In this document: piece by piece, positions 1 through 64,000 of the stretch | How the letters are laid out: every line of letters starts with the position of its first letter | Numbering within the stretch: position 1 is the stretch's first letter | Assembly (NCBI RefSeq): GCF_002631185.1 | Contig: NZ_PDNU01000007.1 | Location: 1 to 64,000 of the forward strand | From: Teichococcus rhizosphaerae | Lineage (GTDB): Bacteria; Pseudomonadota; Alphaproteobacteria; Acetobacterales; Acetobacteraceae | DNA length: 64,000 nucleotides | Reading direction: 5' to 3' | Made by a program: the position numbers and the translations under genes | The notes under the pieces: generated by a model | What the model saw: only the letters and a program-made list of their open reading frames with translations | What the model was told of the DNA's origin: nothing | Database searches by the model: none

Positions 1-324
1 GTGGACCATGTGGTGGAGGTGGGCGGCCCCGGCACGCTGGCGCAGTCCATCGCGGCGACGCGGGTGGGCGGGCACATCTCGCTGATCGGCGTGCTCACAG
101 GGCGCGGCGGCGAGGTGCCGACGGCGGTGCTGATGGCCAGGCAGATCCGGCTCCAGGGGCTGATCGTCGGCAACCGGCGGCAGCAGATGGACCTGGTGCG
201 GGCGCTGGACGCCACGGGCATGAAGCCGGTGATCGACCGGAGCTTCGCGCTGGAGGGGATCGCCGACGCCTTCCGCCACCAGGAGGCGGGGGCGCATTTC
301 GGCAAGATCTGCCTGGAGTTCTGA
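1..324 (+). CDS. MDR-family (zinc-type) alcohol dehydrogenase / quinone reductase, 3' part
   Basis: This is the C-terminal 107 residues of a medium-chain dehydrogenase/reductase; the gene begins before the window, so the GTG at base 1 is not a real start. Visible are the end of the Rossmann domain (VVEVGGPGTLAQSIAATRVG followed by GGHISLIGVL) and the usual MDR tail (LEGIADAFRHQEAGAHFGKI). The family transfers hydride between NAD(P)H and alcohols, aldehydes or quinones. The substrate cannot be read from this fragment because the catalytic and zinc-binding region is outside. It converges with the M20 peptidase gene downstream, leaving a 67-bp gap with GC-rich partial dyads but no convincing terminator. 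Confidence 0.85.
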   Translation: MDHVVEVGGPGTLAQSIAATRVGGHISLIGVLTGRGGEVPTAVLMARQIRLQGLIVGNRRQQMDLVRALDATGMKPVIDRSFALEGIADAFRHQEAGAHFGKICLEF

Positions 325-391
325 GGACAGGGTCAGGAAGGGCGGGGGAAGGCCTCTCCTCCCCCTGCCCCGCATCCTTGGCCCGGCCGGC

Positions 392-1525
392 TCAGCCCAG
401 CGTTTCCAGCAGCTCGCACAGCGTGCCGCAGCGCGGCGCCAGCTCGCGCCACAGGATGTGCTCGAACTCGGCATGGGCGCCGGCGCCGGAGCAGCCGAGG
501 CCGTCCAGCGTGGGGATGCCCATGGCGGCGGTGAAGTTGCCGTCCGAGCCGCCGCCCCGGTGCTGCTTCGGCAGGTCGTAGCCGAGCCGGGCGGCGATCG
601 CCTTCGCCTGGGCGTAGAGGGCCAGGTTGCCGGGCCCCTCCTCCATCGGCGGGCGGTTCAGCCCGCCCTCCACATGCACCGTGGTGCCCTCGGGCTGCGG
701 GCCGGCCATGGCCTTGATGGCGGCCTCGATGCGCGCGCCGTCCTCCAGGGTGGCCACACGGAAATCCACCTCGCAGCCCGCCTCGTTCGGGATCACGTTG
801 GGGCGCGTGCCGCCCCAGACGGGGGCGCAGTTGGTGGTGGTGCCGCCGGGCAGGTCCACCAGCGCGTGGATCTGGCCGATCAGCCGCGCCAGCGTCACCA
901 CGGCGCTGGCGCCGTCCTGCCAGTTGCCGCCGGCATGCGCGCTCCGGCCCTGCACGCGGATGGTGAAGCGCCCCACCCCCTTGCGGGCGGTGACGCAGCA
1001 CTTCTCCGCGCCGCCCGCCGGCTCGGGGATCAGCACGGCGCAGGCGCCCGCCGCCTCGCGCTCGATCAGCGCCCGGCTGGTGCCGCTGCCCACCTCCTCG
1101 TCCGAGGTCAGCAGCAGGGTAATGGGGCTGCGCGTCGCCACCTTCTGCCGCAGGATCTCCCGCACCGCGTGGAAGGCGAAGAAGCTGCCCGCCTTCATGT
1201 CGTAGATGCCGGGGCCATAGGCCTTCTCGCCCTCCACCCGGAAGGGGATGGTGTTGGCCAGCGTGCCGTGGTCCCACACCGTGTCCAGGTGGCCGGCCAC
1301 CAGCACGGGCTTTCCGGCGCCCGGCGTGCGCGCCACCAGGTGGTCGCCGAAGCCCTTCGTGCCGGGGATCCGCTCGATCACCGCGCCCACCGCGCGCAGC
1401 CCGGCCTCGGCCTTGTCCATCAGGCCGTTGATGGCGGCCGCGTCGGTGGTGGGGGTCTCGTGCTCCACCCAGCCGCGGAGTTCCTCCAGCAGGCGTTCGC
1501 TGGTGCCGAGTTCGGTGACGGGCAT
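392..1525 (-). CDS. M20 family metallopeptidase (glutamate carboxypeptidase CPG2-like)
   Basis: A 377-residue peptidase of the M20/CPG2 family, which uses two zinc ions to cleave C-terminal amino acids or acylated amino acids. Visible zinc-site elements are H79-x-D81 (AGHLDTVWDHG), D109 (GIYDMKAG), the acidic pair E143-E144 (TSDEEVGS) and a late histidine in GAGAHAEFEHI. The dimerisation domain lies in the middle (from about residue 165). The frame stays open 60 codons further upstream, but that extension is low-complexity. The ATG at 1525 has a GGAAGGAG ribosome site 10 bases before it and starts right where family homology begins. No signal peptide is seen, so it is probably cytoplasmic. 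It is divergent from the LOG-family gene. Substrate unknown. Confidence 0.88.
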   Translation of the reverse strand: MPVTELGTSERLLEELRGWVEHETPTTDAAAINGLMDKAEAGLRAVGAVIERIPGTKGFGDHLVARTPGAGKPVLVAGHLDTVWDHGTLANTIPFRVEGEKAYGPGIYDMKAGSFFAFHAVREILRQKVATRSPITLLLTSDEEVGSGTSRALIEREAAGACAVLIPEPAGGAEKCCVTARKGVGRFTIRVQGRSAHAGGNWQDGASAVVTLARLIGQIHALVDLPGGTTTNCAPVWGGTRPNVIPNEAGCEVDFRVATLEDGARIEAAIKAMAGPQPEGTTVHVEGGLNRPPMEEGPGNLALYAQAKAIAARLGYDLPKQHRGGGSDGNFTAAMGIPTLDGLGCSGAGAHAEFEHILWRELAPRCGTLCELLETLG

Positions 1526-1661
1526 GGGGCGGTTCGCTCCTTCCGGTTGGGCGGGCGGTTGTCGCGCCGCACGGCCAGCTTGTCCATCCGGGCGCGCGCC
1601 GCTAAGGCATTGGTCCTCCTTTCCCGGCGGCCGGGCGGACCCGGCCCGGCCGCCAACCGGA

Positions 1662-2255
1662 ATGACTGTGCCGATGAAGCGTGTGTGTGTGTTCTGCGGC
1701 TCCAACCCCGGCCTGAACCCGGCCTATGCCTCGGCGGCCCGCGCCATGGGGCAGGCCATTGCGGCGCAGGGGCTGGGCCTCGTCTATGGCGGCGGCCATG
1801 TCGGGCTGATGGGCATCGTGGCGGATGCCGCCATGCGCGGGGGGGCGGAGGTCGTCGGCATCATCCCCGAGACGCTGATGAAGCGCGAGGTGGGGCATGG
1901 CGCCATCACCGAGCTGCGCGTGGTTTCCACCATGCACGAGCGCAAGGCGATGATGGCCGACCTGGCGGATGGCTTCATCGTGCTGCCGGGCGGCATCGGC
2001 ACGCTGGAGGAGGCGGTGGAGGCCTTCACCTGGACGCAGCTCGGCATCCACGACAAGGGCCTCGTCTTTCTCGACACCGCCGGCTACTGGCAGCGCATGG
2101 GCACGGTGTTCGACCACATGGTGGCCGAGGGCTTCCTGCACGAGAGGCACCGCGCCATGGTCACCTTCGCCCCCGATCCCGACACGGCGCTCGAGGCGCT
2201 GGCCCGCTTCACCCCGGTGGCGGTGGAGAAGTGGGCCGAGAAGACGCAGCGCTGA
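1662..2255 (+). CDS. LOG family protein (nucleoside 5'-monophosphate phosphoribohydrolase)
   Basis: A 197-residue LOG/TIGR00730 protein. The family hydrolyses N6-modified or plain nucleoside 5'-monophosphates to the free base and ribose 5-phosphate, as in cytokinin activation. The Rossmann-like fold signature is present: CGSNPG near the start, YGGGHVGLMGIVADAA, and the catalytic PGGIGTLEE motif. Start: ATG at 1662 (MTVP) or ATG at 1674 (MKRVCVFCGS); the second begins exactly at the family N-terminus, but neither has a clear ribosome site. The gene lies 28 bp before ribF and is probably co-transcribed. The physiological substrate in bacteria without cytokinin signalling is uncertain; a housekeeping nucleotide-salvage role is plausible. 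Confidence 0.88.
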   Translation: MTVPMKRVCVFCGSNPGLNPAYASAARAMGQAIAAQGLGLVYGGGHVGLMGIVADAAMRGGAEVVGIIPETLMKREVGHGAITELRVVSTMHERKAMMADLADGFIVLPGGIGTLEEAVEAFTWTQLGIHDKGLVFLDTAGYWQRMGTVFDHMVAEGFLHERHRAMVTFAPDPDTALEALARFTPVAVEKWAEKTQR

Positions 2256-2283
2256 GCCCCGGCCGAGCCATGGTCCACGCCGC

Positions 2284-3198
2284 ATGATCCTCTCGGACTG
2301 GAAGGCCATTCCCGAGGCCGCGCGCGGCGCCACCGTGGCGCTGGGCAATTTCGACGGCGTGCATCTCGGCCACCGCGCCGTGCTGCGCGCCGCCCACGCG
2401 GCGCGGCCCGGGCTGAAGCTGGTGGCGCTGACCTTCGAGCCGCATCCGCGCGAGCATTTCCGCCCCGACGACCCGCCCTTCCGCCTCACCCTGGCCGAAG
2501 CCAAGGCGGGGGCGCTGATGCAGGCGGGCGCGCATTACGTGCTGGCCCTGCCCTTCGACGCCGCGCTCGCCGCCATGCCGGCCGAGGCCTTCGTGGCCGA
2601 GGTGCTGCACGGCGCGCTGGCGGCCCGCCACCTGTCCTGCGGCGCCGACTTCGCCTTCGGCCACCGGCGCGGCGGCGACGTGGCCTTCCTCGCCGCCCGC
2701 GCCGAGGCGCTGGGCATGGGGCTTTCCGTGGTGCCGCCGGTGACGGATGAGGGCGGCCCCCTTTCCTCCTCCCGCATCCGCCGCGCGCTGCAGGACGGCT
2801 ATCCGGAACGCGCCGCCAGCGAGCTGGGCCGCCCCTGGGAGATCCGCGGCACCGTCAGCCATGGCGACAAGCGCGGCCGCACCATCGGCTTCCCCACCGC
2901 CAACGTGCCGCTCGGCCGCCACCTGGAGCCGGCGCGCGGCGTCTACGCCATCCGCGCCACCCTGGCGGACGGGCAGGTGGTGCCGGGTGTCGCCAATATC
3001 GGCCTGCGCCCCACGGTGGGCGGCACGGAAAGCCGGGTGGAGGCGCATCTCTTCGACTATGAGGGCGACCTCTACGGCCAGGAGATCGGCGTGGCGCTGT
3101 GGCACTTCCTGCGCCCCGAGCGGCGCTTCCCCGGCCTGCCCGCGCTGGTCGCCCAGATCCAGGCTGACGCCGCCGAGGCCCGCCGCCTGCTGGGCTGA
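2284..3198 (+). CDS. ribF: bifunctional riboflavin kinase / FAD synthetase
   Basis: A 304-residue RibF that phosphorylates riboflavin to FMN and adenylates FMN to FAD. The N-terminal adenylyltransferase half shows GNFDGVHLGHRAVL and the SSSRIRRAL segment. The C-terminal flavokinase half shows GRTIGFPTANV, GVANIGLRPTVGG and the HLFDYEGDLYGQ strand. Start is the ATG at 2284, where homology begins; a longer open frame upstream is only the shadow of the previous gene. Order ribF-ileS-lspA matches the classical proteobacterial arrangement. Length is typical of the family (about 300). Confidence 0.96.
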   Translation: MILSDWKAIPEAARGATVALGNFDGVHLGHRAVLRAAHAARPGLKLVALTFEPHPREHFRPDDPPFRLTLAEAKAGALMQAGAHYVLALPFDAALAAMPAEAFVAEVLHGALAARHLSCGADFAFGHRRGGDVAFLAARAEALGMGLSVVPPVTDEGGPLSSSRIRRALQDGYPERAASELGRPWEIRGTVSHGDKRGRTIGFPTANVPLGRHLEPARGVYAIRATLADGQVVPGVANIGLRPTVGGTESRVEAHLFDYEGDLYGQEIGVALWHFLRPERRFPGLPALVAQIQADAAEARRLLG

Positions 3199-3267
3199 GG
3201 CGCCGGCGGGGCGGCCGCCCGCATCCGGCGCGGCGCGCCCGGGGCGGCAAGCGGCGCGCGCTCTCCC

Positions 3268-3296
3268 TTGACCCCCGCCGCGCGGGGTCGCAAAAC
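3268..3296 (+). promoter_or_regulatory. candidate promoter upstream of ileS
   Basis: In the 253-bp ribF-ileS gap there is TTGACC (3268-3273), a 17-bp spacer and CAAAAC (3291-3296). The -35 is good and the -10 is weak (3 of 6 consensus bases). The spacer contains a GACCCC/GGGGTC dyad. I see no T-box (no AGGGTGG-type antiterminator element). Tentative. Confidence 0.3.
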
Positions 3297-3451
3297 GCCG
3301 CCATGTCCCGGACGCAGCCTCGGCCGCAGGCGCCCTTGCAGGCGGCGCGAATTAGCTGCCCGGTCCTCTGGCGAGGGCCGGGTTCCCCGACGCGCGCTGC
3401 CTTCTTCATGCCCTGAAGCCCGCCCGACCCAGGCGGCATGTGGACCTCCCG

Positions 3452-6325
3452 ATGACCGACGCTCCCGCCCGCGACTACCGCGGCACCGTGTTCCTGCCGC
3501 AGACCCCCTTCCCGATGCGCGGCGACCTGCCGAAGCGCGAGCCCGGCTGGCTGGAGCGGTGGGAGAGGATCGGGCTGTGGGACCGCCTGCGCGCCCGGTC
3601 CGCGAACCGGGAGAAGTTCGTGCTGCATGACGGCCCGCCCTACGCCAATGGCGCGCTGCATATCGGCCACGCGCTGAACAAGGTGCTGAAGGACGTCATC
3701 AACCGCGCCGCCCAGATGAGCGGCCGCGACGCAGAGTACATCCCCGGCTGGGACTGCCACGGCCTGCCGATCGAGTGGAAGGTCGAGGAGGAATACCGCG
3801 ACCCCAAGGGCAAGCACGGGGGCAGGGGCAAGGATTCCGTTTCCGTGCTGGAGTTCCGCGCCGAGTGCCGCGCCTATGCCGCCCACTGGCTGGACGTGCA
3901 GCGCGAGGAGTTCAAGCGCCTGGGCGTCGCCGGCGACTGGGCCGGCCGCTACGCCACCATGGACTTCGCCTCCGAGGCCGCCATCGCCGGCGAGATCGGC
4001 AAGTTCCTGATGAACGGCTCGCTCTACCGCGGCCTGCGCCCGGTGATGTGGAGCCCGGTGGAAAAGACCGCGCTGGCCGAGGCGGAGGTCGAGTACCACG
4101 ACCACAAATCGGCCATCCTCTATGCCGGCTTCCCCATCCTGAAGGCCGCCGCCGCCGATCTGGTGGGCGCCGAGGCGGTGATCTGGACGACCACCCCCTG
4201 GACCATCCCGGCCAACCGGGCGCTCGCCTATGGGGCCGAGATCGACTACGCGGTGCTGGTCGTCGATGCCGTGGCGGAGGGGGTGGAGCTGGTCCGCCCC
4301 GGCCAGCGCTTCATCGTGGCCGAGGCGCTGATCGGCGCCTTCGCCAAGGAGGTGGGCCTGGCCGCCTTCTCGGTGACGCGCGTCTTCAAGGGCACGGAAC
4401 TGGCCGGCGCCGTCGCCGCCCACCCGCTGCGGCGCTGGAGCGGGGCGGCGGGCGGCTACCAGTTCGACGTGCCGCTGCTGGAAGGCGAGTTCGTCACCAC
4501 CGATGCCGGCACCGGCCTCGTCCACCTGGCCCCCGCCCATGGCGAGGACGACTTCCACCTCACCCGCGCCCATGGCATCGCCGTGCCGGAATGCGTGGGC
4601 GATGACGGCACCTACACGGTGCAGGCGCCGGGCTTCACCGGACTGCACGTGTTCAAGGCGCATGACGCGGTGTGGGCGGCGCTGGCCGAGACGGGGCATC
4701 TGGCGGGCCGCGGTTTCATCACCCACAGCTACCCGCATAGCTGGCGCTCCAAGAAGCCGGTCATCTTCCGCGCCACGCCGCAATGGTTCATCGCCATGGA
4801 CGATGCCAACCAGATCCGCGCCAAGGCGCTGCAGGCCATCGCCGACACCCATTTCGTGCCGGATATGGGCCGCAACCGCATCGGCTCCATGGTGGCGGCG
4901 CGGCCCGACTGGTGCATCAGCCGCCAGCGCGCCTGGGGCGTGCCCATCGCCGTCTTCGTCGAGAAGAAGTCGGGCGAGGTGCTGCGCGACCAGGCGGTGC
5001 TGGACCGCATCGACGCCGCCTTCCGCGCCGAAGGGGCGGATGCCTGGTACAAGCCCGGCGCCGCCGCCCGCTTCCTTGGGGAAGGGCGGAACCCGGACGA
5101 CTACGAGCAGGTGATGGACATCGTCGATGTCTGGTTCGAATCCGGCTCGACCCATGCCTTCGTGCTGCGCGACCGCGGCCTGCCGGTGCCGGCCGACCTG
5201 TATCTCGAAGGCTCGGACCAGCATCGCGGCTGGTTCCACTCCTCCCTGCTGGAAAGCGTCGGCAGCCAGGGCTTCGCGCCCTTCAAGGCGATCCTGACGC
5301 ATGGCTTCGTCCTCGACGAGGGCGGGCGCAAGATGTCCAAGTCGCTTGGCAACGTCACCGCGCCGCAGGAGGTGACCAAGCAGTACGGCGCCGACATCCT
5401 GCGCCTGTGGGTGATGAACTCCGACACGGCGGACGACCTGCGCATCGGCAAGAACATCCTGGGCCAGCAGGCGGAGCTCTACCGGCGCATCCGCAACACG
5501 CTGCGCTGGCTGCTCGGCAACCTGGACGGCTTCGAGGAGGCCGAGAAGCTCCCCCACGCCGAGCTGCCCGAGCTGGAGCGCTGGGTGCTGCACCGCCTGT
5601 CCGAGCTGGATGCCCGCCTGCGCCGCGCGGTGGCCGACCATGACTGGAACGGCGTCTATCCCGAGATCCACGCCTTCTGCGCCACCGACCTCTCGGCCTT
5701 CTACTTCGACATCCGCAAGGACAGCCTCTACTGCGACGCGGCCGACAGCCCGCGCCGCCGTGCCGCCCGCACCGTGCTGGACGCGCTGCACCGCTGCCTG
5801 ACCACCTGGCTCGCCCCCGTGATGCCCTTCACCGCCGAGGAGGCGTGGCTCGCCCGCTTCCCCTCGGAGGACGGCTCCGTCCACCTGCAGGACTTCCCCG
5901 CCGTGCCGGCCGAATGGCGGGACGAGGCGCTGGCCGCCAAGTGGGAGCAGGTGCGCGGCATCCGCCGCGCCGTGACCGGCGTGCTGGAGAAGGCGCGCGT
6001 GGCGGGCGAGATCGGCTCCTCCCTCCAGGCCGCGCCGGTGCTGCACCTGCCGCCCGGGGCGATGGACCTGTTGCCGGCGGAGGCCTGGGCGGAGCTGTGC
6101 ATCACGTCCGGCCTGACGCTGTCGGCCGGTCCGGCGCCCGAGGGCGCGCTGGCCGCCGAGGGCGTGGCCGAGGAGATGGCGGGCGCCGCCGCCCGCTTCG
6201 CCCCCGCCCCCGGCCAGAAATGCGACCGCTGCTGGCGCGTGCTGCCCGAGGTGGGCGATGCGTCCCGCGCCCATCCGGCACTGTGCTTCCGCTGCGAGGC
6301 GGTGGTGGAAAGCAGCCCCGCATGA
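3452..6325 (+). CDS. ileS: isoleucyl-tRNA synthetase
   Basis: A 957-residue class I aminoacyl-tRNA synthetase that charges tRNA-Ile. Signatures: HIGH at residues 70-73 (ALHIGHALNK), KMSKS at 627-631 (GRKMSKSLGN), the CP1 editing domain between them (WTTTPWTIPANRALAY, then HLAPAHGEDDF), and an anticodon-binding domain. A C-terminal zinc ribbon carries CDRCW and CFRC. These features fit the eubacterial IleRS type with a C-terminal zinc-binding domain. The start is taken as ATG 3452; a GTG four codons earlier (3440) is the alternative. The stop codon overlaps the lspA start (ATGA), so translation is probably coupled. Confidence 0.97.
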   Translation: MTDAPARDYRGTVFLPQTPFPMRGDLPKREPGWLERWERIGLWDRLRARSANREKFVLHDGPPYANGALHIGHALNKVLKDVINRAAQMSGRDAEYIPGWDCHGLPIEWKVEEEYRDPKGKHGGRGKDSVSVLEFRAECRAYAAHWLDVQREEFKRLGVAGDWAGRYATMDFASEAAIAGEIGKFLMNGSLYRGLRPVMWSPVEKTALAEAEVEYHDHKSAILYAGFPILKAAAADLVGAEAVIWTTTPWTIPANRALAYGAEIDYAVLVVDAVAEGVELVRPGQRFIVAEALIGAFAKEVGLAAFSVTRVFKGTELAGAVAAHPLRRWSGAAGGYQFDVPLLEGEFVTTDAGTGLVHLAPAHGEDDFHLTRAHGIAVPECVGDDGTYTVQAPGFTGLHVFKAHDAVWAALAETGHLAGRGFITHSYPHSWRSKKPVIFRATPQWFIAMDDANQIRAKALQAIADTHFVPDMGRNRIGSMVAARPDWCISRQRAWGVPIAVFVEKKSGEVLRDQAVLDRIDAAFRAEGADAWYKPGAAARFLGEGRNPDDYEQVMDIVDVWFESGSTHAFVLRDRGLPVPADLYLEGSDQHRGWFHSSLLESVGSQGFAPFKAILTHGFVLDEGGRKMSKSLGNVTAPQEVTKQYGADILRLWVMNSDTADDLRIGKNILGQQAELYRRIRNTLRWLLGNLDGFEEAEKLPHAELPELERWVLHRLSELDARLRRAVADHDWNGVYPEIHAFCATDLSAFYFDIRKDSLYCDAADSPRRRAARTVLDALHRCLTTWLAPVMPFTAEEAWLARFPSEDGSVHLQDFPAVPAEWRDEALAAKWEQVRGIRRAVTGVLEKARVAGEIGSSLQAAPVLHLPPGAMDLLPAEAWAELCITSGLTLSAGPAPEGALAAEGVAEEMAGAAARFAPAPGQKCDRCWRVLPEVGDASRAHPALCFRCEAVVESSPA

Positions 6326-6819
6326 GCCTGAAGCTCGGCCTGCCGGTGGCCGCCGCCCTGCTGGCGGCGGACCAGGCCAGCAAGTGGTGGATCCTGGAGG
6401 TGCTGCGCCTGCCGGAGCGCTTCCAGGTCAAGCTGCTGGATTTCGGCGGCTTCGGCTTCGACTTCACCATGGTGTGGAACCGCGGCGTCACCTTCGGCCT
6501 GCTGGCGGGCGACACCGCCTGGCACCGCGCCGGCCTCGCCGTGCTGGCGCTGGCGGTGGTGGCCTTCCTGCTCCGCTGGCTGGCTCGCGCCGAGAACCGC
6601 CTCACCGCCGTGGCGCTGGGCGGCATCATCGGCGGCGCCATCGGCAACGTCATCGACCGGCTGCGCTTCGGCGCGGTGGTCGATTTCGCGGATTTCTGGG
6701 TAGGCTCCTTCCACTGGTACGTGTTCAACCTCGCCGACGCCGCCATCGTGCTCGGCGTGGTGGCGCTGGTCGCCGATGCCTTGTTCCGCCCCCGTCAGAC
6801 GGCTAAGGAAATGCCATGA
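6322..6819 (+). CDS. lspA: prolipoprotein signal peptidase (signal peptidase II)
   Basis: A 165-residue inner-membrane aspartyl protease that removes the signal peptide of diacylglyceryl-modified prolipoproteins. The first region contains AADQASKWW, followed by the WNRGVTFGL motif (the family NxGxxF element). The catalytic aspartates lie in GGAIGNVIDRL and VFNLADAAI. Four hydrophobic segments fit the family topology. It overlaps ileS by 4 bp (ATGA) and in turn overlaps the next lipoprotein gene by 4 bp. A lipoprotein gene placed immediately downstream is a natural client. Confidence 0.96.
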   Translation: MSLKLGLPVAAALLAADQASKWWILEVLRLPERFQVKLLDFGGFGFDFTMVWNRGVTFGLLAGDTAWHRAGLAVLALAVVAFLLRWLARAENRLTAVALGGIIGGAIGNVIDRLRFGAVVDFADFWVGSFHWYVFNLADAAIVLGVVALVADALFRPRQTAKEMP

Positions 6820-7427
6820 GGCTGCTTCCCTTCCGCTCCCCGGCCTTTCCTCCGGTCCTTCCTCCGGTCCTTCCTCTAGCGCGCGCCGCCATCATGCCGC
6901 TCGCCTGCGGGCTGCTGCTCGCCGGCTGCGGCTCGGACACGGCCCGCACCCTCGGCTTCACGCGCGACGCGCCGGACGAGTTCAGCGTGGTCACCCGCGC
7001 GCCGCTTTCCCTGCCGCCGACGCTGGGCGACCTGCCGCCGCCGCGCCCGGGCACCCCGCGCCCGCAGGAGCTGCGCGGCCGCGCGGCCGGCGAGGCCACG
7101 GTGGCGCCGGGCTCGGCCTTCGGCGTCGGCGCCGCGACCGCTCCCTCCAGCGGCGAGATGGCGCTGCTGGCCGAGGCGGGGCCGCGCGCCGGCAGCGGCA
7201 TCCGCTCCCAGGTGGACGAGGAGAGCACCCGGCTCGACCAGCCCGACCGCAGCGTGGTGGACCGGCTGATGTTCTGGCGCGACAGCCCGCAGGCCGGCGT
7301 CGCCGTCGATCCGCGGCGCGAGTCGCAGCGCCTCCGCGAGAACGCCGCCCTCGGCCGCGAGCCGGTGGATGGCGAGACCCCCGTGATCCAGCGGCGCCGC
7401 GAGGGCCTGTTCGAGAGGCTGTTCTGA
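6816..7427 (+). CDS. BamF-like outer-membrane lipoprotein (DUF3035)
   Basis: A 203-residue lipoprotein whose mature N-terminus carries the DUF3035 signature (DEFSVVTRAPLSLPPTLGDL followed by PPPRPGTPRP). That Pfam family is named for BamF, an alphaproteobacterial component of the beta-barrel assembly machine. The lipobox is LLAGC with the acylated cysteine at residue 38; the n-region is long, with a 12-nt imperfect DNA repeat encoding PPVL. An internal start at Met27 would give a shorter signal. It is translationally coupled to lspA (ATGA overlap). The C-terminal half is arginine-rich and ends in a short amphipathic segment. BamF function is assigned from the family only. Confidence 0.85.
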   Translation: MRLLPFRSPAFPPVLPPVLPLARAAIMPLACGLLLAGCGSDTARTLGFTRDAPDEFSVVTRAPLSLPPTLGDLPPPRPGTPRPQELRGRAAGEATVAPGSAFGVGAATAPSSGEMALLAEAGPRAGSGIRSQVDEESTRLDQPDRSVVDRLMFWRDSPQAGVAVDPRRESQRLRENAALGREPVDGETPVIQRRREGLFERLF

Positions 7428-7459
7428 CCCCCCCGGCGCCGGGGGGCGCGAACCGCCGC

Positions 7460-7540
7460 ATGGCGCCGGACGGCGCGCCGCATGAAATGGCGCCAGGCGG
7501 CGCGGCACGCGAAATGGCGCCAGGTGGCGCGGCTTCGGGC
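7460..7540 (+). repeat. three tandem copies of a 27-bp repeat
   Basis: Three contiguous 27-bp units start at 7460, 7487 and 7514, each beginning ATGGCGCC. They lie between the BamF-like gene and the M16 peptidase gene. The units are in frame with the peptidase and would read MAPxGAxxE, but they precede its Tat-like signal peptide, so I treat them as non-coding. A closely similar 27-bp array lies at 50654-50761 on the opposite strand. Confidence 0.8.
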
Positions 7541-7609
7541 CTGGCGATGGGCGGCATGTCGCCCGCCGCCCCTGGCGGCCTGGGGGAGGAAGCCCCATGT
7601 GAGGCCGCG

Positions 7610-9025
7610 ATGTGCGCCCTTTCCCGTCGCGCGGCCATCTCGGCCGCTGCCGCCCTTCCCGCCCTCGCCGTGCTGCCGCCCGCGCGGAGCCAGGCGCAGC
7701 CGGCCCCTCCCCCCTCCGCGCCGCCCGCCGCCCTGCCGGCGGAGAAGCCGCTCTTCGGCGCCAGCCTCTGGACGCTGCCCAACGGGCTGACCGTGGTGCA
7801 TGCCGAGAACCGGCGCGCGCCGGTGGTGGCGCACTATGTGTTCTACAGCGTGGGCGCGGGCGAGGACCCGGCCGGCAAGTCCGGCCTCGCCCACTTCCTT
7901 GAGCACATGATGTTCAAGGGCAGCCCCAACGTGCCCTCCGGCGCCTTTTCCCGCCGCGTGGCGCGGGAAGGCGGGCAGGACAACGCCTTCACCTCGCGCG
8001 ACGTCACCGCCTACCACCAGCATGTGGAGGCCACCCGCCTCGCCCTGGTGGCGGGCATGGAGGCGGACCGCATGGCCAGCGCCCTGTTTCCCGCCAACGA
8101 GATCGAGGCGGAGCGGCAGGTGGTGCAGGAGGAGCGCCGCCAGCGCGTGGAGAGCACCCCGCGCGGCCGCTTCCGCGAGGACTGGGACGCCGCCTTCTGG
8201 GGCCGCCAGCACTGGCGCGGCCGGCCGCTGATCGGCTGGCCGGAGGACATCGCCCGCCTGTCGCGCGACGACATGCTGGAGTTCTTCCGCACCTACTACA
8301 CCCCCGCCAACGCCACGCTGGTGGTGACCGGCGCCATCGGCCGCGATGCCCTGGCGAAGCTGGCGGAGGAGGATTACGGCGGCATCCGGGGCCGCCCCGC
8401 CCCCTATGACAAGGGCCGCCGCGACCGCGCCCCCGCCCCCGACGCGCCGCAGGAGGAGCGGCTGGTGCGCCGCGACCCGACGGTGCAGGAGGCCGCCTTC
8501 CTGCGCGGCTGGGTGGCGCCCGTCCTGACCGGCACGCCCAGCGAGCACGCCTACCCGCTGGAGGTGCTGTCGCACCTGCTGGGCGGCGGCCAGGGCTCGC
8601 GGCTGCACGAGGCGCTGGTGCAGAGCGGCCTCGCCGTGTCCGCCGGCTGCGGCTATGACGGCGACGCCGTCGGCATCGGCAACCTGGAGTTGTTCGTCAC
8701 GCCGCGGCGGGACACCACCACCGCCCGGCTCGAGGAGGCGGTCGGCGCCTGCATCGGCGGGCTGCTGGAGAAGGGCGTGACCGAGGCGGAGGTGGCGCGC
8801 TCCATCCGCCAGCTCACCGCCGGCACGCTGCTGGCGCTGGACAGCCTGGGCACCGCGCCGCGCATCCTGGGCGGCGCGCTTGCCACCGGCCTGCCGCTGG
8901 AGGCCATCGAGTACTGGCCCGCCCGCATCCGCGCCGTGACCCGCGCGCAGGTGGAGGCGGCGGCCCGCGCCGTGCTGGCCCGGCCCTCGATGAGCGGCTG
9001 GCTGCTGCCGGAGGGCGCGGCATGA
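7610..9025 (+). CDS. M16 family zinc metallopeptidase, catalytic subunit
   Basis: A 471-residue pitrilysin/processing-peptidase relative. The inverted zinc motif HxxEH is intact (H95-F-L-E98-H99 in AHFLEHMMFKG), and the downstream acidic helix (EIEAERQVVQEE) supplies the third ligand. The N-terminus MCALSRRAAISAAAALPAL resembles a Tat signal with a twin arginine, so export to the periplasm is likely. Start is ATG 7610, preceded by GAGG at a 5-base spacing; the open frame extends further upstream only through the 27-bp repeats. It is coupled (ATGA) to a second M16 gene that lacks the zinc site. Such pairs usually form a heterodimer in which only one subunit is catalytic. Confidence 0.92.
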   Translation: MCALSRRAAISAAAALPALAVLPPARSQAQPAPPPSAPPAALPAEKPLFGASLWTLPNGLTVVHAENRRAPVVAHYVFYSVGAGEDPAGKSGLAHFLEHMMFKGSPNVPSGAFSRRVAREGGQDNAFTSRDVTAYHQHVEATRLALVAGMEADRMASALFPANEIEAERQVVQEERRQRVESTPRGRFREDWDAAFWGRQHWRGRPLIGWPEDIARLSRDDMLEFFRTYYTPANATLVVTGAIGRDALAKLAEEDYGGIRGRPAPYDKGRRDRAPAPDAPQEERLVRRDPTVQEAAFLRGWVAPVLTGTPSEHAYPLEVLSHLLGGGQGSRLHEALVQSGLAVSAGCGYDGDAVGIGNLELFVTPRRDTTTARLEEAVGACIGGLLEKGVTEAEVARSIRQLTAGTLLALDSLGTAPRILGGALATGLPLEAIEYWPARIRAVTRAQVEAAARAVLARPSMSGWLLPEGAA

Positions 9026-10305
9026 GCGCCGACCCCACCGCCCCCGGCTTCTCACTGCCCATCCAGGTGGTGGAGGGCGGCGGCTTCACCGCCTGGCTGG
9101 CCGAGGACCATTCGGTGCCGGTGGTCAGCATCGCCTGGTCCTGGCCCGGCGGCGCCGCGCTCGATCCCGAGGGGCAGGAGGGCGCCTCCGCGCTCGCCGC
9201 CGCGCTGATGACCGAGGGCGCCGGCGGCCTGTCGGCGCTGGCCTTCGCCGACGCGCTGCGCGACGAGGGCATCGGCCTCGAGTTCAGCGCCTCGCGCGAC
9301 AGCTTCGACGGCAGCCTGCGCGCCCTCGCCCCCGCCCTGCCGCAGGCGGTGCGCCTCGCCCGGCTGGCGATGACCGAGCCCACCCTGGCCGGGCCGGACG
9401 TGGCGCGGCTGCGCGCCCGCGCCATCGCCCGCGCCCGGCAATCGCTGGAAGGGCCGCGCGGCCGCGGCGCCCGTGCCTTCTGGGCCGCCGGATACCCCGA
9501 CCATCCCGCCGGCCGCCCTTCCGGCGGCACGGAGGAAAGCCTCGCCGCGCTGACGGTGGAGCAGCTCCGCGCCGCGCTGGGGCGGAACCTGCGCCGCATC
9601 CCCGGCGGGCCGGACGGGCTGCTGGTGGCGGCCTCCGGCGCCATCACCGCGCCGGAGCTGGCGGCGCTGCTGCCGGAGCTGCTGGGCGCCCTGCCGGAAG
9701 GCACCCTGCCCGCCCCGCCGCCGCTGCCCGCCTTCCGCCATTTCGGCACCCAGGTGGTGCCGGTGGCGTCGCCGCAATCCTATCTACTGTTCGGCCAGCC
9801 CGGCATTCCGGTGGACGACCCGGACTGGGAGGCGGCGCAGGTGGTGCTGCGCATCCTGTCCGGCGGCGGCTTCACCGCCCGCCTCACCCGCAGCATCCGC
9901 GAGGAGCGCGGCCTCACCTATGGCATTGGCGCGGGACTCGACGTGCTGTTCGGCCAGGGCGTGCTGACCGGCTCCTGCGCCACGGTGAACGCGCGGGTGG
10001 GCGAGCTGCTTTCCGTGCTGCGCGCCGAATGGAAGCGCATGGCCGATGACGGCCCGACGGCGGAGGAGATGGAGGAGGCGGTGGCCTACATGACCGGCAG
10101 CCAGCCGCTCCAGTTCACCGACAGCCGGCGCATCGCCGCCACCCTGCTGGCCATGCGCCGCAACGGCCGCCCGCTGGACTGGCTGGAGCGTCGCCCCGCC
10201 CGCTTGGCCGCCATCGGCCGCGAGCAGGCCGCGAAACTCGCCGCCCGCCTGCTCGTTCCCGATCAGCTCTCCGTGACGGTCGCAGGACAACCGGAGGGGT
10301 TGTAG
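9022..10305 (+). CDS. M16 family protein, non-catalytic partner subunit
   Basis: A 427-residue M16-fold protein. The position corresponding to HxxEH reads ASALAAALMTEG, so the zinc ligands are absent. The C-terminal half keeps the R/Y substrate-binding motif (SIREERGLTYGIGAGL). Alpha/beta repeats match both M16 domains. No obvious signal peptide is visible at the chosen start (ATG 9022, overlapping the previous stop), so export with its partner or a missed start remains open. Known M16B pairs in proteobacteria show the same split between an active and an inactive chain. Confidence 0.9.
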   Translation: MSADPTAPGFSLPIQVVEGGGFTAWLAEDHSVPVVSIAWSWPGGAALDPEGQEGASALAAALMTEGAGGLSALAFADALRDEGIGLEFSASRDSFDGSLRALAPALPQAVRLARLAMTEPTLAGPDVARLRARAIARARQSLEGPRGRGARAFWAAGYPDHPAGRPSGGTEESLAALTVEQLRAALGRNLRRIPGGPDGLLVAASGAITAPELAALLPELLGALPEGTLPAPPPLPAFRHFGTQVVPVASPQSYLLFGQPGIPVDDPDWEAAQVVLRILSGGGFTARLTRSIREERGLTYGIGAGLDVLFGQGVLTGSCATVNARVGELLSVLRAEWKRMADDGPTAEEMEEAVAYMTGSQPLQFTDSRRIAATLLAMRRNGRPLDWLERRPARLAAIGREQAAKLAARLLVPDQLSVTVAGQPEGL

Positions 10306-10375
10306 CGCGGGGGCTTTAAGGGTTTCCGGTGACGCTCTAGCCTGCTCCCACGGAGTGAAACTGGGGACCGACTAC

Positions 10376-12037
10376 ATGACGCTTTCCGCGCGCGAGACCG
10401 CCTGGGCCCGGATCCATTCGCTGGCCCAGCGGCCCGGCGCCGGCTCCATCCGGGCCCTGTTCGACGCCGACCCCGAACGCTTCCGGCGCTTCCACCGCCG
10501 CGCCTGCGGCATCCTGCTCGACCTGTCCAAGACCTCGATCGACGACGAGGTTCTGGCGGGGCTGCTGGAGCTGGCGCGGGCGGCGCGGGTGACCGAGCGG
10601 CGGGACGCCATGGCGGCCGGCCAGATCATCAACCAGACCGAGCGGCGCGCGGTGCTGCACATGGCGCTGCGCGCGCCGCGCAGCGCCGGCTTCCGCGCCG
10701 CCCTGCCCGAGGGCGGCTACGAGGATGCCGGCGCCTCGGTCGAGGAAACGCTGGAGCGGATGCGGCAGTTCACCCATGCCATCCACACCGGCGACATCCG
10801 CGGCGCCACCGGCGAGACCTTCACCGACGTCATCAACATCGGCATCGGCGGCTCCGACCTCGGCCCCTTCATGGTGGGCCGCGCGCTGTGGACGGTGCGC
10901 TCGCCGATGCGGCCCCTCTACCTGGCCAATGCCGACGCGCACAACTGGGAAGCCATCCGCCCGCGGCTGAACCCGCACCGCACCCTGATGCTGGTCGCCT
11001 CCAAGACCTTCACCACCGCCGAGACCATGGCCAATGCCCGGGTGGTGCGCGGCTGGCTGGAGCGCAACCTGGGCGAGGCGGGCGCGCGCCGGCACATGGT
11101 CGCGCTGTCCACCAACACCGAGGCCACCACGGCCTTCGGCATCGCGCCGGAGCGGGTGTTCGGCTTCCATGACTGGGTGGGCGGGCGGTTCTCGCTGTGG
11201 TCGGCCATCGGCCTGTCCATCGCGCTGAGCTGCGGCTGGGACGAGTTCGCCCAGCTCCTGGCCGGCGCCCGCTCGATGGACGAGCACTTCCTGTCGGCGC
11301 CGCCCGAGGAGAACCTGCCGCTGCTGCTGGCGCTGATCACCGCCTGGCACGTCAACGGGCTGGGGCTGAAGGCGCACGCCATCCTGCCCTATGACCACCG
11401 CCTGTCCCGCTTTCCCGCCCATCTCCAGCAGCTGGAGATGGAAAGCCTGGGCAAGCGCGTGACCCTCTCGGGCGAGCCGGTGCGGCATGAGACGGGGCCG
11501 GTGATCTTCGGCGAGCCGGGCACCAACGCACAGCACTCCTTCATGCAGCTGCTGCACCAGGGCACCACCCCCGTGCCGGCGGATTTCGTGCTGGTGGCCA
11601 ACCCGAACCACCCCTACGCCGACAACCACCGCCTGCTGCTGGCCAACGGCCTGGCCCAGGCCGAGGCGCTGCTGCGCGGCCGCACCGCACCGGAGGTGAC
11701 GGAGGAGATGCGCCGCGCCGGCACGCCGGAGGAGGAGATCGCCCGCCTCCTGCCGCACCGCCTCTTCCCCGGCGACCGGCCGAGCACCACCTTGCTGCTG
11801 GAGCGGCTGGACGCCTACACGCTGGGCCAGCTCGTGGCGCTCTACGAGCACAAGGTGTTCTGCCTGGGCGCGCTGTGGGACATCGACGCCTTCGACCAAT
11901 GGGGGGTGGAGCTCGGCAAGCAGCTCGCCAAGTCCATCCTGCCGGAGCTGGAGCCCGCGGGGCGGGTGGGCAGCCACGACCCTTCCACGGCGGGGCTGAT
12001 CGGGCGCATCCGCGCCATGCAGGGCAACCCCGACTGA
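10376..12037 (+). CDS. pgi: glucose-6-phosphate isomerase
   Basis: A 553-residue phosphoglucose isomerase interconverting glucose 6-phosphate and fructose 6-phosphate. Family blocks in order: NIGIGGSDLGPFMV, VASKTFTTAETM, GFHDWVGGRFSLWSAIGL (signature 1), GEPGTNAQHSFMQLLHQG, and WDIDAFDQWGVELGKQLA (signature 2). ATG 10376 has GGGGA about 9 bases upstream; an in-frame GTG at 10355 is less likely. The gene sits 70 bp after the M16 pair and is followed by a hairpin with a short T-run. Confidence 0.97.
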   Translation: MTLSARETAWARIHSLAQRPGAGSIRALFDADPERFRRFHRRACGILLDLSKTSIDDEVLAGLLELARAARVTERRDAMAAGQIINQTERRAVLHMALRAPRSAGFRAALPEGGYEDAGASVEETLERMRQFTHAIHTGDIRGATGETFTDVINIGIGGSDLGPFMVGRALWTVRSPMRPLYLANADAHNWEAIRPRLNPHRTLMLVASKTFTTAETMANARVVRGWLERNLGEAGARRHMVALSTNTEATTAFGIAPERVFGFHDWVGGRFSLWSAIGLSIALSCGWDEFAQLLAGARSMDEHFLSAPPEENLPLLLALITAWHVNGLGLKAHAILPYDHRLSRFPAHLQQLEMESLGKRVTLSGEPVRHETGPVIFGEPGTNAQHSFMQLLHQGTTPVPADFVLVANPNHPYADNHRLLLANGLAQAEALLRGRTAPEVTEEMRRAGTPEEEIARLLPHRLFPGDRPSTTLLLERLDAYTLGQLVALYEHKVFCLGALWDIDAFDQWGVELGKQLAKSILPELEPAGRVGSHDPSTAGLIGRIRAMQGNPD

Positions 12038-12040
12038 ACG

Positions 12041-12092
12041 GGCGGCGGGAGGAAGGGCGCCCCTCCCTCCCCTTCCTGCCGCCGCGGCTTTT
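12041..12092 (+). terminator. probable intrinsic terminator after pgi
   Basis: Immediately after the pgi stop, a GGCGGC...AGGAAGGG arm pairs with CCCTTCCTGCCGCC, leaving a 3-nt bulge. It is followed by GCGGCTTTT. The stem is strong and the T-run short. Confidence 0.55.
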
Positions 12093-12141
12093 CGGGCGCG
12101 CCTGCGGCGCCGCCCCGCATTCCGCGCTATAAGGGGCGGGC

Positions 12142-13977
12142 ATGGACCGCATCCGCCTCCTTTCCGCCACCACGGCCGACCGCATCGCGGCCGGCGAGGT
12201 GGTGGAGCGCCCCGCCGCCGCCGTGAAGGAGCTGGTGGAGAACGCGCTGGATGCCGGCGCCCGCCGCATCCGCGTGGCGCTGGAGGGCGGCGGCACCGGG
12301 CGCATCCTGGTGGAGGATGACGGCGCCGGCATGTCGGCGGCCGACCTCGCCCTGTGCATCGAGCGCCACGCCACCTCGAAGCTGCCGGAGGAGGCGGCGC
12401 TGTTCCGCATCAGCACGCTGGGCTTCCGGGGCGAGGCGCTGCCCTCCATCGGCGCCGTGGCGCGGCTTTCCATCACCAGCCGCCCGCAGGGCGGCGAGGC
12501 GCACCAGATCAGCGTGGAAGGCGGGCTGAAGGGCGAGCTGCGCCCCGCCGCCGGCGCGCCCGGCACCCGCGTCGAGGTGCGCGACCTGTTCTACGCCACC
12601 CCCGCCCGCCGCAAGTTCCTCAAGACCCCCGGCACCGAGGCCGGCCACGCGGTGGAGGCGGTGCGCCGCCTGGCCATGGCCTGGCCGGAGGTGGCCTTCC
12701 GGATGGAGGTGGAGGGGCGCGCCGTGCTGAACCTCGCCCCCGCCGACCGCGCCGGCCGCCTCGCCGCGCTGCTGGGGCCGGACTTCGCCGCCGCCGCCGT
12801 GCCGGTGGGCGGCGCCTCCTGGGAGGCGCTGACGCTGGAGGGCATGGCCGCCCTGCCCGGCCTGACCCGCGCCACGGCGGCCGAGCAGCACCTCGTCGTC
12901 AACCGCCGCCCCGTGCGGGACCCGCTGCTGCGCGCGGCGCTGCGCGTCGCTTATCGCGACCTCATCGCCCCCGGGCGGCACCCCGTGGCCGCCCTGTTCA
13001 TCGACCTCCCCCCCGAGATGGTGGATGTGAACGTCCACCCGATGAAGACCGAGCTGCGCTTCCGCGAGGCGGGCGCGGTGCGCGGCGCGCTGATCTCGGC
13101 GCTGCGCCGGGCGCTGGCGGTGGGGGCGGGCGCCGTGGCGGAGCCGGCCGGCCATGCCGGGGCGGCGGCGCGGGAAGAGGCGGCGGATGCCATGGCCTGG
13201 GGGAGCGCGCCGCCCCGGCCGGAGCTCCAGCCCGCCGGCTTCGCCGAGGCGGAGCCGGCCTTTGCCGGGCCGCGCGCGCATGGCTTCTCCTGGCAACCAG
13301 GCCTGCGCCTCACCCTGCCCCGCCCCGTTACGCCCGGGCCAGGGCAGGCGCCGGAGCCGGCACCGCTCCCGCCGCCCGCTCCGGCCGTGGAGGAAGGCCC
13401 GCTGGGCCGCCCCGTGGCGCAGCTGATGGAAACCTACATCCTGGCCGAGGCGCCGGATGGCGCGCTGGTGCTGGTGGACCAGCACGCGGCGCATGAGCGG
13501 CTGACGCATGAGGCCTTCCGCGCGCAGCTGCTGGAAGGGCGGGTGCGCAGCCAGCCCCTGCTGCTGCCCGCGGTGGTGGAGCTCGGCGCGCTGGAGTGCG
13601 GGCGGCTGCTGGAGGCCGCCCCCGCCCTGGAGCGGCTGGGGCTGGAGCTGGAGGGCTTCGGCCCCGGCGCCGTGCTGGTGCGCGCGCTGCCCGCCCTGCT
13701 CGGCAACCCCGACCCCGCGCCCCTGCTGCGCGACCTGTGCGCCGAGCTGGCCGAATGGGAGGAAAGCACGGCGCTGGAGCGGCGGCTGGATGCCGCCATC
13801 GCGCGGCTGGCCTGCCATGGGTCGATCCGCGCCGGGCGGCGGCTCAACCCGGCCGAGATGGACGCGCTGCTGCGCCAGATGGAAGCCACGCCCCGCGCCT
13901 CCACCTGCAGCCATGGGCGCCCCACCTGGCTGCGCCTCGGCAGGCCCGAATTCGAGAAGCTGTTCGGCCGGCGCTGA
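12142..13977 (+). CDS. mutL: DNA mismatch repair protein MutL (endonuclease type)
   Basis: A 611-residue MutL. The N-terminal GHKL ATPase shows VKELVENALDAGA (motif I), DDGAGM (motif II) and GFRGEALPSI (motif III). The C-terminal dimerisation domain keeps the nicking endonuclease residues: the DQHA-x2-E-x4-E motif at 446-457, ACHGS with C558/H559, and CSHGRP with C589/H591. This fits mismatch repair without MutH, as is usual in Alphaproteobacteria. A proline- and alanine-rich linker of roughly 100 residues joins the domains. The ribosome site AAGGGG lies 5 bases before the ATG. The stop codon lies within a 16-bp palindrome shared with the convergent neighbour. Confidence 0.96.
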   Translation: MDRIRLLSATTADRIAAGEVVERPAAAVKELVENALDAGARRIRVALEGGGTGRILVEDDGAGMSAADLALCIERHATSKLPEEAALFRISTLGFRGEALPSIGAVARLSITSRPQGGEAHQISVEGGLKGELRPAAGAPGTRVEVRDLFYATPARRKFLKTPGTEAGHAVEAVRRLAMAWPEVAFRMEVEGRAVLNLAPADRAGRLAALLGPDFAAAAVPVGGASWEALTLEGMAALPGLTRATAAEQHLVVNRRPVRDPLLRAALRVAYRDLIAPGRHPVAALFIDLPPEMVDVNVHPMKTELRFREAGAVRGALISALRRALAVGAGAVAEPAGHAGAAAREEAADAMAWGSAPPRPELQPAGFAEAEPAFAGPRAHGFSWQPGLRLTLPRPVTPGPGQAPEPAPLPPPAPAVEEGPLGRPVAQLMETYILAEAPDGALVLVDQHAAHERLTHEAFRAQLLEGRVRSQPLLLPAVVELGALECGRLLEAAPALERLGLELEGFGPGAVLVRALPALLGNPDPAPLLRDLCAELAEWEESTALERRLDAAIARLACHGSIRAGRRLNPAEMDALLRQMEATPRASTCSHGRPTWLRLGRPEFEKLFGRR

Positions 13978-13988
13978 GCGCGCTCAGC
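13973..13988. other. palindrome spanning two convergent stop codons
   Basis: GCTGAGCGCGCTCAGC is a perfect 16-bp palindrome containing the mutL TGA (13975-13977) on one strand and the YciI-protein TGA (13984-13986) on the other, 6 bp apart. It could be a compact bidirectional terminator, although no T-run follows. Confidence 0.4.
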
Positions 13989-14634
13989 CCGCGCCGGCCT
14001 GGGAAGTGCCCGGCAGCGGGCGCCAGGGCAGCGGCGCGAAGCGGGTGGCGTGCCAGGAAACCTCCCGCCACACCCCTTCCCGCACATACGGGTCCTCCGC
14101 CCACCAGGCCCGGGCCGCCTCCGCCGCCGGATGCGCGGTGATGGCTACCGAGCCCACCATCCGCCCGCCCGGCGCGTCCAGGATCGCGCCGCCCAGCGCC
14201 AGCGTGCCGTCCAGCGCGGCGGGCCGGACCCGGGCGAAATGCGCCTCCCGCGCCGCCAGCCGCCGCGCCTCCGCCCCCGCGTCCCGGCCATCCCAGGCGA
14301 TGGCGATGGTGTGGGTGGGATGAGACGGCGCCGGCCCCGTGGGCAGTGGCCGGTAGGGCAGCGGCGCGAGGCGGAACGCATGCACCGCGTGGCTCCGCCA
14401 GATGCCTTCCCGGCGGAAGGGCTCGGCATCGAGGTAGCGCTCCAGCGCCTCCGGCATGACAAGCATGAGCGAGCCGCCATAGGCGCCCTCCGCGCCGAGC
14501 AGCGGCACGCCGGCGATCAGCTCCCCCGCCGCCGCCATGGGCGCGATCAGCGCCAGATGCGCCGCCCGCGCCGCGCCGATCCGCGCCTCTGCATCCTCGG
14601 CCGCCTGCGCCAGGACCAGCCGGCATTCCGTCAT
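13984..14634 (-). CDS. tandem YciI-like domain protein
   Basis: A 216-residue protein built of two successive YciI/YCII domains (about residues 1-100 and 105-212). Both copies end in the same pattern: EPFRREGIWRSH in the first and DPYVREGVWREVSWH in the second, each followed by AP-LP-(Y/W)RPLP. YciI domains have a dimeric alpha/beta ferredoxin-like fold, and duplication would give a pseudo-dimer in one chain. No biochemical role is established. Start ATG 14634 has GGAAAGGAAG in front; the frame extends upstream without support. It converges with mutL and is divergent from rpmI. Confidence 0.75.
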   Translation of the reverse strand: MTECRLVLAQAAEDAEARIGAARAAHLALIAPMAAAGELIAGVPLLGAEGAYGGSLMLVMPEALERYLDAEPFRREGIWRSHAVHAFRLAPLPYRPLPTGPAPSHPTHTIAIAWDGRDAGAEARRLAAREAHFARVRPAALDGTLALGGAILDAPGGRMVGSVAITAHPAAEAARAWWAEDPYVREGVWREVSWHATRFAPLPWRPLPGTSQAGAG

Positions 14635-14753
14635 CGTCGCTTCCTTTCCCGCCGGATCCCGGGGCGGCATGCTGCGCCAGGATCGCCGCCATGGCCAGGG
14701 CCGCTGCCCCGCCCGGAGCCGCGGCGGCATGGCCTCCGAATCGGCCTTCGGCC

Positions 14754-14782
14754 TTGCCGCGCGTCCCCGGCATGGCTATACC
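14754..14782 (+). promoter_or_regulatory. rpmI-rplT promoter
   Basis: TTGCCG (14754-14759), a 17-bp spacer and TATACC (14777-14782). This is one of the best sigma-70-like promoters in the window, placing transcription start about 95 bases before rpmI. Confidence 0.65.
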
Positions 14783-14801
14783 CCCGCCTCTTCCCGCGCG
14801 T

Positions 14802-14824
14802 CCGGGCCTGTAGGGCATGCCCGG
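14802..14824 (+). promoter_or_regulatory. hairpin in the rpmI leader
   Basis: CCGGGC (14802-14807) and GCCCGG (14819-14824) form a 6-bp stem with an 11-nt loop in the presumed 5' leader. L20-type autoregulatory leaders are known elsewhere, but I cannot match this to a known family. Confidence 0.3.
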
Positions 14825-14882
14825 CCGCGGTTCCGCGTCCGCCTCTCCGGGGGCAGGGCGCTTCAGGACCAGGAGTACCGAA

Positions 14883-15089
14883 ATGCCCAAGATGAAGACG
14901 AAGTCGAGCGTGAAGAAGCGCTTCCGGCTGACGGCGACGGGTCTGGTGAAGGCCGGCGCCGGCAACAAGCGCCACATGCTGACCGCCAAGACCAACAAGA
15001 TGAAGCGGCAGAACCGCGGCGCCTTCGTGCTGGAGAAGCAGGATGGCGACACGGTGAAGCAGTGGATGCCGTACGGTTCGGCCCGGTAA
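14883..15089 (+). CDS. rpmI: 50S ribosomal protein L35
   Basis: A 68-residue, highly basic protein starting [17 protein letters not shown], the canonical L35 N-terminus, with the [23 protein letters not shown]-binding stretch. It is a large-subunit protein. Start ATG 14883 follows an AGGACCAGGAG ribosome site. It precedes rplT by 17 bp in the usual L35-L20 operon; infC is not adjacent. Confidence 0.97.
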
Positions 15090-15106
15090 GTCAGAGGATC
15101 TGAACC

Positions 15107-15478
15107 ATGGCTCGTGTTAAGCGCGGCGTTGTCGCCCACGCCCGTCACAAGAAGGTCCTCAAGCTCGCCAAGGGCTATGTCGGCCGTTCCTCCAAGGCTT
15201 ATCGCCCCGCGCTCGAGCGCGTCGAGAAGGCCCTCCAGTATGCCTACCGCGACCGCCGCGTTAAGAAGCGTGAGTTCCGCGGCCTGTGGATCCAGCGGAT
15301 CAATGCCGCGACCCGCGAGCATGGCCTGACCTACTCGAAGTTCATCGCCGGCCTGAAGGCCGCGAACATCGAGCTGGACCGCAAGGTGCTGGCCGCCATT
15401 GCCTTCGAGGACACCGCCGCCTTTGGCGCCCTGGTCGAGAAGGCCAAGGCGGCGCTGCCGGCTTCGGCCGAGGCGTGA
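15107..15478 (+). CDS. rplT: 50S ribosomal protein L20
   Basis: A 123-residue L20, an early assembly protein that binds 23S rRNA directly. The N-terminus [18 protein letters not shown] and the [20 protein letters not shown] segment are diagnostic. Length is typical. The operon ends at the strong terminator downstream, so pheST is transcribed separately or by read-through. Confidence 0.97.
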
Positions 15479-15511
15479 TCTCCGCCCTCCTCTGAGGGGG
15501 CTGCGATGACC

Positions 15512-15556
15512 GAGCCGCCGCCGCCCTGGGCTTCCAGGGCGTCCGGCGGCTCTTTT
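15512..15556 (+). terminator. rho-independent terminator after rplT
   Basis: Outer arms GAGCCGCCG (15512-15520) and CGGCGGCTC (15544-15552) enclose an inner GCCCTGG/CCAGGGC stem with a GCTT loop, followed by TTTT. This is a textbook GC-rich hairpin. Confidence 0.85.
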
Positions 15557-15605
15557 CGTATCGGGCTCACCTGATACCGGATCTGGCACGGACGGGACGA
15601 AACCC

Positions 15606-16688
15606 ATGACGGATGACCTCGCCACCCTGCAGGCGGAGACCGAGGCCGCGCTGGCCGCCGCCGCCGACCTCCGCGCGCTGGATGCGGTGCGGGTGGGCAC
15701 GCTGGGCAAGAGCGGCGCGCTGACGGCGCTGCTGAAGGGGCTGGGCGCCGTGCCCGCCGACCAGCGCAAGGAGCGCGGCGCCGCCGTGAACCGGCTGAAG
15801 GCCACGCTGGAGGCCGCCATCGAGGCGCGCCGGGTGGCGCTCGATGCCGCCGCGCTGGAGGCGCGCCTGAGCGCCGAGCGGCTGGACGTGACCCTGCCGC
15901 CCCGCCCCTTCCCCGCGGGCGGCGCCGAGCAGGGCGCCATCCACCCCATCGCCCGCACGGTGGAGGAGATCGTGGCGATCTTCGGCGCCATGGGCTTCGC
16001 GCTCGCCGAGGGGCCGGACATCGAGGGCGACTGGTTCAATTTCGGCGCGCTGAACATCCCGGACCACCACCCGGCGCGGCAGGACCACGACACCTTCTAC
16101 GTCCCCGCCGGCCCCGACGGGCGCCGCCCCGTGCTGCGCACCCACACCAGCCCGGTGCAGATCCGCACCATGCTGGCGCAGGAGCCGCCCATCCGCGTCA
16201 TCGTCCCCGGCCGCACCTGGCGCGCCGACCATGACGCCACCCACTCCCCCATGTTCCACCAGGTGGAGGGGCTGGTGATCGACCGTGGCATCACGCTCGG
16301 CCACCTCAAGGGCTGCCTGATCGACTTCCTGCGCGCCTTCTTCGGCATCAGCGACCTGCCGGTGCGCTTCCGCGCCTCCTACTTCCCCTTCACCGAGCCC
16401 TCGATGGAGGTGGATATCGGCTGGAACCGCAGGACGGGCGAGCTCGGAAAAGGCGGCGACTGGCTGGAGATCCTGGGCTCCGGCATGGTCCACCCCAAGG
16501 TGCTGGCCAATTGCGGCATCGACCCGCGCGAGTGGCAGGGCTTCGCCTTCGGCATGGGCATCGAGCGCATCACCATGCTCAAGCACGGCATCCCGGACCT
16601 CCGCCCCTTCTACGAGAGCGACGTGCGCTGGCTGCGCCACTACGGCGCGCCCGTGCTGTCTCCCGCCACCCTGGCCGAAGGGGTCTGA
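15606..16688 (+). CDS. pheS: phenylalanyl-tRNA synthetase alpha subunit
   Basis: A 360-residue catalytic subunit of the alpha2-beta2 PheRS. It has an N-terminal coiled-coil region (residues 1-90) and class II motif 2 around HTSPVQIRTML and RTWRADHDATHSPMFHQ. FTEPSMEVDI and motif 3 (GFAFGMGIERITML) follow. Start ATG 15606 lies just after the rplT terminator. pheT follows after 6 bp. Confidence 0.97.
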   Translation: MTDDLATLQAETEAALAAAADLRALDAVRVGTLGKSGALTALLKGLGAVPADQRKERGAAVNRLKATLEAAIEARRVALDAAALEARLSAERLDVTLPPRPFPAGGAEQGAIHPIARTVEEIVAIFGAMGFALAEGPDIEGDWFNFGALNIPDHHPARQDHDTFYVPAGPDGRRPVLRTHTSPVQIRTMLAQEPPIRVIVPGRTWRADHDATHSPMFHQVEGLVIDRGITLGHLKGCLIDFLRAFFGISDLPVRFRASYFPFTEPSMEVDIGWNRRTGELGKGGDWLEILGSGMVHPKVLANCGIDPREWQGFAFGMGIERITMLKHGIPDLRPFYESDVRWLRHYGAPVLSPATLAEGV

Positions 16689-16694
16689 CCGGCC

Positions 16695-19163
16695 ATGAAG
16701 TTCTCCCTCAGCTGGCTGAAGCAGCACCTGGAAACCGAGGCGAGCCTCGACCAGGTCACCGCCGCCCTCAACACCATCGGCCTGGAGGTCGAGGGGGTGG
16801 AGGACCGCGGCGCGGCGCTCGCCCCCTTCCGCATCGCCCATGTGGTGGAGGCGGCGCAGCACCCGAACGCCGACCGCCTCCGCGCCTGCAAGGTGGATGT
16901 GGGCGATGGCGTGATCCGCTCCGTGGTCTGCGGCGCGCCCAACGCCCGCACCGGCATGAAGGCGGTGCTGGGCCTGCCCGGCGCCTATGTCCCCGGCACC
17001 GGCATCACCCTGAAGGTGGGCGAGATCCGCGGCGTCAAGAGCGAGGGCATGATGTGCTCCTCGCGCGAGCTGGGCCTCGGCGACGACCATGAGGGCATCA
17101 TCGACCTGCCGGCGGACGCGCCGGTGGGCGTGCCCTATGCCACATGGGCCGGGCTCGACGACCCGGTGGTGGAGATCTCCATCACGCCGAACCGGGGCGA
17201 CGCGCTCTCGGTGCGCGGCATCGCGCGCGACCTCGCCGCCGCAGGCCTCGGCACGCTGAAGCCCTTCGCGCCGGAGAAGGTGCCGGGCGTCTATCCCTCG
17301 CCGCTCCGCTGGGTGGTGGAGGACAGCGTGGCCTGCCCCTGGGTGCTCGGCCGCGCCGTGCGGGGCGTGACCAACGGCCCCTCGCCCAAATGGCTGCAGG
17401 ACCGGCTGGTCTCCATCGGCCTGCGCCCGATCAACGCGCTGGTCGACATCACCAACTTCTTCACCTTCGACCTCGGCCGCCCGCTGCACGTCTTCGACGT
17501 GGCCAAGGTGAAGGGGGACAGCCTGTTCCTCCGCCCCGGCCGCGCGGGCGAGAGCTTCCTGGCGCTGAACGGCAGGCCGGTGGCCGTGACGCCGGAGGAC
17601 CTCGTCATCGCCGATGCGGAGGCGGTGGAGAGCCTGGCCGGCATCATGGGCGGCGAGCATTCCGGCTCCGACGGGAACACGCGCGAGGTGTTCATCGAGT
17701 GCGCGCTGTTCGACCCGGTGCGCATCGCGCTGTCCGGCCGCCGGCACGAGCTGCGCTCGGACGCCCGCCAGCGCTTCGAGCGCGGCATCGACCCGGCGCT
17801 GCTGCCGGACGCGCTGGAAGCCGCCACCGCCATGGTGATCGCGCTTTGCGGCGGCGAGGCGTCGGAGATCGCCGTGGCCGGGGCGGAACCCTCGTGGCGG
17901 CGCGAGGCCAGCCTGCGCTTCGAGCGCATCATGGGCCTCGGCGGCGCCGAGATCGACGCCGGCACGGCGGTGGCCACGCTGGAGCGGCTCGGCTTCGGCG
18001 TGGTGGCGCGGGACGCGGAGCGGGTGACGGTGTCCGTCCCCTCCTGGCGCAACGACATCGCGGGAGGGGGCACGCTGACCCAGGCCCCCGCCCTGCCGGC
18101 GGAAAAGGCGCGCGCCGCCGCCGAGGGCTGCGCCGCCACCGAGCCGGAATGCGACCTGCTGGAGGAGGTGCTCCGCATCCACGGGCTGGACCGCATCCCG
18201 CCCATGTCGCTGCCCGTCGCCTCCCCCGTGCCGAAGCCCGCCCTGACGCCGAGGCAGGCCCGCGCCGTGCTGGCCCGCCGGACGCTCGCCGCGCGCGGCA
18301 TGCTGGACTGCGTCTCCTTCGGCTTCATCGACGGCAGGCTGGCGGCGAAGTTCGGCGATACCCCGGCGGCGCTGCGGCTGGAGAACCCGATCGCCGCCGA
18401 TCTCGACCAGATGCGCCCCACCCCGGTGGCCAGCCTGGCCCAGGCGGCGGCGCGCAACGCCGCGCGCGGCTATCCGGACGTGGCGCTGTGCGAGCTGGGC
18501 GCCGCCTATCGCGGCATCACGCCCGAAGGCCAGCTCACGGTGGCCGCCGGCCTCCGCACGGGCGGGACGCCGCGCCACTGGGACGCCCCCGCCCGCGCGG
18601 TGGACGCGATGGACGCCAAGGGCGACGCGCTGGCCGTGCTGGCCGCGCTCGGCGTGCCGGCGGCGGCGCTGTCGGTCACCGCCGATGCGCCCGGCTACTA
18701 CCATCCCGGCCGCTCGGGCGTGGTGCGGCAGGGGCCCAAGGTGGTGCTGGCGCAGTTCGGCGAGCTGCACCCGAAGCTGCGGGAGGAGCTGGGCCTGCCC
18801 GGCCCGGCCGTGGCCTTCGAGGTGTTCCTCGACGCCATCCCCGAGCCCAAGCGCCGGAAGAAGGGGGCGCCCGACCTGCCCGCCTTCCAGCCCTTGCGGC
18901 GCGACTTCGCTTTCCTGGTGGATAGCACCGTGCCGGCCGAGGCCCTGCTGCGCGCTGCGCGCGGGGCGGAGCGGAGCCTGATCACCGAAGTGGCGCTGTT
19001 CGACCGCTACGCCGGCGAGAAGCTGCCCGAGGGCAAGGTCTCGCTGGCGCTGGAGGTGACGCTGCAGCCGCGCGAGGCGACGCTGACGGACGCGGAGATC
19101 GAGGCGGTGGGTGCCAAGATCGTCGCGGCGGTGGGCAAGGCCACGGGGGCCACGCTGCGTTGA
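16695..19163 (+). CDS. pheT: phenylalanyl-tRNA synthetase beta subunit
   Basis: An 822-residue beta subunit. It has an N-terminal tRNA-binding (EMAP-like) domain (about 40-150, with CGAPNARTGMKAVLGLPGA), the B3/B4 editing domain, the B5 domain, the catalytic-like core, and a C-terminal FDX-ACB anticodon domain ending in VGKATGATL. In the B5 region the usual WRxDI...DLxEEVLR motif is split by roughly 30 extra residues (about 455-485, containing TQAPALPAEKARAAAEGCAA). The frame is intact. The insertion may be a lineage feature. A strong terminator follows the stop. Confidence 0.96.
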   Translation: MKFSLSWLKQHLETEASLDQVTAALNTIGLEVEGVEDRGAALAPFRIAHVVEAAQHPNADRLRACKVDVGDGVIRSVVCGAPNARTGMKAVLGLPGAYVPGTGITLKVGEIRGVKSEGMMCSSRELGLGDDHEGIIDLPADAPVGVPYATWAGLDDPVVEISITPNRGDALSVRGIARDLAAAGLGTLKPFAPEKVPGVYPSPLRWVVEDSVACPWVLGRAVRGVTNGPSPKWLQDRLVSIGLRPINALVDITNFFTFDLGRPLHVFDVAKVKGDSLFLRPGRAGESFLALNGRPVAVTPEDLVIADAEAVESLAGIMGGEHSGSDGNTREVFIECALFDPVRIALSGRRHELRSDARQRFERGIDPALLPDALEAATAMVIALCGGEASEIAVAGAEPSWRREASLRFERIMGLGGAEIDAGTAVATLERLGFGVVARDAERVTVSVPSWRNDIAGGGTLTQAPALPAEKARAAAEGCAATEPECDLLEEVLRIHGLDRIPPMSLPVASPVPKPALTPRQARAVLARRTLAARGMLDCVSFGFIDGRLAAKFGDTPAALRLENPIAADLDQMRPTPVASLAQAAARNAARGYPDVALCELGAAYRGITPEGQLTVAAGLRTGGTPRHWDAPARAVDAMDAKGDALAVLAALGVPAAALSVTADAPGYYHPGRSGVVRQGPKVVLAQFGELHPKLREELGLPGPAVAFEVFLDAIPEPKRRKKGAPDLPAFQPLRRDFAFLVDSTVPAEALLRAARGAERSLITEVALFDRYAGEKLPEGKVSLALEVTLQPREATLTDAEIEAVGAKIVAAVGKATGATLR

Positions 19164-19170
19164 AAAAACA

Positions 19171-19210
19171 GGTGCGGGGGAAGGAATTCCCCCGCGCCCC
19201 CATCTTTTTT
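19171..19210. terminator. strong terminator after pheT
   Basis: A 12-bp stem (19171-19182 with 19187-19198, one G-T wobble) closes on a GGAA loop and is followed by CTTTTTT. Upstream AAAAAA (19163-19168) makes it potentially bidirectional. Confidence 0.85.
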
Positions 19211-19283
19211 CTGCAAGTTCATGGCAGGGACGGCAACAGGCTGCCCCTTCATTTCGGCGGCCGCGCGGGGCATATCCGGGGCC

Positions 19284-20123
19284 ATGATCCCCTTCCGGAA
19301 GATGCACGGGCTGGGCAATGACTTTGTCATCGTCGATGCCCGTCCCGCCCCGCTGCCGCTCACGCCCGCCCGCATCGCCGCGCTGTCGGACCGTCACCAC
19401 GGCATCGGCTGCGACCAGTTCATCACGCTGGAGCCGGAAGCGGAGGCCGATGTCTTCATGCGCATCCACAACCCGGACGGCTCCGAGGCCGGCGCCTGCG
19501 GCAACGCCACGCGCTGCGTCGCCCACCTGCTGATGGCTGAGACGGGGCGGGACGCGGTCGTGGTCCGCACCATCCGTGGCGACCTGCCCTGCGAGCGGCT
19601 GGCGGACGGCCCCCACGGAACGAACTGGATCCGCGCCGACATGGGGCCGCCCATGCTCGGCTGGCGGGAGGTGCCGCTGGCGGAGGCGATGGAAACGCTG
19701 CACCTGCCGATCGACCTTGGCCCCGTCTCCGATCCGGCCGCCTGCTCCATGGGCAACCCGCACGCCACCTTCTTCGTGGAGGCGCTGGACGGGCTGGACT
19801 GGCGGGCGCTGGGCCCCGTGGCCGAGCACCACGCGCTGCTGCCCGAGCGGGCCAATATCGGCTTCGCCGAGGTGCTGGCGCCGGACCATATCCGCGTCGC
19901 CATCTGGGAGCGCGGCGCGGGCCCGACGCTGGCCTGCGGCTCCGGCGCCTGCGCCACGCTGGTCAACGCCCACCGCCGGGGCCTGGCCGGCCGCCGCGCG
20001 CGGATCGACCTGCCCGGCGGCGCGCTGGAGGTCGAGTGGCGGCTGGATGGCCATGTGCTGATGGCCGGCCCCGTGGCCACCGCCTTTCTGGGCCGCTTCG
20101 ACCCCGCGGCCTGGCCGGAATGA
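19284..20123 (+). CDS. dapF: diaminopimelate epimerase
   Basis: A 279-residue cofactor-independent racemase converting LL- to meso-diaminopimelate for lysine and peptidoglycan synthesis. Both active-site cysteines are present: the first in [14 protein letters not shown] and the second in [14 protein letters not shown]. The N-terminal [14 protein letters not shown] is diagnostic. Start ATG 19284 is where homology begins; 21 upstream codons are open but unsupported. Its stop overlaps the mtaB start (ATGA). Confidence 0.96.
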
Positions 20124-21418
20124 ACGCCGCCCCGCCCGAGGATGGTGGCCCGGCGCCGGCCGAGGCGCTTTCGCGAGGTCCGGTGCGGGTGCTCAGCTTC
20201 GGCTGCCGGCTGAACACCTATGAAAGCATCGCCATGCGCGAGCTGGCGCTGCGGGCGGGGCATGAGCGCGCCATCCTGGTCAACACCTGCGCCGTCACGG
20301 CGGAGGCCGAGCGCCAGGCGCGCAAGGCCATCCGCCGCGCCGCGCGGGAGCATCCGGGCGCGCCCATCATCGTCACCGGCTGCGCCGCGCAGATCGCGCC
20401 CGAGGCCTGGGCGGCGCTGCCGGGGGTCGCGCGCGTCATCGGCAACGCCGAGAAGCTGAAGCCGGAAGCCTGGGCGCCCGCCGCGCCACCCGCGCCGGTG
20501 CCCGACATCATGGCCGCGCGCGAGACGGCGGCGCATCTCGTCACCGAGTTCGCCGGCCGCGCGCGCGCCTTCGTGCAGGTGCAGCAGGGCTGCGACCACC
20601 GCTGCACCTTCTGTGTCATCCCCTATGGGCGGGGGCCGTCGCGCTCGGTGCCGCTCGGCGCCATCGTCGCGCAGGTCCGGGCGGTGCTGGAAGCCGGCTA
20701 CCGCGAGGTGGTGCTGACGGGGGTGGACATCGCCAGCTACGGCACCGACCTGCCGGGCCGGCCGCCGCTCGGCCAGATGGCGCGCCGGCTGCTGGCCCTG
20801 GTGCCGGAGCTGCCGCGCCTGCGCCTTTCCTCGCTGGACCCGGCGGCGATGGACGAGGACCTCTGGCGCCTGCTGGCCGAGGAGCCGCGGCTGATGCCGC
20901 ATCTGCACCTGTCCCTCCAGCATGGCGCCGACCTGATCCTGAAGCGCATGAAGCGCCGCCACGGCCGCGCGGAGGCGCTGGGCTGCGCGCGCCGCGCCCA
21001 GGCGCTGCGCCCCGGCCTCGCCCTCGGCGCGGACCTGATCGCCGGCTTCCCCACCGAGACGGAGGCGCATTTCGCGCAGATGTTGGCGCTGGTGGAGGAG
21101 GCGGGGCTCTCCTTCCTGCACGTCTTCCCCTATTCCGAACGGCCGGGCACGCCCGCCGCGCGGATGCCGCAACTGCCGCCCACCCTGCGCCGCGAGCGCG
21201 CCGCCCGGCTGCGCGCCGCCGGCGCCGAGGCCGCCGCGCGCTTCTACAACGCCCGTCTGGGACAGGAGGAATCGGTGCTGCTGGAAAGTCCCGATCGAGG
21301 CCATACCGAGCATTTCGCCCCGCTGCGCCTGGTGGGCAGCGCCGGCCGCCACGGCCAGCTGCTGCGCGCGCGGGTGACCGCCGCCGGGCCGGACGGCCTG
21401 CTGGCCGAGGTGGCCTGA
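20120..21418 (+). CDS. mtaB: tRNA t6A37 methylthiotransferase MtaB
   Basis: A 432-residue radical-SAM methylthiotransferase that adds 2-methylthio to N6-threonylcarbamoyladenosine at tRNA position 37. The N-terminal UPF0004 cluster cysteines are C29 ([10 protein letters not shown]), C57 (VNTCAVT) and C88 (TGCAAQ). The radical-SAM CxxxCxxC is C158/C162/C165 ([18 protein letters not shown]). A C-terminal TRAM-like tail is present. The CRLNTYES form separates it from MiaB, which is encoded separately at 56451. The dapF-mtaB-ftsY order is common in Alphaproteobacteria. The substrate base is made by TsaC, encoded at 33906. Confidence 0.93.
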
Positions 21419-21421
21419 GCC

Positions 21422-23344
21422 ATGGCGCTGCGCGACCTCTGGGCCAGGCTGACCGGCCGCGAGAAGGACAGGGCGGCCGAGGAAGCGGCCCCGCCGCCGG
21501 TGCCGCCGGCGGCCGAGCCGCCCTCCCCCGATAATCCCTCCTCGCTGGTTCCGCAGCCGGCGCCCTCCCCCGCCCCCGTGGCGCCGCCGGCGCCGCCGCC
21601 AGCCCCCGCGCCCGAGGCGCTCGTGCCGGAGGAGCCCGGCGTTCCGCCCTCCGCCCAGCCCGCCCCGCATCCGGCGGCGATGGCGCCCGCGCCGGAGGAA
21701 ACCCGCAGCCCCTCGCCCGACGGGCTGGAAGCGCCGCATGCCATGCCGGCGGGCCAGCTGCGCAAGACCAGCGGGGCCGTGGCCCCCTCCGAGACGCGCT
21801 CGCCGCCGCCCGAGGGGCTGGCCGGCCTGCCGCCGGGCGACCTGCCGGCTTCGCCCGCCGAGGTGCCGGCCCCGGCGGCGCCCGCCGCCCCGCAGCCGCC
21901 ACCGGACGAGCGCCCGGCCCCCGCGCCGCTGCCCGAGTTGCCGGCCGCTTCCCCGCCCGAGGCACCGCCCCCGCCGGCCAAGCCCATGGCCACGCCACCG
22001 GGCTGGCAGCCCTCCCCCGCCGAATGGCCGGCGCCCGGCGCGCCCGCCACGCCCGAGGCGCCACCCCTGGAGGTGACGCCCCCCGCCCCCGCCACGCCCG
22101 CCGCGCCGCCGGCCGAGCTGCCGCCGCCCGCGCCCCGGGAAGCCGAGCCGGCGCCTTTCCCCGTGACGCGCCCGGAGCCCGCGCGGCCCCAGCCGGAACA
22201 GCCCCAGCCAGAACAGCCCCAGCCAGAACAGCCCCAGCCAGAACAGCCCCAGCCAGAACAGCCCCAGCCAGAACAGCCCCAGCCAGAACAGCCCCAGCCA
22301 GAACAGCCCGGGCCGGAACCGGAGCAGCCCGAGCCTGAGCAGCCCGAGCCCCCTGCCGCCGGCCTCGTGCCCACCGCCTTCACGGCGCCGCCCGAGCCCG
22401 CAGCACCGGCCGGGGAGCCGGCGCGGGGCGGCTTCTTCAGCCGGCTGAAGGCAGGGCTGTCGCGCTCCACCGCCAAGCTGACGGACGGGCTGACCGGCCT
22501 GTTCACCAGGCGCAAGCTGGACGACGCGGCGCTGGAGGAGCTGGAGGACGCGCTGATCACCGCCGATCTCGGCGTGGCGGCGTCGCAGCGCATCGTCACC
22601 AACTTCCGCCGCACCCGCTTCGGCCGGGAGGTGGGCGACCAGGAGGTGCGCGAGGCGCTGGCCGCCGAGATCGCCGCCATCCTGGAGCCGGTGGCCAGGC
22701 CGCTGGTGCTGGACACGGCGAAGCGCCCGCATGTGGTGCTGGTGGTGGGCGTCAACGGCACCGGCAAGACCACCACCATCGCCAAGCTCGGCCAGCAGTT
22801 CCGCGAGCAGGGCAGGAGCGTCACCTTCGTGGCCGGCGACACCTTCCGCGCCGCGGCCGTGGAGCAGCTGCAGATCTGGGGCGGCCGCACCGGCTGCGCC
22901 GTGGTGGCCCCCGCCAAGGAAGGGGCGGACGCCGCCGGCCTCGCCTTCGACGCGCTGAAGCAGGCGCAGGCGGAGGGCACCGAGGTGCTGCTGGTGGACA
23001 CCGCCGGCCGCCTGCACAACAAGGGCGCGCTGATGGAGGAGCTGCGCAAGGTGGTGCGCGTGATGCGCCGCATCGACGAGACGGCGCCGCACTCCGTGCT
23101 GCTGGTGCTGGACGCCACCACCGGCCAGAACGCCACCCAGCAATGCAAGGTGTTCGGCGAGATGGTGGATGTCACCGGCCTCGTCGTCACCAAGCTCGAC
23201 GGCTCGGCCAAGGGCGGCATCGTGGTGGCGCTGGCGCAGGAGTTCGGCCTGCCCGTGCATGCCGTGGGCGTGGGCGAGAAGGCGGCGGACCTGCGCCCCT
23301 TCTCGGCGCGGGACTATGCCCGCTCGCTGCTCGGCCTGGGCTGA
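21422..23344 (+). CDS. ftsY: signal recognition particle receptor FtsY
   Basis: A 640-residue SRP receptor GTPase that docks ribosome-SRP complexes at the inner membrane. Residues 1-15 form a basic amphipathic start. Residues 20-330 are an unusually long proline/alanine/glutamate-rich acidic region, including eight PQPEQ repeats (residues 256-295). The NG domain follows: four-helix N domain, P-loop GVNGTGKTTT at 443-452, DTFRAAAVEQL, LVDTAGRL, TKLDGSAKGG and GVGEKAADLRPF. The A region is replaced by this low-complexity linker. It starts 3 bp after mtaB. Confidence 0.96.
   Translation: MALRDLWARLTGREKDRAAEEAAPPPVPPAAEPPSPDNPSSLVPQPAPSPAPVAPPAPPPAPAPEALVPEEPGVPPSAQPAPHPAAMAPAPEETRSPSPDGLEAPHAMPAGQLRKTSGAVAPSETRSPPPEGLAGLPPGDLPASPAEVPAPAAPAAPQPPPDERPAPAPLPELPAASPPEAPPPPAKPMATPPGWQPSPAEWPAPGAPATPEAPPLEVTPPAPATPAAPPAELPPPAPREAEPAPFPVTRPEPARPQPEQPQPEQPQPEQPQPEQPQPEQPQPEQPQPEQPQPEQPGPEPEQPEPEQPEPPAAGLVPTAFTAPPEPAAPAGEPARGGFFSRLKAGLSRSTAKLTDGLTGLFTRRKLDDAALEELEDALITADLGVAASQRIVTNFRRTRFGREVGDQEVREALAAEIAAILEPVARPLVLDTAKRPHVVLVVGVNGTGKTTTIAKLGQQFREQGRSVTFVAGDTFRAAAVEQLQIWGGRTGCAVVAPAKEGADAAGLAFDALKQAQAEGTEVLLVDTAGRLHNKGALMEELRKVVRVMRRIDETAPHSVLLVLDATTGQNATQQCKVFGEMVDVTGLVVTKLDGSAKGGIVVALAQEFGLPVHAVGVGEKAADLRPFSARDYARSLLGLG
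22187..22306 (+). repeat. 15-bp minisatellite inside ftsY (8 copies)
   Basis: Eight in-frame 15-bp units encode PQPEQ; units 2-8 are identical at DNA level (CCCCAGCCAGAACAG). Because 15 is a multiple of 3, gain or loss of units would change linker length without breaking the frame. Degenerate copies continue to about 22350. Confidence 0.95.
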
Positions 23345-23354
23345 GCGGCGGCGG

Positions 23355-23439
23355 CGGTTTCCAGCCGCAAGGCCGGGGGCAGGGTCGGACCGCAAGGCTG
23401 GGGCGCGGATTGGGCGGCCCTGCCCAGGCTTGGAAACCG
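23355..23439. other. long-range inverted repeat in the ftsY-EEP gap
   Basis: CGGTTTCCAGCC (23355-23366) is the near-complement of GGCTTGGAAACCG (23427-23439), separated by 60 bp that hold two CCGCAAGGC copies. It may form a large hairpin after ftsY. No clean T-run follows the right arm; the rest of this 207-bp gap shows nothing else I recognise. Confidence 0.35.
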
Positions 23440-23551
23440 CGGGCGTCTTTCCTAGGTTTTTCCACAGCCTGGGCCCCCGGCCGTTCCGGGCCCCGATGGA
23501 GCGGGCCGCCGGCGCGGCCCCGCCCCGTTCTACCCCCTGCGGAGCCTGACC

Positions 23552-24424
23552 TTGCCCCCATCCGAGCGTAGCCTGACACCTCCCGCCCCGCCGGCCTTCG
23601 AGCCCGCGCAGGGCGGGCTGGCATCCCTGCGCCAGGCGCACGGCATCCCCGCCCTTCCCTCCATGCCGGTGCCGCCGCCGGAAGGCGCGCCGATCACGGT
23701 GGCCTCCTACAACGTGCACAAATGCGTCGGGCTGGACCGGCGCTTCGACCCGCAGCGCATCGCCCGCGTGATCGCCGAGATGCAGCCGGACATCATCGCG
23801 GTGCAGGAGGCGGACAAGCGCTTCGGCCGCCGGACCGGCCTGCTGGACACCGCCATGCTGCGCGAGGCCGGGCTTTCCCTGCTGCCCGTCTCCCGCCTGC
23901 CGGACGGGCATGGCTGGCACGGCAACGCCCTGCTGGTGCGCGCCGGCACGCCGCTGGCCGTGCACCGCCTGGCGCTGCCCGGCGCCGAGCCGCGTGGCGC
24001 CGTGATCACTGAGATGGAGCTGCCGGCCGGCCGGCTGCGCGTCGTGGCGGCGCATTTCGGCCTGCTGCGGCGCTGCCGCGCCCGCCAGGCCGCCGCCATC
24101 CTGGAGGCGATCGGCCAGGGCGAGAGCATGCCGACGCTGATGATGGGCGACCTGAACGAATGGCGCCCCGGCCGCCGCTCCTCGCTGCGCGCGCTGGAGG
24201 GGCTGTTCGGCGCCATGGCGATGAACCCGGCCAGCTTCCCCTCGCGCATGCCGGTTTTCGCGCTGGACCGCATCCTGGGCTGGCCCCGCGGCGTTGTGCA
24301 GGATGTGCAAGTGCATGACAGCCCCCTGGCGCGCATCGCCTCCGACCACCTGCCGCTGAAGGCGCGGCTGGACCTTCGTCCGGCCCAGGCCGCGGCGCCG
24401 CCGGCGGTCGCGGCGGCGGCATGA
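23552..24424 (+). CDS. endonuclease/exonuclease/phosphatase (EEP) family protein
   Basis: A 290-residue EEP-fold metal-dependent hydrolase. Family motifs: ASYNVHKC, DIIAVQEAD, AHFGLL, MMGDLNEW and the C-terminal catalytic SDHLPLKA. Substrate could be nucleic acid or a phosphoester such as a phospholipid; it cannot be decided here. Start is a TTG at 23552 with GGAG 7 bases upstream; homology begins later, near residue 45, so a later ATG is possible. It overlaps the next phospholipase-D gene by ATGA. The same pairing (EEP gene ybhP with cardiolipin synthase clsB) exists in E. coli, suggesting a role in membrane lipid metabolism. Confidence 0.85.
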   Translation: MPPSERSLTPPAPPAFEPAQGGLASLRQAHGIPALPSMPVPPPEGAPITVASYNVHKCVGLDRRFDPQRIARVIAEMQPDIIAVQEADKRFGRRTGLLDTAMLREAGLSLLPVSRLPDGHGWHGNALLVRAGTPLAVHRLALPGAEPRGAVITEMELPAGRLRVVAAHFGLLRRCRARQAAAILEAIGQGESMPTLMMGDLNEWRPGRRSSLRALEGLFGAMAMNPASFPSRMPVFALDRILGWPRGVVQDVQVHDSPLARIASDHLPLKARLDLRPAQAAAPPAVAAAA

Positions 24425-25950
24425 ACGCGGGCGCGCCCCCGGCGGCGCTGGCGCCCCTGCGCCTGCTTCGGCGGGTGGCCCGGCAGGCCTCCCCGCCGGC
24501 GCCCCGGCAGGCGCCGGTTCTGGCGGGCGCGCCGCCGCGTGCCTCGGAGGCCGATGCCATGGTCGAGAAGCTGCTCGACGGCGCCCCCAGCGGGGTGGCG
24601 CTGCTGCCCGGCGGCCTGGAGGCCTTCATGGTGCGCGCCGCCAGCGCCCGCGCCGCCGGCCGCAGCCTGGACGTGCAGTATTACCGCTGGTCGGACGACA
24701 TCACCGGCGGGCTGATGGCGCGCGAGGTGCTGCGCGCCGCCGACCGCGGCGTGCGCGTGCGCATGCTGCTCGACGACAGCTATGTGCTGGGGGTGGACCG
24801 GCGCATCGCGCTGCTCGCCGCCCATCCGCGCATCGAGGTGCGGCTGTTCAACACCGCCCGGCTGCGCTGGCTCGGGCAGGTCGGGCTGGCGGTGGAGTTC
24901 GCGCTGGGGGGCTGGCACCTCAACCACCGCATGCACAACAAGAACTGGGTGGCCGATGGGCGGCTGGCCCTGGTGGGCGGCCGCAACATCGCCGACGCCT
25001 ATTTCGACGGCGCCGGCGACTTCAACTTCCGCGACCTCGACATGCTGATCGCGGGCGAGGCGGCGCGGCAGGCCCAGGCGGTGTTCGACGGCTACTGGGC
25101 CAGCAGCCTGGCCCGGCCGATGGAGCAGTTCCGCCTTGCCGCCGGGCTCAGCGCCGACGCGCTGGCCGCCTTCCGCGCCGAGCTGGACGCCACCCCCGAT
25201 TCCGAGAAGGCCCGCCCCTATCTGCGCGCCCTGGCGGAGACGCGCCGCCAGCTCCTCGACCGGGAGCGCCCGCTGCTGCCCGCCATCGACACGGTGCGCG
25301 TGCTGGCCGACCCGCCGGCCAAGGCCAAGGGGCGCGGCGTGCCCGGCGGCATGGCGCCCGCGCTGGACGCGCTGCTGCGCGGGGCGCGGCGGGAGGCGGT
25401 GCTGATCTCGCCCTATTTCGTGCCCGGCAAGGCGGGCATGAGGCTGCTGGAGGAGCTGGTGCGGCGCGGGGTGCGGGTGAGCGTCATCACCAACTCCCTG
25501 GCGGCGACCGACGTGGTGGCGGTGCATGCCGGCTATGCCCGCTACCGCCCCCGGCTGGTGGATCTCGGCATCGACCTCTACGAGCTGAAGCGCAGCAGCG
25601 CGAATGGCAGCGGCGTGTTCGGCTCGCGCGGCGCCAGCCTGCACACCAAGGCGCTGATGATCGACCGCGACCTCGTCTTCGTGGGCTCCTTCAACCTCGA
25701 TCCGCGCTCGGCCAACCTCAACACCGAGATGGGCGCGGTGGCGCGCCACCCGGGCCTGGCCGAGCAGCTGGCGCTGGAGCGGCACCGCCTTTCGGACCCG
25801 GGCCGCAGCTACCGCGTCGGCCGCGCCCCCGGCGGGCGGCTGAGCTGGACCGACGCCGCCGGCACCACCCTGCACGAGCCGGAGGCGCCCTGGACGCGCC
25901 GCGCCCTGGCCCGGCTGGTGCGCTGGCTGCCCATCGAGGCGCAGCTCTGA
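24421..25950 (+). CDS. phospholipase D / cardiolipin synthase-like protein (ClsC type)
   Basis: A 509-residue member of the phospholipase D superfamily with two HKD motifs. The first has H172-x-K174 (HRMHNKNWVADG) and the second H408-x-K410 (LHTKALMIDRDLVFVGSFNL). Spacing and the DVQYYRW and LVGGRNIADAYF segments resemble E. coli ClsC (YmdC), which makes cardiolipin from phosphatidylglycerol and phosphatidylethanolamine. No transmembrane helix is obvious, only a basic N-terminus, so peripheral membrane association is likely. It is translationally coupled to the EEP protein. Confidence 0.88.
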   Translation: MNAGAPPAALAPLRLLRRVARQASPPAPRQAPVLAGAPPRASEADAMVEKLLDGAPSGVALLPGGLEAFMVRAASARAAGRSLDVQYYRWSDDITGGLMAREVLRAADRGVRVRMLLDDSYVLGVDRRIALLAAHPRIEVRLFNTARLRWLGQVGLAVEFALGGWHLNHRMHNKNWVADGRLALVGGRNIADAYFDGAGDFNFRDLDMLIAGEAARQAQAVFDGYWASSLARPMEQFRLAAGLSADALAAFRAELDATPDSEKARPYLRALAETRRQLLDRERPLLPAIDTVRVLADPPAKAKGRGVPGGMAPALDALLRGARREAVLISPYFVPGKAGMRLLEELVRRGVRVSVITNSLAATDVVAVHAGYARYRPRLVDLGIDLYELKRSSANGSGVFGSRGASLHTKALMIDRDLVFVGSFNLDPRSANLNTEMGAVARHPGLAEQLALERHRLSDPGRSYRVGRAPGGRLSWTDAAGTTLHEPEAPWTRRALARLVRWLPIEAQL

Positions 25951-26024
25951 GGATGCCCGGCCGCCCTGGCCAGGAACCGGGCCGCCAGCCGCACCAGCAA
26001 GCCGAACCGCCGGGGGAGAAGGGC

Positions 26025-26588
26025 ATGACGGACCAGCGCACGCAGAAGGAGAGGATGCTCGCCGGCGAGCTCTACGTGGCCGAGGGCCCGGAGCTCGCGG
26101 CCGACAACCGGCGCATCTCGGCCTGGATGGCGCGCTACAACGCCTCCCTCGCCGCCACGCCCGAGGAGCGGCGCGCGATGCTGGCGGAGGCGCTCGGCGC
26201 GGTGGGGGAGGGCGTGACCATCCGCCCGCCCTTCTTCTGCGACTACGGCTACAACATCAGCATCGGCGCCGGCGCCTTCATGAACTTCAACTGCGTGGTG
26301 CTCGACGTGGTGAAGGTGACCATCGGGCGCGGGACGCAGATCGGCCCGGCGGTGCAGATCCTCGCCGCCGACCACCCGCGCGACCCGGCGCTGCGGGCGC
26401 GGCTGCTGGAATTCGGCCGGCCGGTGACGATCGGCTCCAATGTCTGGATCGGCGGCGGCGCGATCATCCTGCCCGGCGTCACGATCGGCGACGATGCCGT
26501 GATCGGCGCCGGCAGCGTGGTCACGCGCGACGTGCCGGCCGGCGCCACCGCCTTCGGCAACCCCGCCCGGGTGAAGCCCCGCGCCTGA
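26025..26588 (+). CDS. maltose O-acetyltransferase family protein
   Basis: A 187-residue left-handed beta-helix acetyltransferase (Maa/NodL/LacA family), using acetyl-CoA to acetylate sugars. It has the N-terminal Mac domain (KERMLAGELYVA), hexapeptide repeats, the catalytic histidine in LAADHPRD, and the coil GSNVWIGGGAIILPGVTIGD. It ends with AFGNPARVKPR, typical of the family. ATG 26025 has GGGGGAGAAGG in front. The acceptor sugar is unknown. It stands between the phospholipase and pepA without clear functional linkage. Confidence 0.9.
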   Translation: MTDQRTQKERMLAGELYVAEGPELAADNRRISAWMARYNASLAATPEERRAMLAEALGAVGEGVTIRPPFFCDYGYNISIGAGAFMNFNCVVLDVVKVTIGRGTQIGPAVQILAADHPRDPALRARLLEFGRPVTIGSNVWIGGGAIILPGVTIGDDAVIGAGSVVTRDVPAGATAFGNPARVKPRA

Positions 26589-26700
26589 GGGCGGCACGGG
26601 CATCGGCGAGATTTGCCCCCGCCGCCCCTTGCCACGCGCGCCACGGGTGGCACGCTAGGCGGCGAGACCCCGGCTGCCATAGACCACGATGGAAACCGCC

Positions 26701-28173
26701 ATGCCCGATATCCTGTTTGTCAAAGCCGCCCTGCCCCGTGCCGGCGCGCTGGTCCTGCCACTGGCCGAGGGCTTCACCCTGTCCGGCCTGGCGCAGGAGG
26801 CGGACGCGGCCTGCGGCGGCGCGGTGGCGCGCGGGCTGGAGGCGGCGGGCTTCAAGGGCCGCAAGGGGCAGAGCTGCACGCTGTGGGCGCCGGGCGGGCA
26901 CCTGTCCCGCATCGTCGCGGTGGGGCTGGGCGGCCGGCCGGACGCGGAAAGCGCGCGGCAGGCGGGCGGCACCGCGCTGCCGCTGATCGCCAGCGAGCCG
27001 GAGGCGACCATCGCGGCCGAGGGGCTGAACGCGGAGCTGACCGCCGCCCTGGCCTTCGGCGCCCGGCTGCGCGGCTACCGCTTCGACAAGTACCGCACCC
27101 GCGAGAAGCCCGAGGACAAGCCGAAGCTGGTCCGCCTCAGCCTCGCCAGCGCCGAGCCCGCCGCCGCCAAGGCGGCCTTCCAGCCGCTTTCCGCCGTGGC
27201 CGACGGCGTGTCCCTGACCCGCGACCTGGTCAGCGAGCCGCCCAACGTCCTCTACCCCGAGGAGATGGCGGAGCGCTGCCGGGCGCTGGAGAAGCTCGGC
27301 GTCACGGTCGAGATCCTGGGGCCGAAGGAGCTGGGCCGGCTCGGCTTCGGCGCGCTGCTCGGCGTCTCGATGGGCAGCGCGCGGGAGCCGCGCATGGTGG
27401 TGATGCAGTGGAAGGGCGCCGCGGCCGAGGCGCAGCCCGTGGCCTTCATCGGCAAGGGCGTCACCTTCGACACGGGCGGCATCTCCATCAAGCCGGCCGG
27501 CGGCATGGAGGACATGAAGTACGACATGGCCGGCGCCGGCACCGTGATCGGGCTGATGGCGGCGCTGGCCGGGCGCAAGGCGAAGGTCAACGCGGTCGGG
27601 CTGGTGGGGCTGGTGGAGAACATGCCCTCCGGCACCGCGCAGCGCCCGGGCGACGTGGTGCGCTCCTATTCCGGCCAGACCATCGAGGTGATCAACACCG
27701 ACGCCGAGGGGCGGCTCGTGCTGGCCGACGTGCTCTGGTACGCGCGGGAGCGCTTCAGGCCGCGCTTCATGGTGGACCTCGCCACCCTGACCGGCGCCAT
27801 CGTCGTGGCGCTCGGGCACGAGCATGCCGGCATGTTCAGCAACGATGACGCGCTGGCGCAGCAGCTTTCCGCCGCCGGCACCGCCACGGGCGAGGCGGTG
27901 TGGCGCATGCCGCTCGGCGAGGCCTATGACAAGCTGATCAAGTCCGACATCGCCGACATGAAGAACGTGGGCGGCCGCCCCGGCGGCTCGATCAGCGCCG
28001 CGCAGTTCCTGCAGCGCTTCATCGACACGCGGGAAGGCCATGTGGCCTGGGCGCATCTCGACATCGCCGGCACCGCCTGGGCGACCAAGGACAGCGCGCT
28101 GACGCCCAAGGGCGCCACGGCCTTCGGCGTGCGGCTGCTCGACCGGCTGGTGGCGGACCATTACGAGGGCTGA
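26701..28173 (+). CDS. pepA: leucyl aminopeptidase (M17)
   Basis: A 490-residue M17 aminopeptidase with two metals in the active site. The N-terminal macro-like domain spans about 1-170. The catalytic domain shows GKGVTFDTGGISIKPAGG (metal and substrate residues K, D, K), MKYDMAGA, and the signature NTDAEGRLVLAD. In E. coli PepA also binds DNA in site-specific recombination; that role is not inferable here. Start ATG 26701 is preceded by GGAA 8 bases upstream; an ATG four codons earlier (26689) is the alternative. pepA followed by holC is a conserved order, here interrupted by a second M17 gene. Confidence 0.95.
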   Translation: MPDILFVKAALPRAGALVLPLAEGFTLSGLAQEADAACGGAVARGLEAAGFKGRKGQSCTLWAPGGHLSRIVAVGLGGRPDAESARQAGGTALPLIASEPEATIAAEGLNAELTAALAFGARLRGYRFDKYRTREKPEDKPKLVRLSLASAEPAAAKAAFQPLSAVADGVSLTRDLVSEPPNVLYPEEMAERCRALEKLGVTVEILGPKELGRLGFGALLGVSMGSAREPRMVVMQWKGAAAEAQPVAFIGKGVTFDTGGISIKPAGGMEDMKYDMAGAGTVIGLMAALAGRKAKVNAVGLVGLVENMPSGTAQRPGDVVRSYSGQTIEVINTDAEGRLVLADVLWYARERFRPRFMVDLATLTGAIVVALGHEHAGMFSNDDALAQQLSAAGTATGEAVWRMPLGEAYDKLIKSDIADMKNVGGRPGGSISAAQFLQRFIDTREGHVAWAHLDIAGTAWATKDSALTPKGATAFGVRLLDRLVADHYEG

Positions 28174-28372
28174 GCACGGCCCCGGGGAGGAGGCGCCGGC
28201 CGGAACGGGCGGCCCCGGCCAGGCGCCCGCCGCGCCGCCGCGCCTGCGGCTGCGCTCCCGGCTGGGCCGCAAGGCGGCCGGGCGCACCCGCATCCTGCCC
28301 CTGCGCGCGGGAGCGCCGGACGGGGATGCCGCCGCGCGGGACTTCCCCCTGCACCCTGGCACGGCGCGCTGG

Positions 28373-29665
28373 ATGCCGGGCCTCGTCCTGGCCGCCGGGC
28401 CCGCCCCGGGCGGCCCTGGCGGGACGGGGCGCGGCGCCGGGAAGGATGCCGGGAAGGATGACGGGGCGGATGCCGCCGCGGCCTGGGAGCGGGCCGGCGC
28501 CGCCGGCATCGCCGCCCTGCCCGAGGGCGAGACGCGCGCGGTGCTGGACGCCACGGCGCTCACGCCGGAGGAGGCCGTGGCCTTCGCCACCGGCGCCGTG
28601 CTGGGCGCCCGCCGCGCCGGGCTGCGGCTGGACCTGCTCCACCCCGCGCCGGACGCGGTGCTGCCGCTCTGGCACGCGGCCTGGGCGGTGGCGCAGGGCG
28701 TGGCGCTGGCGCGCGGGCTGGTGGCGGCGCCCGCCAACGTGCTGACCCCCAAGGCCTTCGGCCAGCGGCTGAAGGCGCTGGAGCGGCACGGCATCGCGGT
28801 GCACCTGCTGGGGCGGAAGCGGCTGCGGCAGGCGGGCTTCGGCGGCCTGCTGGCGGTGGGCCAGGGCTCGGCCAACCCGCCGCGCCTGGCGGTGCTGCGC
28901 TGGGCGGGGCGGATCGCCGCGCCGCCGGTGGTGTTCGTGGGCAAGGGCATCACCTTCGACACGGGGGGCATCTCGCTCAAGCCGGCCGCCGGCATGGAGC
29001 ACATGCGCGCCGACATGGCCGGCGCCGCCGCCTGCGCCGGCGCCATGCTGGCGCTGGCGCTGCGCGACAGCCCCGCCCCCGCCGCCGCCGTGCTGGCGCT
29101 GGCCGAGAACGCCATCGGCGCGGCCGCCTACCGGCCGGGCGATGTCGTCGCCACCCTCTCGGGCCGGACGGTGGAGGTGATCGACACCGATGCCGAGGGC
29201 CGCCTCGTGCTGGCCGACGCGCTGAACTACGCGGTGCGCGCCTTCCGCCCCGAGGCGGTGGTGGACCTCGCCACGCTGACGGGGGCCGCCATCACCGCGC
29301 TCGGCCACCACCGCGCGGCGCTGTTCGGCAACGACCCGCCGCTCGGCGCCATGCTCTGCGCCGCCGGCGAGGCGGTGGGCGAGCGGCTCTGGCCGATGCC
29401 GATCGGGGAAGCGCACCGCGACGACCTGCGGAGCGACATCGCCGACCTCCGGCAATGCGCCCCTGGCGGCGGCCAGCCGGATGCCTGCCATGCCGCGGCC
29501 TTCCTGCGGGAGTTCCTGGGCGATACACCTCCCGCCTGGGCGCATGTCGACATGGCCGGGCAGGCGCGCCGCCCGCCCGGCGAGCCGGAAGGCGCCAGCG
29601 GCTTCGGCGTGCGGCTGCTGGACCGGCTGGTGGCGCTGCGCTTCGAGGACCCGCACCGGCGCTGA
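28373..29665 (+). CDS. second M17 leucyl aminopeptidase family protein
   Basis: A 430-residue paralogue of the preceding pepA product. All metal and catalytic residues are retained (GKGITFDTGGISLKP, MRADMAGA, DTDAEGRLVLAD). The N-terminal domain is divergent and shorter, with a glycine/lysine/aspartate run near residues 12-32. The start is uncertain: ATG 28373 has no ribosome site. The frame is open and plausibly coding back to about 28180, but contains no ATG, GTG or TTG. A strong GGGGAGGAGG lies at 28187-28196. A CTG near 28246 or a longer form is possible. It arose by duplication or by recruitment of a related M17 gene. Confidence 0.85.
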   Translation: MPGLVLAAGPAPGGPGGTGRGAGKDAGKDDGADAAAAWERAGAAGIAALPEGETRAVLDATALTPEEAVAFATGAVLGARRAGLRLDLLHPAPDAVLPLWHAAWAVAQGVALARGLVAAPANVLTPKAFGQRLKALERHGIAVHLLGRKRLRQAGFGGLLAVGQGSANPPRLAVLRWAGRIAAPPVVFVGKGITFDTGGISLKPAAGMEHMRADMAGAAACAGAMLALALRDSPAPAAAVLALAENAIGAAAYRPGDVVATLSGRTVEVIDTDAEGRLVLADALNYAVRAFRPEAVVDLATLTGAAITALGHHRAALFGNDPPLGAMLCAAGEAVGERLWPMPIGEAHRDDLRSDIADLRQCAPGGGQPDACHAAAFLREFLGDTPPAWAHVDMAGQARRPPGEPEGASGFGVRLLDRLVALRFEDPHRR

Positions 29666-29691
29666 GGGCCGCCACAGGAAAAGGACAGGGC

Positions 29692-30138
29692 GTGAGCGAG
29701 ATCGGCTTCTACCACCTGACGCGGACGCCGCTGGCGGCGGCGCTGCCGAAGCTGCTGGGCCGGGTGCTGGCGCAGAACGGCCGGGCGGTGGTGCGCGTGG
29801 GCGACGCGGAGCGGCTGGAAAGCCTGGATGCCGCCCTCTGGCTCTCGGCCGACCCGGACTGGCTGCCGCATGGCAGCCCGCGCACCGGCCACGCCGCCAT
29901 GCAGCCGATCTGGCTGACCACCGAGGACGAGGCGCCGAACGCGGCGCGCTTCCTGTTCCTGGTGGATGGCGCGGAAAGCGCCCGGCTCGAGCAGTATGAC
30001 CGGGTGTTCGACCTGTTCGACGGCCAGGACGAGGCCGCCCTGGCCGCCGCCCGCCGCCGCTGGAGCGCCGCCAAGGCGGCCGGCCACAGCCTCACCTACT
30101 GGCAGCAGGGCCCGCGCGGCTGGGAGCGCAAGGCCTGA
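29692..30138 (+). CDS. holC: DNA polymerase III chi subunit
   Basis: A 148-residue HolC-like protein starting with GTG (SEIGFYHLTRTPLAAALPKL), with the conserved LPHG segment and the TTEDEAPNAARFLFLVDGAE block. Chi links the clamp loader to single-strand binding protein. GGAAAAGGA precedes the GTG. The position after M17 genes is the conserved pepA-holC arrangement. It converges with the HWE kinase; a 12-bp palindrome (30139-30150) sits just after the stop. Confidence 0.92.
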   Translation: MSEIGFYHLTRTPLAAALPKLLGRVLAQNGRAVVRVGDAERLESLDAALWLSADPDWLPHGSPRTGHAAMQPIWLTTEDEAPNAARFLFLVDGAESARLEQYDRVFDLFDGQDEAALAAARRRWSAAKAAGHSLTYWQQGPRGWERKA

Positions 30139-30159
30139 GGGCGCGCGCCCGCCTTCCTC

Positions 30160-32106
30160 TCATACCGCCCTGGCGGTTTCTCTCGCATCGGCCTGCCGGG
30201 CGGGCGGCAGCGGGATCTCCAGCGGGGCATCCGCCACAGGGGGCGGCTCCGGATGGCCCTCCACCGCGGCGACGCTGGCGGCGCCCAGGCGGATGCGGCA
30301 ATGCAGCCCGGCCGGCGACCACAGGAAGGTGGCGCCGCCGCCAAGCTGGTGCCGCGCCAGGGTGTGGATCAGCCGGAAGCCGAAGCCCTGCCGGCCGGGC
30401 TCCCCCTGCACCGGCGGGCCGCCGCTTTCGCGCCAGTCCAGCACCAGCCCGCCCTGCGCCACGGCGAGCCAGCGCACCTCCACCATGCCGCCCGGCCGCG
30501 AAAGGGCGCCATGCTTGGCCGCGTTGGTGGAAAGCTCGTGCAGGACCATCTGCACCGGCTGCACGCCGCCCGCCGCCAGCCGCACCGCCGGGCCGTGCCA
30601 GGCCAGGCGGGGCGCGCCCGCGGCATCCTCGTAGGTGGCGAACTCCCGCCGCACCACCGCCTCCAGCTCCGCCCCCGCCCAGCCCTGGCCGGCCAGCAGG
30701 TCGTGCGCCCGGGCCATGGCGCAGAGCCGGCCGTCGAGATTGGCGACGAACTGGACCGGCGGCACGTTGCGCGGCGTCAGCAGCAGCAGGGAGCGCACCA
30801 CCGCCATGATGTTCTTGGCGCGGTGGTCCACCTCGCGCGCCAGCAGGGCGGCGCGCTCCTCGGCCTCGCGCTGCACCGTGCCGTCCAGCAGCACGCCGTC
30901 CCAGATCACCGCGCCGTCGGCGCCGCGGTGGGCGCTGGCCATGCCGCGCAGCCACAGACGGCGGCCATCGGCGGTGGCGAAGTCGAACTCCAGCAGCAGC
31001 GGCGCCAGCGTCTCGGCCGAGTGGCGCAGCGCCGCCTTCACCCGCGCCCGCGTCTCCGGCGCCAGCCCCCGCCGCAGCGCGGCCTCGGGCGAGGTGCCGG
31101 CGGGCTCGCCCATCAGGCGGATCAGGCCATCGCTCATGTAGGTGCAGTTCAGCCTGCCATCGGCGGCGCGGACGAGGCGGTACAGCGCCCCCGGCAGGTT
31201 GGCGGCGATGTCGGAAAGGCGCCGCTCCGTTTCCCGCTCGGCCAGGGCGCGGCTCAGCACCTCCCGCGCCGCCTGGCCGCGCCGGGTCAGGTAGGCCAGC
31301 ACGCAGACCAGCACCAGGGCGGCGGCCAGCGCCAGCCCCATCACCAGGGTCAGCCGCGACGGGCGCGGCATCCATTCCGGCATGGCGCCCGTCGTGGTGG
31401 TGACGAGGCGCCAGCCGGTCAGCGGGCCGTTCAGGGTGACGGGGCCAGGCGCTTCCTCGGCCCGCTCCCCCGCCCCGGAGGGCGGGGCGGACAGGCGGGC
31501 GGCGATCTCCTGGCCGCCGCGGTCCAGCAGGCGGTGGTGCAGGCCGGGCATGTGCCGCTGGTCACGCAGCGCCTGCTCCACCAGGGATGCGGGCACCACG
31601 ATGGTGACGACCCCCTCCCCCTCCTCCACCGGCAGCGGCGCGTGCAGCAGCAGGTGCGCGCCGATCTCCCGCCGGGCCAGGCGCAGGTCGCTGGCCGCCG
31701 TCCGGTGCAGGCTGAGCACGCGAAGCTCGCCCGCCGGGTCGGCGGGCCAGGCCGCCCCTTCGTCGCGCGCGATGCGCCAGAGCAGCCCGCCGGGGCCGGT
31801 GACCTGCATCCCGAGCCAGCCCTGCCGGCGCAGCAGCTCCCGCGCCACCGGCGCGTCCTTGGAGGGCTTGTCCTTGGTCAGGGCGGGCAGGCGCGCGCCG
31901 CTGGTGGCCGCCATCACGGCATCCTCCAGCTCCTGCCCCAGCCGGGCCTCCAGCTGGTGCAGGGCGGTCTGGGCGGATTGGTGGACCATCACCGCCGCCA
32001 TGCGCCGCTGGTGGTCCGCCATCGTGGCGTGCAGCAGGAAAACCGCCAGGGCGCAGAGTAGGATCGCCAGTACCAGATAGGAGAGGCGGAGGCTCCGGAC
32101 GGCCAT
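30160..32106 (-). CDS. HWE-family sensor histidine kinase
   Basis: A 648-residue membrane sensor. TM1 (about 9-27) and TM2 (about 252-273) flank a periplasmic domain of about 220 residues. A PAS domain follows (about 295-410). The kinase core is of HWE type: H-box EVDHRAKNIMAVV with the phospho-acceptor near residue 427, N-box HELSTNAAKHGAL with the defining histidine, and the WRE motif (LDWRESGG). ATG 32106 is favoured over 32115 because GAGGG sits 9 bases before it. No response regulator gene is adjacent, so the partner is encoded elsewhere. Upstream on its strand is a TATAAC box in an AT-rich patch. Confidence 0.92.
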   Translation of the reverse strand: MAVRSLRLSYLVLAILLCALAVFLLHATMADHQRRMAAVMVHQSAQTALHQLEARLGQELEDAVMAATSGARLPALTKDKPSKDAPVARELLRRQGWLGMQVTGPGGLLWRIARDEGAAWPADPAGELRVLSLHRTAASDLRLARREIGAHLLLHAPLPVEEGEGVVTIVVPASLVEQALRDQRHMPGLHHRLLDRGGQEIAARLSAPPSGAGERAEEAPGPVTLNGPLTGWRLVTTTTGAMPEWMPRPSRLTLVMGLALAAALVLVCVLAYLTRRGQAAREVLSRALAERETERRLSDIAANLPGALYRLVRAADGRLNCTYMSDGLIRLMGEPAGTSPEAALRRGLAPETRARVKAALRHSAETLAPLLLEFDFATADGRRLWLRGMASAHRGADGAVIWDGVLLDGTVQREAEERAALLAREVDHRAKNIMAVVRSLLLLTPRNVPPVQFVANLDGRLCAMARAHDLLAGQGWAGAELEAVVRREFATYEDAAGAPRLAWHGPAVRLAAGGVQPVQMVLHELSTNAAKHGALSRPGGMVEVRWLAVAQGGLVLDWRESGGPPVQGEPGRQGFGFRLIHTLARHQLGGGATFLWSPAGLHCRIRLGAASVAAVEGHPEPPPVADAPLEIPLPPARQADARETARAV

Positions 32107-32196
32107 GGGGCGCATCCCTCGTCGTGAATAATCACGAAAAAGTTATATCATCCAGTGTCGCTTTTCCAGCACTCGTTTGGAAGGCGCGGGGCTTTT

Positions 32197-33000
32197 TCAA
32201 CCTTCAGGCAATTTCCCTCCTTCCCACACCGCATGAGGCGTGCGCCACAACACGGTCTCGCGCATGGCACCGGCCAGCGCGCGGGCCACCACCTCGAGCA
32301 GCCTCTCGCCCTTCTCCGCCGTCGCCGCGCGCGGGTCGCCGCGCACGCCGGTGCGCGGCGCGCGCTCCTCGAAGGACCAGAAGCGGTGGAACACGGCGCC
32401 GGCGGAAACGCCCGGCCCCGCCAGGGAATCGGCGATCCGGTCCTGCCGCACCTCCCCCGGGTGCAGCGCCAGCCAGAAGCTGGTCTCCGCCTCGCAGGCA
32501 TGCTGCACGCCGGGCTGCGTTTCCAGCACCGCCGCCACGCCGGGGGCATCGACATGGAAGATGGTGGTGGCCACCACCGGCATGGCGAACTCCGCGCAAA
32601 GCTCGCGCGTGGCGACGGCCAGCGGGTCGATGTTGCCGCCATGGCTGTTCACCAGCAGCAGCCGGCGGAAGCCCTGCGCCTTCAGCGAGCGGCAGACGCA
32701 GCGCAGCACGCCGTGGAAGGTCTGGTAGTCCAGGCTGATGGTGCCGCCGAAGGGCAGGTGGTGCTCGGACATGCCCATCCACATCGGCGGCAGCACCACC
32801 GCCGGCACGTCGCGTGCCTGCTCGGCGGCGCGGATGCAGCAGGCATGGCCGATCATGCTGTCGGTCCAGACCGGCAGGTGGGGTCCGTGCTGCTCCAGCG
32901 CCGCCACCGGCAGCACCACCAGCGCGTCGCGCCCGGCCAGGCGGCGCAGCTCGGGCGCGGTCAGCTTCTCCCAGCGGATCTCTTCCGGTCGCTCATCCAT
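32197..33000 (-). CDS. creatininase family protein
   Basis: A 267-residue amidohydrolase of the creatininase superfamily, whose members hydrolyse cyclic amides (creatinine, or formamide intermediates in deazaflavin and riboflavin chemistry). Metal-ligand motifs: EQHGPHLPVWTD, VNSHGGNIDPLA and the late CEAETSFW. Start ATG 33000 with AGGAACAGG upstream; the frame is open further back but only as a shadow of cysQ. It lies 90 bp ahead of the HWE kinase on the same strand and divergent from cysQ. Specific substrate unknown. Confidence 0.9.
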   Translation of the reverse strand: MDERPEEIRWEKLTAPELRRLAGRDALVVLPVAALEQHGPHLPVWTDSMIGHACCIRAAEQARDVPAVVLPPMWMGMSEHHLPFGGTISLDYQTFHGVLRCVCRSLKAQGFRRLLLVNSHGGNIDPLAVATRELCAEFAMPVVATTIFHVDAPGVAAVLETQPGVQHACEAETSFWLALHPGEVRQDRIADSLAGPGVSAGAVFHRFWSFEERAPRTGVRGDPRAATAEKGERLLEVVARALAGAMRETVLWRTPHAVWEGGKLPEG

Positions 33001-33147
33001 GCCCTGTTCCTTTCGCGGCGTTGGCGGGAAGGAACGGAACCATGCCCCCGTGCCTGCGAAAACCCGGGAAAGGCCGCGCCCCGGCGGGGCGGGTGTCACG
33101 GCGGGCTTTTTCCCTGCGGCGCGGCGGGTGCTACAGGGGAAGGCAGC

Positions 33148-33909
33148 ATGACCGACGCCGAACTCCTCGCCCTGGCCGCGCGGCTCGCCCGCAGCGCCGC
33201 CGCCGCCATCCTCTCCGTCCGCGACGCCGGCTTCTCGGTGGAGCGCAAGGAGGATTTCAGCCCCGTCACCGCCGCCGACCGGCTGGCCGAGGCGATCATC
33301 ACCGAGGGGCTGCGCGCCGCCGCCCCCGGCATTCCGGTGGTGGGGGAGGAGGCGGTGTCGGACGGGGCGGAGCTTTCCGCCGCGCCACGCTACTGGCTGG
33401 TGGACCCGCTGGACGGCACACGCGAATTCGCCGCCGGCCGGGCCGAGTTCACCGTCAATATCGGCCTCATCGAGGATGGCCGGCCGAAGCTCGGCGCGGT
33501 CGCCATCCCCGCGACGGGCGAGCTGTTCACCGGCATCGTGGGCCAGGGCGCCTGGAAGGAGGATGCCGGCGGCCACCGCCCCATCGCCTGCCGCCGCGTG
33601 CCGCCCGAGGGCCTCGTGGTCATGGCCAGCCGCCACTACAAGGACGACCCGAAGCTGCCCGCCTTCCTGGAGGGGAAGCGGGTGCAGCGCATCGTGCAGA
33701 TCGGCTCGGCGGTGAAGTTCTGCCGGCTGGCGGAGGGGGCGGCGGACCTCTACCCGCGCTTCGGCCGCACCATGGAATGGGACACGGCAGCGCCCGAGGC
33801 GGTGCTGGTGGCCGCGGGCGGCCGCTGCACCGGCTTCGACGGCAGCCCGCTCGGCTATGGCAAGCCGGGCTGGGAGAACCAGCCCTTCCTGTGCCAGGGC
33901 CTGGCATGA
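33148..33909 (+). CDS. cysQ: 3'(2'),5'-bisphosphate nucleotidase
   Basis: A 253-residue inositol-monophosphatase-family enzyme that removes the 3' phosphate from PAP, the by-product of sulfate assimilation and sulfotransfer. Metal-site motifs are VVGEEAV, DPLDGTREF (DPxDGT) and WDTAAPEAVL (WDxAAPEAV). ATG 33148 has AGGGGAAGG 5 bases upstream. It overlaps tsaC by ATGA. Confidence 0.93.
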   Translation: MTDAELLALAARLARSAAAAILSVRDAGFSVERKEDFSPVTAADRLAEAIITEGLRAAAPGIPVVGEEAVSDGAELSAAPRYWLVDPLDGTREFAAGRAEFTVNIGLIEDGRPKLGAVAIPATGELFTGIVGQGAWKEDAGGHRPIACRRVPPEGLVVMASRHYKDDPKLPAFLEGKRVQRIVQIGSAVKFCRLAEGAADLYPRFGRTMEWDTAAPEAVLVAAGGRCTGFDGSPLGYGKPGWENQPFLCQGLA

Positions 33910-34877
33910 CCGGAACCGAGCTTCTGCCGGAGGCCGCCATCGGCCGCGCCGCCGGGCTGCTGCGGGCCGGGGCGCTGGTCGCCTTTCCCACCGAGACGGT
34001 CTATGGCCTCGGCGCCGATGCGCGGCAGGCGCGCGCCGTGGCCCGCATCTTCGAGGCCAAGGGCCGGCCGCGCTTCAACCCGCTGATCAGCCACTTCCCC
34101 GACGCGGAGGCCGCCTTCGCCGAGGTGGTGGCCGATGCGCGCGCCCATGCCGTGGCGGAACGCTTCTGGCCCGGCCCGCTCACCCTGGTTCTGCCCCGCG
34201 CGCCGGAAAGCCGCATCGATCCCCTCGCCAGCGCGGGACAGCCGACGCTCGCGGTGCGCGTGCCGGCCCATCCGCTGGCGCGGGCGCTGCTGCGGGCTGC
34301 GGGCGTGCCGGTGGCGGCGCCTTCCGCCAACCGCTCCGGCGCCGTCTCGCCCACCACGGCGGCGCATGTGATGGACGGGCTGGGCGGGCGGATCGAGGCG
34401 GTGCTCGATGGCGGCCCCTGCGCCGTGGGGGTGGAAAGCACGGTGCTCGACCTGTCCGGCCCCAAGCCCCTGCTGCTGCGCCCAGGCGGCGTGACGGAGG
34501 CGGCGCTGGCCGCGCTGCTCGGCCCGATCGGCCGGCCTGGCGCGGCAGCCGAGGGCGCGGCCCTGCCGGCACCGGGCATGATGCGCTCGCACTACGCCCC
34601 CGGCCTGCCGGTGCGGCTGGCGGCGCGGGCGGTGGGGCCGGAGGAGGCGCTGCTGGCCTTCGGGCCGCCCTTGCCGGGCGCTGGCGCCGTCTGGCAGCTC
34701 AGCGAGTCGGGCGACATGGTGGAGGCCGCGTCCCGCCTGTTCGCCGGGCTGCGCTGGCTGGACGAGGAGGGGGCGCGGCGCGGGCTTTCCGGCATCGCCG
34801 CGATGCCGGTGCCGGAGGAGGGGCTGGGCGCGGCGATCAACGACCGGCTGGCGCGGGCGGCGGCGCCGCGGGGCTGA
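33906..34877 (+). CDS. tsaC: L-threonylcarbamoyladenylate synthase (Sua5 type)
   Basis: A 323-residue enzyme making threonylcarbamoyl-AMP, the donor for the t6A37 tRNA modification. The YrdC domain (1-205) has FPTETVYGLGADA, ARIFEAKGRPRFNPL, APSANRSGAVSPT and STVLDLSG. The C-terminal Sua5 domain (from about 230) distinguishes it from the shorter TsaC form. Coupled to cysQ. Its last 41 bp overlap the 3' end of the convergent hydrolase/TPR gene. The t6A it makes is then a substrate for MtaB, encoded at 20120. Confidence 0.94.
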   Translation: MTGTELLPEAAIGRAAGLLRAGALVAFPTETVYGLGADARQARAVARIFEAKGRPRFNPLISHFPDAEAAFAEVVADARAHAVAERFWPGPLTLVLPRAPESRIDPLASAGQPTLAVRVPAHPLARALLRAAGVPVAAPSANRSGAVSPTTAAHVMDGLGGRIEAVLDGGPCAVGVESTVLDLSGPKPLLLRPGGVTEAALAALLGPIGRPGAAAEGAALPAPGMMRSHYAPGLPVRLAARAVGPEEALLAFGPPLPGAGAVWQLSESGDMVEAASRLFAGLRWLDEEGARRGLSGIAAMPVPEEGLGAAINDRLARAAAPRG

Positions 34878-35952
34878 AGGGGGCGGCGGGCCGCTGGCGC
34901 AGCAGCGCCTCGAGCTGCTGGCTGAACCTCGGCTGGCCCGGCAGCAGCGCCAGCCCCTCACGCAGCAGCATGGCGGCCTCCGCCCCCGCATTCTCCTGCT
35001 GCAGCGCCTGGACCAGCCGCAGCCGCGCCGGCACCGAGCGCGGCAGGGCCGCCACCGCCGCGCGCAGCGCCTCCAGCGCCCCGGCGGTGTCGCCCTGCGC
35101 CCGCCGGATCTGCGCGGCGAGATGGTAGCTCTCGCTGCGCCGCGGCCGCAGCGCCATGGCCCGTTCGCCGAAACGCGCCGCCAGGGCGGGGCGGCGGTGC
35201 CGCAGCAGCGCCAGGCCCAGCAGCATCTGGCGGCTCCAGGAATCGGCCCGGCGGGCGCGCCAGGGCAGCGCGGGCAGCCGCCCAGCCGCGAGGTAGCCGA
35301 ACACCAGCGGCTTCAGCAGGCGCATCTCCTTCAGCATCTGCACCGCGTAGTGGCCGCAATAGGGGATCGGCAGCAGCTCCGCCGCCGCATAGGCGGGCAG
35401 GATCTCCTGCCGCTGGTGGCGCAGGTCGTCGGCGCTCAGCCGGTCGGCGGAAAGGCGGGGGTCGTGCAGCAGCGCCACCCCGCGCGTGCGGTCCGCCCCC
35501 TCGGCCAGCGGGGCGTGGCGGAAGGCGACGCCCCAACGGGCCTGCACCCGCGCATGGGCGGCGTAGGCGGGGTGGATGGAAAGGCGTGGCGAGATGGCCA
35601 GCACCTGCGCGGCGAAGGGCCGGGCGAAGTAAAGGGCCGCATAGCCACCGGCGCTGAAGCCGTAGAACAGCACCCGGTCATAGGCCCGTATGCGGGCGCC
35701 GAACTCCGCCACGAAGGTTTCGCGGCTGAGATCCTGGTACCAGTTCTCCCGCCGTTTCTGCACCGCCAGCACATCGACGCCGCCCTCGGTGAGCATCGGC
35801 TCGCCGAAGCCGGGCCGCTCGACATCGAGCGAATCGAGCGGATCGAAGGTGACGGCCAGGGTGCGGCCCCATCCCTCCGGTGGCGGAACGGCGGCCGCGG
35901 CGAAGGTCGCGGTGTTCACGCCATTGTCGAACATCCGCGTGCGCTGAGACAT
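34837..35952 (-). CDS. uncharacterised alpha/beta-hydrolase-like protein with TPR region (paralogue A)
   Basis: A 371-residue protein I cannot assign to a characterised family. Residues 1-220 look like an alpha/beta-hydrolase. The nucleophile elbow is GFSAGGYAALYF (Ser100), with candidate Asp164 (LHDPRL) and His201 (YCGHYA), in the right order. Upstream, FDNGVNT and RPGFGEPML with KRRENWYQDLS are shared with its neighbour. Residues from about 240 are helical TPR-like repeats. Start: ATG 35952 aligns with the paralogue; a GTG at 36018 would add 22 residues and lies 15 bp after the upstream stop. It overlaps the end of tsaC. Possible role in processing surface polysaccharide or glycoprotein is a guess. 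Confidence 0.7.
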   Translation of the reverse strand: MSQRTRMFDNGVNTATFAAAAVPPPEGWGRTLAVTFDPLDSLDVERPGFGEPMLTEGGVDVLAVQKRRENWYQDLSRETFVAEFGARIRAYDRVLFYGFSAGGYAALYFARPFAAQVLAISPRLSIHPAYAAHARVQARWGVAFRHAPLAEGADRTRGVALLHDPRLSADRLSADDLRHQRQEILPAYAAAELLPIPYCGHYAVQMLKEMRLLKPLVFGYLAAGRLPALPWRARRADSWSRQMLLGLALLRHRRPALAARFGERAMALRPRRSESYHLAAQIRRAQGDTAGALEALRAAVAALPRSVPARLRLVQALQQENAGAEAAMLLREGLALLPGQPRFSQQLEALLRQRPAAPFSPAAPPPAPAGR

Positions 35953-36033
35953 TGGCAGGAGCCGGCTGGTTTCCGAGAGGGCGCGGGGCGGCGGGGAGGC
36001 CCTGCCCTTCAGTTCCACGCCCTCACGTCGCGG

Positions 36034-37665
36034 TCAATTCCCGGCGGAAGGCCGCAAGCCGGCGGGCCTTGCCGCCTGGCCGGGCAGCGCCAGGCCGGCC
36101 GCGATGGCGCGCTCCCGCGCCGCCTCCGCCTCCTCCGTCCGGCCCGCCTTCTTCAGCATGAGCAGAAGGTATTCGTGCAGCCGGGGGTTGCCCGGCTCGT
36201 GCCGCAGGGCGTTCTCGGCCGCCTCCACCGCCTCGGCGCGCAGTTGCATCCGGCTCAGCACCTCGCCCAGCAGGCGGTGGCTGGCGGCGCTTTCCGGCGC
36301 CAGCCGCACCACCGCCTCGGCCGCCTCGCGCGCCCGGGGCAGCTCGCCCGCGCGCAGCAGAAGCTTGGCGTGGTGGGTGTGGTGGCGGGCCCGCCCGGGC
36401 GCCGCGGCGCAGGCGGCGGCGGCGGCCTCCAGCGCCTCCTCCTGCCGCCCCAGCGCCGCCAGAAGGCCGCTGCGGTGGAGCAGGGCCTCGCCCGGGTCGG
36501 CCGGATCGTCCTCGCTGCCGAGGATCGCGAGCGCCTCCCGCGCATCCGCCCGCGCCTCCTCCACCGCGCCCTCGCGCATCCGCCGCTCGCAGCGCAGGCG
36601 CAGCATCTCCAGCAGCGCGGCGCCCATCTGCGGCTGTTCTGGCGCCAGGGCCAGCCCCTCCCGCAGCAGCGCGATCGCCTCCTCCATCCCGCCCTGGCCG
36701 CGCAGCAGCTGCACCAGCCGCAGCCGCGGCGCCACCGCGGCCGGCGAGAGCCGCACGGCCTGGCGCAGCGCCGCCAGGGCGCCGGGCTTGTCCTGCAGCA
36801 CCTGGCGGATCTGCGCGAGGAGTTGGAACAGCTCGGCCTGATCGGAGCGGAGCGCCAGCGCCCGCTCGCACATGGCCGCCGCCGCCGCCGGCCGGCGATG
36901 CCGCAGCAGGGCGCGGCCAAGCTGCAGCAGGTGGCTGGGGGAGCGCCCACGCGCCGCGCGCCACGGCAAGTCCGGCAGCAGGTCCGGCAGCGGCTTCCCG
37001 GCCAGGCAGCCGAACAGCAGGGGCTTCAGCAGGCCCGCATCGGCCAGCATCCGCGCACTGGGATGGCCGGAATAGGGGATGGGCAGCCGCGCCGCCGCCG
37101 GGTAGGCACCCAGGATCTCGCGCTCCAGGTAGCGCATGTCGTCCGCCATCAGCGTGTCGGCGGTCAGGCGCGGGTCATAGACCAGCACCGTGCCGAGGGT
37201 GCGGTTCTCCCCCTCCTCCAGGGCGGCGTGGCGGAAGCTGGCGCCCCAGCGCGCCCGCGCCCGCTCATGCGCGGCATAGGAGGGGTGGATGGAGGCCCGG
37301 GGCGAGATGGCCAGCACATGGGCGGCAAAGGGCCGGGCGAAGTAGAGGGCCGCATAGGCGCCGGCGCTGGAGCCGTAGAACAGCACGCGCTCATAGGCGG
37401 CGATGCGGGCGCCGAACCCTGCCGCGAAGGCCTCGCGGCTGATATCCTGGTACCAGTTCTCGCGCCGCTTCTGCACGGCCAGCACATCGACGCCCGCGCG
37501 CGTCAGCACCGTCTCGCCGAAGCCGGGGCGCTCGACCTCGAGGTCGCGGAACGGATCGAAGGTGACCGCCAGGGCGCGGCCCGCGCCGGGCGGCGGCGGC
37601 GCCTCGGCGGCGGTGAAGGTGACGGTGTTGACACCATTGTCGAAGAGGCGCTGGCGGGCGGGCAT
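36034..37665 (-). CDS. uncharacterised alpha/beta-hydrolase-like protein with long TPR region (paralogue B)
   Basis: A 543-residue tandem paralogue of the downstream gene. The first 210 residues align without gaps, including FDNGVNT, GVDVLAVQKRRENWYQD, the GSSAGAYAALYF elbow (Ser100), Asp164 (VYDPRL) and His201 (YSGHPS). The C-terminal half is longer, with about six or more TPR-like helical repeats (for example EEAIALLREGLALAPEQP). Start ATG 37665 matches the paralogue; ATG 37731 would add 22 residues. Neither has a good ribosome site. No signal peptide or membrane helix is visible. Function unknown. Confidence 0.72.
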   Translation of the reverse strand: MPARQRLFDNGVNTVTFTAAEAPPPPGAGRALAVTFDPFRDLEVERPGFGETVLTRAGVDVLAVQKRRENWYQDISREAFAAGFGARIAAYERVLFYGSSAGAYAALYFARPFAAHVLAISPRASIHPSYAAHERARARWGASFRHAALEEGENRTLGTVLVYDPRLTADTLMADDMRYLEREILGAYPAAARLPIPYSGHPSARMLADAGLLKPLLFGCLAGKPLPDLLPDLPWRAARGRSPSHLLQLGRALLRHRRPAAAAAMCERALALRSDQAELFQLLAQIRQVLQDKPGALAALRQAVRLSPAAVAPRLRLVQLLRGQGGMEEAIALLREGLALAPEQPQMGAALLEMLRLRCERRMREGAVEEARADAREALAILGSEDDPADPGEALLHRSGLLAALGRQEEALEAAAAACAAAPGRARHHTHHAKLLLRAGELPRAREAAEAVVRLAPESAASHRLLGEVLSRMQLRAEAVEAAENALRHEPGNPRLHEYLLLMLKKAGRTEEAEAARERAIAAGLALPGQAARPAGLRPSAGN

Positions 37666-37729
37666 GGCGGCGACGGGGTCGTCTCCCGGGCGTGTCGGCG
37701 CGCGGCGGGGCGGGATCGCCGCGCCGGCC

Positions 37730-38464
37730 ATGGCGGGGCGCGATTGTCCCAGGATTCCACCGGCCCGTCATCTTCACGATATCTTGATGGCGGGCTGGGG
37801 GGCGCTGCTGCTCCTGCTCGCTGGCTGCGCCCTTCCGGGGCAGGGGCCGCCCCCGGAGGCGCTGCCCCTGGCGGGGCTGCGCGCCGGGCTCGGGCCGGAT
37901 TGCCTGGCCACCGGCGCCGCCACGCATCTCGGGCGCGGCCGCTTCCTGACGGCGGCGCATCTGGTGGACGGCACTCAGGCGCTGCTGCAGGGCTGCGCGC
38001 CCGGCGCGGGGCCGCCTGCCATCCGCTTCCAGGGGCGGGAGCATCCGGCGGAGCTGCTGCGGGCCGGGCAGGCCGATCTCGGCCCGGATGCCGCCCCCCT
38101 CGGCCTCGGCACCGTCTATGTCGGGGGGCGGGACGTGGCGCTGCTGCGGGTGGCGGGCCTGCCGGCCGGCGCCCCTTCCCTGCCGCTCTGCGCCGGCGCG
38201 CCGCGGGCGGGGCAGCCCGTGCTGGTGCTGACGCCGCGCCGCCGCGCCGCCAGCCGCATCGACGGGCTGCGGCCGGAGGCCCTGGCGCTGCACGGCAGCT
38301 ATGCCGAGATGCCGCTGCGGCTGGAGCCCGGCGAATCGGGCGGCGCGGTGGTCGATGCGGCGGGGCCCTGCCTGCTCGGCCTGGTCAGCCACCGCGCGGA
38401 GGGCGGGGGCGCCCGCACGCGCATCGTGCCGGCGCCGGTGCTGCGGGCCTTTCTGGGCGAGTAG
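37730..38464 (+). CDS. trypsin-like serine protease lipoprotein
   Basis: A 244-residue predicted exported lipoprotein. The lipobox LLAGC places the acylated cysteine at residue 33 when translation starts at ATG 37730, which gives a positively charged n-region. ATG 37787 would leave only 13 uncharged residues before the cysteine. The mature part has a chymotrypsin-fold triad: His in FLTAAHLVDG, Asp in GGRDVALLRV and Ser in EPGESGGAVVD. It is divergent from the hydrolase/TPR pair; the longer-start ATG codons of both genes share one CCATGG. Substrate unknown. Confidence 0.78.
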   Translation: MAGRDCPRIPPARHLHDILMAGWGALLLLLAGCALPGQGPPPEALPLAGLRAGLGPDCLATGAATHLGRGRFLTAAHLVDGTQALLQGCAPGAGPPAIRFQGREHPAELLRAGQADLGPDAAPLGLGTVYVGGRDVALLRVAGLPAGAPSLPLCAGAPRAGQPVLVLTPRRRAASRIDGLRPEALALHGSYAEMPLRLEPGESGGAVVDAAGPCLLGLVSHRAEGGGARTRIVPAPVLRAFLGE

Positions 38465-38544
38465 CGCCCCCGCGGGCGGCGGCGCAAAGCTTGGCGCCCC
38501 GTTCCGCCCGGCCTACATGCAGCGCCGAACGCGCCCCTTCCTGT

Positions 38545-38588
38545 TCCGGCCCTTCCCTGTCCCGGCCCTTCCCTGTCCCGGCCCTCCA
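38545..38588 (+). repeat. 16-bp tandem repeat upstream of lptF
   Basis: Copies at 38545-38560 and 38561-38576 (CCCGGCCCTTCCCTGT type, one mismatch), plus a partial third copy to about 38588, in the 198-bp gap before lptF. Confidence 0.75.
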
Positions 38589-38629
38589 CCGCCCCGGCCC
38601 CGCCGTGGCCCGCCAGAGGCGAAGCCCTG

Positions 38630-38671
38630 CCCGCATGACAAAGCCCGCATGACAAAGCCCGCATGACAAAG
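38630..38671 (+). repeat. 14-bp tandem repeat creating two MTKPA mini-ORFs before lptF
   Basis: Three identical CCCGCATGACAAAG units (38630, 38644, 38658). Each supplies ATG-ACA-AAG. The first two ATGs (38635 and 38649) open five-codon frames MTKPA that stop at TGA codons overlapping the next ATG (ATGA). The third ATG (38663) is the lptF start. Confidence 0.9.
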
Positions 38672-39799
38672 ATCGACCGCTACATGTTCCGCCAGCTCGG
38701 CGTGTCGCTGCTCGCGGTGACCGTGGGGCTCGCCGCGCTGGTCTGGCTCACGCAGAGCCTGCGCTTCATCGAGCTGGTGCTGGACCGCGGCCTGTCCCTC
38801 GCCGTGTTCATCGAGCTGACCGGCCTGCTGCTGCCCTCCTTCTTCGCGGTGATCCTGCCCATCACCACCTTCGTGGTGACGCTGTTCACCTATGTGCGGC
38901 TGAACGCCGACCGCGAGCTGGTGGTGATGCGCGCCGCCGGCCTGTCGGACTGGCGGCTGGCGCGGCCGGCGCTGCTGGTGGCCGGCATCGCCACCGCGCT
39001 CGGCCTGTTCATGCAGCTCTGGCTGGTGCCGGTGAGCCATGCCGCCTTCCGCGCCTGGCAGTTCGAGATCCGCAACGAGATGGCGGCGATCCTGCTGCAG
39101 GAGGGGGTGTTCAGCAGCCTGGGCGACACCCTCACCGTCTATGCCCGCCAGCGCGCGGCGGACGGCACGCTGCGCGGCATCCTGGTGCACGACATGCGCG
39201 AGCCGGGCACCCCCGTCACCATCATGGCGCAGGAAGGGCGGCTCGTTTCCGGCCCTTCCGGCCCGCGCGTGACGCTGCTGAACGGCGTGCGCCAGCAGAT
39301 GGAGCCGGCGACGGCCACCCGCCCCGCCCGGCTTTCCGTGCTCTCCTTCGCCGAGAACAGCGTCGATTTGGCCAGCGGCTCGAACAGCCCCGCCGAGACC
39401 GCCCGCAACCGCGACTCGCGCGAGCGCTTCGTGGGCGAGCTGCTGCGCCCCGATCCGGCCGAGAACCTGCCGGAGCGCGACATCCGCAAGTTCCGCGCTG
39501 AGGGGCACCAGCGCCTGTCCTCCCCCTTCACCGCGCTGTCCTTCGCCATGGTCGGGCTGGCCACGGCGCTGGCCAGCGGCTTCCGCCGGCATGGCGACTG
39601 GCGGCCGGCGGCGCTCGGCGTCACCATGGTGGTCGTGCTGCTGGCGCTGGGGCTGGCGGTGGGCAACCTGGCGGCGCGCAACAACGCCGCCATCCCGCTG
39701 ATCTGGGTGCACGCCCTCGCCCCCGCCCTGCTGGCGGCCTGGGTGCTCTCCGGCAGCCCCGGCCTGCCCCGCCGCAGGCCCGACATGGCGGAAGGCTGA
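38663..39799 (+). CDS. lptF: LPS export permease LptF
   Basis: A 378-residue inner-membrane subunit of the LptB2FG transporter that extracts LPS from the inner membrane. YjgP/YjgQ family: the N-terminus MTKIDRYMFRQLGVSLLAV, three N-terminal helices with LNADRELVVMRAAGLS between helices 2 and 3, a periplasmic beta-jellyroll region (about 125-270), and three C-terminal helices. Six membrane segments are visible. The start codon is the third ATG of a 14-bp tandem repeat. lptG follows after 6 bp. Confidence 0.95.
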   Translation: MTKIDRYMFRQLGVSLLAVTVGLAALVWLTQSLRFIELVLDRGLSLAVFIELTGLLLPSFFAVILPITTFVVTLFTYVRLNADRELVVMRAAGLSDWRLARPALLVAGIATALGLFMQLWLVPVSHAAFRAWQFEIRNEMAAILLQEGVFSSLGDTLTVYARQRAADGTLRGILVHDMREPGTPVTIMAQEGRLVSGPSGPRVTLLNGVRQQMEPATATRPARLSVLSFAENSVDLASGSNSPAETARNRDSRERFVGELLRPDPAENLPERDIRKFRAEGHQRLSSPFTALSFAMVGLATALASGFRRHGDWRPAALGVTMVVVLLALGLAVGNLAARNNAAIPLIWVHALAPALLAAWVLSGSPGLPRRRPDMAEG

Positions 39800-39805
39800 G
39801 CCGGC

Positions 39806-40921
39806 ATGATGGCCTTCTCCTACACCCTCTCCGCCTATATCGCGCGCCGCTTCGCGGCCATGTCGCTGGCGCTCGTCGCGGCCCTCGCCGGGCTCGTCGC
39901 GCTGTTCGACTTCATCGAGCTGCTGCGCCGCGCCGCCACCCGGCCGGAGGCCACCTTCGGCCTCGTGGCCTCCATCGCCTCGCTGCGCCTGCCCTTCGTG
40001 GTGCTGCAGATCCTGCCCTTCGCCGTGCTGCTCGGCGGCATCATCGCCTTCTGGCGGCTGGCCCGCTCCTCCGAGCTTGTGGTGGCGCGCGCCGCCGGCG
40101 TCTCCGCCTGGAGCTTCCTGGCGGGGCCGGTGCTGGTGGCGGCCTGCCTCGGCACGCTGGCCATCACCGTCGTCTCGCCGCTTTCCGCCGCCATGCTGGC
40201 GCGCGCCGAGCGGCTGGACGCCACCTATCTGCGCAACGCCACCGGCCTGTCCTCGCTGGCCGGCGGGCGGCTCTGGCTGCGCCAAGCCGACGCCACGCTG
40301 GAGCCGGGGGGCGTCGCCATCCTGGCCGGCGTGCCGGAGGTGAACCGGGAAAGCGGCTTCCGGCTCACCCAGGTCTCGCTCTGGCGCCTTTCGGCCCATG
40401 ACCGGCCGCTGGAGCGGGTGGAGGCGCCGCTGGCGCGGCTCGTCCCCGGCGCCTGGGAGCTGCAGCAGGCGGTGACCTTCGGCAGCGACCGCCAGCCCTC
40501 GGCGCCGGGCACGCTGCGCCTGCCCACCACCCTGACGCCGGACCGCATCGAGGACAGCTTCGCCAGCCCCGACACCCTCTCCTTCTGGGCGCTGCCGGGC
40601 TTCATCCAGGTGCTGGAAAGCTCCGGCTTCTCCGCCATGCGGCACCGGCTGCACTTCCACTCGCTGCTGTCCCTGCCGCTGCTGACGGCGGCGATGGCGC
40701 TGATGGCGGCCGGCTTCTCCATGCGCCATTCCCGCCGCGGCGGCGTGGCGCGGATGATCGGCGCCGGCATCGCCGCCGGCTTCGCGCTGTTCCTGCTGGA
40801 CAAGGTGTCCGAGGAGTTCGGCCAGGCCGGCACCCTGCCGGTGGCGCTGGCCGCCTGGGCGCCGTCCGTCGCCGGGCTGCTGCTGGCGCTCACCCTGCTG
40901 ATCTACCAGGAGGATGGCTGA
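39806..40921 (+). CDS. lptG: LPS export permease LptG
   Basis: A 371-residue partner of LptF with the same six-helix/jellyroll layout. The coupling-helix region reads FWRLARSSELVVARAAGVS. The C-terminal helices contain HRLHFHSLLSLPLLTAAMAL and RMIGAGIAAGFALFLLDKV. Start ATG 39806 or the adjacent ATG 39809. The lptF-lptG-lptD-surA-rsmA order is the standard alphaproteobacterial outer-membrane biogenesis cluster. Confidence 0.95.
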   Translation: MMAFSYTLSAYIARRFAAMSLALVAALAGLVALFDFIELLRRAATRPEATFGLVASIASLRLPFVVLQILPFAVLLGGIIAFWRLARSSELVVARAAGVSAWSFLAGPVLVAACLGTLAITVVSPLSAAMLARAERLDATYLRNATGLSSLAGGRLWLRQADATLEPGGVAILAGVPEVNRESGFRLTQVSLWRLSAHDRPLERVEAPLARLVPGAWELQQAVTFGSDRQPSAPGTLRLPTTLTPDRIEDSFASPDTLSFWALPGFIQVLESSGFSAMRHRLHFHSLLSLPLLTAAMALMAAGFSMRHSRRGGVARMIGAGIAAGFALFLLDKVSEEFGQAGTLPVALAAWAPSVAGLLLALTLLIYQEDG

Positions 40922-41014
40922 GGCGCCGCCGCCGGGCGCGCGGCGCGGGGCGCCCCCTCCCCCATGCGGCGCATCCCTCTCGCCGCGCCCCGCCGAAGCC
41001 GCTATGGAAGCGGC

Positions 41015-43348
41015 ATGGACCGAGCCATGCGCGACGCCGGGTTGCCCCCGGCCGGGATGACGGATCGCCGGGGTGAGGGCGGGGCGGCGCCAGGCCGCGC
41101 CCTGCCGCTGCCCGGCTGGCGTGCCGCCCTGCTGGGCAGCGCCGTGCTGCTCTCCGCCAGCCTGCCGCTGCGCGGGGCGGAGTCGCAGCAGCCCGCGCCG
41201 CCCGCCGCGCCCCAGGCCGGAACGTCCCAGGCCGGGGCGCCCCAGGCCGGGGCGCCGCAAACCGGCAACAACGCGCCCGTCACCTTCACCGCCGACGAGG
41301 TGGAATACGACCAGGAGCGCAGCCTCGTCACCGCCCGCGGCGCGGTGGAGGCCTGGCAGAACGAGCGCATCCTGCGCGCCGACCGCTTCACCTTCGACCG
41401 CAACACCGGCATCGCCACCGCCGAGGGCAACGTCCAGCTCCTGGAGGCGGACGGGCAGGTGCTGTTCGCCGACCGCGCCGAGCTGACCGGCAACATGCGC
41501 GACGGCGTGGTGGAGGGGCTGAAGGCCCGCCTCGCCCAGAACGGCCGCATGGTGGCCAACGGCGCCCGCCGCACGGACGGCACCATCCTCGACATGTCGC
41601 GCGTGCTCTACACCTCCTGCGACCTGTGCGCCGACGACCCCGAGGCGCCGCCGCTGTGGCAGCTCCGCGCCCGGCTGGCCACCCACGACCAGGAGGCCAA
41701 GCGGCTGCGCTACCGCGACGCCTCGCTGATGCTGGGCGGCGTGCCGGTGCTCTACACGCCCTACCTGTCGCACCCCGATCCCTCGGTGCCGCGCCAGTCC
41801 GGCTTCCTGACGCCCACCTTCGGCAGCAGCAGCTTCCTCGGCGGCTTCCTGACCACGCCCTATTACTGGGCGATCGACGGCAGCCAGGACCTCACCCTCT
41901 CGCCCACCTTCTCGACCAAGCAGGACCCGGCGCTCGGCTTCGAGTACCGCCGCCGCTTCAACAGCGGCGAGATCCAGGCCACCGGCTCGGTCGGCCAGCG
42001 TGACGGCGCGCCGGGCGAGGAGGGCTGGGGCGGACACATCTTCAGCCGTGGCCAGTTCTCCATCGACCAGAACTGGCGCACCGGCTTCAACCTGAACCGC
42101 GCCAGCAGCGAGAACTACCTGCGCGCCTGGCGCTACCCGGTGGCGCGCCAGCTTTCCTCGGACGCCTATCTGGAGGGCTTCTGGGGCACCGAGGGCTATG
42201 CCCGCATCGACGGCCGCGCCTATCAGGGCCTGTCGGAGGTGGACGACCTCGGCCAGATCCCGCTGGTGCTGCCCAACCTCTTCGCCGATTACTGGGTGGG
42301 GCGGGACCGGCTGGGCGGCTATCTGAGCGCCGATATCGGCGCCTTCGCCATCTACCGCGACGAGGGCACGGACACCCGCCGCATCGCCTCCCGCCTGCGC
42401 TACGACCTGCCGCGCATCGACCGCTTCGGCCAGGTCTGGACCTTCCGCGCCCAGGCGGACGGGCTGGCGCGCTGGGTGGACGACCTCGACCTCGCCCCCA
42501 ACTTCGCCAGCCGCGGCACCGCCACGGACGCCACCGGCAACATCCGCGTGGCGCTGGACTGGCGCCTGCCGATGACGCGCGGCGCCGGCGCCTATGGCAC
42601 GCAGCTCATCGAGCCGCGCGTGCAGCTCGTCACCGGACCCTCCACGGGGCGGCAGACCCTGGTGGCGAACGAGGACAGCCTCGACTTCGAGTTCACCGAC
42701 GCCAACCTGTTCGACCTCAACCGCTTCCCCGGCCGCGACCGGCAGGAAGGCGGCACGCGGGTGGACGCCGCCTTCCGCAGCGCCTGGTTCTTTCCCAATG
42801 GCGGGCAGCTCGAGGGGCTGGTGGGCCGCTCCTTCCGCGCCAGCGACGAGAGCGTGTTCGAGCCCGGCTCCGGCCTCGACGAGCGTGCCTCGGACTGGGT
42901 GGGGCGGCTGCGCCTTTCCCCCGTTCCCTGGCTGGACCTGACCGCCCGCGCCCGGCTGGACAAGGACAACCTGGACAGCCGCCTGGTGGAAACCCGCGGC
43001 CAGCTCAGCCTCGGCCGCGTCACGCTCGGCGCCGGCTACCTCTACACCGACCCCTCGACCGCGCTGATCTCGACCCGCGAGCGGCGCGAGGTGTCGGGCT
43101 CCGTCCAGGCGCAGATCACCCGCTTCTGGCGCGGCGGCGGCTTCGGCCGCTACGACCTGGAGCTGGACCGCGCCGTGTCCGCCGGCGTCAACCTCACCTA
43201 TGAGGACGAGTGCCTGATCTTCGACACGCGCTTCGCCAAGACCTATGCGGAGCCCAGCAACCGCGCCAGCTACTACCCGTCCGACACCGTCCTGCTGTTC
43301 CGCGTCTCCTTCAAGACGGTGGGCGATTTCGGCTTCCGCGCGATCTGA
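41015..43348 (+). CDS. lptD: LPS assembly protein LptD
   Basis: A 777-residue outer-membrane beta-barrel that inserts LPS into the outer leaflet together with LptE. It has a long n-region and hydrophobic signal (WRAALLGSAVLLSAS), then a Q/A/P-G linker with four 15-bp repeats (41210-41269). The LptA-like OstA domain follows (VTFTADEVEYDQERSLVTAR and onward). The barrel begins near GVPVLYTPYLSHPDPS. One cysteine pair (TSCDLCADD) is visible. ATG 41015 has GGAAG 6 bases upstream and is preferred over 40964 and 41057. Confidence 0.93.
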   Translation: MDRAMRDAGLPPAGMTDRRGEGGAAPGRALPLPGWRAALLGSAVLLSASLPLRGAESQQPAPPAAPQAGTSQAGAPQAGAPQTGNNAPVTFTADEVEYDQERSLVTARGAVEAWQNERILRADRFTFDRNTGIATAEGNVQLLEADGQVLFADRAELTGNMRDGVVEGLKARLAQNGRMVANGARRTDGTILDMSRVLYTSCDLCADDPEAPPLWQLRARLATHDQEAKRLRYRDASLMLGGVPVLYTPYLSHPDPSVPRQSGFLTPTFGSSSFLGGFLTTPYYWAIDGSQDLTLSPTFSTKQDPALGFEYRRRFNSGEIQATGSVGQRDGAPGEEGWGGHIFSRGQFSIDQNWRTGFNLNRASSENYLRAWRYPVARQLSSDAYLEGFWGTEGYARIDGRAYQGLSEVDDLGQIPLVLPNLFADYWVGRDRLGGYLSADIGAFAIYRDEGTDTRRIASRLRYDLPRIDRFGQVWTFRAQADGLARWVDDLDLAPNFASRGTATDATGNIRVALDWRLPMTRGAGAYGTQLIEPRVQLVTGPSTGRQTLVANEDSLDFEFTDANLFDLNRFPGRDRQEGGTRVDAAFRSAWFFPNGGQLEGLVGRSFRASDESVFEPGSGLDERASDWVGRLRLSPVPWLDLTARARLDKDNLDSRLVETRGQLSLGRVTLGAGYLYTDPSTALISTRERREVSGSVQAQITRFWRGGGFGRYDLELDRAVSAGVNLTYEDECLIFDTRFAKTYAEPSNRASYYPSDTVLLFRVSFKTVGDFGFRAI

Positions 43349-43362
43349 CGCCGCCTCCACCC

Positions 43363-43389
43363 GGAGGCGCCCCGCCCGCGGGCGCCTCC
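43363..43389. terminator. GC-rich hairpin after lptD
   Basis: A perfect 10-bp stem GGAGGCGCCC (43363-43372) / GGGCGCCTCC (43380-43389) with a 7-nt loop in the 150-bp lptD-surA gap. There is no T-run, so it may act as an mRNA stabiliser or weak terminator. Confidence 0.45.
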
Positions 43390-43498
43390 CCACGGCCCCT
43401 CCTGCCGGGCTCCCGGCGCCACCCCGGCCGCGCGGCGCGCGGGCGGGACGCGCGATTGGGACTGGCGGAGCCGGCGTGCCCGGCCTAGGAAAACCGCC

Positions 43499-44893
43499 AT
43501 GCGACGCGCCCTCGCCCCGACCCGCCCGACCCTTCCCGCCCCGCTGCCGCGCCCCCCGCTGCCGCGCATGCCGGCGCTGCGCGCCCTGGCGCTGGCGGCG
43601 GCCCTGCCGCTGGCCGGCCTCGCCATGGCGCCGGGCGCAGCGGCCCAAGGTGCCGGAGCCAGCGGCGCGGCGAGGCCCGGCCCCGCCGCCGAGGCCGCGC
43701 CGGCGATGAACCGCATCGTCGCCGTGGTGAATGGCGACGTGGTGACGGCGAACGAGGTGGCCGCCCGCACCCGCCTCTTCGCGCTGAACGCCGGCATGGG
43801 GCCGAACCCCGAGGTGCTGGCGCGGCTGCGCCCGCAGGTGACGCGGCTGCTGGTGGACGAGCGGCTGCGCATGCAGGAGGTGCAGCGCCGCGGCATCCCC
43901 GTGGCCGACGCCGACGTGGCGGCGGCGGTGGAGGAGATCGAGCAGCGCAACGGCCTCCCCCCCGGCGGGCTGGTGGCGCAGCTTCGCGGCGCGGGCGTGC
44001 AGCCGCGCGCGCTGTTCGACCAGATCCGCAACCAGATCGGCTGGTCCCGCCTCGTGCGGCAGCAGCTCGGCGGCCAGGCGCAGGTGGGCGAGGCGGAGAT
44101 CGAGGAGTTCATGGCCGCCCACAAGGCGCGCACGGGCGAGCCGGAATACCTCGTCTCCGAGATCTTCATCCCCGTGGACGACCCCGCCGCCGAGCCCGAG
44201 GTGCGCCGCTTCGTGGACGACGTGGTGGGCCAGCTCCGCGCCGGCGTGCCCTTCGCCGCCGCCGCCACCCAGTTCAGCCAGAGCCAGACCGCCCTGCAGG
44301 GCGGCGACATGGGCTGGGTGCGCCCCGACGAGTTCGACCCCGCCGTGGGCCGCATCGTCGCGCAGATGCCGCCCGGCGCCATCGCCAACCCGCAGCGCGT
44401 GCCGGGCGGCTTCCAGATCGTCACGCTGCGCCAGAAGCGCGAGACGGGGCGCGAGATCGCCACGCTGGTCACGCTGCGCCAGGCCTTCTTCGGCTTCACC
44501 AGCGCGCTCGACCCGCAGGCGCCGACGCAGCAGCAGATCCAGGCGCTGGAGCGCGCCCGCACCCTGGAGGGCAAGGGCTGCAACGTGGTGGAGGCGGCCG
44601 CCCGCGGCAGCGACCGCCCGGCCGATCCCGGCGGCCCGCTGCGGCAGGACACCATGGAGCCCGCGGCGCTGCGCGGCATCGTGGCCAGCCTCGCCGTGAA
44701 CCGCGCCAGCCAGCCGCTGGTGACGCCGGACGGCGTGCTGGTGCTGGCCGTCTGCTCGCGCGAGACCCGCAACCTCGCCGAGCTGACGCCCGACCAGGCG
44801 CGCGCCCAGATCCTGCGCGAGCGGGTGGAGCTGACCTCCCGCCAGCTCCAGCGCGACCTGCGCCGCCGCGCGCAGATCGACATGCGGAGCTGA
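43499..44893 (+). CDS. surA: periplasmic chaperone / peptidyl-prolyl isomerase SurA
   Basis: A 464-residue SurA-type protein that escorts outer-membrane proteins such as LptD. It has a signal peptide (h-region [15 protein letters not shown], cleavage likely near AAAQG) and an N-terminal chaperone domain starting [17 protein letters not shown]. One recognisable parvulin domain lies at about 220-330 (SEIFIPVDD through [12 protein letters not shown] to [12 protein letters not shown]). A degenerate second parvulin-like segment is followed by the C-terminal helix. Start ATG 43499 with AGGA 8 bases upstream. rsmA follows after 7 bp. Confidence 0.92.
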
Positions 44894-44900
44894 GGCGGCC

Positions 44901-45728
44901 ATTTCCGCCTCCCTCCCCTCCCTCGCGGAAACCATTGCGAGGCACGGGCTGGCCGCGCGCAAGTCGCTCGGCCAGCACTTCCTGCTCGATGCCGCGCTCT
45001 GCGCCCGCATCGCCTCCATCGCCGCGCCGCTGGAGGGGCGGCACGTGCTGGAGGTGGGCCCCGGCCCCGGCGGCCTGACCCGCGCCCTGCTGGAAAGCCC
45101 CGCCGCGGGCGTGGTGGCGGTGGAGCTGGACCACCGTGCCATCGCGGCCCAGGAGGAGCTGGCCGCCGCCTATCCGGGCCGGCTCCGCGTCGTCGAGGGC
45201 GACGCGCTGCGGATCGACGCGGAGGCGCTGCTGCCGGCGCCGCGCCGCATCGTCGCCAACCTGCCCTACAATGTCGGCACGCCGCTGCTGATCGGCTGGC
45301 TGCGGCAGGCGCATCTGTTCGAGAGCATGACGCTGATGTTCCAGCAGGAGGTGGCCGAGCGCATCGTCGCCGCCCCCGACACGGAGCATTACGGGCGGCT
45401 CGCCGTGCTGGCGCAGTGGCGCTGCCAGTGCCGCATGACGCTGCGCCTGCCGCCCGGCGCCTTCTCACCGCCGCCCAAGGTGTGGTCGGCCATCGTCCAT
45501 CTCGTGCCGCATGCGGAGGCGCCCGACCCGGCGCTGATGGCGGCGCTGGAGCGCGTCACGGCGGCGGCCTTCGGGCAGCGGCGCAAGATGCTGCGCTCCA
45601 GCCTGAAGGCGCTGGGCGGGGCCGAGGCGCTGCTGGGGGAGGCGGGGCTCGACGGCACCCGCCGCGCCGAGACGCTGTCCGTGGCGGAGTTCGACCGCCT
45701 GGCGCGGCGGGTGCTGGCGCGCGGCTGA
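44901..45728 (+). CDS. rsmA: 16S rRNA (adenine1518/1519-N6)-dimethyltransferase
   Basis: A KsgA/RsmA enzyme that dimethylates two adenines in helix 45 of 16S rRNA. The family N-terminus ([18 protein letters not shown], then LGQHFLLD) lies upstream of any ATG, GTG or TTG: the first standard start in frame is GTG 45045, which would cut off SLGQHFLLD. The best start is ATT 44901, with GAGG 5 bases before it (275 residues); CTG 44949, also with GAGG 6 bases before, is second choice. SAM-binding [13 protein letters not shown] and the catalytic [10 protein letters not shown] (NLPY) are intact. It is last in the lptD-surA-rsmA run and converges with a glycosyltransferase. Confidence 0.9.
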
Positions 45729-45757
45729 GGGCCGGAGCCCGGGATCGGCGCCCGCCC

Positions 45758-46876
45758 TCAGCGCGCCGTGTTGCGCCCGCGGAACTCGCGGCTGCCGAAG
45801 ATGATGCGGCGCAGCCGGCGCACGGATGAGCGGCCGACATGCTGCTCGTAGATGTTCTCCCCCTCCGGCAGGCGGTCGAGCAGCAGGCGGTAGAGATCGG
45901 CCACCTCCTCGCGCGTCAGCGGCCGGTCGGGGTCCCAGTGGCGGGCGGCGTAGCGCTCCAGGAAGGCGCCGAATTCCTGCTGGCGGAACCTGCGGAAATG
46001 CGCCTGCTGCCGCCCCAGGATGGCGGCGACGCGCGCGGCCGTGACCGGCTCGATCGGCAGGTCCCCGCGCTCCACGGGCGTCATGCGGTCATAGCCCATC
46101 TCGCGGAAGCGGCGCTCGTTGAAGGAGGCGCCCTTCTCGCCGATGTAGCGGCCGAAGCAGGTGTCGGTCATCACCCGCGCCAGGCCGAGTTGGGCGCAGG
46201 CCAGGGCCTTCATGGCATCCTGCGACGACTTGTCGATCGCCATCTCGTGGCCCTCGAGCCAGCGATAGACGGCCAGGTGGTTGCGGTTCGGGTAGTCGGT
46301 CCGGCGGATGATCTCGAGATAGGGCTTCAGCCAGGCGTTGATCCTGCGCCAGGCCTCGCGCCGCAGCCCGAAGGCCCAGTGGTGGTCGAGCGGCACGGCG
46401 CGCACCAGCCCGGGCTCGGGCGTGGCGCGGTGGTCGCCATAGACCGCGAAGTAGCCGACCTCCGGAAAGGGCGCGAGCGCCTCGTTCAGCCGCTCCATCA
46501 TCGTCAGGTAGGCGGGGCCGAGCTCGAGGTCGTCCTCGAAGAAATAGGCGGTCTCCGCCTTCAGCGTCTCGAAGGCCAGCTTCTCGCCGCGCTGGATGTT
46601 GAAGGCGATGCCGAGATTGTCAGGGCTTTGCAGCACCTGCCCCTCGGGAAAGGCGGCGTGGAACGTGGCGACGCTGTCGGCGATCGCCTGGTCCTCGGCG
46701 TAGCGCACGCCCGAGGCGGCGGAAACCGCGCCGTCCTGCAGCAGGTAGATCCGGCTCGGGTCGAGCGCCACCCCCTGCTGCGCCTTCAGCGAGGCGCAGA
46801 AGCGCTCCAGATAGGGCGCGCGGTCGAAGGCGAAGATGATGATCGGCGCGCTGATGCCGCGCACGGTTTCGGCCAT
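45758..46876 (-). CDS. glycosyltransferase-like protein (GT-A fold) with DUF4214-like tail
   Basis: A 372-residue protein. The start is typical of a nucleotide-sugar GT-A fold (PIIIFAFDRAPYLERFCASL). A metal-binding acidic motif occurs at 114-116 (YFFEDDLELGP), as in GNT-I-like transferases. The C-terminal 50 residues (REEVADLYRLLLDRLPEG and onward) resemble the DUF4214 repeat seen in surface-polysaccharide proteins. No signal peptide. ATG 46876 has GGGAG about 10 bases upstream; a GTG at 46918 is possible. Acceptor and donor unknown; likely glycan synthesis. It stands alone between rsmA and rsmI. Confidence 0.72.
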   Translation of the reverse strand: MAETVRGISAPIIIFAFDRAPYLERFCASLKAQQGVALDPSRIYLLQDGAVSAASGVRYAEDQAIADSVATFHAAFPEGQVLQSPDNLGIAFNIQRGEKLAFETLKAETAYFFEDDLELGPAYLTMMERLNEALAPFPEVGYFAVYGDHRATPEPGLVRAVPLDHHWAFGLRREAWRRINAWLKPYLEIIRRTDYPNRNHLAVYRWLEGHEMAIDKSSQDAMKALACAQLGLARVMTDTCFGRYIGEKGASFNERRFREMGYDRMTPVERGDLPIEPVTAARVAAILGRQQAHFRRFRQQEFGAFLERYAARHWDPDRPLTREEVADLYRLLLDRLPEGENIYEQHVGRSSVRRLRRIIFGSREFRGRNTAR

Positions 46877-47026
46877 GCCTTCGAGGCTCCCCTGGGGTCC
46901 GTGGCCGCTCCCGGCCACGCTTCGGACTGGACCCTTGTGCTAGAGCGCCGCACCGGCCCGGGCAAGCGTCGCCGCTTCAGGCCGCGCCGTCCCGGCAGCA
47001 TCCTGCGGGCGCCATCCCTGCCGGCA

Positions 47027-47971
47027 TCATCCTTCCTGGCGCAGTGCCAGCGCCCGGGCATAGACCTGCTTGCGCGGCAGGCCGGTGGCGGCGGCCACCA
47101 GGGCGGCGGCGTCGCGCAGGCTCTCGCCGGCCGCCAGCGCGGCGCGCAGCCGCTCGTCGAGCCCGGCCTCCGCCGCGCCGGCCTCCGCCTCGGCGGCGGG
47201 CGGCCCCACCACCAGCACGATCTCGCCACGCGCCGGGTTGGCCGCGTAGTGCGCCGCCAGCGCCTCCAGCGTGCCGCGCCGCACCTCCTCGAAGCGCTTG
47301 GTCAGCTCCCGCGCCACCGCCGCCGGGCGCGGGCCGAGGTGCCGCGCCATGGCCGCCAGGGTTTCCGCCAGGCGGTGCGGCGCCTCGTAGAAGATCAGCG
47401 TGGCGGAAAGGCCGGCCCGCTCGGCGGCGCGCAGCCGCCCCAGCTCCGCCGCCCGCGCCGCCTCCCGCGGCGGCAGGAAGCCGTGGAACAGGTAGGGGTG
47501 CGGCGGCAGGCCGGACAGGGTCAGCGCCATCACCGCCGCATTGGCCCCCGGCACGGCCGAGACGGCGTGCCCGGCGGCGATGGCGGCGCGCACCAGCCGG
47601 TAGCCGGGGTCGCTCATCAGCGGCGTGCCCGCATCCGAGACCAGCGCCAGGTGTTCTCCCGCCGCCATCCGCGCCAGCAGGCGTGGCGTCGCCGCGTCCT
47701 CGTTGTGCTCGTGCAGCGGGAGGAGGCTCACCGAAACGCCATGTCGCGCCAGCAGCGGAGCGGTTACCCTGGTGTCCTCGCACAGCACCGCGTCGGCCGC
47801 GCGCAGCACGGCCAGGGCGCGGGGTGCGAGGTCGCCGAGATTGCCGATCGGCGTCGCCACCAGGGTCAGGCCGGGCCTGCCACCCGGCGCCCCGGACGTC
47901 TCGCTCGGGGTTCCAGTTGGGGAGATTTCATTTGTCGTTTCCGCGCTCGTCTCGTTCTCGTCCGGCTGCAC
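47027..47971 (-). CDS. rsmI: 16S rRNA (cytidine1402-2'-O)-methyltransferase
   Basis: A 314-residue tetrapyrrole-methylase-fold enzyme that 2'-O-methylates C1402 of 16S rRNA. Signatures: LTLVATPIGNLGDLAPRAL, DTRVTAPLL, LVSDAGTPLMSDPGYRLV and FYEAPHRLAETL. The first 34 residues are a hydrophilic, threonine/serine-rich extension; the start is a GTG at 47971. It is divergent from the lpoA-like gene with 40 bp of overlapping 5' coding sequence. The rsmI/lpoA neighbourhood (yraL/yraM) is conserved across Proteobacteria. Confidence 0.94.
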   Translation of the reverse strand: MQPDENETSAETTNEISPTGTPSETSGAPGGRPGLTLVATPIGNLGDLAPRALAVLRAADAVLCEDTRVTAPLLARHGVSVSLLPLHEHNEDAATPRLLARMAAGEHLALVSDAGTPLMSDPGYRLVRAAIAAGHAVSAVPGANAAVMALTLSGLPPHPYLFHGFLPPREAARAAELGRLRAAERAGLSATLIFYEAPHRLAETLAAMARHLGPRPAAVARELTKRFEEVRRGTLEALAAHYAANPARGEIVLVVGPPAAEAEAGAAEAGLDERLRAALAAGESLRDAAALVAAATGLPRKQVYARALALRQEG

Positions 47972-49179
47972 TGAGTGGAACTCTCCCGAAAACCCGGCGA
48001 TGGCTGACTGGCACCGCGCTGCTCGCCGCCCTTGTGGCGCTCTCGGCCTGCGCCCCGCAAGCCTCGGGCCCCGTCTACGCGCCCGCCCCCCTCGCCGGCA
48101 TGGCCGCCGCGCCGCCGCCGCAGCCCGCCCGCACCAAGGTGGCGCTGCTGCTGCCGCTCACCGGGCAGAACGCAGCGCTCGGCCAGTCGCTGCTGAACGC
48201 CGCGCAGCTCGCCCTGTTCGAGCAGGGCGGGCCGGGCTTCGAGTTCCTGCCGCGCGACACGGGCGGCACGCCCGCGGGCGCCGCCGAGGCGGCGCGGGCG
48301 GCGGTGGCCGAGGGGGCGCGCGTCATCGTGGGGCCGCTGACGGCGCAGGAAACCGCGGCGGTGACCAGCCCCGCGCGCGCCGCGGGCGTCCCGGTGCTGC
48401 CCTTCACCAACGATGCCAGCCAGGCGGCGCAGCAGGTCTGGCCGCTCGGCATCACCCCGGCGCAGCAGGTGCGCCGCCTGGTGGCGGCGGCCAATGCCCA
48501 GGGGGTGCGGCGCTTCGCCCTGGCCGCGCCGAACGGCGCGCTGGGCCGGCAGATGGCCGAGGCGCTGCGCGGCGCGGCGAGCGATCTCGGCCTGCCCGCG
48601 CCCATCGTCGAGACCTATCCGGCCGCCGCCGCGCCGGGGGTGGTGGCGGCGGAGGTGGCGCGCAAGATCGGCGCCACCGACGCGGACGCGCCGGCCGAAT
48701 CGCGCACCGAGATGCTGCTGCTGGGCGAGAGCGGGGCACGGGCGCGGGACTTCGCCGCCGGCCTCGCCGCGGCGGGGGCGGCGATGCCGCCGCTGCGCCT
48801 GGCCGGCCACGCGCTGTGGGGGCATGACGAGAGCATGGGCCAGCAGCCGGCCCTGGCCGGCGCCTGGTTCCCCGGCCCCGACCCGGCCGCCCGCGGCCAT
48901 TTCGACGGCCGCTACGAGGCCGCCTTCGGCGAGCGGCCGGCGCGGGTGGTGGGCGTGGCCTATGACGCGGCGGCGCTGGCCGCCCGCTCGGTGCGCAACC
49001 AGCCGCCCGAAGCGCCGGCACAGATGCCGCTGGGCGAGGTGGTGCTCGGCGCCGATGGCGCGCTGCGGCTGAACCCGGGCGGGCAGGTGCAGCGGGCGCT
49101 CGCGGTCTATGCCATCGCGCCCGGCGCGCCGCCCGGCGTGGCGGCGCCCGCCGAGCTGCCGGGCGGCGCCGGCTTCTGA
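47932..49179 (+). CDS. penicillin-binding protein activator, LpoA/LppC-like lipoprotein
   Basis: A 415-residue outer-membrane lipoprotein whose family member LpoA activates PBP1A. The start is a TTG at 47932 with an excellent GGGGAG ribosome site 7 bases upstream; no ATG or GTG precedes the signal sequence in frame. The signal ends in lipobox LSAC with the acylated Cys at residue 40. The mature part is a periplasmic-binding-protein fold (KVALLLPLTGQNAALGQSLL, VIVGPLTAQETAAV, VLPFTNDASQAAQQVW). The N-terminal TPR-like domain of E. coli LpoA is absent, as usual in Alphaproteobacteria. Divergent from rsmI. Confidence 0.88.
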   Translation: MSFPRSSRSRPAALSGTLPKTRRWLTGTALLAALVALSACAPQASGPVYAPAPLAGMAAAPPPQPARTKVALLLPLTGQNAALGQSLLNAAQLALFEQGGPGFEFLPRDTGGTPAGAAEAARAAVAEGARVIVGPLTAQETAAVTSPARAAGVPVLPFTNDASQAAQQVWPLGITPAQQVRRLVAAANAQGVRRFALAAPNGALGRQMAEALRGAASDLGLPAPIVETYPAAAAPGVVAAEVARKIGATDADAPAESRTEMLLLGESGARARDFAAGLAAAGAAMPPLRLAGHALWGHDESMGQQPALAGAWFPGPDPAARGHFDGRYEAAFGERPARVVGVAYDAAALAARSVRNQPPEAPAQMPLGEVVLGADGALRLNPGGQVQRALAVYAIAPGAPPGVAAPAELPGGAGF

Positions 49180-49250
49180 GCGGATGGTGGGGAGGAACGC
49201 GGCGGGGAGCCTTCCCCGCCCCCATGCCGATGCAGCCACCGGAGAGCATG

Positions 49251-50639
49251 ATGGATGAGGAAAGGCCGGCGCCGCTGCGCTGGCTGGGTTCGGCGGCGCT
49301 GATCGGCGGCGTGCCGGTGCTGCTGCTGGCGCTGATGGCCCTGAGCGGCAAGGCCGACCCCGGCGCGGCGCTGCTCGCCATGGCGCTCACCGCCCTGGCC
49401 GCCCTGGCGCTGGCGCGCCGCTGGCTGGGCAACCTGGCGCGGCTGGCCGCCGTGCTGCGCCGCGCCGCGGCCGGCGAGGGGGACTGGCCGGGGCCGCCCT
49501 CCGCGCCCCCGCTGCTTCCCGCCCTGGCCGAGGTCTCGCAGGGCGTGGCGCGGCTGGCGCGCAGCCTGGCCGAGCGGGGCGAGCTGCTGGAGCGGATGCG
49601 CCGGGCCGACGCCGCCATCCTGGAAAGCCTGCCGGACCCGCTGCTGGTGCTGGGCGCCGACCGCGCGGCGCTGCGCGCCAACGCCGCCGCCCGCGCGCTC
49701 TTCGGCGCCCGCGCCGCCGAGGCCGGGCCGCTGGCGGGGGATGCCGCGGCGCTGCTGCGCCACCCGGCGCTGGCCGGCGCGGTGGACCGTGCCCTGGCCG
49801 AGGGCACGCGGCAGGCGGCCGATGTCGTGCTGCCCGTGCCGGTGCCGCGCGAGCTGGCCGCGCAGGTCATCCCGCTCGACCCGCCGCTGTTCGATGGCGG
49901 GCGGCTGGTGGTGCTGCTTTCCGACCGCACGCGGGAGCGCGCGGTGGAGCGGATGCGCGCCGACTTCGTGGCCAATGCCAGCCATGAGCTGCGCACCCCG
50001 CTGGCCAGCCTGATGGGCTTCATCGAGACGCTGCGCGGCCCGGCCCGGGACGACCCGGAGGCGCGGGCGCGCTTCCTCGACATCATGGCCGAGCAGTCGG
50101 AGCGGATGCGGCGGCTGATCGAGGACCTGCTCGGCCTGTCGCGCATCGAGCTGGCCGAGCACCAGGCGCCGACCGACCGCGTGGCGCTCGCCGTCCTGGC
50201 GCGGGGCGAGGCCGAGGCGATGGCGCCGATCCTGGCCAGCCGCCATGTCAGCCTCTCGCTGGAACTGGACGAGGCGGCCATCGCCGCCCCCGCCGATGCC
50301 GAGCAGCTCGCCCAGGTGCTGCGCAACCTGCTGGAGAACGCGGTGCGCCACGGCCAGCAGGGCGGCGAGGTGAAGCTCGCCGTGGCGCGGCAGGGCGGCG
50401 CGCGCCCCGGCGTGACGATGAGCGTGACCGATGACGGACCTGGCATCGCCCGCGAGCACATCCCGCGCCTGACGGAGCGCTTCTACCGGGTGGACAAGGC
50501 GCGCTCGCGCCATGCGGGCGGCACCGGGCTCGGGCTCGCCATCGTCAAGCACATCGTCAACCGCCACCGCGGCCAGCTGCACATCGAGAGCCGGGAGGGC
50601 GAGGGCGCCACCTTCAAGGTGTGGCTGCCGGCGGAATAG
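49251..50639 (+). CDS. PhoR-like sensor histidine kinase
   Basis: A 462-residue kinase with two N-terminal helices (about 12-30 and 40-57) joined by a short loop, no periplasmic sensor, then a PAS-like region (about 115-225). The HisKA domain has H245 in NASHELRTPLASLMGF. The HATPase has NLLENAVRHG, DDGPGIA and HAGGTGLGLAIVKHIV. The architecture matches PhoR of the phosphate regulon, but no phoB or pst gene is adjacent here, so the role rests on similarity only. ATG 49251 has GGAG 6 bases upstream. A 27-bp repeat array follows the stop. Confidence 0.85.
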   Translation: MDEERPAPLRWLGSAALIGGVPVLLLALMALSGKADPGAALLAMALTALAALALARRWLGNLARLAAVLRRAAAGEGDWPGPPSAPPLLPALAEVSQGVARLARSLAERGELLERMRRADAAILESLPDPLLVLGADRAALRANAAARALFGARAAEAGPLAGDAAALLRHPALAGAVDRALAEGTRQAADVVLPVPVPRELAAQVIPLDPPLFDGGRLVVLLSDRTRERAVERMRADFVANASHELRTPLASLMGFIETLRGPARDDPEARARFLDIMAEQSERMRRLIEDLLGLSRIELAEHQAPTDRVALAVLARGEAEAMAPILASRHVSLSLELDEAAIAAPADAEQLAQVLRNLLENAVRHGQQGGEVKLAVARQGGARPGVTMSVTDDGPGIAREHIPRLTERFYRVDKARSRHAGGTGLGLAIVKHIVNRHRGQLHIESREGEGATFKVWLPAE

Positions 50640-50653
50640 GCCCCCGCCCTCAC

Positions 50654-50761
50654 GCCCGGCGCGCGGGCGCCCCACCTCATGCCCGGCGCGCAGGCGCCCC
50701 ACCTCATGCCCGGCGCGCAGGCGCCCCACCTCATGCCAGAGGCGCGGGCGCCCCAACCCCA
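50654..50761 (+). repeat. four tandem copies of a 27-bp repeat
   Basis: Contiguous 27-bp units at 50654, 50681, 50708 and 50735; units 1-3 differ by one base and unit 4 is degenerate. Each holds GGCGCCCC and CTCAT. The complementary strand of this array strongly resembles the 7460-7540 array (GCGCCG, then GGCATGA or GCATGA, then GGCGCC). It occupies nearly all of the 156-bp gap between convergent genes. No spacers, so not a CRISPR. Confidence 0.9.
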
Positions 50762-50795
50762 TCCGGAGAGGCGCCGCCCTCCGGGGAGCGGGGGA

Positions 50796-51701
50796 TCACT
50801 TCGCCCCCGGCTTCTGCCGCCGCCCTGGCGCTTTCGGCTGCTGCCCCAGCATCGCCCGCACCCGCCCCTCGGCGCCCTTCATCAGCTCCGGGATCACCTC
50901 GGCCTCGGGGAGGTTCCTCCAGTACTTCTTGGGCATCTCGGCGCGCATGGCATCCGGCTTCAGCCGGGCGGGGTTGAAGATGCTGGCGAAGTAGGTGCGC
51001 CACAGATCCTCCGCCGCGTCCTCGGCCGGCGCGTCGGCGCGGCGGGCGCCAAGGGTGAAGGCGAGCGCCGCGCCATCCCAGTGGGCGCAGCGGCGCGGCG
51101 TCAGGATCGACCAGCGCAGGATGGCGAAGCGCCGCACGAAGAAGCCCGCCTCCGCCTCGACGATGTGGTGCTCCGGCTCGAACCAGGCGACGGAGCGCGG
51201 CCCCTCGGCCGTGTCGATCTCCCGGAAGCGGAGAAAGGCGTGCATCTTGTGCGCGTCCCGCCGCACGGCGCGGGCCATGGCGCCAAGGCGCGCCATGCGC
51301 GGCTCGGTCGGGGTGCGCAGCAGGCCGGGGCGGGCGCGGGCGTCCCACAACAGGGAATGGAGCAGCGCGAAGCGCTCCCGGTCGGCATGGCGCACGGCCA
51401 GCTCGGCCATCTCCACGAAGTCGCGCGGCACCGCGAGGGGCGGGCCCACCGCATCCGGCGGCGGCGGGCCGGTGAAGAGGCCGGGCGGGTCCTCCGGGGT
51501 GCGCCATTCCACCGCCTCGGGCGGAATGGCCGCCGCGAGCAGCTTCCGCGCCGCGGCGCGCCAGGCGGCGAAATCCGCGTAGGAGGGAAGCAGGACGGTG
51601 AACGTCTCCGGCGCGGCGCGGCCGGCCCCCGCCCCGCCGGCTTCCCCCCCCTCCCGGGTGCCGGCGGCGTCCTCCGGCGGGCCGGGCTGGCCACGCGTCA
51701 C
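50796..51701 (-). CDS. DUF4130 / TIGR03915 family DNA-metabolism protein
   Basis: A 301-residue member of the TIGR03915/DUF4130 family, which is genetically linked to a radical-SAM protein and often to, or fused with, UdgX-type uracil-DNA glycosylases. Core segments: FVEMAELAVRHADRERFALL, DAHKMHAFLRFREI, WFEPEHHIVEAEAGFFVRRF and DLWRTYFASIFNPARLKPDA with MPKKYWRNLPEA. There is no glycosylase domain in this copy. The first 30 residues are low-complexity. The GTG start overlaps the radical-SAM stop (GTGA), indicating a two-gene operon. The biochemical function is unknown; the family is assumed to act in DNA repair. Confidence 0.85.
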   Translation of the reverse strand: MTRGQPGPPEDAAGTREGGEAGGAGAGRAAPETFTVLLPSYADFAAWRAAARKLLAAAIPPEAVEWRTPEDPPGLFTGPPPPDAVGPPLAVPRDFVEMAELAVRHADRERFALLHSLLWDARARPGLLRTPTEPRMARLGAMARAVRRDAHKMHAFLRFREIDTAEGPRSVAWFEPEHHIVEAEAGFFVRRFAILRWSILTPRRCAHWDGAALAFTLGARRADAPAEDAAEDLWRTYFASIFNPARLKPDAMRAEMPKKYWRNLPEAEVIPELMKGAEGRVRAMLGQQPKAPGRRQKPGAK

Positions 51702-52957
51702 GGGAACAGCGAAAGCTGGCGCGGCCTGGCCTGGGCGCCGAGGCCGGCCGGCGCGGTCAGCATGGCGCGCAGGCGGGGCGAGTCCAGCAGGCCCGGGGCG
51801 GCGCGATGGTCGGGCGCCAGCAGGAAGGGCGCGACCTTGCGCAGCGGCACGCGCAGCCGCGCCAGATCGGCCAGCCGCACCCGGCCTTCCTGGCGCGCGG
51901 CGAGGATGCGGTCCACGTTGCGCGCGCCAAGGCCCGGCACCCGCAGCAGCAGCTCGCGCGGGGCGGCGTTGATGTCCACGGGAAAGACGGCGCGGTGCTT
52001 CAGCGCCCAGGCCAGCTTGGGGTCGATCTCCAGGTCCAGCATGCCGCCCTCGCCGCCCGAGAGAATTTCCTCCGTGCCGAAGCCGTAGAAGCGCAGCAGC
52101 CAGTCCGCCTGGTACAGCCGGTGCTCGCGCAGCAGCGGCGGCGGCGCCGGCGGCAGCAGGCTGGATGCCTCGGGGATCGGCGAGTAGCCGGAATAATAGA
52201 CCCGGCGCAGCCCGTACTTCTCGTAAAGCTCGGCCCCCTTGCCGAGGATGCTCCGGTCGTCGCTGTCATCGGCGCCGACGATCATCTGCGTGGACTGCCC
52301 GGCCGGCGCGAAGCGCGGCGGCGCGGCGCGGCGAGCGGTGCGCTTCGCCTCCCTCGCCTCGGCGATGCGGGAGGAGAGCTGCTGCATGGCGCCGCCGATG
52401 GCGGGCAGGTCCTTCTCGGGGGCCAGCCGCTTCAGGCTCGCCACCTGTGGCAGCTCCACATTGATCGAGAGCCGGTCCGCCCAGCGCCCCGCCTCGGCCA
52501 GCAGCTCCGGCGCGGCCTCGGGGATGGTCTTGAGGTGGATGTAGCCGAGGAAGCCATGCTCCTCCCGCAGCGTGCGCGCCACGCGGATGAGCTGCTCTAT
52601 CGTGTAATCCGGGCTGCGGATGATGCCGGAGGAGAGGAACAGCCCCTCGATGTAGTTGCGCCGGTAGAAGGCCAGCGTCAGCTTCACCAGCTCGGCCACG
52701 GTGAAGCGGGCGCGCGGCACGTTGGAGGTGGCGCGGTTGATGCAGTAGGCGCAGTCGAACACGCAGGCATTGGTCAGCAGCACCTTCAGCAGCGAGATGC
52801 AGCGGCCATCCGGCGCATAGGCGTGGCAGATGCCCATGCCCTCCGTGCTGCCGAGCCCGCCCGCGCGCGAATCCCGCTTCTCCGTGCCCGAGGAGGCGCA
52901 GGAGGCGTCGTACTTGGCGGCATCGGCAAGCAGGGCGAGCTTGGCACGGAGGTCCAT
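51698..52957 (-). CDS. putative DNA modification/repair radical SAM protein (TIGR03916 type)
   Basis: A 419-residue radical-SAM protein of the family linked to uracil-DNA glycosylase genes. The N-terminus DLRAKLALLADAAKYDASCA is family-typical. The [4Fe-4S] motif is C65/C69/C72 (NACVFDCAYCINRA). A C-terminal helix-hairpin-helix DNA-binding region lies at about 327-370 (AAPRELLLRVPGLGARNVDR). The last six residues are QLSLFP (414-419), matching the beta-clamp-binding consensus QL[SD]LF. Start ATG 52957 (a TTG two codons earlier is possible). A SOS box overlaps its promoter 20 bp upstream. First gene of an operon with the DUF4130 protein. Confidence 0.9.
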   Translation of the reverse strand: MDLRAKLALLADAAKYDASCASSGTEKRDSRAGGLGSTEGMGICHAYAPDGRCISLLKVLLTNACVFDCAYCINRATSNVPRARFTVAELVKLTLAFYRRNYIEGLFLSSGIIRSPDYTIEQLIRVARTLREEHGFLGYIHLKTIPEAAPELLAEAGRWADRLSINVELPQVASLKRLAPEKDLPAIGGAMQQLSSRIAEAREAKRTARRAAPPRFAPAGQSTQMIVGADDSDDRSILGKGAELYEKYGLRRVYYSGYSPIPEASSLLPPAPPPLLREHRLYQADWLLRFYGFGTEEILSGGEGGMLDLEIDPKLAWALKHRAVFPVDINAAPRELLLRVPGLGARNVDRILAARQEGRVRLADLARLRVPLRKVAPFLLAPDHRAAPGLLDSPRLRAMLTAPAGLGAQARPRQLSLFP

Positions 52958-52977
52958 GGGCAATGGTCCGAGGTTTC

Positions 52978-52992
52978 GTTCCCTATGTGTTC
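52978..52992. promoter_or_regulatory. alphaproteobacterial LexA (SOS) box
   Basis: GTTC (52978-52981), seven bases, GTTC (52989-52992): an exact match to the GTTC-N7-GTTC LexA site established for Alphaproteobacteria. On the coding strand of the radical-SAM gene it reads GAAC-N7-GAAC and overlaps the predicted -10, 20 bp before the ATG. Confidence 0.8.
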
Positions 52993-53011
52993 ATGAGCGG
53001 CCGGATGCCAA
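52983..53011 (-). promoter_or_regulatory. promoter of the radical-SAM/DUF4130 operon
   Basis: On the minus strand, TTGGCA (53006-53011), a 17-bp spacer and ACATAG (52983-52988); with an 18-bp spacer the -10 is CATAGG. LexA on the overlapping box would block the -10. Upstream (53014-53038) lies an 8-bp inverted repeat of unknown role. The rest of the 211-bp gap shows nothing else clear. Confidence 0.55.
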
Positions 53012-53168
53012 GCCCCTTCGCGGAACCGTGGCGAAGGGCAAATTCGTTCTTCCGATGAAACGTTCTGGTGGCTGCCCAGCCGGCTCGGGCGGCCCGGCAC
53101 CTCCGGATGGTCCCTGGCCCGCTTTTCCCCAACCGGCCGCGCTCGATCCGCCCCTTCCGGCCATAGCC

Positions 53169-54338
53169 TCAGCGCAGCAGCGCCGGCAGCAGCGCGTCCA
53201 GCCGGAGCCGCCCTTCCCAGGTCGCGGCGAGCCGCCCTTCCGGGGTCCAGGCCAGGTAGTCCTCGTCGAGGCAGGCGGCCAGCATGGCCGGGTCCACCGC
53301 GTCCGCCAGCGACAGGCCGGTCCGCGCCTGGAGCCGCGCCGGGTCCACCCCCTCGGACAGGCGCAGCCCCATCAGCAGCGCCTCGCGCGCGCGGTCGGTG
53401 GGGGAGAGGGTCTCGGTGGCGGTGACGGCGTGGCCCTGCGCCTCGACGCGCGCCAGCCATTCCTCGGGGCCGCGGTGCCGGCGCGCCGCCACCAGCCCCT
53501 CGCGCAGCGTCAGCCGCTGATGCGCGCCGGCGCCGATGCCGAGATAGTCGCCATAGCGCCAATAGGCGAGGTTGTGCCGGCTTTCCGAGCCCGGCCTGGC
53601 GTAGTTCGAGACCTCATAGGGCAGCAGGCCGAAGCGCGCCGCCTCCTCGCCGGTGGCGAAGTAGAGGGCGGCGGCCTCCTCCCCCTCCGGCAGGGCGAAG
53701 GCACCGCGCGCATGCTCGGTGGCGAAGCGCGTGCCGGGCTCGATGGTGAGCTGGTAGAGCGAGAGGTGGTCGGCCGCCAGCGCCAGGGCGCGCCGCAGCT
53801 CGGCGCGCCACTCGGCCACCGCCTGTCCCGGCCGGGCATAGATCAGGTCGAAGGACAAGCGCGGGAACAGGCCGCGCGCCGCCTCCAGCGCGGCGATGGC
53901 CTGCCCGGCGTCGTGCCTGCGGCCGAGGAAGCCCAGCGCCGCGTCGTTCAGCGCCTGCACGCCGAGGCTGGCGCGGTTCACCCCGGCGGCGCGGATCTCG
54001 GCCAGGCGCGAAACCTCCACGCTGGTCGGGTTGGCCTCCAGCGTGATCTCGATATCCGCCAGGGGCGGGAAAAGCCGGGTGGCGTCGGCGACGATGCCGG
54101 CCACCACCTCCGGCGGCATCAGGCTCGGCGTGCCGCCGCCGAAGAAGATGGAGGCGAGCGGCCGCCCGCCCTGCCCGTCCGCCTCCAGCCGCGCCGCCTC
54201 GAAGGCCAGCTCCCGCCGCAGGGCGGCGCCAAAGCGCGCCGCGTCCACCCGCTCCCGCACATGGCTGTTGAAGTCGCAATAGGGGCATTTGGCGGCGCAG
54301 AAGGGCCAGTGGACGTAGAGGGCGATCGGCTCGGGCAT
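53169..54338 (-). CDS. hemW: radical SAM heme chaperone HemW
   Basis: A 389-residue HemW that transfers heme to respiratory proteins; it was formerly annotated as oxygen-independent coproporphyrinogen oxidase. The cluster motif is C14/C18/C21 (WPFCAAKCPYCDFNSH), followed by IFFGGGTPSLMP, EANPTSVE and GVNRASLGVQA. The extra N-terminal residues that mark true HemN are absent, supporting HemW. The HemN C-terminal domain is present (about 300-385). Start ATG 54338. Confidence 0.93.
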   Translation of the reverse strand: MPEPIALYVHWPFCAAKCPYCDFNSHVRERVDAARFGAALRRELAFEAARLEADGQGGRPLASIFFGGGTPSLMPPEVVAGIVADATRLFPPLADIEITLEANPTSVEVSRLAEIRAAGVNRASLGVQALNDAALGFLGRRHDAGQAIAALEAARGLFPRLSFDLIYARPGQAVAEWRAELRRALALAADHLSLYQLTIEPGTRFATEHARGAFALPEGEEAAALYFATGEEAARFGLLPYEVSNYARPGSESRHNLAYWRYGDYLGIGAGAHQRLTLREGLVAARRHRGPEEWLARVEAQGHAVTATETLSPTDRAREALLMGLRLSEGVDPARLQARTGLSLADAVDPAMLAACLDEDYLAWTPEGRLAATWEGRLRLDALLPALLR

Positions 54339-54395
54339 GGGGGCGGATATGGGCGTGGCGGCCCTCGGGTGTCGAGAGCGCGTGCCGGGGGGCGG

Positions 54396-55130
54396 CTATG
54401 CCAGGGCGCGCCAGGCCATCTCCGCCCCCAGCGCGCCGAGGCCGAGGAAGAAGCCGCGCCGGAAGGTCTCGGGCCGCACCCGCCCCCGCAGCCAGCCGCC
54501 CAGCGCCATGCCCAGCAGCGCCGGCGGCACCGCCAGCAGGGATTGCCCCAGCAGCACCCCCGGCAGCGCGCCGTGCCAGAGCAGCCCCGCCGCCAGCGCC
54601 AGGGTGGAGACGGTGAAGGACAGCCCCAGCGCCTGCACCAGCTCGTCCCGCCCCAGCCCCAGCGCGCCGAGGAAGGGCACGGCGGGGATGACGAACACGC
54701 CCGTGGCGCCGGTGACGGCGCCCGTGGCCAGACCCGCCAGCGGCGCCGTCCAGTGCTCGGCGCGGCGCGGCACGCGCAGGCCAGGGCGTGCGAGGCCAAT
54801 GGCGGCATAGGCCAGCAGGGTCAGCCCCAGCGCCGCCACCGGCCAGCGCGAATCCTCCCGCGCGATCAGCCCGGCGCCGAGCAGGGTGCCGGCCAGGATG
54901 CCCAGCATCATGCCGCCCAGCCGCCGCAGCAGCGCACCGAAGCGCGGCCCGGCGAGAAGCTGCCAGAGATTCGTCACCAGCGAAGGCAGGACCAGCAGCG
55001 CCGCGGCCTGGGCAGGCGGCATGAGCACGCCCAGCAGGCCCATCGCCACCGTCGGCAGGCCGAGGCCGATGACGCCCTTGACCAGCCCGGCCAGCAGGAA
55101 CACGGCCAGGACGTACAGCATCTCCACCAT
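54396..55130 (-). CDS. TauE/SafE (TSUP) family sulfite/anion exporter
   Basis: A 244-residue integral membrane protein with about eight hydrophobic helices. It has the family repeat motif GLVKGVIGLGLPTVAM near the N-terminus and its second-half copy GLATGAVTGATGVFVIPAVP. TSUP members export sulfite, sulfoacetate or related anions. GGGAGGAT precedes the ATG; a GGGGG/CCCCC hairpin with a 6-nt loop (55147-55162) sits in the 5' leader. It is divergent from a LysR regulator, its likely controller. Confidence 0.9.
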   Translation of the reverse strand: MVEMLYVLAVFLLAGLVKGVIGLGLPTVAMGLLGVLMPPAQAAALLVLPSLVTNLWQLLAGPRFGALLRRLGGMMLGILAGTLLGAGLIAREDSRWPVAALGLTLLAYAAIGLARPGLRVPRRAEHWTAPLAGLATGAVTGATGVFVIPAVPFLGALGLGRDELVQALGLSFTVSTLALAAGLLWHGALPGVLLGQSLLAVPPALLGMALGGWLRGRVRPETFRRGFFLGLGALGAEMAWRALA

Positions 55131-55285
55131 CGATCCTCCCGGCGCCGGGGGAATGAACCCCCTTGGCTTTTTTTCGCTGGTCCACAGGGGCGCGCCCGCG
55201 GCGACACCCTCCGGCGAAGCCTGGGCGGGCGCAATGCGGATCTGGCATAGTCAGGCTTCGGCCCGCACGAAGGCACAGCCGCCCC

Positions 55286-56239
55286 ATGCATCTCGACCTG
55301 ACGGATCTGCGCCTGTTCCGGCATGTGGCGGAGGCCGGCAGCATCACGGCGGGCGCGGCGCGGGCGGGGCTGGCGCTCGCCTCGGCCAGCACGAGGCTGC
55401 GGGACATGGAGGCGCAGGCCGGCGTGGCGCTGCTGCTGCGCGGGCGGCGCGGCGTCAGCCTCACCCCGGCGGGCCTCGCCCTGCTGCACCATGCCCGGCT
55501 GGTGGCGCAGCAGGTGGAGCGGATGCGCGGCGAGCTGGGCGAGTATGCGCGCGGCCTGAAGGGCCATGTGCGGCTGCTGGCCAACACCGCCGCCACCGCC
55601 GAGCTGCTGCCCGAGCCGCTGGCGCGCTTCCTGGCCGCGCATCCGCAGGTGGATATCGACCTCCGGGAATGCCCCAGCGCCGAAGTCGCCCGGGGCGTGG
55701 CCGAGGGCCTGGCCGAGCTGGGCGTGGCGGCCGGCCATGCCGACCTGTCCGGGCTGGAGGCCCTGCCCTTCCGCGCCGAGCGGCTGGTGCTGGTGGCGCC
55801 GCCGGGCCACGCCCTGGCCGGGCGGCGGGCGGTGGGGCTGGCGGAGGCGCTGGGCTGGGAGTTCATCGGGCTCGGCGCGGAGAGCGCGCTGCAGCGGCAT
55901 GTGGCGGGCCACGCGGCGCGCGCCGGCCTGCGGCTGCGGCTGCGCATCCAGGCGCCGGGGCCGGAGGCGGCCTGCCGCATGGCGGCGCTCGGCGCCGGGC
56001 TGGCCATCGTGCCCGAGGCGGCGGCCCGGCGCGCGGCGGCGCCCCTCGCCCTGCTGCGGCTGGAGGAGCCCTGGGCCGAGCGCCGGCTCAGCCTGCTGCG
56101 GCGGCGCGGCGTTTCCCTGCCCCTGCATGCGGAGCGGCTGCTGGCGCACCTGGCCGGCTGCGCCGGAGCCGCGCCACCCCATGGCGCGGGCGCCACGTTG
56201 CTCGGGAATGTCATGCCCGCCCGTGGCGGTTTGCCTTGA
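55286..56239 (+). CDS. LysR family transcriptional regulator
   Basis: A 317-residue LysR-type regulator. The N-terminal winged helix (LTDLRLFRHVAEAGSITAGA and onward, 1-60) is followed by a LysR_substrate domain (about 88-295). ATG 55286 is where homology starts. It is transcribed divergently from the TSUP exporter across 155 bp, the classical arrangement for a LysR regulator and its target. I cannot name the inducer; a sulfur-oxyanion or sulfonate would fit the neighbour. The 211-bp gap after it shows no recognisable element. Confidence 0.9.
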   Translation: MHLDLTDLRLFRHVAEAGSITAGAARAGLALASASTRLRDMEAQAGVALLLRGRRGVSLTPAGLALLHHARLVAQQVERMRGELGEYARGLKGHVRLLANTAATAELLPEPLARFLAAHPQVDIDLRECPSAEVARGVAEGLAELGVAAGHADLSGLEALPFRAERLVLVAPPGHALAGRRAVGLAEALGWEFIGLGAESALQRHVAGHAARAGLRLRLRIQAPGPEAACRMAALGAGLAIVPEAAARRAAAPLALLRLEEPWAERRLSLLRRRGVSLPLHAERLLAHLAGCAGAAPPHGAGATLLGNVMPARGGLP

Positions 56240-56450
56240 CCCGCCCCCTGGCGATCCCCAAGCATTGGCACCGTGATGAGCAGCCAAGGCGCGACCCCAG
56301 AATCGCGGGGCGCGCAGGGTCCGGTCGCTTGACCCGAGGCCCCGCGCCCCGCACATCCGCCCGGAACGCCGCCCCGTGCCGGGGCGGGCCCGGAAAGCGT
56401 GCATGCGAATGCGCCCCTCCGGGTGTCGCTGCCCCAGGGTTCCCCGCATC

Positions 56451-57872
56451 ATGACCACTGTTCCCCGCCCCGAGACGCTGTCGCCGGAGGCCGCCACCGC
56501 CACAACCGAGCCCGGCGGGCGGAAGAAGCTGTTCATCCGCACCTGGGGCTGCCAGATGAACGTCTATGACAGCACCCGCATGGCGGATGTGCTGGCCCCC
56601 CTCGGCTACGGCCCCGCCGAAACGCCGGAGGAGGCCGACATGGTCATCCTCAACACCTGCCACATCCGCGAGAAGGCCTCGGAGAAGGTGTTCTCCGACC
56701 TGGGCCGCCTGCGCCTGCTGAAGACCGAGAAGGCGGCGGCGGGCCAGAAGATGGTGCTGGCGGTCGCCGGCTGCGTGGCGCAGGCGGAGGGCGCCGAGAT
56801 CACCGCCCGCGCCCCTTGGGTCGACATCGTGCTCGGCCCGCAGACCTATCACCGCCTGCCGGAGATGGTGGCCCGCGCTTCCCGCGCCGCCGGGGCGCAG
56901 ATCGACACCGACTTCCCCGTGGAGCAGAAGTTCGACCTGCTGCCCGAGGTGAACGCCACCCAGGGCCCCGTCGCCTTCCTCACCATCCAGGAGGGCTGCG
57001 ACAAGTTCTGCTCCTTCTGCGTGGTGCCCTACACGCGCGGCGCCGAGTTCTCGCGCCCCGTGGCGGCCATCCTGGCGGAGGCGAAGCGCCTGGTGGCGGG
57101 CGGCGCGCGGGAGATCGCGCTGCTCGGGCAGAACGTGAACGCCTGGCATGGCGAGGCGCCGGACGGCTCCGCCTGGACGCTCTCCCGCCTGCTCTACGAG
57201 CTGGCCGAGATCGATGGGCTGGCGCGGCTGCGCTACACCACCAGCCACCCGCGCGACATGGACGCGGCGCTGATCCAGGCGCATGGCCGCATCCCCGCGC
57301 TCATGCCCTTCCTGCACCTGCCGGTGCAGAGCGGCTCGGACAAGGTGCTGGCGGCGATGAACCGCGGCCACAAGGCCGAGCTGTTCTACCGCATCGCCGA
57401 CCAGCTCCGCGAGGCGCGGCCGGACATGGCGCTCTCCTCCGACTTCATCTTGGGCCATCCGGGCGAGACGGCGGCGGACCATGCCGCCACCATGCGGCTC
57501 GTGGAGACGGTGGGCTTCGCGCTTGCCTATTCCTTCAAGTACTCGCCCCGCCCCGGCACGCCGGCCGCCGGCCAGCCCTTCCAGGTGCCGGAGGCGGAGA
57601 AGGATGCCCGCCTGCAGGAGCTGCAGGCGCTGCTGCGCCGGCAGCAGGACCAGTTCAACCGCGACTGCGTGGGCCGCGAATGCGACATCCTGCTGACCGG
57701 CCCGGGGCGCCACCCCGGGCAGGTGGCCGGGCGCACGCCGTGGCTGCAGCCGGTGCACATGATGGGCCCGGCCGGCCTGGCCGGGCGCATGGCGCGGGCG
57801 CGCATCGAGGCCGCCCTGCCGAATTCCCTTTCCGCCACCCTGCTGGATGCGAAGGAGCTCGCCCCCGCTTGA
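56451..57872 (+). CDS. miaB: tRNA-2-methylthio-N6-isopentenyladenosine(37) synthase MiaB
   Basis: A 473-residue radical-SAM methylthiotransferase acting on i6A37 of tRNA. First-cluster cysteines C34 ([11 protein letters not shown]), C70 ([11 protein letters not shown]) and C108 (VAGCVAQ); radical-SAM cluster C183/C187/C190 ([17 protein letters not shown]). The central SHPRDM and [15 protein letters not shown] blocks and a C-terminal TRAM domain are present. ATG 56451 matches the family start. It opens the miaB-phoH-ybeY-corC-lnt cluster, conserved in Proteobacteria. Confidence 0.96.
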
Positions 57873-57913
57873 GCAACTCCACCCCCATCGCTCTGCGGGC
57901 CGACCCCCGCGCC

Positions 57914-59026
57914 ATGAGCCGCCCCATGATGGCCGACACCGTCTCCGCCGCCCGCACCGTCACGCTGCAGTTCGACGACAACGCGCTGCTGCCGCTGCTC
58001 TATGGCGAGCACGACCGGCACCTGGCCCAGATCGAGCAGCGGATGGGGGTGCGGCTGGCCAGCCGCGGCAACCGCCTCTCGATCACCGGCTCGGCCGAGG
58101 GCACCTCGGTCGCGGAGGCGGCGCTGCGCAGCCTGTGGCGGCAACTGGAACGCGGGGAGAACGTGGCGATGCCGGAAGTGGAGGCCGCGATGCGCCTGGC
58201 CCAGCGCCGCGCCGACGCGCCGCGGGAAAGCCTGCCGGACACGCCCGAGCCGCGCCTGCCGCTGTCCGACCTGCCGGCGATCCGCACCAAGAAGGGTGCC
58301 ATCGCGCCCCGCAGCCACGCCCAGGCCGACTACATGGACCTGCTGGCGCGGACCGACATGGTGTTCGGCATCGGCCCCGCCGGCACGGGCAAGACCTACC
58401 TCGCCGTGGCGCAGGGTGTCGCGATGCTGATGGCCGGGCGCGTGGACCGTATCGTGCTGTCCCGCCCCGCCGTGGAGGCGGGCGAGCGGCTGGGCTTCCT
58501 GCCGGGTGACATGAAGGAGAAGGTAGACCCCTATCTCCGCCCGCTCTACGACGCCCTGCACGACATGATGCCGGCCGACCAGGTGCAGCGCCGCATCGTC
58601 TCGGGCGAGATCGAGATCGCGCCGCTGGCCTTCATGCGCGGCCGGACGCTGGCCCATTGCTACGCCATCCTCGACGAGGCGCAGAACACCACCCCCGCCC
58701 AGATCAAGATGTTCCTCACCCGCATGGGCGAGGGCACGCGCATGGTGATCACCGGCGATCCCACCCAGGTGGACCTCCCCCCCGGCCAGAAATCCGGGCT
58801 GGTGGAGGCTCTCTCCGTGCTGGACGGGGTGCAGGGGATCGGCGTCTCGCGCTTCGGCGAGCAGGACGTGGTGCGGCATCCGCTGGTGGCGCGCATCGTC
58901 GCCGCCTATAATCGCGCCGATCAGTTGGCCCACGGCGCCGCCAGGACGGGCGGGCCGGGCGCGGCCGGCGCCGGGACGGAAACGCTCCGTCGCGGCAGGA
59001 AGGAGAATGATGGAACCGGGAAGTAG
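57914..59026 (+). CDS. PhoH-like ATPase (YbeZ)
   Basis: A 370-residue PhoH/YbeZ protein, a P-loop NTPase working with YbeY in rRNA and ribosome maturation. Walker A is [16 protein letters not shown] (near residue 153), then [18 protein letters not shown], Walker [21 protein letters not shown], and [13 protein letters not shown]-like N-terminal region (about 15-90) is present. Start could be ATG 57914, 57926 or 57929, or a TTG at 57869 overlapping the miaB stop. The 3' end overlaps ybeY. Confidence 0.93.
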
Positions 59027-59561
59027 CTCGCCCGGCCGCAACAGCGCGGCCGGGCCTTCGCAGCCGGAGGTGACGGTCATCGTCGAAGCCCCGGCATGGC
59101 GCGCGGCGGTGCCGCGGGTCGAGGATCTGGCGCGCCGCGCCGCGGAAGCCGCCTGGGCCGAGATGGCCCTGGATGGCGGCACGAGGGACGCCGCGCCTTG
59201 CGGGGCTGCCGCCGGCGCCCCCTTCGGCGCCATGACCGTGCTGCTGACGGATGACCGGGCGGTGAAGCGCCTGAACAGCCAGCACCGCGGCAAGGTCAAG
59301 CCCACCAACGTGCTGTCCTTTCCCGGCGAGGGCTTCGGGCATCTCGGCGACATCGCGCTGGCGCTCGGCGTCGTGCGGCGGGAGGCGCGCGGGGCGCGCC
59401 GCCGGGTGGGCGCGCATCTGGCACATCTGGTGGCGCATGGCACGCTGCACCTGGGCGGCCACGACCACATCCAGGCCGGGGAGGCCCGCCGGATGGAACG
59501 GGCCGAGGCGCGCATCATGCGGCGCCTCAACATGCCCAATCCGTGGCGGGGGGTGACATGA
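59010..59561 (+). CDS. ybeY: endoribonuclease YbeY
   Basis: A 183-residue zinc endoribonuclease for 16S rRNA 3' maturation and ribosome quality control. The metal motif is [11 protein letters not shown] (H143, H147, H153). [20 protein letters not shown] and [10 protein letters not shown] are typical. Start ATG 59010 (or the adjacent 59007), with GGAAGGAG just upstream inside phoH. The protein is about 25 residues longer than E. coli YbeY because of an alanine/glycine-rich stretch near residues 55-70. The stop overlaps corC (ATGA). Confidence 0.94.
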
Positions 59562-60487
59562 GCGGCAGCGAATCGCGCGACGGCATCCTCTGGCGCCTCC
59601 AGGGATTGTTGCGGCGCCGCTCCGCCGAGAGCGTGCGCGACCAGGTGGAGGCCCTTGTCGAGGGCCGCGAGCACCACGAGCCCTCCGAGAATGGCGGCCC
59701 GCCGCGCCCGGAGCTGGACGCGCAGGAGCGCGCCCTGCTGACCAACGTGCTGAAGCTGCGCGGCAAGACCGCCAGCGACGTGATGGTGCCGCGCGCCGAC
59801 ATCGTGGCCATGCCCGAGGACCTGACGCTGGAGCAGGCCATCCGCCTCATCCAGCGCGAGGGCCACAGCCGCTTCCCCGTCTACCGGGAGCAGCTCGACG
59901 AGATCGTCGGCATGGTCCACATCAAGGACGTGTTCGCCAGCGTCGGGCGCGAGGGGCCGTTCAGCATGGCCGCCGTGCTGCGCAAGCCGCTCTTCGTCGT
60001 GCCTTCCGTGCCGGTGCTGGACCTGCTGCTGCAGATGCGCCAGGCCCGCATGCACCTGGCGCTGGTGGTGGACGAGTATGGCGGCATCGACGGCCTCGTC
60101 ACCATCGAGGACCTCGTCGAGACCATCACCGGCGACATCTCCGACGAGCATGACGAGGACCGGCCGGCGCAGATCGTCGAGCGCACGGACGGGCTGATCG
60201 ACCTCGATGCCCGCACGCCCGTCGAGCTGTTCGAGCAGCGCCTCGGCGTCATCCTCACCGAGGACGAGCGGGAACAGGACATCGACACGGTGGGGGGGCT
60301 GGTCTTCACCCTGGCCGGGCGCGTGCCGGCCAAGGGGGAGCTGATCTCGCATTCCTCCGGCCTGGAGTTCCGCGTGCTCGATGCCGATCCGCGCCGCATC
60401 CGCCGCCTGCGCGTGCGGCGGCCGGGAAGCGGGAATGGCAGCGGAAACGGCGGCGGCAACGCTGGCGACGCGGCCCAGGCGGCCTGA
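59558..60487 (+). CDS. CorC/HlyC family CBS-domain protein
   Basis: A 309-residue soluble CorC-type protein (often labelled hemolysin family protein). It has two CBS domains (about 75-195: [20 protein letters not shown] and [20 protein letters not shown]) and a C-terminal CorC_HlyC domain. There is no DUF21 membrane domain. Its role is tied to magnesium/cobalt efflux in enterics; in this cluster it is a neighbour of ybeY and lnt. The C-terminus ends in a [12 protein letters not shown] run. ATG overlaps the ybeY stop. Confidence 0.92.
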
Positions 60488-60493
60488 CGGAAC

Positions 60494-60519
60494 GGCCCGG
60501 GGGCACCGTCCCCCGGGCC
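60494..60519. terminator. GC-rich hairpin after corC
   Basis: A perfect 10-bp stem GGCCCGGGGG / CCCCCGGGCC with a 6-nt loop, followed by only two T residues. It probably attenuates read-through into lnt; the remaining part of the 165-bp gap is featureless. Confidence 0.5.
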
Positions 60520-60652
60520 TTCCCCGCTCCCCGACCCCCGCTTTCCGCGCCCCCGCCCTCCCCACCGGCCGGCGCCTTGCCCCGCCGGCCCCGGCGGGCG
60601 AAACCCGGGCGCCTCGCGGCCCCGCCGCACCCTGCTGAGGGTTTTTCCGCCC

Positions 60653-62188
60653 GTGCTGACACGCCTGTCCCGACTGAGCGGCCGGAAGGCCCTGTTCGCG
60701 GCCTTCGGCCTTGGGGCGCTTGGCGCCCTGGCCCTGCCGCCGCTCCATCTCGTGCCCCTGCTGCTGCTGGCGGTGCCTGGGCTGCTGGCGCTGCTGGATG
60801 GCGCCGGCTCGGCCCGCCGGGCGGCGCTGATCGGCTTCGCCTGGGGATGGGGCCACCATGTCGCCGGCCTCTACTGGATCAGCCACGCCCTGCTGACCGA
60901 CCCCTGGCGCTGGGGCTGGCTGGTGCCCATCGCCGTGCCGGGGCTGGCCTTGCCGCTGGCACTCTACATCGCCCTCGCGGCGCTCGCGGCCTGGATGGCG
61001 CGGCCCGGTTGGCCCCGCTGGCTGGCCCTGGCCGGCGCATGGACGCTGCTGGAGGTGCTGCGCGGCCTGCTTTTCACCGGCTTCCCGTGGAACGCCATGG
61101 GCTCGGTCTGGGCCTTCCACGCCCTGCCGCTGCAGCCGGCCGCCTGGGTTGGTGTCCATGGCCTCTCGCTGATCACCATGCTGCTGGCCGGGCTGCCCTG
61201 GCCGGGGCGGCGGGCGCCCGGCCGGGCTTTCGCGGGGGGGGCGCTGGCGCTGCTGGCGCTGGGCGGCCTCGGCGCGGCGCGGCTGGCGCAGCCTGCGCCG
61301 GCGGACCGGGACGTCACCCTGATGCTGGTGCAGGGCAACATCCAGCAGGAGGCGAAGTGGCGCGAGGACCAGCGCTGGCCGATCTTCCGCCGCTATCTCG
61401 ACCTGACCCGCCAGGGCGCCGCCGCCGCCCCCCTGGAGCCCGGCCGCCCCCTGGTCGTCATCTGGCCGGAAACGGCGAGTCCCTTCCTGCTGCCGCAGGA
61501 CGAGGCGGCACGCGGCTACGTGGCCCAGGTCCTGCCGCCGGGCGGGGTGCTGCTGGCCGGCTCCGTGCGCGCCGAGTGGCGGGCCGACGGCACGCTGGCG
61601 CGGGTGTTCAACAGCCTCTCCGCGGTGGATGCGAGCGGCGCCCTGCGCGGTGTCTATGACAAGGCGCATCTCGTTCCCTTTGGCGAGTACATGCCGCTGC
61701 GCGGGCTGATCCCCATCCGCGTCGTGCAGGGGGGCGTGGACTTCTCGGCGGGGCCGGGGCTGGTGGCGCTGGCGCCCGCCGGCCTGCCCGCCTTCAGCCC
61801 GCTCATCTGCTACGAGGTCATCTTCCCCGGCGCCGTCACGCCGGCCGAGCGGCCGGCCTGGCTGCTCAACGTCACCAACGATGCCTGGTTCGGCTTCTCG
61901 GCCGGCCCCTACCAGCACCTGGCCGCCGCGCGGCTGCGTGCGGTGGAGGAAGGGCTGCCACTGGCGCGTGCGGCACAGACGGGAATCTCTGCCATTTTCA
62001 ATGCGCGCGGAGAGGTGATCGCGTGGATCGGCCTGGGCGAGGCAGGCACGGCCCGGGCGCCGCTGCCAGCCGCGCTGCCGCCGACAATCTTTGCCAGGAC
62101 AGGCAATCTCGGAGCGACCCTGGCGGCGTTCCTGATGCTCTCGGTTGCACTTCTCAACCGCTTATCTACAATGTGGCGATCAATCTGA
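60653..62188 (+). CDS. lnt: apolipoprotein N-acyltransferase
   Basis: A 511-residue inner-membrane enzyme adding the third acyl chain to lipoproteins after LspA cleavage. About six N-terminal helices are followed by a periplasmic nitrilase domain with the triad E273 (VIWPETASPF), K337 (YDKAHLVPFGEY) and C386 (PLICYEVIFPG), plus a C-terminal helix. GTG start at 60653. Clients in this window include the BamF-like, S1 protease and LpoA-like lipoproteins. Confidence 0.95.
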   Translation: MLTRLSRLSGRKALFAAFGLGALGALALPPLHLVPLLLLAVPGLLALLDGAGSARRAALIGFAWGWGHHVAGLYWISHALLTDPWRWGWLVPIAVPGLALPLALYIALAALAAWMARPGWPRWLALAGAWTLLEVLRGLLFTGFPWNAMGSVWAFHALPLQPAAWVGVHGLSLITMLLAGLPWPGRRAPGRAFAGGALALLALGGLGAARLAQPAPADRDVTLMLVQGNIQQEAKWREDQRWPIFRRYLDLTRQGAAAAPLEPGRPLVVIWPETASPFLLPQDEAARGYVAQVLPPGGVLLAGSVRAEWRADGTLARVFNSLSAVDASGALRGVYDKAHLVPFGEYMPLRGLIPIRVVQGGVDFSAGPGLVALAPAGLPAFSPLICYEVIFPGAVTPAERPAWLLNVTNDAWFGFSAGPYQHLAAARLRAVEEGLPLARAAQTGISAIFNARGEVIAWIGLGEAGTARAPLPAALPPTIFARTGNLGATLAAFLMLSVALLNRLSTMWRSI

Positions 62189-62207
62189 CGCGGAATGACT
62201 ATTTTTT

Positions 62208-62217
62208 GAGAATTCTC
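62208..62217. promoter_or_regulatory. palindrome upstream of XRE promoter
   Basis: GAGAATTCTC, a perfect 10-bp palindrome with partly symmetric T/A flanks, 7 bp before the -35. Possible regulator-binding site. Confidence 0.4.
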
Positions 62218-62224
62218 GAAAGAG

Positions 62225-62253
62225 TTGACTTTTTGCTAACGAAGCGTTAGATA
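62225..62253 (+). promoter_or_regulatory. promoter of the XRE regulator gene
   Basis: TTGACT (62225-62230), a 17-bp spacer and TAGATA (62248-62253), in the most AT-rich patch of the window. Transcription would start near 62260, giving a leader of about 100 bases. The leader shows no further recognisable element. Confidence 0.7.
62236..62250. promoter_or_regulatory. operator-like inverted repeat inside the promoter spacer
   Basis: CTAACG-AAG-CGTTAG: perfect 6-bp arms with a 3-bp spacer, lying between -35 and -10. Its position suits a repressor site, plausibly for the XRE protein itself. Confidence 0.5.
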
Positions 62254-62362
62254 ATCGGTACACACACAAGCGGGGGTCGCCCGAGTGGCACGCCACAGCG
62301 AGAGCATAGGCGGGACCGCGACCAGCGAACGCGGTGCTGCAATTGGCGGCGGAGGGTCAAGG

Positions 62363-62812
62363 ATGCCCGTGGATGATGTTGCGGAGAAGGGCGAGCGCGA
62401 GCACCGTCCGAGCCCCATCGATGTCCATGTCGGCACCCGTGTCCGGCTCCGCCGGACACTCCTGGGAATGAGCCAGGAGAAGCTGGGCGAGGCGCTCGGC
62501 TTGACCTTTCAGCAGGTCCAGAAATACGAGCGGGGCGTCAACCGCATCGGAGCCAGTCGGCTGTTCGACCTGGCGCGGGTGCTGGACGTGCCGATCGGCT
62601 TCTTCTTCGACGACATGCCCGATGCCATGGGTGGCAGCGGAGCCCTGCGCGCGAGGCTGGGCGGTTTCGCCGAGCAGCAGGAAGGCTTCGAGGACGACAC
62701 GCTGCACAAGCGCGAGACGCTGGAGCTGGTGCGCGCCTATTACCGCATCACCGAGCCGGCCGTGCGCAAGCGCGTCTTCGACCTGATCAAGAGCCTGGCG
62801 CCCACCGAGTAA
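62363..62812 (+). CDS. XRE-family helix-turn-helix transcriptional regulator
   Basis: A 149-residue regulator. The Cro/C1-type HTH is at 25-80 (GTRVRLRRTLLGMSQEKLGE, then ALGLTFQQVQKYERGVNRI). A C-terminal helical region follows (RETLELVRAYYRI and onward, 110-148). This form is widespread and conserved in Alphaproteobacteria; the regulon is not known to me. ATG 62363 has GGAGGG 6 bases upstream; a GTG at 62285 would add 26 low-complexity residues. Probable autoregulation through the palindromes upstream. Confidence 0.85.
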   Translation: MPVDDVAEKGEREHRPSPIDVHVGTRVRLRRTLLGMSQEKLGEALGLTFQQVQKYERGVNRIGASRLFDLARVLDVPIGFFFDDMPDAMGGSGALRARLGGFAEQQEGFEDDTLHKRETLELVRAYYRITEPAVRKRVFDLIKSLAPTE

Positions 62813-62829
62813 GGGGCGGCAGGCGCGGA

Positions 62830-62862
62830 AAAGGCCGGGGAGCCCCATGTTCCCCGGCCTTT
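62830..62862. terminator. bidirectional intrinsic terminator
   Basis: AAAGGCCGGGGA (62830-62841) and TCCCCGGCCTTT (62851-62862) form a 12-bp perfect stem with a 9-nt loop between two convergent genes. A/T tracts on both sides allow termination in both directions. Confidence 0.85.
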
Positions 62863-62884
62863 CTTCCCTCGATTGCGGCCCGTC

Positions 62885-63793
62885 TCAGCGGGCGCGCAGC
62901 GGCACCGGGGCGCGGTTCTGGCGCAGCTCGGCGGCGCCTTCGGCCACCGTCCGCTCCACCGCCTGCGTCAGCGCCTTGCGGTCACGGAAGGCACGCGGAT
63001 CGGCCGGCTGGTGCAGCAGCACCGTCACCCGTCCGCCCGGCTGCCGCGCCAGCCGCCAGAAATGGCTGCCCAGATCCATGTCGCCATACCAGGCGAAATG
63101 CGCGCGGTCCCGCCGGCAGGCCGGCAGCCCGCCCAGGCGGTCATACACCACCGAGATGGGCTGCACGGCCGCCGCCGCCTCGGCCACGCCGAGGAAGGCG
63201 GAGCGGAAGGGCAGAACGCGGGTGCCGTCATTGCTGGTGCCCTCGGGAAACAGGATCAGGCTGCCCCCTTCCTGCAGGCGGTCGCGCATGGCGGCGGCTT
63301 CCTCCCCCGTGCGGCCGCGGCTGCGGCTGACGAAGACGGTGCGGCCGAGCCGCGCCACCGTCCGCACCCCGGGCCAGTTCCCCACCTCCGCCTTGGACAC
63401 GAAGGCCGCCTCCAGCACGCTGCCCAGCACCAGGATGTCCAGCCAGGAGGAATGGTTCGACAGGAACAGGGTGGGCCGCGCCGTGGAAATGCCGCCCACC
63501 ACCTGCACGCGCAGCCCGATCAGCCGGCAGAGCACGGAATGGTAGAAGCGCGGAAAGGCGAGCTTGCCGCGCCCCGGCAGGACCAGCAGCAGCGCCTGGA
63601 TGGGGATGCAGAGCAGCGTCCAGAGCAGCGCCGAGACCAGGCGGCGCACGGCGCGCAAGCGGCCGGCGAGCGGGCGAGGCTCCTGGTCCAGCAGCCCGGC
63701 CGAAGGGCCCGGCGCCCGGCGCAGGAGCGGCGGCCGGGTCTTTCGCGGCGGGGTCTGCGAGAGGTCGTCGGGGGTGCGGGCTATGGCCACCAT
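62885..63793 (-). CDS. lysophospholipid acyltransferase family protein (PlsC-like)
   Basis: A 302-residue acyltransferase of the 1-acylglycerol-3-phosphate/ornithine-lipid OlsA class. It has an N-terminal hydrophobic segment (about residues 50-75), the HX4D catalytic motif in SNHSSWLDI, and the acceptor motif FPEGTSNDG. Candidate starts are ATG 63793 and ATG 63853 (20 residues longer). An ATG at 63919 would run into the neighbouring gene. None has a clear ribosome site. The gene transfers an acyl chain to a lysophospholipid or lyso-ornithine lipid; which one cannot be decided. Confidence 0.82.
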   Translation of the reverse strand: MVAIARTPDDLSQTPPRKTRPPLLRRAPGPSAGLLDQEPRPLAGRLRAVRRLVSALLWTLLCIPIQALLLVLPGRGKLAFPRFYHSVLCRLIGLRVQVVGGISTARPTLFLSNHSSWLDILVLGSVLEAAFVSKAEVGNWPGVRTVARLGRTVFVSRSRGRTGEEAAAMRDRLQEGGSLILFPEGTSNDGTRVLPFRSAFLGVAEAAAAVQPISVVYDRLGGLPACRRDRAHFAWYGDMDLGSHFWRLARQPGGRVTVLLHQPADPRAFRDRKALTQAVERTVAEGAAELRQNRAPVPLRAR

Positions 63794-63875
63794 GGCCAAG
63801 CCGGATAGCGGAGCCGCGGCGGCAGGACAATGACGGCTTCGTTTCGCCGCCATGACATCGGGCGGCCCGCCCTTC

Positions 63876-64000
63876 CTATTCCGGGGCCCCGCCTTCCTGG
63901 GCACCGCCTTCCTGGGCACCCCGGTGACGCTCGTAGTGGCGGGAATACTTCTCGGTCACGAGTTCCGTCTTCACCACCACGCAGACATCGGTGGTGTTGA
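63876..64000 (-). CDS. C-terminal end of an unidentified protein
   Basis: An open frame enters from the right edge and ends at TAG 63876-63878, giving 40 residues: TTDVCVVVKTELVTEKYSRH, then a YERHRG segment and an AQEGG-AQEGG tail. The tail is encoded by a 15-bp direct repeat. The reading frame looks coding, but I do not recognise the family. It is followed by the PlsC-like gene on the same strand. Confidence 0.55.
   Translation of the reverse strand, partial: NTTDVCVVVKTELVTEKYSRHYERHRGAQEGGAQEGGAPE

Follow-up and report, generated by a model that had tools for sequence, protein, structure and literature searches.

A radical-SAM/DUF4130 gene pair behind a conserved LexA-type operator in Teichococcus rhizosphaerae: a candidate clamp-directed DNA repair unit

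What does a radical-SAM protein do when its gene overlaps that of a DUF4130 protein, stands behind a LexA-type operator and has no uracil-DNA glycosylase (UDG) gene adjoining it? The question is raised by a locus of Teichococcus rhizosphaerae (Acetobacteraceae; assembly GCF_002631185.1) within the first 64,000 nucleotides of contig NZ_PDNU01000007.1. This whole stretch is referred to below as the window. The genes and the operator are as follows.

50796-51701, minus strand: TIGR03915/DUF4130 protein, 301 aa, GTG start at 51701 (TIGR03915: 197.4 bits, cut-off 112.25)
51698-52957, minus strand: TIGR03916 radical-SAM protein, 419 aa, ATG start at 52957 (551.8 bits, cut-off 343.5)
52978-52992, plus strand: LexA-type operator GTTC-N7-GTTC, exact match (GTTCCCTATGTGTTC), 20 bases before the ATG

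The radical-SAM protein belongs to the TIGR03916 family, of which it covers model positions 2-399 of 415 (NCBIfam), and the DUF4130 protein is in addition a member of PF13566 (128.3 bits, cut-off 27). The structure models of the two proteins have pLDDT values of 84 and 88, respectively. Both genes lie on the minus strand and overlap by GTGA at 51698-51701, where the DUF4130 start stands over the radical-SAM stop; with these coordinates and the TIGR03916 and TIGR03915 scores, the overlapping pair lies where the initial annotation had placed it. The next gene upstream of the pair, hemW, is transcribed in the same sense, whereas the downstream neighbor, a PhoR-like kinase gene, is convergent. TIGR03916 presumably corresponds to COG4277. 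No established chemistry was found for these families in the literature searched, as the initial annotation had stated, and the names TIGR03915 and TIGR03916 were not found in the open-access literature searched.

The further statement that the two families are known only through linkage to UDG genes no longer holds, and SOS control of the radical-SAM pair is not new, as it has been proposed before in other bacteria. In Clostridium acetobutylicum, LexA control was proposed in 2013 for the operon CAC3343-CAC3344, in which a radical-SAM "DNA modification/repair" gene with a predicted LexA site precedes a gene without assigned function (PMC3828012). That operon differs from the pair described here in its Gram-positive host, and the relevant passages of the paper mention no clamp peptide. 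In Bacteroidetes, SOS/LexA control of a UDG/COG4277 operon was proposed in 2021 in a paper that also cites reports of such control from Caulobacter (Alphaproteobacteria) and Verrucomicrobia (PMC8565304). Although this COG1573-COG4277 operon likewise pairs COG4277 with a second gene under the SOS regulator, the partner described there is a UDG-family protein, whereas the partner here is a DUF4130 protein without a UDG domain and UdgX lies elsewhere in the genome. DUF4130 itself has been linked to SplB-like radical-SAM and UDG genes and called a predicted mutagenesis-related enzyme (PMC3765255). This is the same association, but it was proposed from gene neighborhoods, and the relevant passages contain neither operator nor clamp evidence. 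The radical-SAM gene has also been described as raised in drying Acinetobacter (PMC13130816). As read from the sequences, four features are new here: the beta-clamp-type tail of the radical-SAM protein, the extra invariant cysteines before its CX3CX2C motif, the dependence of DUF4130 on the radical-SAM gene and, unlike most relatives, the absence of a UdgX domain from the pair.

The sequence GTTC-N7-GTTC, which we take to be the alphaproteobacterial LexA motif, had been claimed to stand as an exact box 20 bp before the start codon and is found there; in the operon direction it reads GAACACATAGGGAAC. The window contains two exact matches (0.36 expected; at least two in 4 of 100 shuffles), and the second, at 58148, scores 4.9 against 21.1 for the operon box with a matrix built from ortholog boxes. 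Genome-wide, the pattern has 56 exact matches and its reversed control has 32, so that the motif taken alone is modest evidence and its conservation decides. The operon box ranks seventh among these 56 with the matrix trained on the orthologs' boxes, which favors boxes like it. The genome encodes LexA, and its core SOS genes carry the same box: recA, uvrA, parC, parE and lexA each have an exact match at their start or ahead of it.

The box is kept in relatives. The radical-SAM gene is present in 24 of the 57 relatives searched (in one, G001, as a fragment only), with weak matches in three more, and the exact box stands near the start in 21 of the 24. The pair is not essential, because 33 of the 57 relatives have either no match or merely a weak one. 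From a scan of a genome collection, the best 80 of 593 loci were kept, of which 67 have the exact box within 200 bases. Once ten loci titled as other groups are left out, the figure is 67 of 70; these 70 count as alphaproteobacterial in that their titles name no other group, two of them saying just Proteobacteria or Pseudomonadota. Over the 70 loci, the other 11 letter orders occur zero to five times and other spacers zero times or once. The three box-less loci are L122, L124 and L162, and a one-mismatch version can be recognized by eye in L122 and L162. L124 and L020 have identical upstream sequence, are on contigs of equal length and probably represent one genome. The locus set and the genome sets may overlap further, so their counts are not summed.

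In the 59 loci that have the box in the operon sense, the seven-base spacer resembles TATAAT and TTG is most frequent 18 bases upstream (18 of 59, against 6 at the runner-up position), which places the operator over the -10 region of the family promoter. In the window, the corresponding letters are ACATAGG, a poor match, and a strict sigma-70 scan of 52900-53200 finds no promoter. The claim that the -10 element lies under the LexA box thus holds for the family consensus and not for the letters of the window.

Outside the class the type of operator depends on the bacterial group. Among 37 such loci (8 from beta- and gammaproteobacteria identified by name, the rest from 29 other genomes of the phylum), 29 have CTGT-N8-[AC]CAG, presumably the E. 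coli-type LexA box; no other spacer length between 4 and 12 gives a match, and the shuffled rate is 0.005. Six of the 37 have the palindrome TCTCA-N5-TGAGA instead, three of these being Xanthomonas, Stenotrophomonas and Pseudoxanthomonas. Elsewhere in two genomes, inspection of the neighboring ORFs found no SOS gene adjoining the other copies of this sequence. The remaining two (L200 and L253) have neither sequence and no recognized operator. Further afield, each of the two Verrucomicrobia loci has TGTTC-N4-GAAC, starting 13-15 bases ahead of the start codon. A pair of CGAAC-N4-GTTC-type boxes is found at one of two gut loci; at the second, as at an Acinetobacter locus, the scan finds none of its operator types. 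Because a LexA-type operator is conserved in place while its type changes with the bacterial group, the pair is predicted to be a LexA-repressed unit. The SOS control put forward in the initial annotation is strongly supported by this conservation under clade-specific operators, and LexA control of the pair can be predicted with near certainty.

The two genes also appear to be bound together in their occurrence. The pair is found in about one fifth of the genomes sampled from the phylum: among 398 genomes, the radical-SAM protein exceeds its cut-off in 84 and DUF4130 in 87, and all 84 have both. Caulobacter vibrioides, for one, gives matches to both families. DUF4130 without the radical-SAM gene is thus limited to 3 of 87 genomes. 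The two surveys (57 relatives and 398 genomes) together gave eight genomes with DUF4130 alone, and in seven of these it is diverged or broken. For reference, 61 DUF4130 domains at radical-SAM loci retain 38-47 of 47 conserved positions (median 46), and 60 of the 61 have at least 6 positions of an eight-position C-terminal signature, against 1-2 in six of the eight DUF4130-alone genomes. Four of the eight (G018, G023, G029 and G030) have only 15-25 of the 47 positions left. G272 and G342 retain 38-39, which falls at the bottom of the reference range, but they have lost the MPxKYWxNLPE segment and keep one or two of the eight signature positions. G126 has a remnant with a stop. In the eighth genome, G255, DUF4130 is intact, with all 47 of 47 positions. 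A search for the radical-SAM gene finds no match in the 1.1 kb of contig upstream or elsewhere at an E-value of up to 0.001; unless the gene was lost to a gap in the assembly, G255 counts as a genuine exception. Two further genomes depart from the usual arrangement. In G377 the radical-SAM gene is accompanied by two copies of DUF4130, one normal and one diverged (25 of 47), and the G001 fragment noted above is a radical-SAM protein reduced to residues 5-158, with the box and DUF4130 kept. By this pattern of loss, the radical-SAM and DUF4130 genes form an apparent single unit in which DUF4130 is the dependent member.

The following features of the radical-SAM protein bear on what this unit may do.

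52742-52765, minus strand: CX3CX2C radical-SAM cluster motif (C65, C69, C72; PF04055), invariant in 65 sequences
52799-52900, minus strand: codons C20 to C53, with C20, C44, C53 and H45 as candidate auxiliary Fe-S site, invariant in 65 sequences
51884-51979, minus strand: helix-hairpin-helix (HHH) motif, residues 327-358 (PF12836, E-value: 6.7e-5; 23.4 bits, below the cut-off of 27)
51704-51718, minus strand: C-terminal QLSLF, a beta-sliding-clamp-type peptide in a tail predicted to be disordered

The three extra cysteines stand before CX3CX2C and, with H45, are also present in four homologs at 43-48% identity; the region from C20 to C53 has low confidence in the structure model. The invariance of C20, C44, C53 and H45 suggests an auxiliary Fe-S cluster.

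At its other end, the protein closes with QLSLF-P, in which QLSLF fits QL[SD]LF, the type that we take to be the beta-clamp peptide consensus. Q414 is invariant in 20 sequences and at least 90% conserved in 65, and the tail (residues 404-419) has a pLDDT below 50 (very low confidence). A clamp-type motif lies within the last 24 residues of 107 of 109 radical-SAM orthologs (the 80 loci of the collection scan and 29 from genomes outside the class). Just 25 of the 109 tails are of the canonical QL[SD]LF kind; the others are of the form Q[LMI]xL[FLW] (56), a six-residue form (8) or a looser form (18), and the two tails without the motif read QLSLI and QLELNS. The peptide is short, and the motif classes were widened after the tails had been inspected, an earlier and narrower pattern having missed 5 of 80. 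As background, the wider classes match 95 of 3339 internal windows, and among DUF4130/UdgX tails 6 of 78. In the narrower test on 80 tails, the shuffled-tail rate was 0.002 for the strict and 0.13 for the loose form. The four homologs at 43-48% identity have QLSLF, QLSFF, QLSLGF or QLALF, at the very end in two and about 8 and 24 residues before the end in the other two. A conserved motif in a flexible tail is what is expected of a predicted beta-clamp client peptide, and action of the radical-SAM and DUF4130 proteins on DNA at the clamp is likely. No report of a radical-SAM protein with a clamp-binding motif was found in the open-access literature.

The proposed model for the pair is as follows. 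LexA bound over the -10 region would repress the operon. Upon DNA damage, RecA filaments would promote cleavage of LexA, and the two overlapping genes would be expressed together. The flexible QLSLF tail of the radical-SAM enzyme would bind the DnaN clamp, bringing the enzyme to gaps or stalled forks, where a 5'-deoxyadenosyl radical, probably assisted by an auxiliary Fe-S cluster at C20/C44/C53, would alter a damaged nucleobase or sugar of the DNA. The dependent partner, DUF4130, may deal with the substrate or with the chemical step that follows. UdgX captures abasic sites that derive from uracil; it would be an accessory domain, fused to DUF4130 in most relatives, and stands outside the pair here. 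The probability that the locus encodes a LexA-induced, clamp-tethered radical DNA repair unit of two dependent partners is put at roughly 0.6. That this unit amounts to a separate repair pathway, in which a clamp-riding radical enzyme and its partner repair or remove a lesion, SOS-induced under the operator type of each host and with UdgX optional, is a more tentative proposal, with chances a little short of even. Together with the additional cysteines and a DUF4130 that depends on its partner gene, the clamp peptide may turn an annotation by linkage into a concrete model of site, cofactors and partner.

An alternative is that the pair serves UdgX, with the radical-SAM and DUF4130 proteins releasing or processing the UdgX-DNA crosslink or the abasic site. 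UdgX bonds covalently to abasic DNA and its physiological role has been called largely unknown (PMC10359453), and the UdgX domain is fused to DUF4130 in most relatives (63 of the 80 loci as scored by script, to which inspection adds 3). UdgX is also matched in all 17 genomes of the genus that were searched, this one included, six of which have the fusion too. Here, however, the 301-aa protein matches TIGR03915 only, with no UdgX fused to it. UdgX stands alone as a separate gene on another contig, has no exact LexA box and is without the cysteines common to four other UdgX domains seen. A UDG match is absent from the locus in 9 of the 80 (5 being left undecided), none stands beside the pair in the window's clade (L009-L017), and DUF4130 is unfused at the two gut loci and the Acinetobacter locus. 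For the crosslinks themselves, RecA-dependent pathways or proteases have been suggested (PMC10359453). Where the radical-SAM gene is missing, decay mostly affects DUF4130, while a UdgX match persists in seven of the eight DUF4130-alone genomes (the four divergent ones, G126, G255 and G272); the G342 stretch has no UdgX match. UdgX thus appears to be dispensable to the pair, and a role of the pair in serving it is rather unlikely.

Direct reversal of a UV thymine lesion, in the manner of spore photoproduct lyase, would also be a radical-SAM reaction on damaged DNA. SplB (COG1533) is, like the present protein, a radical-SAM protein of DNA repair with SOS links in several groups: its gene splB is predicted to be under SOS control in alpha- and betaproteobacteria, and for a number of species such control is stated (PMC3323433, PMC8565304). 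It is nevertheless of another family. In NCBIfam, searched at an E-value threshold of 0.001, the protein matches TIGR03916 only and COG1533 is not matched, a PDB sequence search at an E-value of 0.01 finds no relative, and spore photoproduct lyase is absent from the 50 top fold matches listed, among which are HydE, MgmA, viperin and MiaB. SplB and COG4277 are moreover listed as separate genes in PMC8565304. Taken together, these results make a lyase-like reversal quite improbable.

Compared with the proposed repair unit, a protective or defensive modification of DNA (or of an RNA or protein target), merely co-opted into the SOS regulon, is likewise held to be a poor prospect. Radical-SAM enzymes do often modify RNA, protein or cofactors, and the radical-SAM protein has relatives on a few contigs filed as viral (matches to 10 phage records and relatives on 2 viral contigs). 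Against this reading, PADLOC gives no match at an E-value of 0.01, and the HHH motif, the clamp peptide and the predicted LexA control all point to DNA. The single annotated "phage" record that was inspected has glyS, glyQ and aidB and looks chromosomal, so a phage origin is not adopted. Finally, that the box at 52978-52992 is a chance or non-functional match is hardly credible, for the modest ratio of exact genome matches to control (56 to 32) is outweighed by conservation in 67 of 70 loci and by an operator type that shifts with the group, and the box is accordingly judged, on its orthologs, not to be chance.

Some minor observations concern DUF4130. Its best fold match in the PDB is a PAP phosphatase (E-value: 0.08, TM 0.26) and its best viral fold match has an E-value of 0.03 and a TM of 0.22; because neither match is reliable, no fold is claimed for it. 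A PDB sequence search at an E-value of 1 gave a ribosomal-protein match (E-value: 0.086), which is taken as chance. In the "phage" record with glyS, glyQ and aidB, DUF4130 was missed by tblastn yet adjoins the radical-SAM gene. At one gut locus, the ORF of a Rad3/DinG-like helicase lies 12 bases after DUF4130.

The genome of T. rhizosphaerae (GCF_002631185.1) encodes UdgX, a UDG-family domain that is fused to DUF4130 in most relatives, as a stand-alone gene on a contig other than that of the radical-SAM/DUF4130 gene pair:

L040:1417-2079 (contig C58:5282-5941), stand-alone UdgX

This protein retains the RRLH histidine motif and lacks the cysteines seen in fused UdgX domains of the family (such as those in CRRCPL and CAFWL). 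The CAFWL-type cysteine is also missing from all 22 other UdgX sequences of the genus that were listed. Three stand-alone UdgX proteins, that of T. rhizosphaerae and those of two relatives (L288, L289 and L290), share the C-terminus QG[ST]LPL, which may be a beta-sliding-clamp-type peptide of UdgX's own.

The radical-SAM gene of the pair is truncated in G001, another member of the genus:

L033 (G001:C1:1391235), shortened radical-SAM locus

This locus retains the LexA box and DUF4130, its radical-SAM protein is reduced to residues 5-158 and its match to fused UdgX is split over two frames. Six orthologs (L125, L132, L135, L234, L246 and L257), half of which are named Xanthomonadaceae, share the palindrome TCTCA-N5-TGAGA, which replaces the recognised LexA box types at the operator position.

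A strong LexA-type box, GTTCCTTATGTGTTC, also lies 18 bases 5' of a gene of another kind:

L090:168-1397, minus strand, 410-aa protein of unassigned family

Searches of Pfam, NCBIfam and PADLOC with this protein returned no match, and its sole match is a weak one to a PHROG of unknown function.

On a gut contig (L330:3929-8421), consecutive ORFs encode a radical-SAM protein, DUF4130 and a Rad3/DinG-like helicase. Record CAKLQH020000003.1 (L329) is filed as an Acinetobacter phage; glyS, glyQ and aidB adjoin its gene pair, and it looks chromosomal rather than phage. In the window, short tandem repeats are visible by eye at 50650-50750, between the stop codons of the kinase and DUF4130 genes.
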